Source of the DNA: a virus | DNA: 30,587 bases | Direction: 5' to 3' (one strand) | Virus record (IMG/VR): IMGVR_UViG_3300035085_000003 | Span: 1 to 30,587 of that record | Part shown: positions 1 through 30,587 of the stretch, piece by piece | How the letters are laid out: every line of letters starts with the position of its first letter | Numbering within the stretch: the first letter of the stretch is position 1 | Program-made: the position numbers and the translations under genes | Notes under the pieces: model-generated | What the model was told of the DNA's origin: nothing | The model's database searches: none | What the model saw: only the letters and a program-made list of their open reading frames with translations

Positions 1-1
1 C

Positions 2-181
2 TCACGACTCGTCTCCGAGCGCCTTCAAGTCGGCTTCGTACTTGTCGAGCTGCTCCCGGTAGACCGCGGCGCTCGCCAGCAATGCGTCGCTCTTGCCAAC
101 GGCGGCATCCATCTGCTTTTTCAGGTGCTCGGCGGCGCGGGTCAAAGCGCGGCGCAAGACCTGCTTGTCTTTGCTGTTCAC
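2..181 (-). CDS. Small polar helical protein, last visible gene of the left operon
   Basis: A 59-residue protein I do not recognise. I chose the GTG start because GGAG lies five bases upstream and because the GTG shares four bases (GTGA) with the stop of the preceding gene. A longer reading from base 280 would run through that neighbour in another frame. The sequence is charged and alanine/lysine-rich, with LRRALTRAAEHLKKQMDAAV followed by AVYREQLDKYEADLKAL, which predicts two amphipathic helices or a short coiled coil. There is no membrane segment or cysteine. It is probably co-translated with the upstream small genes. The operon may continue beyond the window edge. Confidence 0.6.
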   Translation of the reverse strand: MNSKDKQVLRRALTRAAEHLKKQMDAAVGKSDALLASAAVYREQLDKYEADLKALGDES

Positions 182-483
182 TTGGTCTCCTGGTTTGTTG
201 AACTGCTGCTTTGCTGAGACACGCGCTCTTTGATCTCGGCGAGCATGTCGAACGGCTTGTCGCTGCGCTCGACGGTGCATTCGCTATTTCCAACTTGCAC
301 GTACTCGTCGGGTAGCTCGATGAGCGTGGCTGCCTCGCGGCACAGCGCGAAGAGCGCGAACGTGAGCGTGGTGCCGTCCTCGCAAATGACCTGAAGCTCA
401 CGGCTCCATACGCCGTTCGTGTTCCGCCGCTGAGTCTTGATGCAAGACACGTCGTGGATGTTCGTGCTGATGATGGCGCTCAT
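178..483 (-). CDS. Unrecognised 101-aa early protein
   Basis: This protein is not recognised. The N-terminal two thirds alternates hydrophobic and polar residues, as in MSAIISTNIHDVSC and ELQVICEDGTTLTFALFAL, which suggests a small beta-sheet domain. The C-terminus is polar and serine-rich (SQQSSSSTNQETK). Three cysteines (near residues 14, 34 and 48) are not spaced like a zinc finger. The ATG overlaps the stop of the upstream gene as ATGA, and its own stop overlaps the GTG of the next gene, so all three are likely translationally coupled. Confidence 0.65.
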   Translation of the reverse strand: MSAIISTNIHDVSCIKTQRRNTNGVWSRELQVICEDGTTLTFALFALCREAATLIELPDEYVQVGNSECTVERSDKPFDMLAEIKERVSQQSSSSTNQETK

Positions 484-743
484 TTCGAGTCCTCCTGGGG
501 CGGTAGCGGAAGAAACTCGCCCTGCACGCCGAGCAGATAGGTGAGCAACTTGCGAATCTCGACAACGCGGCCAGCGAAGTGCGCGTACGTCGGGCTTGTC
601 GGCGTCACTACTCGCTCGTAGAAGCGCATATAGTCCGACAAGGCGGCCTGCACATCGCCGAGCTGATGGATGTCGAGCACGGGACGATAAACCCAGCGAC
701 TTGCGGCCGGTTCCTGAGCAGGCAGACGCGCTTGATCAGTCAC
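480..743 (-). CDS. Unrecognised 87-aa early protein
   Basis: This protein is not recognised. After a polar, proline-containing start, residues 20-75 look helical (HQLGDVQAALSDYMRFYERV, then VVEIRKLLTYLLGVQ), ending in a proline-rich tail. There is no signal peptide or cysteine pair. ATGA overlaps at both ends place it in one coupled chain with its neighbours. Its small size and position in the leftward early operon fit the accessory early proteins of lambda-like phages, which often modify host functions, but nothing in the sequence shows a specific role. Confidence 0.65.
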   Translation of the reverse strand: MTDQARLPAQEPAASRWVYRPVLDIHQLGDVQAALSDYMRFYERVVTPTSPTYAHFAGRVVEIRKLLTYLLGVQGEFLPLPPQEDSK

Positions 744-973
744 ACAGCCACCTGATGCTCGAGCGCCTTATGGTCGAGCGCCTGCTTCGTGAGATTTGCA
801 GCCAGCTCCTTGCCGGCCTCGACGATCAGATCGGCCACCACGTCGATAACCTGCTGTGTGCGCACTTCGTCGAGCATCAGCTCTACCTTCTGGAACTCGG
901 CGTCGATGGCGACCACGCAGCGGTAGCCTTCTTTGCCGTAGTTCTTGTCGATTCGGATTGCATTGACGCGCAT
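740..973 (-). CDS. Unrecognised 77-aa early protein
   Basis: The start is well supported: AGGAG sits six bases before the ATG. The protein begins with a beta-like stretch (residues 1-30, MRVNAIRIDKN and YRCVVAIDAEF) and continues as a helix rich in V, A and L (residues 36-72, including QQVIDVVADLIVEAGKELAA). It has no cysteine pairs or membrane segment. Sixty bases separate it from the upstream gene, the only real gap in this operon, and its stop overlaps the next gene as ATGA. The strong ribosome site suggests it restarts translation independently within the operon. The function is unknown. Confidence 0.68.
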   Translation of the reverse strand: MRVNAIRIDKNYGKEGYRCVVAIDAEFQKVELMLDEVRTQQVIDVVADLIVEAGKELAANLTKQALDHKALEHQVAV

Positions 974-1033
974 GAAATTCTCCTGTTTTGTCAGTTGTTT
1001 ACGAGTGGGCAGAGCAACATTTACGAACGGCGC

Positions 1034-1270
1034 TCATGCTCTGAGCATCGCGCAGCGTTCATGGAACTCGACGAGATGTTTAGCCGGCATCGCGATCGCG
1101 AACTGGACCGGCCGACCCATCTTGTCGATAGCGTGCTCGGCCGGGCAGTCCTTCGGCTCGATCACGTAGAGCTTGTATTCCGCCGCCATCATTCGTGCGA
1201 CGACGCCCTCGATCTGCCCGTAGATCGACAGAACCTCAGTCTGATTACGCAACGGTCTGACGCGGTTCAT
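1034..1270 (-). CDS. Unrecognised 78-aa early protein
   Basis: This protein is not recognised. It has mixed alpha/beta character: a basic N-terminus (MNRVRPLRNQTEV), a helix around residues 17-30, a beta stretch EYKLYVIEPKDC, then PVQFAIAMPAKHLVEFHERC. Two cysteines (in KDCPAE and HERCAM) are too far apart to form a knuckle. The ATG overlaps the stop of the upstream zinc-knuckle gene (ATGA). Its TGA overlaps an ATG that opens only 12 codons, which I take as non-functional. Confidence 0.62.
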   Translation of the reverse strand: MNRVRPLRNQTEVLSIYGQIEGVVARMMAAEYKLYVIEPKDCPAEHAIDKMGRPVQFAIAMPAKHLVEFHERCAMLRA

Positions 1271-1635
1271 CGCTGCTCTCCAAAACCGCTGGACGAGGGC
1301 TGGCGCCGAAGTTCGTCGGCGCGCTTGTTCTGCTCGCGCTTCGCCTCGCGATAGCGGCGCTCTAGTTCATCGTTGATGTCTGCAGACAGCCGCATCAACT
1401 GCTCGGCGCCGAGCGCGGAGAGCGACTGCGCTGAATCGCGACATAGAAAGCAAACAACGATCCCAGGCAGCTCCGCGTGCTGAATCGCTGGCGGCCACTG
1501 TTCGACCGTGAGGCCGCACACGAAGCACGACGGCCGCTCTTTCGGGCCGAGCGCGTACTTCTCGAAGAACGCCGCGAGCTGCGGATAGGCCTGCAGCATC
1601 CGCTGCTCCGATGTGAAACGATCTGCGCTGCTCAT
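1267..1635 (-). CDS. Small protein with two CxxC knuckles (zinc-finger-like)
   Basis: This 122-residue protein carries two cysteine pairs, C37-x2-C40 (SCFVCG) and C62-x2-C65 (VCFLCR). With a 21-residue spacer they have the layout of a four-cysteine zinc ribbon. The N-terminus (residues 8-30) is helical, and the C-terminal 50 residues are a strongly charged helix (ELERRYREAKREQNKRADEL) that could bind nucleic acid or form a coiled coil. The family is not recognised. ATGA overlaps on both sides tie it to the neighbouring genes. Zinc binding is inferred from spacing alone. Confidence 0.68.
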   Translation of the reverse strand: MSSADRFTSEQRMLQAYPQLAAFFEKYALGPKERPSCFVCGLTVEQWPPAIQHAELPGIVVCFLCRDSAQSLSALGAEQLMRLSADINDELERRYREAKREQNKRADELRRQPSSSGFGEQR

Positions 1636-1937
1636 CGCGTAGCGCTCCCGTCGTTCGAGGGCACGAGCGTTAGCTCAACGGGGAATCGGACGCTCCCGCT
1701 GTAGTTCCATTCCGACCACTTCGCTACCCCTCGGGTAACGAGCGCGTGCGCCGTGTTCGTGCTGAACGTCGGGACTTGCCGGCCGGCATGGGTCATGTTG
1801 TCGAACGCTGGCGTAGACCAGTAGCCGCCCGGGTGGCGCATCAGCTTCCCGCCATTCGACTGAGCGAGCGTCACGGCATGCTCCATCGTTGGCGAAAGCT
1901 TTACGCCCGGTTGTGCGCTGCCCTGTTCCAGATTCAT
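1632..1937 (-). CDS. Unrecognised 101-aa early protein, possible winged-helix fold
   Basis: The internal ATG at 1937 is chosen over a longer reading because it overlaps the stop of the upstream gene as ATGA, like the rest of this operon; the extra upstream residues look like out-of-frame translation. The protein begins MNLEQGSAQPGVKLSPTMEH, then AVTLAQSNGGKLMRHPGGYW, and later TNTAHALVTRGVAKWSEW. A helix, a short Gly/aromatic turn and a second helix ending in a basic residue resemble small winged-helix proteins often seen in phages. That fold is a guess from pattern and no DNA target is known. Confidence 0.62.
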   Translation of the reverse strand: MNLEQGSAQPGVKLSPTMEHAVTLAQSNGGKLMRHPGGYWSTPAFDNMTHAGRQVPTFSTNTAHALVTRGVAKWSEWNYSGSVRFPVELTLVPSNDGSATR

Positions 1938-2146
1938 CGCACGCTCCTCCGCTCGTTCGGCTTCGGCAACTTCACGAATCGCGACTTGTCCTTGCGCCAC
2001 TCGCAGTGACGCAGCCGCAAGTCGGTGAGCGGCGTCGCGCAGTAGCGGGGACGGTAAGCCGTTCCGTTCTCGGACGACCACACGAGGCGCGGCCGGATCG
2101 TCTCGCGCTGCTTGAGCTTGTACGGTGCATCGGCGGGGGTACTCAT
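1934..2146 (-). CDS. Unrecognised 70-aa basic early protein
   Basis: The start at 2146 is supported by GGAAGG about seven bases upstream and by an ATGA overlap with the 41-residue gene before it. A 209-residue reading of the same frame runs across two other genes and is rejected. The protein is short and basic (KLKQRETIRPRLVW, RLRHCEWRKDKSRFVKLPKP) with two isolated cysteines. The charge suggests nucleic-acid or phospholipid contact, but no motif is recognised. Confidence 0.6.
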   Translation of the reverse strand: MSTPADAPYKLKQRETIRPRLVWSSENGTAYRPRYCATPLTDLRLRHCEWRKDKSRFVKLPKPNERRSVR

Positions 2147-2268
2147 CGGCCGTCCTTCCATCGGTGAATCCGCGGATACACGCACGCGATCTTCTCCTCG
2201 CGCGTCTCCACCGGAACGTCTAATGCGCCGATCGTGTGCAGGCGCAGGAATAGCGCTTGGATGCTCAT
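2143..2268 (-). CDS. 41-aa micro-protein linking two early genes
   Basis: This very short gene fills the gap between two longer ones exactly. Its ATG (2268-2266) overlaps the TGA of the 181-residue gene, and its own TGA (2145-2143) overlaps the ATG of the 70-residue gene, an ATGA junction at each end. The product starts MSIQALFLRLHTIGALDVP and ends ACVYPRIHRWKDGR. An N-terminal hydrophobic helix is followed by a basic, aromatic tail. It is not recognised. The double overlap is the main evidence that it is translated. Confidence 0.6.
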   Translation of the reverse strand: MSIQALFLRLHTIGALDVPVETREEKIACVYPRIHRWKDGR

Positions 2269-2810
2269 CGGCCGCGATCCTCGGCCAGCGCCTCGTCCCG
2301 GCTCTTGAGATACCGAACCTCGTCCTCAACGCGAGTGACGAGCGCCGCATCCGCGTACTCGTTCCACGCCTCGAGCGCGATCTGCCCGAACCAGTGCGGG
2401 TCGTTCTTGCGCACCGCGGCGGCGAGCGCTGGGGTCTTCTCGTAGAACGCATCCTCGACGCCACCGCAGTAGTGCATGTAGAGCGCGCGGAGCTTGAGCC
2501 AGTCGGCGTCGGCCTTCGCGTCATCCATTGTCCAGCCACCCCGTAGTGCATCGGCCAGTTCACGGACGAGCTTCGTCAGCGCCTTCTCCGCCTCGTGCTC
2601 GCGCATCGTCGGCTCGGGCGGGGTGTGCATCACGCCCTGCACCTGGCTGATGACGCTGTTCATGAGCGCCGCTGCTCGAAGGGAGTGCGTGGCGTCGGTC
2701 AGCGGGTCCAAGAGGTTCGTCGGCTTGTTGCCGGCGAGCGTCTCCGCGTTCAAGAGCTTCGCGTGGATATAGCCGGGGACGTCGGTCGGGTTCGTGGGGT
2801 TGATGCTCAT
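2265..2810 (-). CDS. Unrecognised 181-aa protein, first large gene of the left operon
   Basis: GAGG lies five bases before the ATG, giving a clear start. The protein is acidic and largely helical (HSLRAAALMNSVISQVQ, EAEKALTKLVRELADALRGG, DWLKLRALYMHYCGG), with a charged end EVRYLKSRDEALAEDRGR. It has no membrane segment, no catalytic motif that I recognise and a single cysteine. It lies about 230 bases downstream of the predicted leftward start site, behind a leader that may hold regulatory repeats. The overlapping small genes downstream depend on it for coupled translation. Confidence 0.68.
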   Translation of the reverse strand: MSINPTNPTDVPGYIHAKLLNAETLAGNKPTNLLDPLTDATHSLRAAALMNSVISQVQGVMHTPPEPTMREHEAEKALTKLVRELADALRGGWTMDDAKADADWLKLRALYMHYCGGVEDAFYEKTPALAAAVRKNDPHWFGQIALEAWNEYADAALVTRVEDEVRYLKSRDEALAEDRGR

Positions 2811-2840
2811 GGCTACCTCGCTGTCTACTGGCCTAAAGGC

Positions 2841-3038
2841 TTACGGCGCTTTGTGCGCTACCGTACAAAAGCGTTCGTTATGTTCACTTCCTAACAACCA
2901 AATGAACATTCTGTTAACTTCGCGGGACTTACCGAGAACGAGAACATCCGGCGCCGAGCCGAACATAAGAACAACGAGAGGGGGTGCGACGTTGAAGCCG
3001 TTTACCTGACTCGCCGAGTTGTCCATGCCGTTGCGCAT
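2841..3038 (-). CDS. Possible leader protein of the left operon (65 aa, uncertain)
   Basis: An open frame begins at the ATG at 3038, only about two bases past the start site predicted from the leftward promoter (expected near 3040). The mRNA would therefore be essentially leaderless. The predicted protein contains a hydrophobic central part (NGFNVAPPLVVLMFGSAP and RMFIWLLGS). No Shine-Dalgarno sequence is present and composition alone does not prove coding. In lambda this position holds the N antiterminator, but this product lacks the arginine-rich start of N. It may equally be an untranslated leader. Confidence 0.25.
   Translation of the reverse strand: MRNGMDNSASQVNGFNVAPPLVVLMFGSAPDVLVLGKSREVNRMFIWLLGSEHNERFCTVAHKAP
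2881..2974. repeat. Nested inverted repeats and GAACAT repeats in the left leader
   Basis: TGTTCA at 2881-2886 is inverted as TGAACA at 2903-2908, and TAACA at 2892-2896 is inverted as TGTTA at 2912-2916. The hexamer GAACAT occurs at 2904, 2942 and 2961, with GAACAA at 2969. All lie in the 299-base stretch between the first sure gene of the left operon and the repressor. They could be an RNA structure, an antitermination site or a protein-binding array. No function is established. Confidence 0.35.
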
Positions 3039-3046
3039 GGTCCAGT

Positions 3047-3075
3047 ACCATACGCATACGCATAGTGAGTGTCAA
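3047..3075 (-). promoter_or_regulatory. Leftward early promoter (PL-like)
   Basis: On the minus strand TTGACA (3075-3070) is a perfect -35 element, followed by a 17-base spacer and TATGGT (3052-3047) as -10. Transcription should start near 3040 and run into the left operon. The spacer contains CTATGCGTAT, also present in the rightward promoter, so both are probably controlled by the same repressor. The topology (repressor between two promoters pointing away from it) is that of the lambda immunity region. Confidence 0.75.
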
Positions 3076-3088
3076 TACCTCGGCGTAT
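3050..3088. promoter_or_regulatory. Operator half-sites at the leftward promoter
   Basis: ATACGC occurs twice in tandem (3050-3055 and 3056-3061), covering the spacer and part of the -10, and the inverted copy GCGTAT lies at 3083-3088 beyond the -35. The same hexamer forms the palindrome at the rightward promoter. Clustering in two divergent phage promoters, rather than the hexamer itself, is the evidence for repressor or Cro binding. Confidence 0.6.
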
Positions 3089-3109
3089 AGATTTTTGCGC
3101 TAGGCGGGG

Positions 3110-3487
3110 TCAGGCGACGTGTTGTTGGGACGCGCGCTGGGCCTCGATGAGGCCGAGCATGTCGTCCAGCACTTTCTTTTGTGCGGGCTCGAGGCGGTCG
3201 TAACGCTTGGCGAAATTGCGGGCGCGAACAGTGATCTTGTCGGCATCGGACGGCGCGGGCATCAACGACTCCTCGCCGCGAGCTTGTGCGGCCGAAATGC
3301 CGAAGTACCCGGCTACTTTATCAACAAGATCCTTTTTGGGTTGGTAACGAGGATTGGCGAGGGCTCGCGATATGGTAGGCTGACTTACCTTCAGCGCACG
3401 GGCTAACGCAGAAGCGTTGACCTTCTGATCCGTCCCCATGAGATCGGCACGGTAAATCTCGCCGCTTGCGAGTTCCGTAAGCACCAT
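3110..3487 (-). CDS. Phage repressor (short CI-type helix-turn-helix protein)
   Basis: A 125-residue HTH transcription regulator, probably the prophage repressor. Residues 27-44 (SALARALKVSQPTISRAL) form a classical helix-turn-helix, followed by QPKKDLVDKVAGYFGIS, the usual helical end of the HTH_3 fold. The rest (about residues 75-125) is a charged helical tail. I see no S24/LexA-type peptidase domain, so RecA-stimulated self-cleavage is not expected. I start at 3487, with GGAAG nine bases upstream; the 31 extra residues from 3580 would begin in the operator and look non-coding. It sits between the divergent promoters and shares the segment VSQPTISR with the Cro-like protein. Confidence 0.8.
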   Translation of the reverse strand: MVLTELASGEIYRADLMGTDQKVNASALARALKVSQPTISRALANPRYQPKKDLVDKVAGYFGISAAQARGEESLMPAPSDADKITVRARNFAKRYDRLEPAQKKVLDDMLGLIEAQRASQQHVA

Positions 3488-3545
3488 GCCGAAGGGCTTC
3501 CGTCTGGTTGTCACGAACACAATAATGCGCGAGCGTATCACTAGT

Positions 3546-3559
3546 CCGCAGCTATGCGG
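3546..3559. other. Small hairpin in the repressor leader
   Basis: CCGCA (3546-3550) and TGCGG (3555-3559) flank a four-base GCTA loop. It lies between the divergent start sites, in the stretch transcribed ahead of the repressor, and could affect repressor mRNA stability or translation. There is no T-run, so it is not an intrinsic terminator. Confidence 0.35.
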
Positions 3560-3580
3560 GGGCGCATTGACATAAACCAA
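3552..3580 (-). promoter_or_regulatory. Weak candidate repressor-maintenance promoter
   Basis: On the minus strand TTGGTT (3580-3575), a 17-base spacer and GCATAG (3557-3552) give a poor sigma-70 match facing the repressor gene and overlapping the rightward promoter region. Maintenance promoters of lambda-like repressors are often weak and activated by repressor bound nearby, so weakness does not exclude it. This is a guess from spacing only. Confidence 0.3.
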
Positions 3581-3594
3581 CCTATGCGTATACG
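3567..3594 (+). promoter_or_regulatory. Rightward early promoter (PR-like)
   Basis: TTGACA (3567-3572), a 16-base spacer and TATACG (3589-3594) form a good sigma-70 promoter directed at the Cro-like gene. The predicted start site is near 3601, only about three bases before the ATG at 3604, and no Shine-Dalgarno sequence precedes that ATG. The transcript is therefore predicted to be leaderless or nearly so. Confidence 0.75.
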
Positions 3595-3595
3595 C
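3582..3595. promoter_or_regulatory. Palindromic operator at the rightward promoter
   Basis: GCGTATACGC (3586-3595) is a perfect ten-base palindrome lying on the -10 element. Its left part belongs to CTATGCGTAT (3582-3591), repeated exactly in the leftward promoter at 3056-3065 on the other strand. A further GCGTAT lies at 3533-3538 in the repressor leader. Bound protein here would block RNA polymerase. The likely ligands are the repressor and the Cro-like protein, which share recognition-helix residues. Confidence 0.65.
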
Positions 3596-3603
3596 TTCGC
3601 GGC

Positions 3604-3858
3604 ATGCCCGAGAATTTCAGCCGCACCGTCCAACAGATCGCCGACACGGGAATTTCCGACTCCGAAATCGCTCGAGTAATCAGCGAAGGCGGGGTCGATG
3701 TCTCACAGCCGACCATCTCCAGGCTCCGCACGGGGCGTATCAAAGCGCCAAGTTACGAGCTGGGGGTGGCTCTAAAGGCGCTCCACAAGAAACGTCGAGC
3801 CGCGCGTAATGGCGCCGCCGCGCTGCGCGATCCGGTCGGGCTGCGGGCGGTCAAGTGA
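3604..3858 (+). CDS. Cro-like helix-turn-helix repressor
   Basis: An 84-residue DNA-binding protein and the first gene of the rightward early transcript. The HTH spans roughly residues 19-44 (DSEIARVISEGG, then VDVSQPTISRLRTG) and is followed by SYELGVALKALHKKRRAA, a basic helical end. It faces away from the repressor and begins just downstream of the rightward promoter, the position of cro in lambda-like phages. The octapeptide VSQPTISR is identical in the repressor, which suggests both read the same operators. No ribosome site is visible before the ATG. The next gene overlaps its stop as TGATG. Confidence 0.82.
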   Translation: MPENFSRTVQQIADTGISDSEIARVISEGGVDVSQPTISRLRTGRIKAPSYELGVALKALHKKRRAARNGAAALRDPVGLRAVK

Positions 3859-4022
3859 TGGAACGCCAATATCTCGACGCGCTGATTCAGTCGTACCTGA
3901 CACATCTTGGCAAGGTCGAACCAGGTGGCGAGGCTTGGTGCGAGATGCAGGACGAGATCAAGCGCCTGCGCGAAGTTCAGAGCGGACTTGGCCTCGTCCC
4001 CTATCCGAGACCGCCCCATTGA
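3858..4022 (+). CDS. 54-aa early protein downstream of the Cro-like gene
   Basis: A short gene whose ATG overlaps the Cro-like stop (TGATG) and whose TGA overlaps the TTG of the next gene. The product begins MERQYLDALIQSYLTHLG, then EAWCEMQDEIKRLREVQSG, and ends in a proline-rich tail. Two amphipathic helices are likely. In lambda this slot holds cII, but no helix-turn-helix is visible and I do not recognise the family. The tight junctions on both sides support translation. Confidence 0.6.
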   Translation: MERQYLDALIQSYLTHLGKVEPGGEAWCEMQDEIKRLREVQSGLGLVPYPRPPH

Positions 4023-4210
4023 GCACGCCCAACCTTCCTGCCGCTCCGGCCACTTCCTCTCGCGTTACACCCCAAACCGGCCGGGGCGGCACTCTCGACT
4101 ACTACTCCCGCAAGCAGCTCAAGCACGCGAGGAACGCGGCGCTGACGGCGCTGACGTGGTTTGCCGTCTGCGTGCTCGCGGTTGTGTATGCGTGGGTGAC
4201 CGGGCACTGA
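4019..4210 (+). CDS. Small C-terminally anchored membrane protein (TTG start)
   Basis: A 63-residue protein read from a TTG that overlaps the previous stop as TTGA; its own stop overlaps the ATG of the O-like gene (TGATG). The N-terminal half is polar and proline/threonine-rich (STPNLPAAPATSSRVTPQTG), then comes a basic patch (YYSRKQLKHARN), then a single hydrophobic segment (LTALTWFAVCVLAVVYAWV) at the very end. This predicts a tail-anchored inner-membrane protein with a cytoplasmic N-terminus. No in-frame ATG is available within this interval. The function is unknown. Confidence 0.55.
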   Translation: MSTPNLPAAPATSSRVTPQTGRGGTLDYYSRKQLKHARNAALTALTWFAVCVLAVVYAWVTGH

Positions 4211-5076
4211 TGGGCTACACGCCGCTTTTCGACTCACTCACAAGCGGGACGCTATTCGGCCGATGGCCGGATATTGGGCTGTGGCCGATTCTGCTGTCTA
4301 TGGCCGACTGGCGCGGCCACGTCGACCACACACCCGAGTACATCGCCGGGGTTACCGGCCTCGGACTCCCTGATGTTCTCGCCTGTATTGAGCGTTTCTG
4401 CGCCCCCGATCCGCGTAGCCGCTCGCAAGAGAACAGCGGCGCTCGTCTCGAGCTGATCGACCCTGCACGTAATTGGGGGTGGCGTGTCGTCAATCACGCC
4501 AAGTATCGAGAGAAGGCGCGCGAGCTCAATCGAACCGCGAGCGGGGAAGCCGCAGAGAAGCAGCGGCGCTATAGGGACCGGCAGCGTTCCACGGCAACGG
4601 AGAGCGAAACGTTACCCGACGTTACCAGACGTCCCGGCGCAAACCCCGACTCAGACTCAGACTCAGACTCAAACACAGACAAGAAAGAAAATACCTCGCA
4701 CGCTGCGCGTGCTCGTGTGCCGTCCCGGCACATCGAAGGGATTTTTCGCCACTGGCAGCTCGTTCACGGACACGAACAAAGCCGTCTGGATGACAAGAGG
4801 CGCCGGCTCATCGCGAAGGCGCTCAAAACCTACACCTACGAGCAACTTCGCGACTGCATCAGCGGCTACAAGCTCTCGCCATTTCACCAGGGGCAGAACG
4901 AGCGCAGCACGGTCTACGACGACATCGCTCTGATGCTTCGTGACGCGAAGCAAGTCGACCAGGGCTTGCGCTTCCTCGCGAATCCACCGACCGGCCCGCC
5001 AGCGAATGGCGGTAAGCCGCGCACACGGTACGAGCAGATTTTCGGCAAAGACGACGTGGTGATTGTCGATGGCTAG
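4210..5076 (+). CDS. O-like phage replication initiator
   Basis: A 288-residue protein with the layout of phage replication organisers such as lambda O: an N-terminal winged-helix-type domain (residues 1-105, LFDSLTSGTLFGRWPDIGLW and YIAGVTGLGLPDVLACIERF), a polar linker (110-170) and a C-terminal domain (175-255, IFRHWQLVHGHEQ, KRRRLIAKALKTYTYEQL) of the kind that contacts the helicase-loading machinery. The linker DNA carries tandem repeats and an A-rich run, as at the lambda origin. The real start is the ATG at 4210; earlier in-frame codons lie within two other genes. The following loader-like gene overlaps its end by eight bases. Confidence 0.7.
   Translation: MGYTPLFDSLTSGTLFGRWPDIGLWPILLSMADWRGHVDHTPEYIAGVTGLGLPDVLACIERFCAPDPRSRSQENSGARLELIDPARNWGWRVVNHAKYREKARELNRTASGEAAEKQRRYRDRQRSTATESETLPDVTRRPGANPDSDSDSDSNTDKKENTSHAARARVPSRHIEGIFRHWQLVHGHEQSRLDDKRRRLIAKALKTYTYEQLRDCISGYKLSPFHQGQNERSTVYDDIALMLRDAKQVDQGLRFLANPPTGPPANGGKPRTRYEQIFGKDDVVIVDG
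4611..4695. other. Candidate replication origin inside the O-like gene
   Basis: Two ten-base tandem units (GTTACCCGAC and GTTACCAGAC, 4611-4630) are followed by a decayed third. Then come four exact tandem copies of GACTCA (4648-4671) and an adenine-rich stretch up to about 4695. They encode the flexible linker including SDSDSDS. Lambda carries its iterons and AT-rich unwinding region at the equivalent place in O. The repeats here are shorter than lambda iterons and may simply reflect the Asp-Ser repeat, so this is a positional inference. Confidence 0.4.
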
Positions 5077-5572
5077 AGCAGTTAGCAGGCGTGCGAAGAG
5101 GACTTGGGACAGGCTCGGGAGCTGGTACGGCTCCCGGCTCGCCGATCAGTACGGCGAGCACCCGCCCGAAGATTGGGTGGATCTGTTCGACCGCACCGAC
5201 GACGAGCGGCTAGACCAAGCACTTTCGTCCGTTCGCCATGCGTCGCCGATTCACCCGCCTACTCTCGGGCAGCTCGAGAACGCAATACCGCGGCGCGAAG
5301 TAGCGGGCTCGCCGTCACGAGCGCAAACCGTCGCCAACGCAATCATGACGCGACATGGGGCCGAGATGTGCATACACCAGCTCAAACAGCCGTGGAATTA
5401 CTTCGGGCCGGTCAAGGACTTCATTAGCAAAAGTCGCGGCGAGAACGGCAACGAGGTAATCAAGCATCCCGAGGTTCGCGGCGTTCAAGTGCCCGCATGC
5501 GCCGAGTGCTCCAAGCCGACGTTTCGGATGCTCGTCGACGACATCGTGACGCAGGGTGTTCGCGCAGCATGA
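5069..5572 (+). CDS. Putative replication protein, helicase-loader-like (lambda P position)
   Basis: A 167-residue protein directly after the O-like gene, overlapping it by eight bases and leading into NinG by an ATGA overlap. This is the slot of P-type helicase loaders. Residues 1-25 are basic (VSRRAKRTWDRLGSWYGSRL). Residues 33-73 (PEDWVDLFDRTDDERLDQAL, then PPTLGQLENAI) resemble the helical middle and PP-T/S-x-x-EF-like motif of phage loaders. A CAEC pair lies at residues 144-147. No Walker A motif is present, so it is not a DnaC-type ATPase. The assignment leans on gene order. Confidence 0.5.
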   Translation: MARAVSRRAKRTWDRLGSWYGSRLADQYGEHPPEDWVDLFDRTDDERLDQALSSVRHASPIHPPTLGQLENAIPRREVAGSPSRAQTVANAIMTRHGAEMCIHQLKQPWNYFGPVKDFISKSRGENGNEVIKHPEVRGVQVPACAECSKPTFRMLVDDIVTQGVRAA

Positions 5573-6180
5573 GCGCCGTTCTCAAACCCCGCCGCGAGCG
5601 CCGCTGCCGCGTATGCAGCGAGATGTTCCGCCCGTTCAATACGATTCAGCCAGTCTGTGCGACTCCGAAATGCGCGCTCGAGTGGGCGCGACGGTTGAAG
5701 GCGAAGAAGCTGCGCAAGGAAGTGCGAGCGGGTCTCGTGAAGCTGCGGACGGTCAGCGACTGGACGAAGCTCGCGCAGGCCGAGTTCAACCGTTTCGTGA
5801 GACTGCGAGATGAAGGCTTGCCGTGTATCTCGTGCGGAGCCTCGAGCCCGCCGAATCTGCATGGTGGAGCGTGGGATTGTGGTCACTATCGCTCGGTCGG
5901 CGCGGCGCCTGAGCTCCGATTCGACGAGCGCAACGCGGCGCGGCAATGCAAATCATGCAATAGCGGCACACGGCGCGGTGGGAGATACGTCATGCCGGCG
6001 GAGCGCGCTACAACCATCCGCGCGATGTACCGCACGATGCTCATTCAGCGGATTGGTCTCGCGACGGTCGAGTGGTTGGAGGGTCCGCACGAGCCGAAGC
6101 GCTACCGCGTCGATGACCTGATTGCGATTCGCGACTTGTATCGCACCAAGTGGCGACAGTTGCTGGAGCTGAGGAAGTGA
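5569..6180 (+). CDS. ninG: NinG (Rap) recombination protein
   Basis: The 203-residue product matches the NinG family throughout. It has an N-terminal knuckle C13-x2-C16 with C30 and C35, a basic helix (ARRLKAKKLRKEVR), the conserved block around residues 70-90 (AEFNRFVRLRD, then PCISCG), the hallmark GGAWDCGHYRSVGAAPELRF (99-118), C127-x2-C130-N, and near the C-terminus RIGLATVEWLEGPHEP. In lambda, NinG/Rap is a Holliday-junction-type endonuclease that helps RecBCD-dependent phage-plasmid recombination. The ATG at 5569 overlaps the upstream stop (ATGA), and the 24 earlier in-frame residues lie inside the loader-like gene. Confidence 0.93.
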   Translation: MSAVLKPRRERRCRVCSEMFRPFNTIQPVCATPKCALEWARRLKAKKLRKEVRAGLVKLRTVSDWTKLAQAEFNRFVRLRDEGLPCISCGASSPPNLHGGAWDCGHYRSVGAAPELRFDERNAARQCKSCNSGTRRGGRYVMPAERATTIRAMYRTMLIQRIGLATVEWLEGPHEPKRYRVDDLIAIRDLYRTKWRQLLELRK

Positions 6181-6182
6181 AC

Positions 6183-6374
6183 GTGCGCCGTGAGAGTTTG
6201 ATCATATGGCGTCGCTCTGGTTTTGGCAGCCGGCGACTCGTCCACGTTCTTGATTCCGGCGCCGATGATTTGGCGCCATCGCGGGCATGGTTTCCGCCAC
6301 CGCAGTATCGGGATCTGCGCGCCTCCAAGTTTCATCCAGCTTGGCGCTGGAAAATGTGGGGGTATGGCGCATGA
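6183..6374 (+). CDS. Small basic tryptophan-rich protein between NinG and DUF1367
   Basis: A 63-residue protein read from GTG at 6183, which has GAGGAA six bases upstream; GTG at 6177 overlaps the NinG stop but is too close to that site. The product is basic and rich in Trp and Arg (VRRESLIIWRRSGFGSRRLV, and HPAWRWKMWGYG at the end). It is not recognised. Its stop overlaps the ATG of the next gene (ATGA), placing it in the nin-like cluster of small recombination/regulation genes. Confidence 0.55.
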   Translation: MRRESLIIWRRSGFGSRRLVHVLDSGADDLAPSRAWFPPPQYRDLRASKFHPAWRWKMWGYGA

Positions 6375-6826
6375 CTCGCCTTTACCTCGTCAAGACAGGT
6401 GCTGGCGAGCTAGTGGGCTGGGATCAGCATGACCTGGCGTATCTCACAAAGCTCGGCGCTGGCGAGCCACTCGAATGCGACACGCGTAAAGCCCGTCACC
6501 CCGAGCACCATCGAAAATTCTTCGCGCTCCTACAGCAAGCATTCGTGAACCAAGAGAAGTACCGCAACCTCACGGATCTCCTGATCGCGCTCAAGCTCAA
6601 GACCGGCTGGTATGACGAACACATTACGGCCGAAGGGAAACTGGTCTATGTGCCGAAATCGATTTCCTTCGCGCGCATGGGGCAGGAGGAATTCGAGGCA
6701 TTCTATAAGGCCGCGATTATTGCGCTCGCCGAGCTGACGGATTCAGAGCAAGTAACGGCCGAGGCTGATTCCATCATCGCCCACGACTTCGCCGGCCAGC
6801 CGCTGGAGGATTTGCCGATTGGGTAA
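6371..6826 (+). CDS. DUF1367 family phage protein
   Basis: A 151-residue protein resembling the DUF1367 family, small proteins common in the nin-like region of lambda-related phages. The supporting block is around residues 40-60 (ARHPEHHRKFFALLQQAF), followed by LTDLLIALKLKTGWYDEHIT and LVYVPKSISFARMGQEEFEA. The first 35 residues contain a near repeat (LVKTGAGEL and LTKLGAGEP), also visible as a repeated GCTGGCGAGC in the DNA. GGGGG precedes the ATG by eight bases. The biochemical role of the family is not known to me. About 165 non-coding bases follow. Confidence 0.75.
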   Translation: MTRLYLVKTGAGELVGWDQHDLAYLTKLGAGEPLECDTRKARHPEHHRKFFALLQQAFVNQEKYRNLTDLLIALKLKTGWYDEHITAEGKLVYVPKSISFARMGQEEFEAFYKAAIIALAELTDSEQVTAEADSIIAHDFAGQPLEDLPIG

Positions 6827-6992
6827 TCAATCACACAAAGGTGCCGCACGGGTCTTCCACCAGGCGAGCGGTGGCGTCAGGTCGATAGGGTCGATGCTCA
6901 TGGCGGTCGGCGCCGCCTGTAACGCAGGTTGATACAGCCGCTAAATCGATTCGACCACCGCAACGATTTTTAACACGCCGTAGGAGGCGAAC
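6827..6992 (+). promoter_or_regulatory. Structured intergenic region before the late-regulator genes
   Basis: I find no convincing gene here. CCACC (6857-6861) can pair with GGTGG (6870-6874), while GCGGTGG (6868-6874) can instead pair exactly with CCACCGC (6955-6961). A small hairpin, CCTG with CAGG, lies at 6916-6928, and a five-T run starts at about 6966. The two pairings exclude each other, as in attenuators, but the T-run follows the second arm by several bases, so terminator activity is uncertain. The region ends in AGGAGG before the next ATG. Confidence 0.35.
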
Positions 6993-7298
6993 ATGGACCG
7001 CAATTACGCAGGACCGATTCAAGCAGGGGCGAGTCAGCCGCGCGAGCCGCAGATTCTGGAGGGAATCTTGGACCGCCAGGGCAGCCATGCCGCGACATTG
7101 CAGAACGTCCGTCAGCGCCTTTCGGATCTCGCCGACCGGCTGCGTGGGCGCCCGAACGAAGTCAGCGCCAAGGACGGACCGATGCCGCCGCGCGAAGTGC
7201 CCTCGAATACCGTGCGCAAGTTCGAGATGGTGACCGAGGATATCGGGCAGTACATCGCGCAGATCGAGGCGCAAATCTCGCGGATCGAAGCGCTCTGA
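6993..7298 (+). CDS. Unrecognised 101-aa coiled-coil protein
   Basis: The start has a strong ribosome site, AGGAGG five bases upstream. The protein has a disordered N-terminus (residues 1-20, rich in Gly, Pro and Gln), a helix around residues 21-52 (LEGILDRQGSHAATLQNVRQ, then RLSDLADRLRG), a proline-rich hinge and a final helix (FEMVTEDIGQYIAQIEAQIS) with heptad-like spacing, so it probably oligomerises. It is the first gene after a non-coding stretch and is followed by the late-regulator candidate. Confidence 0.65.
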   Translation: MDRNYAGPIQAGASQPREPQILEGILDRQGSHAATLQNVRQRLSDLADRLRGRPNEVSAKDGPMPPREVPSNTVRKFEMVTEDIGQYIAQIEAQISRIEAL

Positions 7299-7393
7299 TG
7301 ACTTTCGGGCCGCGGTCGGAACGTGCCTCGCTGTTTCCGGCAGCTTGGATAGATCCGTCTGGCCGCGGCCCGATTTTGAGGGAGATATGGTAG
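7298..7393 (+). CDS. Possible 31-aa coupling peptide
   Basis: An ATG overlapping the previous stop (TGATG) opens 31 codons, starting MTFGPRSERASLFPAAWIDP and ending ILREIW. It ends seven bases inside the start of the next gene, so ribosomes finishing it would be placed on the next start. It fills a gap of about 90 bases in an otherwise gapless region. There is no other evidence of coding. Confidence 0.35.
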   Translation: MTFGPRSERASLFPAAWIDPSGRGPILREIW

Positions 7394-7788
7394 CCATTCT
7401 GCATGAGACCGTACTCGAAAAGTGGCTGACCTGGGCGCCGATCGGCCGTGGTCACGAGCTGCTCGAGCACTGGGCCCTTTACCGCCGTGACTCGACGCGG
7501 GACGGTCTGAAAGAAGGGCCGGACAAAATGCCGTGGCGCGAGGCGCTGGACAAGGCTCACGATTCAGAGCCCGAGTGGTTGGTGCAAGTCGACCGCGGCA
7601 TCGGCGAGCTCGTCCGTATCAACGAGGTCTATGAGCGGATTGCGAAGCGCTTCTGGCTCGACAACCAAGCCGTTTGGGAAGTTGCGGCCAAGGTCGGGCG
7701 GACGACTGGGTTTACGGCGCTATCCATCCAGGCGACCTGTGACCATATCGATCGAAGAGTTGCGCCGAAAGTCAGGCTGAGGGCATAA
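7387..7788 (+). CDS. Candidate late-gene regulator (Q-like position)
   Basis: A 133-residue protein started at ATG 7387, with GAGG and GGAG just upstream. The N-terminal half is tryptophan-rich (VLEKWLTWAP, LLEHWALYRRD). The C-terminal part holds a plausible HTH-type helical pair (residues 80-121, VYERIAKRFWLD, NQAVWEVAAKVGRTTGFTAL). It lies between the nin-like genes and a strong terminator, the place of Q antiterminators in lambda-like phages, whose lengths are often similar. I recognise no specific Q-family motif, so the call rests on position, size and the helical, basic C-terminus. Another DNA-binding regulator is equally possible. Confidence 0.4.
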   Translation: MVAILHETVLEKWLTWAPIGRGHELLEHWALYRRDSTRDGLKEGPDKMPWREALDKAHDSEPEWLVQVDRGIGELVRINEVYERIAKRFWLDNQAVWEVAAKVGRTTGFTALSIQATCDHIDRRVAPKVRLRA

Positions 7789-7843
7789 TTGGGTCGCCAG
7801 GCGGGCGTTTCGCTCGCCCTGAAGAAACGCAAATCTACTAGTG

Positions 7844-7877
7844 ACGGCCCGCCATATGTGCGGGCCGTTTGTTTTTG
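7844..7877 (+). terminator. Strong intrinsic terminator after the Q-like gene
   Basis: ACGGCCCGC (7844-7852) and GCGGGCCGT (7860-7868) form a perfect nine-base stem with a seven-base loop, followed by TTGTTTTTG. A weaker hairpin precedes it (GGCGGGCG near 7799 with CGCTCGCC). Its place just after the late-regulator candidate matches the lambda tR' arrangement, where Q lets polymerase read through into late genes. Confidence 0.85.
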
Positions 7878-7984
7878 TGCTTTTAGAAAAACCCAAGCCC
7901 TGCCTTAACCGGCATCTTGGTCGGCAGATGTGAAGGTTGTCGTCCGAGACGACGGGTCCGCATTTTCTTCACAAAGGGACGTTG

Positions 7985-8041
7985 ATGCGCAACCGCCGCC
8001 CACCAAAAAGGCGCGATGATTCTGCTCGTCTGTCGTTATGA
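7985..8041 (+). CDS. 18-aa basic leader peptide
   Basis: AAGGGA lies five bases before an ATG that encodes MRNRRPPKRRDDSARLSL. Its TGA overlaps the ATG of the GIY-YIG-like gene. That downstream gene has no good ribosome site of its own, so the leader probably provides translational coupling. Five of the first nine residues are basic. It could be a regulatory leader or simply a loading device. Confidence 0.4.
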   Translation: MRNRRPPKRRDDSARLSL

Positions 8042-8325
8042 ATTCATTTTACGTGTACGTCATTCAGGAAGTGAAGGCATCCGCCACCGCCCCGATTAAG
8101 ATCGGTGTGTCGAATGACGTAGAACGCAGATTCGGCGCATTGCAAACATCCAATCCGCGGCAGTTAGCCCTAAAGGCGAAGTTTGGTCCGATGGACAGGG
8201 CGGGGGCATACGCACTCGAACGTCATTTGCAGAGCAGTCTTAAAAACTTCCATTTGCGCGGCGAGTGGTATAGCGGCAAGGCCCTGAAACTCATTTTCGC
8301 GGCGGGCCGAAAGCAAGCCGCGTAG
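8038..8325 (+). CDS. GIY-YIG-like nuclease, T5orf172/MUG113 type
   Basis: A 95-residue single-domain protein resembling the compact GIY-YIG relatives of the T5orf172/MUG113 type. The first strand is FYVYVIQ (residues 4-10, in place of GIY). The second is PIKIGVSNDVERRFGALQTS (19-38, in place of YIG plus the catalytic-region Arg). ALERHLQSSLKNF (59-71) carries a Glu (E61) that could be the metal-binding acid, and GEWY (75-78) ends the fold. The GIY-YIG fold cuts DNA. Stand-alone copies in phages can be homing endonucleases or genome-defence nucleases, and the role here is unknown. Start and translation appear to depend on the overlapping leader. Confidence 0.7.
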   Translation: MNSFYVYVIQEVKASATAPIKIGVSNDVERRFGALQTSNPRQLALKAKFGPMDRAGAYALERHLQSSLKNFHLRGEWYSGKALKLIFAAGRKQAA

Positions 8326-8347
8326 TTCACCACTAACGGAGAATTTC

Positions 8348-8908
8348 ATGCGCCAATTCCTGGTGCTCGCCGTGCTTTGCCTGGCGGGCTCGCCGGTCTT
8401 TGGTCAGACATGCGCGCCCTCTATTCCCGATCCGGTGCCGGTCGATGCCTCTCGCGTGAGCTGGGCCGCAACGACCAAGAACACCAACAATAGCGACGTT
8501 CAGCCGCCCGTGACGTACACGGTCTACGAGTTCGGCGCCCGGCGCTGCACGACGCAGGTTCTGGCAGTGGGATTTGCGGGCCTTCCGGTAGGCCAGCATG
8601 TCTGGACCGTCTCAGCGAGCACCCCGAGTCTCGGCGAGGGCGAGCAGAGCGCGCGGGCGGTCAAATGGACTACCGCGCCCAGCACTCCACCCACGCCTAC
8701 CCCGACTCCCTCGCCGCCTTCGGCGCTCACCGTGACGTCAACGCGCATCGACGCCGCGGAATGGACCTGTCGCGATTCGGCCGGCGCAGTTCTCAGCTCG
8801 AACACGCGACAGGACAAGGCGCAGGAGTCCTGCACGAACCTCGCGCTCAAGAACCCCGGCAAGGTCTACGAGATGCGGCCGAGCGGCTACCGGATTCAGG
8901 CGCAGTGA
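8348..8908 (+). CDS. Secreted protein with signal peptide and Pro-Thr linker
   Basis: A 186-residue protein with GGAG before the ATG. Residues 1-20 (MRQFLVLAVLCLAGSPVFGQ) form a signal peptide: short basic start, hydrophobic core and small residues before a likely cleavage near residue 19-20. No lipobox is seen. The mature part has a beta-rich domain (about residues 35-105, with YTVYEFGARRC, GLPVGQHVWTVSA), a linker rich in Thr and Pro (STPPTPTPTPSPP) and a second small domain with two cysteines (EWTCRD, QESCTN) that could form a disulfide in the periplasm. Phage genes for exported proteins may alter the host surface. No specific family is recognised. Confidence 0.7.
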   Translation: MRQFLVLAVLCLAGSPVFGQTCAPSIPDPVPVDASRVSWAATTKNTNNSDVQPPVTYTVYEFGARRCTTQVLAVGFAGLPVGQHVWTVSASTPSLGEGEQSARAVKWTTAPSTPPTPTPTPSPPSALTVTSTRIDAAEWTCRDSAGAVLSSNTRQDKAQESCTNLALKNPGKVYEMRPSGYRIQAQ

Positions 8909-9186
8909 TTCCGACGAGGCCGGATTGGCGCGCCATAGTTCTCGCACTTCGGCGGCGCTTTGGTTCGGACCGGGCGATTTCGGTCGCTCTGACGGAGCGG
9001 GGCGAGTCAGTTCATCAGCAGACGTTGACGTACATCTTATGCAAACGCTCCGGTAGGAGCCCGTCATTTCGCGTCGGGGCGGCGCTTCTGAACCTTCACG
9101 AAGAGTACGACGAACACCCAAATTACTGCTCCGATCAAGAACAGTACCGGAAGAACAACGATTCCGAGCGCGAGCTCCATGCTTAG
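8905..9186 (+). CDS. Second Cro-like DNA-binding protein (late region)
   Basis: A GTG overlapping the previous stop (GTGA) starts a 93-residue protein whose core aligns with the Cro-like protein at 3604: DRAISVALTERGESVHQQTL against DSEIARVISEGGVDVSQPTI, and SPSFRVGAALLNLHEE against APSYELGVALKALHKK. The recognition segment differs (VHQQTLTY against VSQPTISR), so it should bind other sites. The last 25 residues are very polar (DQEQYRKNNDSERELHA) and overlap a hydrophobic antisense frame. It may control late or host genes. The paralogy is read by eye and should be tested. Confidence 0.55.
   Translation: MIPTRPDWRAIVLALRRRFGSDRAISVALTERGESVHQQTLTYILCKRSGRSPSFRVGAALLNLHEEYDEHPNYCSDQEQYRKNNDSERELHA
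9064..9180 (-). CDS. Possible antisense 38-aa membrane micro-protein
   Basis: On the strand opposite the second Cro-like gene a frame encodes MELALGIVVLPVLFLIGAVI, then WVFVVLFVKVQKRRPDAK: one long hydrophobic helix with a basic cytoplasmic-type tail. Such shape is typical of phage membrane micro-proteins. Against it, there is no clear ribosome site, it lies antisense within a rightward transcript, and antisense frames of charged sequence become hydrophobic by chance. Confidence 0.25.
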   Translation of the reverse strand: MELALGIVVLPVLFLIGAVIWVFVVLFVKVQKRRPDAK

Positions 9187-9234
9187 AGAATGCACTGCTC
9201 TCGCGCTCGGAGCAATCCCGAGGAGACATAAGGC

Positions 9235-9486
9235 GTGACGGTTCTCTCAGATCCCGACCGCGCCCAGCTCCACGCCGATTTCATGCGCGTGGCCGAAAAC
9301 ATACTCGCGCTCACGATCACCAAGGCCGAGCTGCGCTCCGCACTCAATGCGGCCGATGACTGGGCCGATACGAACGCGTCGGCTTTCAATCTCGCGATCC
9401 CGCAACCGGCTAGGGGCGTGATGAGCTCAAGGCAAAAGACGTTGCTGCTGTCCTACATCATCCTCAAACGGGCGAAGTTGCTCTAA
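9235..9486 (+). CDS. Small conserved-looking phage protein, 83 aa
   Basis: A GTG start preceded by AGGAG and AAGG. The product is helical: DPDRAQLHADFMRVAENILA, TKAELRSALNAADDWADTN, then SRQKTLLLSYIILKRAKLL. It has no signal peptide or cysteine. I have the impression of a small family found near virion genes in other phages but cannot name it. Its TAA overlaps the ATG of the following beta-rich gene (TAATG), so it is read as part of the same late module. Confidence 0.6.
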   Translation: MTVLSDPDRAQLHADFMRVAENILALTITKAELRSALNAADDWADTNASAFNLAIPQPARGVMSSRQKTLLLSYIILKRAKLL

Positions 9487-9989
9487 TGGCGACGGTCAAG
9501 GTACCTCTCGATATCGGAGCAGCACTCTTTCCGACCTCGAATCCCGCGGCGCCGACGCTCTTCCAAGGCACGAACTTCCCCGTGCAGGGACTGGCGTTCG
9601 ACGCGACCACGCAAGAAACGGCGTTCTGGATCTTCCGCGCGGCGAGCTACGGCAGCGGCAATCTCACGTTCAGCCTCTACTGGTATGCCGATACCGCGAG
9701 CTCGGGCGGGGTTGTATTCGAGGTCGCCATCGCTGCGATCACGCCCGACACCGACTCACAGGACGTGGAGACGAAGGCTTTCGCGACTGCCCAGCAGAAC
9801 AGCGATACGCATTTGGGCACGACCGGACAGCGCGTCCATCAGATGTCGATCACGATCAGTAATCTCGATTCGATCGCGGCCGATGACTACGTGGCGCTCA
9901 GGCTTCGCAGGGTTCCCGCAGATGGCAGCGACACCATGACGGGCGACGCGATTGTGGCCGATATTCAGGTCAGCTATAGCGATACCTGA
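9486..9989 (+). CDS. Beta-rich virion-type protein, 167 aa
   Basis: The sequence is dominated by short beta stretches and small residues (FWIFRAASYGSGNLTFSLYW, VVFEVAIAAITPDT, VHQMSITISNLDSIAADDYV, VALRLRRV), ending VADIQVSYSDT, a pattern typical of jelly-roll-like virion proteins. It lacks a signal peptide, so secretion is not expected. It is the first of a run of such proteins upstream of the terminase and joins the next gene by TGATG. The exact role (fibre, decoration or head surface) is not shown. Confidence 0.6.
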   Translation: MATVKVPLDIGAALFPTSNPAAPTLFQGTNFPVQGLAFDATTQETAFWIFRAASYGSGNLTFSLYWYADTASSGGVVFEVAIAAITPDTDSQDVETKAFATAQQNSDTHLGTTGQRVHQMSITISNLDSIAADDYVALRLRRVPADGSDTMTGDAIVADIQVSYSDT

Positions 9990-10726
9990 TGGCCGTTCTC
10001 GTCGACGTTACCACGGAGTCGTATTCGCGCACCGCGAGCCTCTCGCAGACGTTTTCGATGTGCGGGCACGGCGTGCGGACGGGCACCGATGGATCGCGCT
10101 CGCAAATGGTGTGCGGCATGGACAACACGTCCGGCGGCACCGACGCTCTTTCGTATCTCGTATGGGACATTCCGAGTGCATCGCTCGTCATCGTGACGGG
10201 CGAGACGGGCGGCAGCTTCCCGACGACAACGCTTGTAGCGCTCGGCACGGGAACGACGTTCTTCTGGGCGTTCACGCATGACAACGGCAGTGGGGACACG
10301 TGGGGCTACTATCGTGCGCACGACGCGAACACGTTCACGACTGCCAACCACACGCGCACACTCGCGACGACGCTGACGACGCTATGGATCGGCAATAACC
10401 GCTATAGCGAGGCGTTCTTCGGGAACCTCTGGAACATCAAGGTTTGGGATCGCGTGTTGAGCGCATCCGAACTGCTCGTCGAGTCGTACTACCGCCGCCC
10501 GATGTTCCCCTCGAGCATCAACTTCTGGTGGCCGCTCGACAATGCGAGCGACACGAATGACTACGGCGGCAATGGGCGCAATCCCACTATCGGCGGCACA
10601 CCGACCGATGCGGATGGCAGTTTCGGGCTTTGGCGCCAGAAGCGGCGGCTGATTATTCCCGCTGCCGCGGCAGCCGGGGGAACGCTGCGCAAATACAGCT
10701 TGTTGCAAATGGGGATGGGGCGATAG
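9989..10726 (+). CDS. LamG/concanavalin-like lectin-domain virion protein
   Basis: A 245-residue protein with the pattern of a LamG-type beta sandwich. Alternating strands (SYLVWDIPSASLVIVTG, FFWAFTHDNGSGDTWGYYRA) are followed by the diagnostic end of such domains: LWIGNNRYSEAFFGNLWNIK, then VWDRVLSASELLVESYYRRP. After this comes WWPLDNASDTNDYGGNGRNP, another lectin-like element. These domains often bind sugars, and in phages they occur on fibres and surface appendages. No transmembrane or signal segment is present. Start and end are set by a TGATG junction upstream and by the next gene's GTG four bases downstream of the TAG. Ligand and virion location are unknown. Confidence 0.65.
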   Translation: MAVLVDVTTESYSRTASLSQTFSMCGHGVRTGTDGSRSQMVCGMDNTSGGTDALSYLVWDIPSASLVIVTGETGGSFPTTTLVALGTGTTFFWAFTHDNGSGDTWGYYRAHDANTFTTANHTRTLATTLTTLWIGNNRYSEAFFGNLWNIKVWDRVLSASELLVESYYRRPMFPSSINFWWPLDNASDTNDYGGNGRNPTIGGTPTDADGSFGLWRQKRRLIIPAAAAAGGTLRKYSLLQMGMGR

Positions 10727-10729
10727 CGC

Positions 10730-11911
10730 GTGGCTGATAACACTGACCTAGACGCAGGCGCAGGTGGCGACAAGATCGTCACGCGCGAGATTTCGCATGG
10801 TGGCGACACCGCGAAACTGCAAGGTCAGTTCCTCATGGGCATCTCGGGCACCGAGGGCGCCTATACAGCGGGCGCTGTGGGCGGTGACGCGACCAATGGT
10901 CTAGATGTTGATGTTACGCGCTCAGCGCTTCCCACAGGCGCATCGACATCCGCAAAACAACCGGCGCTAGGCACAGCCGGCACGGCTTCGACCGACGTGA
11001 TTACGGTCCAGGGCATTGCGTCGATGACGCCAATCCTGGCCACTCTCCAGGCCTCTACCAATACGCAAGAAGTGGTGGGAGATGCCGCTCATGATGCCGC
11101 GGCAGCCGGTAATCCGCTGCTCATGGGCGCCTATGCCTCAGCTGCGGCTCCAACCGATGTTTCCGCGGACGCCGATGCCGTGCGTCTTTGGGCGCTGCGC
11201 AATGGCTCTCTAGTAGTCAACATTGCTGCGGCGGGCGCTCTTATCGGCGCGACATCGAATGCTCTCGATGTCAATATTAAGTCCAGCGCCACTCTCACAG
11301 TAGGCTCGCATGCGGTTACGAACGCGGGCACGTTCGTTGTACAGATCGATGGCAACGCGCTAACCGCATTGCAGCTCATCGATGACCCAGTTGTAGCCGA
11401 TGACGCGGCATTCACTGCGGCTTCGACCAAGGTGATGATGGCAGGCTTTGTCGCCGACGAAGCTTCAACGGACCCCGTCAATGAGGACGACGGCGGCGCG
11501 GCGAGGATGACCCTCGACCGTAAGCTGATTACGACACCGTATGTCCATGCTGCTGCTGGCGGGCATACGCCGTACAAGAATCTCGACTGTGACGAGACCG
11601 AGGACGCGATCAAAGCGAGCGCCGGCAAGCTCTTTTGGATTCATTGCATCAATCTCTCGAATGCCAAGCGCTATCTCAAGATTTACAACGATACCACGGC
11701 CAATGTGTCGGTGGGGACGACGGTCCCAGACCTCACCTTCCCGATTCCGACAATGGCCGACACGAATGGCGCTGGATTCACGATCCATTTCGGTGATGCA
11801 GGGTGCCAGTTCAGCGCTGCGATTACCGTTGCGGCCACAACTGGGTTCGCAGACAACGACACCGGTGCTCCAGGTGCAAACGAAGTGATTTTCAACGCGG
11901 GCTATCTGTGA
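10730..11911 (+). CDS. Large beta-rich structural protein, 393 aa
   Basis: The composition is Ala/Gly/Thr/Asp-rich with repeated short strands, as in phage fibre or decoration proteins. The N-terminus (TDLDAGAGGDKIVTREISHG) and the middle (ALDVNIKSSATLTVGSHAV, VVQIDGNALTALQLIDDPV) resemble proteins near virion genes in many environmental phages. The C-terminal part (LFWIHCINLSNAKRYLKIY, then GTTVPDLTFPIPTM) looks like a separate beta domain of the type used in tail-associated proteins. The GTG start lies just after the previous stop, and the next gene overlaps its end by GTGA. The precise function is not recognised. Confidence 0.6.
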   Translation: MADNTDLDAGAGGDKIVTREISHGGDTAKLQGQFLMGISGTEGAYTAGAVGGDATNGLDVDVTRSALPTGASTSAKQPALGTAGTASTDVITVQGIASMTPILATLQASTNTQEVVGDAAHDAAAAGNPLLMGAYASAAAPTDVSADADAVRLWALRNGSLVVNIAAAGALIGATSNALDVNIKSSATLTVGSHAVTNAGTFVVQIDGNALTALQLIDDPVVADDAAFTAASTKVMMAGFVADEASTDPVNEDDGGAARMTLDRKLITTPYVHAAAGGHTPYKNLDCDETEDAIKASAGKLFWIHCINLSNAKRYLKIYNDTTANVSVGTTVPDLTFPIPTMADTNGAGFTIHFGDAGCQFSAAITVAATTGFADNDTGAPGANEVIFNAGYL

Positions 11912-12075
11912 AGTACGAAGTCAAGCTCAAGTGGTCGATCGGCGAAGACAGATTTGATGCGAAGTGGTTCAAAGTCGAGGCTGAATCCGAAGACCTGGCC
12001 AAAGCGCTGGTGCTCGAGGAGCTGCACAAGACCCATCCGGACGCTGTAGTCGTCAATTTCACGATCGGGAACTAG
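11908..12075 (+). CDS. 55-aa protein, unrecognised
   Basis: A GTG overlapping the previous stop as GTGA begins a compact alpha/beta product: VKYEVKLKWSIGED, then WFKVEAESEDLAKALVLEEL, then VVVNFTIGN. A longer reading of the same frame would lie inside the upstream gene and looks non-coding. No motif is recognised. The beta-alpha-beta pattern suggests a small stable domain. Confidence 0.55.
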   Translation: MKYEVKLKWSIGEDRFDAKWFKVEAESEDLAKALVLEELHKTHPDAVVVNFTIGN

Positions 12076-12078
12076 CCC

Positions 12079-12465
12079 ATGCTTGTTCTGCTCGTCCCAG
12101 GTGTTGGGATGGGCGCGGGCCAAGCCGCTGCCGTTCCGCCCGTTCTCGTTGGTCAGATCCCGAATATCACCGTTGCCTTCAACAGTGGTGGCCCCTCGTA
12201 TGACCTCTCGGTGTATTTCACCGGAGCAACGAGCTACGCGATTGCACCCGCGGTTGAAGCAGGTTGGTCATTCAACACGACCAATGCGCAACTGGACATT
12301 GATACGGACGCGGCTGGAATGTTCGGCGCCTATATCGTCACTGCAACGAACGCCGATGGTGATACGCCGAGCAACGGCTTCTATGTAACCGTCGTCAAGG
12401 GCGGCGGAACAGCTCAGGTGAGTTTCTTGGCCTACTCATGGGAATGGAATCGGTGGCTGCACTGA
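12079..12465 (+). CDS. Ig-like/cadherin-like domain protein, 128 aa
   Basis: Residues 22-107 resemble a bacterial Ig or cadherin-like domain: an opening VLVGQIPNITVAFNSGGPSY, a Phe/Thr/Gly-rich middle, then AAGMFGAYIVTATNADGDTP and a closing strand GFYVTVV. In known putative-Ig repeats the last two strands carry this YTVTATNADG pattern. The first 20 residues (MLVLLVPGVGMGAGQAAAVP) are hydrophobic and could act as a weak signal peptide but have no basic start. Ig-like domains on phage particles often bind carbohydrate weakly. The gene sits in the run of beta-rich proteins ahead of the terminase. Confidence 0.6.
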   Translation: MLVLLVPGVGMGAGQAAAVPPVLVGQIPNITVAFNSGGPSYDLSVYFTGATSYAIAPAVEAGWSFNTTNAQLDIDTDAAGMFGAYIVTATNADGDTPSNGFYVTVVKGGGTAQVSFLAYSWEWNRWLH

Positions 12466-12794
12466 CGATTTACGTCTACCGCGTGAACGATCGCGAGTTT
12501 GGAGCTGGATTTGGCGAGTCAGGCTGCCGCAAGCGGGGAGAAATCGTCGAGAAATGGCCGATTAACACTCCGAGCGATGCCCGATTCGTCGCGAGCCACG
12601 GTACGGCCTATTGGAAGACCTACGATCAGGTCTCAAAGCTCGCCAACATTGCATTCGAGCTCCTGACGAGCGATCCAACATTCACCGAAGAGCCCGCGAA
12701 GCCCGCTATAGCGGCTCAAGCCCAGATTTCAGCGCCCAAACCATCACGCTGGGCATGGCTCGCGTGGTTTAGACGCACGAGGGAAGCAACATGA
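12438..12794 (+). CDS. Unrecognised 118-aa protein
   Basis: It overlaps the Ig-like gene by 28 bases and leads into the next gene by ATGA. The start is uncertain among ATG 12438, ATG 12444 and GTG 12453. The product has an alpha/beta N-terminal part (LTIYVYRVNDREFGAGF, GTAYWKTYDQVSKLANIAF) and an Ala/Pro-rich linker (EEPAKPAIAAQAQISAPKPS) ending in an aromatic basic tail (RWAWLAWFRRTR) that could touch a membrane. The family is not recognised. Confidence 0.5.
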   Translation: MGMESVAALTIYVYRVNDREFGAGFGESGCRKRGEIVEKWPINTPSDARFVASHGTAYWKTYDQVSKLANIAFELLTSDPTFTEEPAKPAIAAQAQISAPKPSRWAWLAWFRRTREAT

Positions 12795-13069
12795 TCCTAC
12801 GAGCACTCACGAATGGAGCGATTACCGTGGCTTCGGCGGTCACGGTATCGACGCGAATCGTCGGCGGATTGCTCATTACGGCCGATGGAACGAACAACGC
12901 AGTACTGAAAGTCAGGCGCGACGACACCAACGGCAAGCCCGTGATCGACATCACGACCAAGATCCCGCTCTGGATCACGGGGCCGATCGACATGGAAGGC
13001 ACAAACACGGCTTATGTCGACATCTCTGGCACCGGCGCTGCTGTGCAGGTGTATGAGTGGGTGAGCTGA
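12791..13069 (+). CDS. Small beta-rich virion-type protein, 92 aa
   Basis: The start overlaps the preceding stop (ATGA). The entire product reads as beta strands: MILRALTNGAITVASAVTVS, RIVGGLLITADGTNNAVLKV, RRDDTNGKPVIDITTKIPLW, and VDISGTGAAVQVYEWVS. Such short all-beta proteins occur as tail-tip or decoration subunits in phages. No cysteines or signal sequence. The following gene begins 12 bases before its end. Confidence 0.58.
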   Translation: MILRALTNGAITVASAVTVSTRIVGGLLITADGTNNAVLKVRRDDTNGKPVIDITTKIPLWITGPIDMEGTNTAYVDISGTGAAVQVYEWVS

Positions 13070-13314
13070 TCGACCTCGGAGTGCTCGAGCGATTGAACGC
13101 AATGCGCAATGAGGTCATGGGATATGCAACGCTCGCCGATCAAGCGCATAACAAGAGCCAGAGGCTGCGTTATCAGCGCCAAGCACAGAAGGCATATCGC
13201 AAGCTCGAGGCGTTTGTGAAGGCGAATCCTCCGACACTGACCCCGGGTGGGGAGGGGGTTCGCACCCCGGGTGCCCCTGCTCTCCCCGCGAGGACCCGCG
13301 CCGCCACTTTTTGA
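13057..13314 (+). CDS. Small helical protein with doubtful C-terminus
   Basis: The frame opens at GTG 13057 (another GTG at 13081 is possible). The first 50 residues are a plausible basic helix (VLERLNAMRNEVMGYATLAD, then NKSQRLRYQRQAQKAYRKLE). The last 30 residues are a Pro/Gly/Ala stretch encoded by a GC-rich repeat element and do not look like a folded protein. It may be a small DNA-binding or assembly protein whose end overlaps a cis-acting packaging or termination element. Confidence 0.45.
   Translation: MGELIDLGVLERLNAMRNEVMGYATLADQAHNKSQRLRYQRQAQKAYRKLEAFVKANPPTLTPGGEGVRTPGAPALPARTRAATF
13240..13273. repeat. GC-rich repeats just before the small terminase gene
   Basis: ACCCCGGGTG occurs at 13240-13249 and again at 13264-13273, with a G-rich spacer between. 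Each copy is partly self-complementary, and the pair can fold with one bulged base. A second small hairpin (CGCG with CGCG) and TTTTT follow at about 13289-13315. Packaging sites often lie in or next to the small terminase gene, so this is a candidate pac or cos element. A terminator is the alternative. Confidence 0.35.
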
Positions 13315-13323
13315 ATCGCCGGA

Positions 13324-13704
13324 ATGACTGAACCGGCACAAAACACTGATCGAGATAGGGAAATGAGCGAAAACAAGGTCGAAAACCGCGGTGGTTACCG
13401 CGAAGGGGCTGGCCGGAAGGCGATTTTCGAGCTCGGCCAAGAGAAGCGGAAGGAAATCATCGAGGCGGTGCAGGCGCAGGCCGACGAAAACGGGACTTCG
13501 TTCGGTCAAGAACTCGGGAAAATGATGTTCGTGGGCAAGGACAAGCGTTTGAAGCTCGCGGCGATGCAGCTTTACGTCCGAGACGTGCTGCCGAAGGTTG
13601 CTGAGCGCGAAGTGAACGTCAACGAGATCCGCAAGCCTCAAGTTTTCGTGCCGGAGAAGTATCCGGATACCCAAGCTGCTCCGGATTACGTACCGAAGCA
13701 TTGA
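13324..13704 (+). CDS. Terminase small subunit
   Basis: A 126-residue protein directly before the large terminase and overlapping it by TTGA. Residues 22-33 (NRGGYREGAGRK) carry the Gly-rich basic motif common at the N-terminus of small terminases, followed by helices (ELGQEKRKEIIEAVQAQADE, KRLKLAAMQLYVRDVLPKV) and an acidic, proline-rich tail. Small terminases recognise the packaging site and direct the large subunit. ATG 13363 (residue 14) is an alternative start. Assignment rests on motif, size and gene order. Confidence 0.75.
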   Translation: MTEPAQNTDRDREMSENKVENRGGYREGAGRKAIFELGQEKRKEIIEAVQAQADENGTSFGQELGKMMFVGKDKRLKLAAMQLYVRDVLPKVAEREVNVNEIRKPQVFVPEKYPDTQAAPDYVPKH

Positions 13705-15161
13705 CCTGGAGACCGCACCCCGGCTTTCAGACGGAGTTTCTGAGGCGGGACGAATTCGAGGGGTTCGCCGGAGGAGCGGCGGGGCCCGGCAAGACCGACT
13801 TGCTGATCGTGGGTGCGCTCGAGCACGTGGATCACCCCAAGTATCACGGGTTGATTCTGCGGAGGACCTTCCCGCGGCTTCAGGAGATCATTGACCGATG
13901 CCACGACCTCTATCCGGAGTTCGGCGGCCAGTGGGTGGCGAAGCTACATCGGTTTGAGTTTCCTTCTGGCGCGAAGATCACACTTGGACATTGTCAGCAC
14001 GAAGACAGTAAACGGGACTACCACGGCAAGGAGTTTCAGCACATCGCGTTCGATGAGCTGACGGAGTTTGAGCAGTCGCAGTACGAGTTTATTGCGCTGT
14101 CTCGCTCTCGCTCGACGATTCCAGAGCTCAAGTCCAAGGTCCGCTCGGCGAGCAATCCGGGCGGCATAGGGCACTCATGGGTCAAAGAGCGATTTGTCGA
14201 CGTGGCGACGCCCGGGCGTCGTTACATCGATCCGAAGACCGGGCTGAGCCGGATCTTCATCCCGGGCACGGTCGAAGACAACCCGACGCTCTTCGACAAC
14301 GACCCTGACTATCTCGCTCGGTTGGAAGCGCTGCCGGAGCTCGAGAAGAAGCGGCTCAGATATGGTGTATGGGACGCTTTCGAGGGGCAGGCGTTTCCTG
14401 AGCTTTCGGCGCGGGTGCATATGTGCGCCCCATTCGACATCCCTCCGGAGTGGGAACGCTATTGCGTTCTCGATTGGGGATACGCGAAGCCGTTCTCGGT
14501 TGGTTGGTACGCGGTCGACTACGACAACGTGATCTACCGCTATCGCGAGTGGTACGGCTGCAAACGAGAAGCCGAGAAGAGCCAGGAGGGGGCCGATGTT
14601 GGGCTCAAGCTCGCGGCCTGGGAGGTTGCTCGTGGAATCGAGGAGCGAGAGCGCGGCGAGAAGGTGAAGCACCGCTACGCCGATCCCTCGATTTGGCACC
14701 CGCGGCAGGAAAGCCGGAAGAACGAATCTCGTGGTGTGACGATCCACGAAGACTTCGCGAACGAGGGGGTCTACTTCCTCAAAGCGGACAATGACCGGGA
14801 CCACGGTCGGCAGCAGGTGCATCGACGCTTTCAGCTCGAGCCTGAGATCGACACCGAAACCGGCGAGGTCCTTTCGGAGGACCCGAAGGTTCAGATCTTC
14901 AGCACGTGTCACGGATTCTGGCGGACCTTCCCGCAGCTACGGGCGGAAGAGCGGAACCCGGAAGAGATCGACACCAAGCAGGAAGACCACATCTACGACG
15001 AGTTTCGCTACATGTGCATGGCTCGTCCGGTGGCGCCGAAGCGCGTCTCTCAGATTCCGCAGGGTAGTTTCAGAGCAGAGCGCGATCGACTGATTCGCGC
15101 GAAGAAGTGGGCGCGCTCGCACGGAACGTCCGTGGCGGCGGCTTACTCGAGGTTTAGGTAA
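13701..15161 (+). CDS. Terminase large subunit (packaging ATPase-nuclease)
   Basis: A 486-residue packaging motor. The ATPase half has Walker A GAAGPGKT (25-32), Walker B IAFDE (115-119, catalytic E119) and the coupling motif SNPGG (151-155). The RNase H-like nuclease half has VLDWGY with D258, YADPS with D328, and an acidic cluster HIYDEF near D433, which together could bind the two metal ions that cut DNA at packaging start and end. The start is a TTG overlapping the small-terminase stop. No ATG lies near a suitable place before the Walker A motif. The protein acts at the portal, encoded immediately downstream. Confidence 0.93.
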   Translation: MTWRPHPGFQTEFLRRDEFEGFAGGAAGPGKTDLLIVGALEHVDHPKYHGLILRRTFPRLQEIIDRCHDLYPEFGGQWVAKLHRFEFPSGAKITLGHCQHEDSKRDYHGKEFQHIAFDELTEFEQSQYEFIALSRSRSTIPELKSKVRSASNPGGIGHSWVKERFVDVATPGRRYIDPKTGLSRIFIPGTVEDNPTLFDNDPDYLARLEALPELEKKRLRYGVWDAFEGQAFPELSARVHMCAPFDIPPEWERYCVLDWGYAKPFSVGWYAVDYDNVIYRYREWYGCKREAEKSQEGADVGLKLAAWEVARGIEERERGEKVKHRYADPSIWHPRQESRKNESRGVTIHEDFANEGVYFLKADNDRDHGRQQVHRRFQLEPEIDTETGEVLSEDPKVQIFSTCHGFWRTFPQLRAEERNPEEIDTKQEDHIYDEFRYMCMARPVAPKRVSQIPQGSFRAERDRLIRAKKWARSHGTSVAAAYSRFR

Positions 15162-17018
15162 TTGGCGTCAGACCTTCAAAAAACCTGGGAGCAGCGGATA
15201 CAACGCGCTCAGAAGGTCAAAGACGAGTGGATGGAGGAGTTCAAGGTCCAAATGGGCCGCGACTACTTCGAGGGCAAGCAGAATCCCGGGTATCCCGAAG
15301 CTGAGTGGATCACGGTCAACAAGATCTACTCACACCTCCAGGCGCAGCTCCCGATGCTCTATCAGATGGACCCGTACTTCTACGTCAAGCTCAAGAAGTC
15401 GTATGAGCCGCTGAGCGTCGAGGAAGTCCAGAAGATGCAAGAGACCGGCCAGGCACCTCCCAAGGTTAAGGAGATGGAATACAAGGGCCACGGTCGGCAG
15501 GCCATGTTGAACTACTTGAAGGGCGAGCTCGAACTAAAGTCGAAAGCGCGACTCGGAATCCAAGACGCTCATTTCGCGTTCGGCGTGATGAAGGTTCGCA
15601 GGGCTTCTGACCTCGAGGAGCATCCACACGCGGGTGAGCCGATTCTCGACGACGACGGGAATGAGCTGAAGGACGACGAGACCGGGAAGCCTCTGGTTTT
15701 CCCCGACGAGCTTCCGGTCAATGAGCGCTACGAGCTGTCGCGAATCGATCCGGACGACATATCGTTCGACGAAGATGCCGGGCCCTTGCCAGATTCGTGG
15801 AAGTCGCTTCATCAGCACATTCGGATGACCAAGCAGGAAGCCTTGGACGATCCGCGCTACAAGAAGTCGGCCGTGAAGTCGATGAAGGGCCGCGAAAGAA
15901 CGGACAAGGACAAGCAAAAAAGCGGGATCATCTCGTCGCTCGTCAATAAGTTGATTGGCGAAAACGACAGCGACGTGTTCGTCGACATTTACGAGATCTA
16001 CGACCTCTGCAATGACGAGATGCTGGCGATTGGGATTGGCGCCGATGATGTGCTGATGAAGCCGCGGAGCCTTCCTCCGGGCATCAAGAAGCATCCGTAT
16101 TCGTTCTTGCGGTTCACGCTTCGCGACAAATCTCCATATCCGATTCCACCGGTCACGAATGCGCTTGACCCGCAGAAGGAGATTTGCCTCGCTCGATCGC
16201 GGTGGATGACGCATCGCAAGCGGTTCAACCGGAAGTACGAAGCGAACATCAACAAACTTGACGATCCCGATACGGAGCTGCCGAAGCTCGAGGCTGGCGA
16301 CGACGGTACGGTGATTCGGGTACGCGAGCTCGGAGCTATCGCCCCGATTCAAGATGCGCCACTTGACCAACAGGGCATCCTCGAAATCCAAGCACTCGAT
16401 AACGATATCGTCGAGGCCCTCGGGACTCCGGGTAACGCGCGCGGTGTCGCGAACGCAGATAGCGCGACAGAGGCCTCGATCCTCGACAATCGCCTCGAGA
16501 TCCGCGAGGGCGACCGTATGAGCATGGTCGTCGACTGGATCATCGAGACCGCTCGGAAGTTGGACATGCTCGTGCAGTTCCACATCGAGGAGGACGAGGC
16601 GGTCAAGATCATGGGCCCGCAGGGAGAGATGTGGCGGCTCATCAAGAAGACCGACTACGACGATATCAAGGGCGAGTACGAGTATTCGGTTAACGCCGGG
16701 GCCTCACAGCCTCGAATCCCCGAGATCGAGCGTGCGCAGTGGATCGCATTTATGTCTCAGGTGGTGATTCCGTTTCCGGCGATTCTCACGGCTCCGAACT
16801 TCATGAGAAGAGCGGCCGAGATGTTCCACATCGAGGACGAAGCGGCGATCGAGGAGCTTCGGCAGATCGGCCTGAAAATGATGCAGGGAATCATTCCGCA
16901 GCCTGGCCAGCAGGGCGGCGGGTCTGCGGCGAATCCAGTAGCCGCGTTGCTGGGCGCGGCGCTCGGTCCGCAGGGTGGAAACGCGAACGGTGGCGGGGCT
17001 CCCGCGAGGTTGCAGTAG
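15162..17018 (+). CDS. Portal protein, P22-like
   Basis: A 618-residue protein directly after the large terminase. The start is TTG, immediately following the previous TAA, with TTTAGG upstream. The N-terminus has the usual helical region (RDYFEGKQNPGYPEAEWITV, then NKIYSHLQAQLPMLYQMDP), the middle carries the stem and wing features, and the C-terminus is low-complexity Gly/Ala/Gln. P22 portal is longer (725 residues), mostly because of its C-terminal barrel, which seems absent here. Portals form a dodecameric ring at one capsid vertex, where they hold terminase and later the tail. Context and size make this the only portal candidate. Confidence 0.85.
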   Translation: MASDLQKTWEQRIQRAQKVKDEWMEEFKVQMGRDYFEGKQNPGYPEAEWITVNKIYSHLQAQLPMLYQMDPYFYVKLKKSYEPLSVEEVQKMQETGQAPPKVKEMEYKGHGRQAMLNYLKGELELKSKARLGIQDAHFAFGVMKVRRASDLEEHPHAGEPILDDDGNELKDDETGKPLVFPDELPVNERYELSRIDPDDISFDEDAGPLPDSWKSLHQHIRMTKQEALDDPRYKKSAVKSMKGRERTDKDKQKSGIISSLVNKLIGENDSDVFVDIYEIYDLCNDEMLAIGIGADDVLMKPRSLPPGIKKHPYSFLRFTLRDKSPYPIPPVTNALDPQKEICLARSRWMTHRKRFNRKYEANINKLDDPDTELPKLEAGDDGTVIRVRELGAIAPIQDAPLDQQGILEIQALDNDIVEALGTPGNARGVANADSATEASILDNRLEIREGDRMSMVVDWIIETARKLDMLVQFHIEEDEAVKIMGPQGEMWRLIKKTDYDDIKGEYEYSVNAGASQPRIPEIERAQWIAFMSQVVIPFPAILTAPNFMRRAAEMFHIEDEAAIEELRQIGLKMMQGIIPQPGQQGGGSAANPVAALLGAALGPQGGNANGGGAPARLQ

Positions 17019-17299
17019 TGCCTTTGTATTCCTATGAGTGCCGCGACTGCGGCGAAGTGACCGACGCTCATCGCCGGGTCGATGACCGAAACGATTGTCC
17101 ACGGTGCCGGTGTGGTGGCGAAACCGAGAAGGTCATTTCGGGCTCAAGAGTGATCGGCGATATGGAGCCGTACTACGATGACAACCTCGAAACTCACATT
17201 AGGAGCCGTCAGCACCGCGAGCAGGTGATGAAAGAGCGCGGCGTGGTCGAGGGGTACGGAAAGGGTTGGCACACACAGAGAAGTCGGAGCAAGCATTGA
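17018..17299 (+). CDS. FmdB-type zinc-ribbon protein
   Basis: A 93-residue product read from a GTG overlapping the portal stop (TAGTG). The start PLYSYECRDCGEV and the later CPRCRCGGETEKVISG carry C8-x2-C11 and C27-x2-C30, with C32 following, the layout of the FmdB family of small zinc ribbons. The second half is charged (THIRSRQHREQVMKERGVVE) and basic at the end. Such genes occur near portal and head genes in various phages. Their role is not known and may concern assembly or transcription. Confidence 0.75.
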   Translation: MPLYSYECRDCGEVTDAHRRVDDRNDCPRCRCGGETEKVISGSRVIGDMEPYYDDNLETHIRSRQHREQVMKERGVVEGYGKGWHTQRSRSKH

Positions 17300-17469
17300 A
17301 ACCGGTTGTGGGCCTTGAGGCGATCATTCAAGCGACCCGCGAGTTCTGCGAAAGAACTGACAGCGCAGATTCCAAGATGCTGCTCGAGCGGTTGAAATCG
17401 TTTGTTCGCGTCAACGACGGTTGCATAGACGATAAGCGTCTATTGGAGTGGGTCCGTGAGAGTATGTGA
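17296..17469 (+). CDS. 57-aa helical protein (TTG start)
   Basis: The TTG at 17296 overlaps the previous stop as TTGA and has GGAG six bases upstream, so I prefer it to the earlier TTG at 17266. The product is helical throughout (VVGLEAIIQATREFCERTDS, KMLLERLKSFVRVND, DKRLLEWVRES). The next gene starts 14 bases before its end. No family is recognised; a small assembly helper is possible. Confidence 0.55.
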   Translation: MKPVVGLEAIIQATREFCERTDSADSKMLLERLKSFVRVNDGCIDDKRLLEWVRESM

Positions 17470-17647
17470 CCGTCATCCGGCCGACAAAGCCGTCGCTCAA
17501 ATCACGCTTGATGGTTCTCCCGTGGACTTGTGCGCAGCGTGTCTAGATCTGATGCGCGAGTTTATCGGCAATCCGAAGGCTCCGGCCGTTGACCCTGAGC
17601 CCGAGAAGAAGCGCAGCATTCTGAGCCGACTTACCAAGAGTTCGTAG
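17456..17647 (+). CDS. 63-aa zinc-knuckle protein
   Basis: GTG 17456 has GGAG seven bases upstream. C4-x2-H7 (VCDRHP) and C26-x2-C29 (LCAACL) are spaced like one zinc ribbon, followed by a proline-rich segment and a basic end (EKKRSILSRLTKSS). Function is unknown. It is the last gene before a strong terminator, so it closes the terminase-portal transcription unit. Confidence 0.6.
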   Translation: MRVCDRHPADKAVAQITLDGSPVDLCAACLDLMREFIGNPKAPAVDPEPEKKRSILSRLTKSS

Positions 17648-17678
17648 CGGCAGCCATCCCGGCTTCCGCGTTCTGAAC

Positions 17679-17706
17679 AACCGCCCTCGTGGCGGTTTTT
17701 CGTTTT
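17679..17706 (+). terminator. Intrinsic terminator between the portal and capsid units
   Basis: AACCGCC (17679-17685) and GGCGGTT (17691-17697) form a perfect seven-base stem with a five-base loop, followed by TTTCGTTTT. It separates the terminase-portal genes from scaffold and coat. It would reduce downstream transcription unless antitermination or a local promoter acts; I see no clear promoter in the 14 bases before the next gene. Confidence 0.75.
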
Positions 17707-17720
17707 AGGAGATAGCAAAC

Positions 17721-18533
17721 GTGACGGAACCCAACGCAAGCGTTGGACAAGCGGCTACGGACTCCACTGGAGCAACCGGAGCGGCACCCAACGGGAGCCA
17801 AGGACAATCTGTTGCCCAAGGACAGACAACCTCGCAGGGACCTGGCCAAGGGGAAGAGTCGTTCTTTGACCCGAAATCGATAGAGCACAGTCCCGAGCTC
17901 ACGGCCGCCTACAAACAGATGCAGGCGGCGTGGACGAAGAAGAACCAGGGCATCAAGGCGAGTCAGCAGAAGCTGGATCAATACGACCAGTTCATGCGCG
18001 ACCCGATCGGCAGCGCCCAGCAGGTTCTTTCGTCGCTCGGGTATCAGGTCGTTCAACGCGATCCTGCCGCGAAGAAAGACGGCAACGGCAAAGATCAGCC
18101 GTGGGCTCCGAATTCCTGGGACGACGTGATGGCGGAAGCCAAGCGTCAGGTTCTGGGCGAGCTCAAGCCATTTTTCAAAGAGGTGGATCACGTCAAGCAG
18201 CAGAGCATGGAGGCGCGCCTCGATCGCGACTATCCGGATTGGCGTACGTACGAGGACGGCATGGTGGGACTGCTCAAGTCTCATCCGACCCTCGCGCACG
18301 ATCCGGACACGTTGTATCGGATGGCGGTTCCGTCCGAAGTGCTCGAGGCGCGCGCGACGAAAGCCGCGTTAGCCAAGCTCAAGAACGGCAGTGACAACGC
18401 TCAGGTTTCTGGACAGAGCGCGACAACGCGACAGGTCAACCAGAAGCCAGAGGGCAAGCTCACTTTGAACCAAGCCTACGAGGCAGCTCGTGCGAGCTTG
18501 GAGAAGCAAGGAGTGCGACGCCCCGCTGGTTAA
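17721..18533 (+). CDS. Scaffolding protein
   Basis: A 270-residue protein with AGGAG before its GTG start, placed between portal and coat as in P22 (gp8). The N-terminus (residues 1-45) is disordered and rich in Gly, Gln and Ser, followed by helical stretches (AYKQMQAAWTKKNQGIKASQ, DVMAEAKRQVLGELKPFFKE, KQQSMEARLDRDYPDWRTY). The C-terminus (AYEAARASLEKQGVRRPAG) is basic and helical, like the coat-binding end of P22 scaffold. Scaffold fills the procapsid and leaves before DNA packaging. The call relies on position, size and composition. Confidence 0.72.
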   Translation: MTEPNASVGQAATDSTGATGAAPNGSQGQSVAQGQTTSQGPGQGEESFFDPKSIEHSPELTAAYKQMQAAWTKKNQGIKASQQKLDQYDQFMRDPIGSAQQVLSSLGYQVVQRDPAAKKDGNGKDQPWAPNSWDDVMAEAKRQVLGELKPFFKEVDHVKQQSMEARLDRDYPDWRTYEDGMVGLLKSHPTLAHDPDTLYRMAVPSEVLEARATKAALAKLKNGSDNAQVSGQSATTRQVNQKPEGKLTLNQAYEAARASLEKQGVRRPAG

Positions 18534-18561
18534 AACACATTCACTAGCGAGGTAATTTCAG

Positions 18562-19671
18562 ATGGCTACCGTAGGCAACACAGGTGCGCCGAGCACCAAT
18601 ACCGTCTACTACGACGCACTGTTGAGCACGACGCTCGACGGCTATGTCGGCTCGGGATCGATGTTCGACAACATCTTCAAGGATTCCGCATTTCTCGCGG
18701 CCTTGCGGATGAAAGATGCGGTCCAGATGCAGAACGGCGGCGAGCGGATTCGTGCCCCGCTCATGTACGGCAACAATACGACCGTCATGTCCTACTCGGA
18801 CTACGAGACGTTGGAGACGACGCCCCAAGACGGCATGACCACGGCGTTCTATGAGTGGCGCGAAATTGCGGCGACGATTTCGATTTCCCGCAAGGAGCAG
18901 CGCCAGAACTCCGGCGAGGCGCAGATCATCGAGCTCTTGGGCTCGAAGGTCCGGCAGGCCGAGATGAGCATTCGTGAAGAGGTCAATCGCCAACTGGTGC
19001 AGGGCACGGTGTCGTCCGCGACATTCGTTCCCGGCAATAGCGCGAAGGATCTCAACCCGCTCGGCTGGTTCCTGCGCAAGCTGAACGGGACCGATCCGGT
19101 TGCAGGCGGCAACGTCGGCAACATTGCTGGTGCGTCGAATAGCTGGTGGCGGCATCAGACGGCGGTGATCGACTCGAACTCCACCGACACGGGCAATTCG
19201 TTTGCCATCAACGTGTCGACCTACAAGGGGTTCAACCTCGCTCTTCGCCGGATGTACAACCACTGCTCGAAGGGCTCGGGTGGATCACCGAATCTCGTGC
19301 TGCTCGATCAGGTCTCTTACGAGACCTACGAGAACGCGCTCGACGACAAGGTGCGCTACCTCGACACGAAGATGGCGGATCGGGGCTTCGATGCGATCAA
19401 GCTCCGCGGCGCCACCTGTGTGTGGGACGAGCAGGTTCCGGACATCGACAACGGTACGGTGGCGATCACGTCCGGTTCCGCGTTCTTCCTGAACACGGAG
19501 TTCTACAAGCTCATCATCGACTCGGAGACGGACTTCGCGACGACTCCGTTCGTGGAGCCCGAGAACCAGACGGCGAAGACGGCGAAGGTGCTTTTCATGG
19601 GCAACGCGATTTGCGCGAACCTGCGGAAGTGCGGCGTCGTTTACGCCATCAGTCAGACGATCGCGGCCTAG
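18562..19671 (+). CDS. Major capsid protein
   Basis: A 369-residue protein immediately after scaffold, with GAGG nine bases before the ATG. The sequence fits a HK97-fold coat: an N-terminal arm (DALLSTTLDGYVGSGSMFDN), an extended loop region (ERIRAPLMYGNNTTVMSYSD, TTAFYEWREIAATISISRKE), a long spine-like helix (IIELLGSKVRQAEMSIREEV), then a mixed domain and a C-terminal strand (LFMGNAICANLRKCGVVYAI). It is shorter than P22 coat (430 residues), whose extra insertion domain seems absent. It forms the icosahedral shell together with the portal. Confidence 0.8.
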   Translation: MATVGNTGAPSTNTVYYDALLSTTLDGYVGSGSMFDNIFKDSAFLAALRMKDAVQMQNGGERIRAPLMYGNNTTVMSYSDYETLETTPQDGMTTAFYEWREIAATISISRKEQRQNSGEAQIIELLGSKVRQAEMSIREEVNRQLVQGTVSSATFVPGNSAKDLNPLGWFLRKLNGTDPVAGGNVGNIAGASNSWWRHQTAVIDSNSTDTGNSFAINVSTYKGFNLALRRMYNHCSKGSGGSPNLVLLDQVSYETYENALDDKVRYLDTKMADRGFDAIKLRGATCVWDEQVPDIDNGTVAITSGSAFFLNTEFYKLIIDSETDFATTPFVEPENQTAKTAKVLFMGNAICANLRKCGVVYAISQTIAA

Positions 19672-19686
19672 TTCATCCAACAAAAC

Positions 19687-19729
19687 GGAGAGCGATAGGG
19701 GCTCTTGTCAGTCACAAAAGGAGCTCTCC
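19687..19729 (+). promoter_or_regulatory. Hairpin that can hide a ribosome-binding site
   Basis: GGAGAGC (19687-19693) is inverted exactly as GCTCTCC (19723-19729), which ends at the base before the next ATG and includes the last base of the AAAAGGAG ribosome site. AGAGC (19689-19693) can instead pair with GCTCT (19701-19705). The two folds exclude each other, so the start of the following gene may be open or closed. There is no T-run. Confidence 0.45.
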
Positions 19730-20209
19730 ATGCTTTTCTCTCGCATCAACCGGAGCAATCCGGAGAAGATCTTCATCGTCGCCTACCAGTCTTACGCGAC
19801 CGCATCGGCCAGCAACGGCCAGGCGTTCATGTGGGACTACACGACGGACAAGAACGGCGTCGGTGTGACGCTTCCCGCTTCCGGTACAGCTCGCAATGGC
19901 CATTACGGCATTGCGTTTGCCGGCATTGCGGCGGAGACAATCGCTCCGGGTGCCTACGGCCTGTTCCAGGTCTACGGCTACCACAGCGCGGTTCGTGTTC
20001 GGTCCCATACGGGCGGCAACCCCGCAATCACCGGCGGTACGGGTCTCACCTGTAAGTCGGCGGTGTTTTGCCTGGAGTCCGCCCCCCCGAATGACGCAGG
20101 CGCGACCTCGACGGTCACGGTGTCGAATTTCGAGTGGGTCGGCTTCGCGTTCACGGCGCAAGCGTCGTGGACCACGAAGGCAATCGCGTGCTTCCTGAAG
20201 GCTCTTTGA
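19730..20209 (+). CDS. Putative virion protein after the capsid gene
   Basis: A 159-residue all-beta protein with AAAAGGAG before the ATG. Strands are regular (EKIFIVAYQSYATASASNG, HYGIAFAGIAAETIAPGAYG, LFQVYGYHSAVRVRSHTGG, VSNFEWVGFAFTAQASW). Placement right after the major capsid gene is where decoration or head-completion proteins are often encoded, so it may stabilise the capsid surface. A signal sequence is absent. Strong ribosome site and a hairpin over its start suggest that its dose is tuned. No family name can be given. Confidence 0.6.
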   Translation: MLFSRINRSNPEKIFIVAYQSYATASASNGQAFMWDYTTDKNGVGVTLPASGTARNGHYGIAFAGIAAETIAPGAYGLFQVYGYHSAVRVRSHTGGNPAITGGTGLTCKSAVFCLESAPPNDAGATSTVTVSNFEWVGFAFTAQASWTTKAIACFLKAL

Positions 20210-20223
20210 GTCCTTCGTAGTCA

Positions 20224-20245
20224 GGCCGCCTGTAGGGAGGCGGCC
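20224..20245 (+). terminator. Weak hairpin after the virion gene
   Basis: GGCCGCC (20224-20230) and GGCGGCC (20239-20245) form a seven-base GC stem with an eight-base loop. Only GTTCTCCT follows, so the U-tract is poor. It may stabilise mRNA or give partial termination. Confidence 0.4.
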
Positions 20246-20253
20246 GTTCTCCT

Positions 20254-20466
20254 ATGCGTCCGCAAGACGATGTGTATCTGATCTGCGATCAGTGCCATGG
20301 ACCCGCCTTTCTTTTGAAAGGAAGTAGGTCAACGAAATATTGCGACGCATGCAGCATGTCTTTTCAACTGATAGGGAGTTTTCATGAACAAGTTGAATTC
20401 GGCGCTCATGCCGGAACAGAAGTATTCAAAGGACGGCGAGTTCAAAGAGCCGGTCCTGAGGTGTGA
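20254..20466 (+). CDS. Zinc-ribbon protein overlapping the next zinc-ribbon gene
   Basis: A 70-residue product with C11-x2-C14 (ICDQCHG) and C30-x2-C33 (YCDACS), a four-cysteine ribbon. The first 45 residues look like a real domain; the last 27 lie inside the next gene in another frame and are less natural. The only ribosome-like site (AGGGAGG) is 13 bases upstream, so expression is doubtful. Overlap of 83 bases between two zinc-ribbon genes is unusual. Confidence 0.45.
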   Translation: MRPQDDVYLICDQCHGPAFLLKGSRSTKYCDACSMSFQLIGSFHEQVEFGAHAGTEVFKGRRVQRAGPEV

Positions 20467-20677
20467 TCGATGCGCCAATCTGATTCTCCTGGCGACGCTG
20501 CATCAGATCGGCATGTGCCCTCACTGCTCGAATATTCGTGTGGCGAATGTGCGGACGGTGAACGACAAGGAGATGGCCCAGCTCATCGACTGGGCAGGGA
20601 ACGGAACGATCGATAAGGACTTCGTTGCGCTCTTTGCGCCGATGCCCGAGTCCGAACACCCGGTGACTCTGCGATGA
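20384..20677 (+). CDS. Zinc-ribbon protein, 97 aa
   Basis: AGGGAG lies five bases before the ATG, a strong start. C27-x2-C30 (LRCDRCANL) and C45-x2-C48 (MCPHCSN) form a four-cysteine ribbon, followed by a helix and loop region (VRTVNDKEMAQLIDWAGN) and an acidic, proline-rich end. Its stop overlaps the ATG of the glycosyltransferase fusion (ATGA), so the two are co-translated and may act together. The function is unknown; the ribbon could bind protein or nucleic acid. Confidence 0.65.
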   Translation: MNKLNSALMPEQKYSKDGEFKEPVLRCDRCANLILLATLHQIGMCPHCSNIRVANVRTVNDKEMAQLIDWAGNGTIDKDFVALFAPMPESEHPVTLR

Positions 20678-22077
20678 GCCGCGTTCTAATCGGCATACCC
20701 TGTTATCGCGACGTTCCGGCCGAAACTCTCGAGGACTATCTCCGTTTCGCTTACCACCTCGGTCGTAGGTCGACGAGGCACGAGTACTTCGTCGCAATCA
20801 AGGCGAAGACCGAGCAGTTCAGGGCGCGCAACTCCATCGTCGAGGGCGCACTCCAGGTTGGCTGCGATTACATCTTCTTCCTCGACGACGATCATGTTCT
20901 CGACTGGGAAAAGACTTCCGGTCCCGCGAGCAACTACGACATCATCGATAGGCTCATTGACCACATGGAGCATGACGATATGCTCGGAGTAGTTGGAGCC
21001 GTGTACTATCATCGCGGCAGCGAGTGCCGGCCGGTGCTGATGAAGCGCGGCACGGATGGCGGGTACTACTATCTCCGTGACGATGAAGTAACTGGACAGC
21101 TACAGGACGTAGCGGTCCAGGGCGGCGGGTGCATGCTGCTCCGCTGCAAGATGTTCGATCGCATCCATCAACCGTGGTTTGCGCCGGAGCACCAACTCGG
21201 AACGGATATCCAGATTTGCACGAAGGCTCTCGAGGCCGGATTCAAGGTGAAGTGCGATACCGGCATCAAGATTGGCCACGTGATGAACTCTCGTGAGATC
21301 GTGACACCAGCCAACCGGCATAGGATCGCCCTCGAGAGTTCGCGTACCGCGTCGCAAGCCTCGCAAGCCTCGCAGGGCATGGACAGTGCGTGGACGACGA
21401 ACAGTGCCCTAGCGCTCTATCGACAAGACGCCGAGGAGTATCTGGAGTTGAGCTTCGAGGGTATCCGCGATCTCTGCATGCGTTACAGCATGGCGGACTT
21501 CCGCGAGTACCAGAACTCGGATGACTACTATCGGAAGAAGGGCCGGGAGCAATTGGCCCGACAGGTGATGTTCCACCATCTTCCCTCGAGCATCGAGGAG
21601 ATGAATCACTTCCACCAGCTCATCAACATGCAGGCGGAGGCTCATGGTGCAGATTTCGGGTGCGGCTCTGCTCCGGTGACCTTCGAGTTCGTGATGAAGG
21701 GTCACAAGATGGACTTCATCGACATCGATGGCTCTGGAGCCTATGAGTTCCTGAAGTGGCGAGCGAAGAAGCGCGGGGTTTCCGATCGATGCGGCTGGAA
21801 GCTCTCCGGCCCCTACGACTATGTGCTCATGCTGGATTCTCTCGAGCACATCAAGGACTGGCAGCCAGTGCTCGAGCAAATCGTCGCCAGCATCAAGCCG
21901 AATGGCGGTCTGATTTTGAATTTCTTCGAGAACATGGACTACGCCAATCCTGAGCACGTGAACATGGACAAAGAAGGCGTGCGCAAATTCTTGACGAACC
22001 ATGGCGTCTACCCGGTGCATGGGTTCCTATGGGTCAAGCACGAGTATGAGGTAGCGAGCAAAGGAGCAGCCGCATGA
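20674..22077 (+). CDS. Glycosyltransferase-methyltransferase fusion protein
   Basis: A 467-residue protein with two enzyme-like halves. The N-terminal half (1-205) is a GT-A glycosyltransferase: MSRVLIGIPCYRDVPAETLE opens the nucleotide-sugar fold, FFLDDDH (68-74) is a DxD-type metal and sugar-nucleotide site, LGTDIQIC (175-182) offers the acidic residue near the acceptor and GH (201-202) a possible metal ligand. A Ser-Gln-Ala linker (about 225-235) and a helical part follow. The C-terminal half (about 320-455) resembles a SAM methyltransferase: ADFGCGSAP (326-334), the acidic pair IDIDG near 350, and DYVLMLDSLEHI (382-393). It may modify a virion component with a methylated sugar. The substrate is unknown. 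Confidence 0.75.
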   Translation: MSRVLIGIPCYRDVPAETLEDYLRFAYHLGRRSTRHEYFVAIKAKTEQFRARNSIVEGALQVGCDYIFFLDDDHVLDWEKTSGPASNYDIIDRLIDHMEHDDMLGVVGAVYYHRGSECRPVLMKRGTDGGYYYLRDDEVTGQLQDVAVQGGGCMLLRCKMFDRIHQPWFAPEHQLGTDIQICTKALEAGFKVKCDTGIKIGHVMNSREIVTPANRHRIALESSRTASQASQASQGMDSAWTTNSALALYRQDAEEYLELSFEGIRDLCMRYSMADFREYQNSDDYYRKKGREQLARQVMFHHLPSSIEEMNHFHQLINMQAEAHGADFGCGSAPVTFEFVMKGHKMDFIDIDGSGAYEFLKWRAKKRGVSDRCGWKLSGPYDYVLMLDSLEHIKDWQPVLEQIVASIKPNGGLILNFFENMDYANPEHVNMDKEGVRKFLTNHGVYPVHGFLWVKHEYEVASKGAAA

Positions 22078-22373
22078 GCATCTTGAAGCGCACGGTTTTC
22101 TACGAGCAGGTCGACGGCATCATTCGGTTCTGGGATTGGGCGTTGACGACGACCACTCTCGGGACGATGGCTGAGCCGTTCGTGCCGAACGACCGCCACT
22201 CAATCGATTACGATTTCATCCAGTACGACGCGACCGATGAGTGCGTGCGAATCGACGAGATTCGCGGCGCCCCACTGGATCAGCAGGTTCCGATTCTCGG
22301 CGGCGGGCAGTTCGCCGATGGAACATGGATCATGCTGAACGGCGGTCACCAGCTCCCGCGAGACAGCCGCTAA
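22074..22373 (+). CDS. Unrecognised 99-aa protein after the glycosyltransferase
   Basis: The ATG overlaps the fusion gene's stop (ATGA). The product is rich in aromatics and beta strands (TVFYEQVDGIIRFWDWALTT, HSIDYDFIQYDATDECVRID) and ends in a Gly-rich part (VPILGGGQFADGTWIMLNGG). It has one cysteine and no membrane segment. A role with the glycosyltransferase or as a small virion protein is possible. A short frame overlaps its end and continues to the next gene. Confidence 0.6.
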   Translation: MSILKRTVFYEQVDGIIRFWDWALTTTTLGTMAEPFVPNDRHSIDYDFIQYDATDECVRIDEIRGAPLDQQVPILGGGQFADGTWIMLNGGHQLPRDSR

Positions 22374-22459
22374 CCGAACTGGGCGGGGCAGGTGTGCCAA
22401 CGCTGATCGGCGGCCCTATCCCGTCAGGACGCGGTAACCCCGGCCCCACCCTTCTATGA
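22325..22459 (+). CDS. Possible 44-aa coupling gene before the gp4-like gene
   Basis: An ATG inside the preceding gene opens 44 codons that end as ATGA on the next gene's start. The product ends GVPTLIGGPIPSGRGNPGPT followed by LL. The downstream gene has no ribosome site (CCACCCTTCT precedes its ATG), so ribosomes arriving through this frame would explain how it starts. The composition is GC-rich and repetitive, so coding is only moderately likely. Confidence 0.35.
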   Translation: MDHAERRSPAPARQPLTELGGAGVPTLIGGPIPSGRGNPGPTLL

Positions 22460-23118
22460 ACTACCTTGAGCAGAAAGTGCTGGAGCTGATAGGAGAGTCA
22501 GTCGAAAGCCCCGACGTGTTCACGGATGACGACGAGGGGATCTCTCAGGTCCGTGACAGCATCAATGACGCCATCCAAGAGATCGCGATCATTACGGGCG
22601 GATACAAGCGGCAGTACCTGTTGCCGTTGAGATCCGGGCAGGCCTTTTATCGGTTCCGCCCGCGAAACGGCTATTTCGGGTGGGTCACGGATTGCTGGGA
22701 CATCACTCGAAAGGTGAGGCTCGAGCAGACCGACCCGATCAAGCTGAGCCGTTTCGACCCACGGTGGATGACGAGCTCGGGTTCGTGCGAAGCCTACATG
22801 CAGCTCGGGGAAGACGTGATCGGGTTTTATCGTAAGCCCACCTCAAGCGCTGGCGGAATGGAGATTACGATCGTCGAGATCCCCCACGCCTATACGACCG
22901 ATCGGGACCGAATCAAGCTCCGAGATTCGTTCCAGTCGGCGGTCGTTCACTTTGCCGTGGGAGAGTTCTGGGCTTCTCGCGGAGACGCGAAGGAAGCCAC
23001 GAATCATGGGCGAATCTACATGGATACGCTTGGGCTCAAGGAAGACTACGCGATGTCACGCTGGGCGACCCCCACCTTCACAGTCGCGAAAGACCCGTGG
23101 CCTAAGGCGACCTCGTGA
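22456..23118 (+). CDS. Head-tail adaptor protein, P22 gp4-like position
   Basis: A 220-residue protein, first of the tail-assembly block. Helices at the start (EQKVLELIGESVESPDVFTD, ISQVRDSINDAIQEIAIITG), then strands (YRFRPRNGYFGWVTDCWDIT) and a final helical part (DSFQSAVVHFAVGEFWASRG, HGRIYMDTLGLKEDYAMSRW) resemble head-tail adaptors that sit under the portal. In P22 gp4 (166 residues) this is the first tail accessory factor. Assignment rests on gene order and fold impression. The next gene overlaps by GTGA. Confidence 0.5.
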   Translation: MNYLEQKVLELIGESVESPDVFTDDDEGISQVRDSINDAIQEIAIITGGYKRQYLLPLRSGQAFYRFRPRNGYFGWVTDCWDITRKVRLEQTDPIKLSRFDPRWMTSSGSCEAYMQLGEDVIGFYRKPTSSAGGMEITIVEIPHAYTTDRDRIKLRDSFQSAVVHFAVGEFWASRGDAKEATNHGRIYMDTLGLKEDYAMSRWATPTFTVAKDPWPKATS

Positions 23119-24158
23119 GCTGGTCCGACGAGCTTGATAGGTTGCGAGTGTATCTGCGAGATCCAAACGGGCTCATTTGGTCGGAAGCCTTCCTGCGCCA
23201 TCTTTACAACGACATTCAGCAGGATCTACAGAACAAGACCAAGTGCCTGGAGGACGTGACAACCCAGCGGGTTCCGCAGCTCTATCACTTCGCCTATCAG
23301 TTCGATTGGGAGTATGCCTATCTCCCGACGACGCTCAGCCAGTTCTATCAGTGCCTCACTGTTCATGATACGGCATCCATTTGCCATCGTTGGGAGGCGC
23401 AGCAGTACACCGGCATTGCGGGAGACATTTCGGACTATGGAGCGCACGTCACCCAGCCGTGGGAAATGTACATGAGCCTCACGTGTGGGGAGGAGTCAAA
23501 AATGCGCTTCCCACAGAACTTCAACAGCGTGAAGTTCATAGCCTACGACGAGGAGCCGATCGGCACGACTTCGCGCAAGCTCGTGCAGGCCAACGATTCT
23601 TCGTATCTCATCACGCAGGGTCGACCGATCGCCTACTACCCCTGCGATGAGACCGATAACTCCTATGTGCTTTACCCACGCCCGTCAGCGGGATTCGAGA
23701 ACGATATTTCTGGATCAGGACTGGCCTTCTATGCCTCCGGAGATACCGAGAGTGACGAGACCGGAATAATCGCTGTCCGAGATGACTCTACGCCGAGCTC
23801 AAGCGAAGGTGCCTCGGTGGATATCGTGAACACCGAGAACAGCGTGTTCATGATCTACGACGTTTCGCCGAACGATATGGTTGCGCTCGGGGATGAACCC
23901 GAGTTCCCGGTGTTTCTCCGCAAGTACATTCGCTACGGTGTGCTGTCGAGAGCCTACGGGGCCAATACGGACGGCAAGATCCAGAGTCTGTCCGACTATT
24001 GGGGCGTGCGCTATGACCTCGGGTGCGAGTTCGTAAAGCGCTATGTGCGCAACCGGAGAAAGGACCGTGACTATCGGCTCGTCACTCAGGGTATACGGCC
24101 GAGTCGCTATCGTCGCCATCCCAGGCTGCCGGCGGGCTACCCCGCGATCAACCCGTGA
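23115..24158 (+). CDS. Virion protein between gp4-like and gp10-like genes
   Basis: A 347-residue protein read from GTG overlapping the previous stop (GTGA). It begins like an adaptor (DELDRLRVYLRDPNGLIWSE, FLRHLYNDIQQDLQNKTK), continues with aromatic beta-rich sequence (QLYHFAYQFDWEYAYLPTTL), an acidic Ser-rich loop (around residues 220-240) and a basic helical end (SDYWGVRYDLGCEFVKRYVR, then RRKDRDYRLV). P22 has no gene of this size at this place. It may be a second neck component. The family is not recognised. Confidence 0.5.
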   Translation: MSWSDELDRLRVYLRDPNGLIWSEAFLRHLYNDIQQDLQNKTKCLEDVTTQRVPQLYHFAYQFDWEYAYLPTTLSQFYQCLTVHDTASICHRWEAQQYTGIAGDISDYGAHVTQPWEMYMSLTCGEESKMRFPQNFNSVKFIAYDEEPIGTTSRKLVQANDSSYLITQGRPIAYYPCDETDNSYVLYPRPSAGFENDISGSGLAFYASGDTESDETGIIAVRDDSTPSSSEGASVDIVNTENSVFMIYDVSPNDMVALGDEPEFPVFLRKYIRYGVLSRAYGANTDGKIQSLSDYWGVRYDLGCEFVKRYVRNRRKDRDYRLVTQGIRPSRYRRHPRLPAGYPAINP

Positions 24159-25081
24159 CCGTGTTCTTCGACCCGAGCGGTTCGCTAGACATAGCGACCG
24201 ATCCCAGCGATTTGCCGGAAACCGGAGACGGCAACGAATCGACCTCCGGCGCGATGACTCGCTGCAAGAACCTTCGGGTGAACCAGAAGGGCCAGGCCAT
24301 TACTCGCGACGGCTCTGCGAAGCTCAACGCGTCCGCGCTTGCGGCGGCGATCAACTGGATTGAAGAGCAAGGCGGCGATCGGTACTCGTTTGCTGGTAGC
24401 GCGATTTATCTCAACGAATCGAGCATCGAAAGCGGGTTGACCGATGCGCAGTGGTCGGCGGTCAAGTACTCGGCCTTCAATGACTTGACCGAGCAGGTTT
24501 TCGCGCTGAACGGGACCGATCGCAAACGGATTTCTGGATCTGATGTTTGGGAGTGGGGGATAGAGGCTCCCACGGTAGCTCCGATTCTCGCGGCCGGCGC
24601 AGGCACGGGGCTCACGGGCGAATACAACGCCGTCTATACCTATGTGCGAAAGGTGGATACGGCGATCGTTTGTGAAAGCAACCCGTCCCCCGCATCCGGT
24701 TCGACGCAAAACCTCTCGAATCAGTCGCTCTCGATCGACGTGGAGCAGCCGACCGATCCGCAGGTCACGCATATTCGCGTGTATCGCACGCTTCAGGGCG
24801 GGGAGACGTACTTCCTAGATCGGGAAATCGCCGTGAACTCGTCGGCGACGTATGGCTATACCTACGACTGGGAGCTGGCCGACGAGTATTTAGATCCCGA
24901 CGAAGGGTTTGCATTTTCGACCGCGGACGCCACTCATTCCACGCAAAACAGCTACACGTGGGAAGAGACGTATGCGACCCACGACAGCAACGATACGAGC
25001 GGAACCTCCGGAGACAGCGGAACCGTCGTGTATGGCCAAGACCCTTGGAGCGATCTCACCAACTCGCAGTTCTACTTCTAA
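24155..25081 (+). CDS. N-terminal part of gp10-like tail protein, ended by in-frame TAA
   Basis: A 308-residue product read from GTG (GTGA overlap). It contains GAMTRCKNLRVNQKGQAITR, an opening typical of gp10-like tail stabilisation proteins, and beta-rich sequence (QWSAVKYSAFNDLTEQVFAL, GLTGEYNAVYTYVRKVDTAI, VTHIRVYRTLQGGETYFLDR). It stops at TAA 25079-25081 after SDLTNSQFYF, and the very next codon is the ATG of a gene in the same frame. Together they would make 657 codons. In P22, gp10 (472 residues) seals the portal under the tail needle. A split or recoded gene is the likely interpretation. Confidence 0.55.
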   Translation: MTVFFDPSGSLDIATDPSDLPETGDGNESTSGAMTRCKNLRVNQKGQAITRDGSAKLNASALAAAINWIEEQGGDRYSFAGSAIYLNESSIESGLTDAQWSAVKYSAFNDLTEQVFALNGTDRKRISGSDVWEWGIEAPTVAPILAAGAGTGLTGEYNAVYTYVRKVDTAIVCESNPSPASGSTQNLSNQSLSIDVEQPTDPQVTHIRVYRTLQGGETYFLDREIAVNSSATYGYTYDWELADEYLDPDEGFAFSTADATHSTQNSYTWEETYATHDSNDTSGTSGDSGTVVYGQDPWSDLTNSQFYF

Positions 25082-26128
25082 ATGCCGTACACAACACCGC
25101 TCGGAGAATTCGATTCGGACACCCCGGACGCGAATCTTTCTGTCGAGGTCAACACCGACCACGGTCGACCGCCGCCCGGCAGCTTCGTATTCGGTCCCGC
25201 ATACGAGGGGACGGTGTTCATCATCATCGAGAACGCTCTGTTCTACTGTTTGCCGAGACAACCCGAGCACTGGCCGGAAACGTATTTCATCGAGGTGAGC
25301 ACACCGCAGTTCCCCGGAGTGACCGGGGTGTTCTTGAACGGACAAGCGTACTACCTCACGAAGCGGGAAATCTTCTACATCCAAGGTACTGGAACAGGGA
25401 CGTTCCAGCCGATCCCGACGAAGGCGAAAACCGGAGCGCAATCGTTGCAGGGTGCGGTCGCAGTCGACGGCAAGGGGATTCTACATACCGGTCCTGATGG
25501 GATATATCTCTTTGCGGGCGGCAACGATCGCAAGTTGAGCGAGGAGACGCTAGAGCCGATCTTCCGCGGCGAAGATACCAACGGCATGGCGGGCGTTGCC
25601 GATATGTCCACGTCTTGGCTGCTTGCTCGGGGCAACAACGCCTATTTCGGCTACCGCTCCTCGGGTCACGACTACCCCTCAAACGTCCTTGTGATGAATC
25701 TCGAGACCGGCAAGGTCACGAGCTACATCTACAACGATGGGAATGAAGTCGAGATCCGTTGCGTTGCGGTGGATGACACGAATAGCCGTTTGCTTGCGGG
25801 CGATGCTGACGGTTATGTGCGAGTTCTCGATTCCCCCTCGTACACCGATGACGATGGCGAGGCGATCGATTGGGAAGTGCAGAGCAAGGACTATGAACTC
25901 CAGACCCGTAGACACTTCCCTCGCTGGGCCAAGTACGACGTAGACGCATCAGACACGGAGTCGTGCCAAGGCGAGATCGTCATGGATGGCGAAGTTCATC
26001 AGACGCATACGATTACCGGCGCCCGGGATACGAGGCGTCGTTTAATAGAGATAGGGAATGGCAACCGATTATCGATCCGCATTTCCGGGAGCGGTCCCGC
26101 AAGGGTCTATTCGGCCGAGCTCGAATGA
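25082..26128 (+). CDS. C-terminal part of gp10-like tail protein
   Basis: A 348-residue product in frame with the preceding one, starting with ATG right after its TAA and lacking a ribosome site (TTCTACTTCTAA precedes). The content suits a beta-propeller: VFIIIENALFYCLPRQPEHW, GVFLNGQAYYLTKREIFYIQ, GKGILHTGPDGIYLFAGG, SNVLVMNLETGKVTSYIYN, and later RRHFPRWAKYDVDASDTE. This is the type of repeat pattern seen in phage tail hub or stabilisation proteins. It is likely translated by readthrough or restart. The GNAT-like gene overlaps its last 71 bases. Confidence 0.55.
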   Translation: MPYTTPLGEFDSDTPDANLSVEVNTDHGRPPPGSFVFGPAYEGTVFIIIENALFYCLPRQPEHWPETYFIEVSTPQFPGVTGVFLNGQAYYLTKREIFYIQGTGTGTFQPIPTKAKTGAQSLQGAVAVDGKGILHTGPDGIYLFAGGNDRKLSEETLEPIFRGEDTNGMAGVADMSTSWLLARGNNAYFGYRSSGHDYPSNVLVMNLETGKVTSYIYNDGNEVEIRCVAVDDTNSRLLAGDADGYVRVLDSPSYTDDDGEAIDWEVQSKDYELQTRRHFPRWAKYDVDASDTESCQGEIVMDGEVHQTHTITGARDTRRRLIEIGNGNRLSIRISGSGPARVYSAELE

Positions 26129-26627
26129 AGTCACGGTCGTTCCGTACACCAAAGTCGGAGACGCCTGGACGCTGCCGGATCAGTTCTTGTACTCGCTCGC
26201 GGTGCAGATGTCACAAGAGCGGGTGTTCCATCGAGTCTTCTACGATGGAGCGGTGAATACACCGCAAGAGTTCAGGGAAGCGATGCAGAAACCGGCCAAT
26301 GTGCCGGTATTCTTTTTTGACGGCCCTGAGCCTTTGGGGTTTGCGTGGCTCAACGGTCTTTCGGGTGGTCTTGCGTTTGCGCATTTCGGTGGCTTGAAGG
26401 CGGCACAGGGACGCTCGGTAGTCGTTGGTAGGGCGGCGGTCGGATACTGGATGGAGACGTTCGGCTTTCTCGAGCTGATTCTTGGAATCACGCCCAGTCC
26501 GAACCGGCTTGCGCTCAAGCTCATTCAGCGAATCGGTTTCATGGTTTTGGGCGAAATCCCCAAGATGCTTTGGGACGCTCACCGCGGCGAGAAGACGAAC
26601 GCGGTGATTTCCTACTTAAAGAGGTAG
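26058..26627 (+). CDS. GNAT-like protein, P22 gp14-type (DUF2824)
   Basis: A 189-residue protein with a GNAT acetyltransferase-like core: strands VPVFFFDGPEPLGFAWLNGL, then SGGLAFAHFGGLKAAQGRSV, a helix with GRAAVGYWMETFGFLELILG, and the ending NRLALKLIQRIGFMVLGEIP. This matches the phage head-assembly family DUF2824 known from P22 gp14, which is also encoded between tail accessory and ejection genes. The usual acetyl-CoA loop Q/RxxGxG/A is not clear, so activity is doubtful. ATG 26058 overlaps the preceding gene by 71 bases. Confidence 0.6.
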   Translation: MATDYRSAFPGAVPQGSIRPSSNEVTVVPYTKVGDAWTLPDQFLYSLAVQMSQERVFHRVFYDGAVNTPQEFREAMQKPANVPVFFFDGPEPLGFAWLNGLSGGLAFAHFGGLKAAQGRSVVVGRAAVGYWMETFGFLELILGITPSPNRLALKLIQRIGFMVLGEIPKMLWDAHRGEKTNAVISYLKR

Positions 26628-26631
26628 CGAC

Positions 26632-27132
26632 ATGCGGAGCAAGGACGGCGGTGGAGCGGGAGGCGCAGATGCGGCCTCCAGATTGCAAGCGCAAATCGCT
26701 CAGCAGCTCGTCACGCAGACCGATCCGCTTCGCAAAATGCTGATCGACCGCAGCACGGATTTCCTGGGCGGTAATCTCGACGTGGCGAACACGCCGATGT
26801 TCTCGGCCCTCAAGCAGCAGACCGAATCTCAGTACGGAAACGCGCGGAATAACATCATCGCTGACACTCCAGTGGGCGGCCCGCTCATTCGCGCGCTTAC
26901 CGACCTAAACGCTCGCCGGGCTGATACATTGGGCCAAGGGGCAGGAGCTGTGGCCGAGTCTGAACTTGGCCGAGCAATGGGGCTCGCGACTGGATCGACC
27001 GCGCAGGGGATGAGCGGACTCGGACAGGCGGCTCAGACCCAGGCAGCGCTCGCGCAGAACAGCGCCATGAGAGAAGCCGGGCTCTTTAGCGCTCTTGGAA
27101 CCGGTGTCGGCGCCTGGCTCGGAGGTAAGTAG
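26632..27132 (+). CDS. DNA-ejection protein candidate, P22 gp7-like position
   Basis: A 166-residue Gly/Ala-rich protein with GAGG seven bases before its ATG. Residues 15-60 are helical (ASRLQAQIAQQLVTQTDPLR), and the second half is Ala/Gly/Ser/Gln-rich (LATGSTAQGMSGLGQAAQTQ), ending ALGTGVGAWLGGK, an amphipathic or weak membrane segment typical of ejection proteins. It follows the gp14-like gene and precedes two larger candidates, as gp7, gp20 and gp16 do in P22. Assignment depends on order and composition. Confidence 0.55.
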   Translation: MRSKDGGGAGGADAASRLQAQIAQQLVTQTDPLRKMLIDRSTDFLGGNLDVANTPMFSALKQQTESQYGNARNNIIADTPVGGPLIRALTDLNARRADTLGQGAGAVAESELGRAMGLATGSTAQGMSGLGQAAQTQAALAQNSAMREAGLFSALGTGVGAWLGGK

Positions 27133-27134
27133 CG

Positions 27135-28241
27135 ATGGCATATGGGTCGCTCGGCTACCTCGTCGGGAACTTCCTCGAAGCCTTCAGCAAATCGAAGCTC
27201 CTCAAGGAGGAGCATGCCGATCGCGAGCAGCAGCGGAAACTCCAAACGCAGCTATTCGATCTGCAGTTGAAGAAAGCCCAGCAGCAGGAGCAGGCGCAGG
27301 AAGTCGTTCGGCAAAAGCTCAACGGCTTGCCGCTCGCGGGTATCCCAAAGTTCTCGGACGCGCCTGGCGGGCTTGGGCTTGAGCAGACCGGAACGACGGT
27401 CCCGAAGGGCGGCGCAATGTCGCTCACGCAGATGTTGGCCGACCCAGAGGCCGCGATCGCTCTACTCCAGTCGGGCGATCTGAAAGACGTAATGGGCCTC
27501 CAGAACGCTCAGCGTGCCCAGGCGACTCAGGAGCAGATGTTCGGGCTCATGAAGGGCGCCATGGGCGGTGGTGGCGGTAATGGAGCCCCAGGTGGCTCTG
27601 GTTACGAGCTCACCGGATTCGGCATGTCTCCCAATGGCGAGTTCATGCCGGACTTCAAGCGCTCGACGATGGATGAGCCGTTAAAGCCCGGAGATCTAGC
27701 GATCTTCCGCGACAAAAACGGAGGGCTGCCTCAGCCTGGCACGACGATGCGGCAGCTCATAGACCAGGGGTTCAGACAACTGACGAGCGCCCAGCAGGAC
27801 ACCGAGGGGTCGGTGCGCGGTGTCACCCAGATCATGCAGAACCTTTCTGGCCTGACGGGCCGGGTATTCCAGGCGGGCTCGAGCCTCGTCGATCGTGCAT
27901 TGGCCGCGGGCGCGAACGAGTGGAATCGAATCGCGCAAGAGAACCCCGATATCGTTCTCTACGAAGACATCCTCCAGGGCTCGCTCTCCCCGGTGGTCCG
28001 CGCGTTGGGCGAGAAGGGCTCTTTGGCAGAGGGCGATGTAAATCGCGTCATCTCTCTTTTCCCGAAGACACGGCCGCTCCCCGATACGGCCGAAGTTGCT
28101 AAGGCGAAGATCACGGCCATTGGCTCGATTCTCGCGGCCGCCCAGGGAGGAAATACCGAGGAGGCGAAGAAACTGATTCAGGCCACGAGCGCGCAATTCG
28201 GGCCGCAAGTAATCGACTTCCATGATCTACCGGCGAAGTAA
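27135..28241 (+). CDS. DNA-ejection protein candidate, P22 gp20-like position
   Basis: A 368-residue protein with GGAGG nine bases before its ATG. Residues 20-68 form a strong coiled coil (KLLKEEHADREQQRKLQTQL, LQLKKAQQQEQAQEVVRQKL). A Gly-rich linker (GAMGGGGGNGAPGGSG) follows, then an alpha/beta middle part and a helical C-terminus (AKAKITAIGSILAAAQGGNT, EEAKKLIQATSAQF). It has no catalytic motif that I recognise. In P22, gp20 leaves the particle with the DNA and helps build a channel through the envelope. Here the order and coiled coil fit that role. Confidence 0.5.
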   Translation: MAYGSLGYLVGNFLEAFSKSKLLKEEHADREQQRKLQTQLFDLQLKKAQQQEQAQEVVRQKLNGLPLAGIPKFSDAPGGLGLEQTGTTVPKGGAMSLTQMLADPEAAIALLQSGDLKDVMGLQNAQRAQATQEQMFGLMKGAMGGGGGNGAPGGSGYELTGFGMSPNGEFMPDFKRSTMDEPLKPGDLAIFRDKNGGLPQPGTTMRQLIDQGFRQLTSAQQDTEGSVRGVTQIMQNLSGLTGRVFQAGSSLVDRALAAGANEWNRIAQENPDIVLYEDILQGSLSPVVRALGEKGSLAEGDVNRVISLFPKTRPLPDTAEVAKAKITAIGSILAAAQGGNTEEAKKLIQATSAQFGPQVIDFHDLPAK

Positions 28242-29731
28242 TGCCTGACGTACGCCTACCGGATGGGACGATTGTCCGGAACGTTCCGCCGAATATCACT
28301 CAGGCCGAACTGATGGCGCGCGTGAACGCGAAGTTCGCCCGCGATCTCCCCGCAATTGAGCCTGGCATGGGGCCTTCCTCACCCTTCGATGATGCTCACT
28401 CGGCGGTCCAGGGCGAGAAGGATCTAATGTCGGAAGTTCATCGCCGCGCACAGGCAGGCAATAGACAGATTCCGTTCTTCCAGCGCCTCCAGAATGACGA
28501 GACCGTAAGTGCCGAGCAGGGTAGAAATGCCCTCCCTCTATTGGCGGCGTCAGCTCTTGGCGCTGCGCCCGGTGGCGTGCTCGGATCGGCCTTGTTGTTC
28601 GGGGCGGGCGGGGCGGGTGGTGAGCTGTTGAAGAACGCAATCCCCGGTGGCGAGCCCGTATCACTGGGTCAGGCAGCGGAGACTGGAGCTGGATTTACTA
28701 GGGATGCCCTCTTGGGAGGGATGGCGGGGAAGGCATTTTCCCCGATAGCGCGTTATGTGTTTGGTCGGCCCGCATCGGCCGGCGCCGAGCAGGCAATTGA
28801 GTTTGCGAACCGACGCGCTCTGGAGCTCGACGACGAAGCTGCGGCCATCGCGCGGCGAACCCCGGGCGAGGCGCGGCCATCGTCAAACAACGTCGCCAGA
28901 GAATTAGGCTATCCGAGACTCCCTCTCGATAGCGTGACTGACGGAACGCTTTTGGATGGTGTTCGGTTTCTGATCTCCGGTGCGGCACCGTCGAATGCGC
29001 GGGCAAAACAGGCGGCTGTCTTCATCAACAACGAGCTTGCGAGTTTCGTGGGAGAAGTGCCCAAAGCGGCAGGTATCGTTAACGATGCAAAACAGCTCGT
29101 ATTCGCTGATCCCAAGCTACGAGCCCTACGTCAGTTCGATCGCATTGACGATCCGGACAAATGGATCGACTCCGTCATATCCGGTTCAAACTCAAGCGCG
29201 CTTCTCGAGCTAGCACGATCGAGTCCGGAGATTCATCGGCAACTGCTTGCGAAGAACCTGGAAAACGTTTTCCGGGAATTCTCGCGACCGTCGCCAGGAC
29301 TTGGCCCGAGAGTGCTTGACGGTGCCGGGCTTCGTAAATGGTTCGAAGGGAACCGCGAAGATATCGTGAAAACCTATGGCTACGGAATCGGGACGAAGCT
29401 CGACGATTTCACCAACTATGCCCAGTACCTAGACGGCGCAGTCGAATCGGCTGAGAAGGGTCTTGGCGGGTCGATTGGAACTCTTGGTCTGCTCGGACGC
29501 TCGGCTGCCGAAGCGGGTGGCATGGGATTCCTGCCTCACATCATGGTGCCGACACAGGCGAGTGCCTGGGTGCTCGGCAACACTCTCATGAATCCGTCAT
29601 CGGCAACGTTCAAGTTCTTCGCGGCACTTCCGAAGACCGGCAGAGCGGCGCGTACCGCGGTCCAAGAAGAATCTGCCCGCCACGAAGTCGGCGGCGGACT
29701 CCCTAATCCGGCAGATCTTTTCACGCAGTAA
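28241..29731 (+). CDS. DNA-ejection/internal virion protein, P22 gp16-like position
   Basis: A 496-residue protein. The first 30 residues (VRLPDGTIVRNVPPNITQAE, then LMARVNAKF) are the short DGT-x-NVP-x-TQ-x-EL module seen at the start of phage internal virion proteins. Residues 95-135 are hydrophobic and Gly/Ala-rich (LPLLAASALGAAPGGVLGSA), which may insert into the host membrane. The rest is helical (EQAIEFANRRALELDDEAAA, KAAGIVNDAKQLVFADPKLR). No lytic transglycosylase motif is seen. The ATG overlaps the previous stop (TAATG). It is the largest of the three likely ejected proteins. Confidence 0.55.
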   Translation: MPDVRLPDGTIVRNVPPNITQAELMARVNAKFARDLPAIEPGMGPSSPFDDAHSAVQGEKDLMSEVHRRAQAGNRQIPFFQRLQNDETVSAEQGRNALPLLAASALGAAPGGVLGSALLFGAGGAGGELLKNAIPGGEPVSLGQAAETGAGFTRDALLGGMAGKAFSPIARYVFGRPASAGAEQAIEFANRRALELDDEAAAIARRTPGEARPSSNNVARELGYPRLPLDSVTDGTLLDGVRFLISGAAPSNARAKQAAVFINNELASFVGEVPKAAGIVNDAKQLVFADPKLRALRQFDRIDDPDKWIDSVISGSNSSALLELARSSPEIHRQLLAKNLENVFREFSRPSPGLGPRVLDGAGLRKWFEGNREDIVKTYGYGIGTKLDDFTNYAQYLDGAVESAEKGLGGSIGTLGLLGRSAAEAGGMGFLPHIMVPTQASAWVLGNTLMNPSSATFKFFAALPKTGRAARTAVQEESARHEVGGGLPNPADLFTQ

Positions 29732-29955
29732 TGCCGACCAAAGAGACCTATCAGATAGCGGGGAACTCGCTGTCTGAGGTCATCAATCGTCTAAATTTTG
29801 TGTTGGCGCGAATTGCGGATCGCCTCGACAAGATCGAGGGACTGCGCGGCGAGCTCGAGACCGAGGGAGCGACGTTAGGCGGCGATCTGCTAATCGAGCA
29901 GTCGTCCATCCAAATCAAGGACGAGGACGACGCGGTCGTTCACTCGTTGGAGTAA
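29731..29955 (+). CDS. Small coiled-coil tail-fibre-like protein, 74 aa
   Basis: The ATG overlaps the previous stop (TAATG). Residues 10-45 form a helix with heptads (NSLSEVINRLNFVLARIADR, LDKIEGLRGELE), followed by a beta end (LGGDLLIEQSSIQIKDEDDA). This coil-plus-strand design is common in short trimeric fibre bases or tailspike adaptor proteins. It stands immediately before the tailspike gene and may connect it with the tail, or replace the missing needle. The evidence is shape and position. Confidence 0.55.
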   Translation: MPTKETYQIAGNSLSEVINRLNFVLARIADRLDKIEGLRGELETEGATLGGDLLIEQSSIQIKDEDDAVVHSLE

Positions 29956-29957
29956 GC

Positions 29958-30587
29958 ATGGCAACGATTGTCAGAGCCGGTGCTCAGCGCGCCGATCTCG
30001 CCCTTTGGGATGGAATTACCAAGACAACCTCGCGAGTCGACTCAACCGGTGGAGTTGTTGTTGGGCTCACTGTCGGTGATGAGGTCGATGTTCTACAGGT
30101 CTACGGCAACGGAACTGATCGTACCAAAGCGACGATTGCGAATGCCGTTTCGAGCATCGGGACCAATAGCGTAACTCTTTTGTTCGCCACCGGCACATGG
30201 ACCATTGACGACAATCTGACCATCCCATCCAACCTGTCGTGCCGAGTTCCGGCCGGGTGCGTGTTCAGCGTCTCTTCCGGAAAGACGCTAACGATCAACG
30301 GCATCGTTTTCACTGAGAGTGCGAGCTGGTATTCCGGAGTTGGGACCACGGTCGCCTACAGTGTGCTTGGGCCAAATCGCTCGGCGCGCGAGATCTCCGC
30401 TGGCGTCACTCCCGTCAACTACGCATATCCCCCGGGCAATCTGCTGCGCTACGGCGCGGTCGGTGACGATTCCACGAATAACGATACGGCCTTTGCATCG
30501 GCGTTCGCGGCGTCAGAAGTCGTGCAGATTCCGGAAGGCATCTACCGAGTGACGACACTCGGAACAATCTCCGACACGTGCCGAATC
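29958..30587 (+). CDS. Tailspike protein, 3' end beyond the window
   Basis: At least 210 residues, started at ATG with GGAG five bases upstream, still open at the window end. The N-terminal part (VDVLQVYGNGTDRTKATIAN, SVTLLFATGTWTIDDNLTIP) is a beta-rich head or stem. At about residues 166-200 comes LLRYGAVGDDSTNNDTAFAS, then VVQIPEGIYRVTTLG, the pattern of a pectate-lyase-like right-handed beta-helix start. Such spikes bind and often cut surface polysaccharides. The enzyme part lies outside, so its activity cannot be judged. Confidence 0.78.
   Translation, partial: MATIVRAGAQRADLALWDGITKTTSRVDSTGGVVVGLTVGDEVDVLQVYGNGTDRTKATIANAVSSIGTNSVTLLFATGTWTIDDNLTIPSNLSCRVPAGCVFSVSSGKTLTINGIVFTESASWYSGVGTTVAYSVLGPNRSAREISAGVTPVNYAYPPGNLLRYGAVGDDSTNNDTAFASAFAASEVVQIPEGIYRVTTLGTISDTCRI

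What the first reader, a model, noticed from the sequence alone, without database searches (positions are those of the whole stretch)
20674..22077. Glycosyltransferase-methyltransferase fusion in the virion gene block
A GT-A domain with FFLDDDH is fused to a SAM-binding domain with ADFGCGSAP and sits between capsid and tail genes, coupled to a zinc-ribbon gene and a small gene. A sugar added to a virion protein or to another acceptor and then methylated would be a compact modification system. Glycosylation of virion proteins by phage enzymes is known in mycobacteriophages, but a fused transferase-methylase at this place is not something I recognise.
Basis: partly seen in the sequence, partly recalled or inferred. 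Interest (0 to 1): 0.75.

Follow-up and report, generated by a model that had tools for sequence, protein, structure and literature searches.

The report
Swappable phage capsid-sugar module
An uncultivated phage carries one enzyme that looks able both to attach a sugar and to methylate, and in its relatives this enzyme is exchanged together with the gene for a protein that probably decorates the outside of the phage head, suggesting that phages can swap a ready-made sugar coat.

Summary
The ORF is real: 467 aa, window 20674-22077. The model shows an N-terminal GT-A domain (best match STIV glycosyltransferase A197, Z 20.1) and a C-terminal class I SAM methyltransferase (Pfam 2.7e-10). It is a conserved family: 23 distinct viral contigs carry the full fusion, always between major capsid and connector genes; the active-site motifs are invariant in the 18 aligned. 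No full-length match in 50,697 phage records.

The context is the surprise. The gene after the capsid gene is predicted to be a capsid decoration protein. Relatives with similar capsids carry other glycosyltransferase + methyltransferase sets here (45 of 48 glycosyltransferase cassettes include a methyltransferase). Decoration protein and zinc ribbon track cassette type perfectly (1 change on their trees); six flanking genes do not (7-9 changes). Two contigs with 98.6% identical capsid proteins differ exactly in this block.

Most likely the fusion glycosylates the decoration protein and O-methylates the sugar, as an exchangeable head-coat module. Enzyme classes and co-exchange are shown computationally; donor, acceptor and methyl site are inferred. 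PBCV-1 A064R is a tested precedent for a viral glycosyltransferase-methyltransferase fusion; the exchangeable decoration-protein module is what looks new.

The parts
20674..22077 (+). GT-A glycosyltransferase - class I SAM methyltransferase fusion, 467 aa: GT-A about residues 1-207, helical linker/lid 213-320, methyltransferase core about 321-458
19730..20209 (+). Capsid decoration-like protein, 159 aa, all-beta; favoured acceptor; first gene of the exchange unit
   Evidence: AlphaFold pLDDT 85.3; matches to phage decoration/stabilising proteins in capsid entries, best HFTV1 Z 12.8; tracks cassette type with one change
20224..20245 (+). G+C hairpin GGCCGCC-TGTAGGGA-GGCGGCC after the decoration gene; possible attenuator, unproven
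   Evidence: sequence; hairpins at the same place in many relatives; the terminator scan did not list it and was at chance
20384..20677 (+). Zinc-ribbon protein (CDRCANL...CPHCSN), 97 aa, overlaps the start of the fusion by ATGA; member of the exchange unit
22074..22373 (+). Small protein, 99 aa, no family match; present in 22 of 23 fusion contigs and in none of the 14 relatives with the separate-gene cassette
18562..19671 (+). Major capsid protein: upstream flank, not exchanged with the cassette
   Evidence: PHROG 9953, 1.8e-38
22456..23118 (+). PHROG 399 structural (connector-like) protein: downstream flank, not exchanged with the cassette

Best explanation
The protein is a bifunctional glycan-writing enzyme of the virion module. 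Its GT-A domain uses a metal and a nucleotide-sugar supplied by the host to put a sugar on a virion protein, most likely the capsid decoration protein encoded upstream. Its methyltransferase domain then O-methylates that sugar, capping it. Decoration protein, zinc ribbon, fusion enzyme and small protein form one block between capsid and connector genes, and related phages exchange this block against other sets of decoration protein plus glycosyltransferase and methyltransferase, so the head surface can change while the shell stays the same. SHOWN by computation: the two folds and conserved motifs, the conserved fusion, its fixed place, co-exchange with the decoration-like protein, and replacement by other glycosyltransferase + methyltransferase sets. 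INFERRED: donor sugar, acceptor, methyl site, order of steps, the decoration role of 19730-20209 (from fold and place), and the benefit (adsorption, recognition or protection).
For: Fusion kept full length in 23 contigs with D71-D73, H74, D178, H202 and D327, G331, D350, D388, E391, H392 invariant in 18. GT-A domain closest to viral and protein glycosyltransferases: STIV A197 Z 20.1, LH3 17.6, ColGalT1 15.3. Methyltransferase pairs with GT-A in 45 of 48 cassettes of several builds: fused, split (L107), separate with a GT-B, and a differently built GT2-methyltransferase fusion (L099, L109). One fusion cassette (L019) also holds a rhamnosyl O-methyltransferase/CmcI family gene (1.9e-40) and a DegT sugar-aminotransferase-type gene. 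Cassette type needs 1 change on the trees of the decoration-like protein and zinc ribbon against 7-9 on six flanking genes. L069 against L070: portal, scaffold and capsid about 98% identical, decoration 31.9%; homology breaks at codon ~16 of the decoration gene and resumes at codons 2-3 of the connector gene. Decoration fold.
Against: No biochemistry. GT-A matches only below Pfam cut-offs by sequence. Co-exchange may be physical linkage alone, since the decoration gene lies between the conserved capsid gene and the cassette. 3 of 48 GT-A cassettes (L037, L055, L062) lack a recognisable methyltransferase. Co-occurrence is not phylogenetically independent: only 2 supported independent pairs. The relative placement of the two domains in the model is unreliable (pTM 0.51). 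The zinc ribbon also occurs without glycosyltransferases.
Confidence: 0.55

Rival explanations
1. Virion glycosylation and methylation, but on another virion protein (major capsid protein, the 99-aa small protein or a connector/tail protein); the decoration gene is carried along only by linkage.
For: The small protein is also locked to the fusion (22 of 23; absent from 14 of 14 alternatives). STIV and PBCV-1 glycosylate their major capsid proteins. Linkage explains co-exchange if recombination uses the conserved flanks.
Against: Capsid, portal and connector genes do not follow the cassette type. Decoration proteins of the two types are far more different (36%) than the capsids they sit on (61%).
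Confidence: 0.22
2. DNA hypermodification: a TET-associated-type glycosyltransferase (TAGT) with a methyltransferase acting on modified bases of phage DNA.
For: TAGT (PF20691) is the best glycosyltransferase match by Pfam E-value (4e-4), and 11 of 19 related records give a sub-cut-off TAGT match.
Against: All TAGT matches are below the curated cut-off. No TET/JBP match in 19 records (weak, since the controls were silent too). The gene is exchanged with a capsid decoration gene, not with replication genes. The nearest solved folds are protein glycosyltransferases.
Confidence: 0.06
3. Host surface modification (seroconversion or superinfection exclusion): sugar and methyl go onto host envelope glycans.
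For: Glycosyltransferases of phages commonly act on host O-antigen (general knowledge). The cassettes vary much as envelope glycan loci do.
Against: Place inside the head gene block, overlapping frames with neighbours and co-exchange with a head protein. The fusion has no evident membrane segment.
Confidence: 0.07
4. The two domains are fused for co-regulation only: the methyltransferase acts on a side chain of the virion protein or on another substrate, not on the added sugar.
For: The methyltransferase domain resembles a broad set of small-molecule and RNA methyltransferases (UbiG, ChlM, NodS, CmoM, DnrK), which does not fix the substrate.
Against: The same pairing recurs in differently built cassettes and a second, different fusion, and L019 adds a gene of the rhamnosyl O-methyltransferase/CmcI family.
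Confidence: 0.1

Closest known systems
PBCV-1 A064R (chlorovirus; PMC9614988)
   Same: One viral protein joins a GT-A glycosyltransferase and a C-terminal class I SAM O-methyltransferase; it completes the glycan of a virion (capsid) protein with a methylated terminal sugar.
   Different: A064R has three domains including a second glycosyltransferase (638 aa), infects algae, and is not described as part of an exchangeable decoration-protein block. Here the middle part is about 110 residues of helices. Sequence homology was not tested.
STIV A197 (PDB 2c0n; PMC10551542)
   Same: Closest solved fold of the N-terminal domain (Z 20.1, 2.4 A over 177 residues); essential viral glycosyltransferase thought possibly to act on the coat protein.
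   Different: A197 is a lone GT-A domain of an archaeal virus; 17% identity; no methyltransferase.
Mycobacteriophage virion glycosyltransferases (Che8 gp110, Corndog gp38; PMC12363180)
   Same: Phage-encoded glycosyltransferases required for capsid glycosylation.
   Different: Described as glycosyltransferases acting on capsid and tail tube proteins; no fused methyltransferase and no co-exchange with a decoration gene is described in the text read. The Che8 protein Q855A2 is only a weak fold match.
LH3 / ColGalT1 collagen glycosyltransferases and mimivirus R699
   Same: GT-A domain fold, Z 15-18; LH3 and ColGalT1 glycosylate protein side chains.
   Different: 12-17% identity and different partner domains.
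A0A0F7L1S0, 'Family 2 glycosyl transferase', uncultured marine virus (BFVD)
   Same: Probably the same family (44% identity over the aligned part).
   Different: 350 aa, deposited without description of the methyltransferase or the locus; not examined further.

Membership tests
GT-A glycosyltransferases | GT-A (nucleotide-diphospho-sugar transferase) fold | tested here: met
   Model residues 1-218 against STIV A197 Z 20.1 and other GT-A enzymes 15-18
GT-A glycosyltransferases | DxD-type acidic metal motif | tested here: met
   D71-D72-D73-H74 and H202 invariant in 18 of 18
Pfam Glycos_transf_2 (PF00535) | Score over the curated cut-off | tested here: not met
   20.4 bits against 23.3
Pfam TAGT (PF20691, TET-associated glycosyltransferase) | Score over the curated cut-off | tested here: not met
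   20.8 bits against 27.5; no related record over it either
Pfam TAGT (PF20691, TET-associated glycosyltransferase) | TET/JBP enzyme in the same genome | tested here: inconclusive
   None in 19 records, but records are partial and the controls were silent
Class I SAM-dependent methyltransferases | Family score over cut-off | tested here: met
   PF13489 40.6 bits (cut-off 27), PF08242 35.5 (cut-off 30)
Class I SAM-dependent methyltransferases | Rossmann-type fold with motif I (DxGCG) and the following acidic residues | tested here: met
   Z about 15 to UbiG, ChlM, NodS, CmoM; D327, G331, D350, D388 invariant
Class I SAM-dependent methyltransferases | SAM-dependent methyl transfer to a sugar oxygen | not testable with these tools
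   Needs an enzyme assay
A064R-type viral glycan enzymes | Glycosyltransferase and methyltransferase in one polypeptide | tested here: met
A064R-type viral glycan enzymes | Second glycosyltransferase domain between the two | tested here: not met
   Residues 213-320 are about 110 residues of helices
A064R-type viral glycan enzymes | Sequence homology with A064R | not tested
Phage capsid decoration proteins (gene 19730-20209) | Decoration-protein fold | tested here: met
   Top matches all phage capsid entries with decoration or stabilising proteins; Z 12.8 to 6
Phage capsid decoration proteins (gene 19730-20209) | Gene directly after the major capsid gene | tested here: met
   In the window and nearly all relatives
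Phage capsid decoration proteins (gene 19730-20209) | Presence on the capsid exterior | not testable with these tools
   Needs cryo-EM or virion proteomics

The most novel reading that the evidence does not exclude
A whole clade of uncultivated phages carries 'coat cassettes': a capsid decoration protein together with dedicated enzymes that glycosylate it and cap the sugar with methyl, exchanged as one block so that the head surface can be re-typed without changing the capsid shell. The fused glycosyltransferase-methyltransferase is the most compact version.
Probability: 0.4. Interest if true: 0.85.

Novelty: new variant of a known kind. Interest (0 to 1): 0.68.

Why it matters
Phage virion glycosylation is known in few systems and the pairing of enzyme with acceptor is mostly unknown. 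Here one block of about 2.5 kb appears to pair an exterior head protein with its own glycan-writing and methyl-capping enzyme, and natural exchanges between near-identical viruses give a built-in experiment. If true, it explains how phage heads can change surface chemistry independently of the capsid shell, makes the enzyme-acceptor question directly testable, and offers a compact way to put a defined methylated sugar on a capsid decoration protein.

Tried and rejected
tblastn of the protein against plasmids: none; against phages only partial glycosyltransferase matches, at most 43% of the query; methyltransferase half against phages: none. Two genome-contig scans found no cellular relative, so host and cellular origin stay unknown. 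Decoration protein by sequence against phages: none. The small gene has no family match, and no homology with the small gene of the other cassette was detected. The idea that the zinc ribbon belongs only to glycosyltransferase loci was dropped: it also occurs in relatives without glycosyltransferase or methyltransferase (L088-L095, L098). A phylogenetically independent test of glycosyltransferase/methyltransferase co-occurrence had too few pairs, so the plain Fisher value of 9e-10 must not be taken at face value. Two literature searches for phage decoration-protein glycosylation and for capsid glycosylation with O-methyltransferases found no description of such a system; the library is open access only. 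Promoter and terminator scan: counts at chance. The A064R D1 structure was not among the 50 rows shown by the fold search, which shows nothing about its fold.

Full report
Observation. The ORF at 20674-22077 is real: ATG start, 467 aa, no internal stop, overlapping the zinc-ribbon ORF before it and the 99-aa ORF after it by ATGA. The window is a viral record of 30,587 bases. The C-terminal part matches Methyltransf_23 at 2.7e-10 and Methyltransf_12 at 1.8e-8, both over cut-off; the N-terminal part gives only sub-cut-off matches to TAGT and Glycos_transf_2 and PHROG 1574 at 6e-5. Around it lie a terminase gene, a major head protein gene (PHROG 9953, 1.8e-38) and a PHROG 399 structural gene (8.6e-7).

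A conserved family. A scan with the methyltransferase half found one full-length relative with the same gene order. A two-sequence profile then brought the full-length relatives in viral contigs to 17, at 41-61% identity, and capsid-gene searches added five (L064, L067, L071, L073, L106): 23 distinct contigs with the window. In 18 aligned sequences R50, R52, D71-D73, H74, D178, H202 (glycosyltransferase) and D327, G331, D350, D388, E391, H392 (methyltransferase) are invariant. No match in 50,697 phage records covers more than 43% of the query, plasmids have none, and two scans of bacterial and archaeal genomes found none.

Fold. An AlphaFold model (18 sequences, mean pLDDT 87.7, pTM 0.51) gives two domains joined by helices. 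The first aligns best to STIV A197 (Z 20.1, 2.4 A over 177 residues), then to the glycosyltransferase domain of LH3 (17.6), mimivirus R699 (16.2), Mnn9 (15.6) and ColGalT1 (15.3). The second aligns to class I methyltransferases such as ChlM, UbiG, NodS and CmoM at Z about 15; several O-methyltransferase alignments begin at residue 247-270, so part of the middle helices probably belongs to the methyltransferase. The low pTM means that the relative placement of the domains is unknown.

Neighbours. In all 23 contigs the order is capsid gene, decoration-like gene (19730-20209 in the window), then the fusion. The zinc ribbon was found in 22 (not in L071) and directly precedes the fusion in 18; the small gene is present in 22 (not in L011). 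The decoration-like protein was modelled with 42 sequences (pLDDT 85.3). Its top fold matches all come from phage capsid structures, mostly decoration or stabilising proteins: HFTV1 (Z 12.8), Sf11, Pam3, E217, T1, TW1, phi29 gp8.5 and, lower, lambda gpD. Some contigs carry two or three copies in a row.

Other cassettes at the same place. A capsid-profile scan gave 79 loci. Close relatives of the window by capsid (up to 79% identity) lack the fusion and carry a GT-B glycosyltransferase, mostly a separate methyltransferase, a zinc ribbon, a GT-A enzyme and mostly a small gene of about 110 aa with no detected relation to the window's small gene. Others carry GT-A next to a methyltransferase (L070, L075-L078, L081), the reverse order (L079), GT-A and methyltransferase as separate neighbours related to the two halves of the fusion (L107), or GT-A followed by a differently built GT2-methyltransferase fusion (L099, L109; in L109 Glycos_transf_2 1.1e-17 and Methyltransf_11 5.5e-13). 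Over 62 loci, 45 of 48 with GT-A have a methyltransferase in the cassette, and 1 of 14 without GT-A does. These loci are related and only two supported independent pairs exist, so this count is descriptive. Larger fusion cassettes add a rhamnosyl O-methyltransferase/CmcI family gene (1.9e-40) and a DegT/DnrJ aminotransferase gene (2.5e-100) in L019, an aminotransferase gene in L020, a further glycosyltransferase in L022 and radical-SAM/SPASM genes in L006 and L017. In L011, L012, L013, L014, L016 and L073 no extra ORF of 90 aa or more was found between capsid and connector genes, so there the fusion is the only recognisable enzyme of the block.

Exchange as a block. For 22 fusion genomes and 14 with the separate-gene cassette, trees were built for eight head genes. 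Cassette type needs one change on the decoration-protein tree (support 97) and one on the zinc-ribbon tree (100), but 7 on terL, 8 on portal, 9 on scaffold, 8 on capsid, 7 on the PHROG 399 gene and 7 on the next gene; strongly supported branches alone force 2 to 5. Mean identities agree: capsid 57 and 67% within types and 61% between; decoration protein 56 and 67% within and 36% between; zinc ribbon 41 and 53% within and 22% between. The clearest case is L069 (the same contig as L014) and L070: portal 98.4%, scaffold 98.3%, capsid 98.6% identical, decoration protein 31.9%. DNA homology stops at about codon 16 of the decoration gene and resumes at codons 2-3 of the connector gene. Linkage alone could produce this if recombination uses the conserved flanks, so it supports but does not prove a functional pairing.

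Mechanism. The best reading is a virion-protein glycosyltransferase with a built-in sugar O-methyltransferase. Donor, acceptor and methyl position are inferred. The decoration protein is the favoured acceptor because it, and not the capsid or connector genes, follows the enzymes; the small protein is a second candidate. A G+C-rich hairpin follows the decoration gene in the window and in many relatives, which would fit much decoration protein and little enzyme, but the terminator scan was at chance.

What is known. PBCV-1 A064R joins a GT-A domain, a second glycosyltransferase and an O-methyltransferase, with activities tested on synthetic acceptors, and builds the end of the capsid protein glycan (PMC9614988). 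STIV A197 is an essential viral glycosyltransferase that possibly acts on the glycosylated coat protein (PMC10551542). Mycobacteriophages glycosylate capsid and tail tube proteins, which shields particles from antibodies (PMC12363180). A viral glycosyltransferase-methyltransferase fusion is therefore not new in principle. A tailed-phage version inside an exchangeable decoration-protein block was not found described in the literature searched, which is open access only. Other phage proteins of this kind may exist among uncultivated Caudoviricetes (for example A0A6J5M7M7, not examined). Hence 'new variant of a known kind'.

Noticed in passing
window 20224-20245 and the same place in related loci: G+C-rich hairpin right after the decoration gene stop, in many relatives too, in some followed by a run of T; may set a high decoration-to-enzyme ratio.
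   Followed up: partly
L019 7873-9734; L020 8794-9939: Cassette genes of the rhamnosyl O-methyltransferase/CmcI family (L019) and DegT/DnrJ aminotransferases (L019, L020) between decoration gene and fusion.
   Followed up: partly
L071 13867-14559: Sulfotransferase-like gene (PF17784, just over cut-off) right after the fusion and small gene; the glycan may be sulfated there.
   Followed up: no
L006 7720-8589; L017 8422-9129; L096 7936-8736: Radical-SAM/SPASM genes inside the cassette (Pfam in L006 and L017; by eye in L096), which suggest a further modification of a peptide or sugar.
   Followed up: no
L010, L022, L023, L064, L067: Decoration gene present in two or three tandem, diverged copies.
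   Followed up: no
L099, L109 (9730-10980): A second, differently built GT2-methyltransferase fusion beside a GT-A gene at the same locus in distant relatives.
   Followed up: partly
window 20254-20466: Short ORF with CDQC...CDAC pattern overlapping the zinc-ribbon gene in another frame; possibly a second small zinc-binding protein or chance.
   Followed up: no
window 24155-26128: Two adjacent genes here (24155-25081, 25082-26128) are one ORF in most relatives (for example L012 10308-12014).
   Followed up: no
window 5497-6826: Lambda-like NinG and NinB recombination genes upstream of the head block.
   Followed up: no
window 9989-10726: Weak LamG/concanavalin-like match (PF13385, 4e-4, below cut-off) in a 245-aa protein upstream of the terminase gene.
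   Followed up: no
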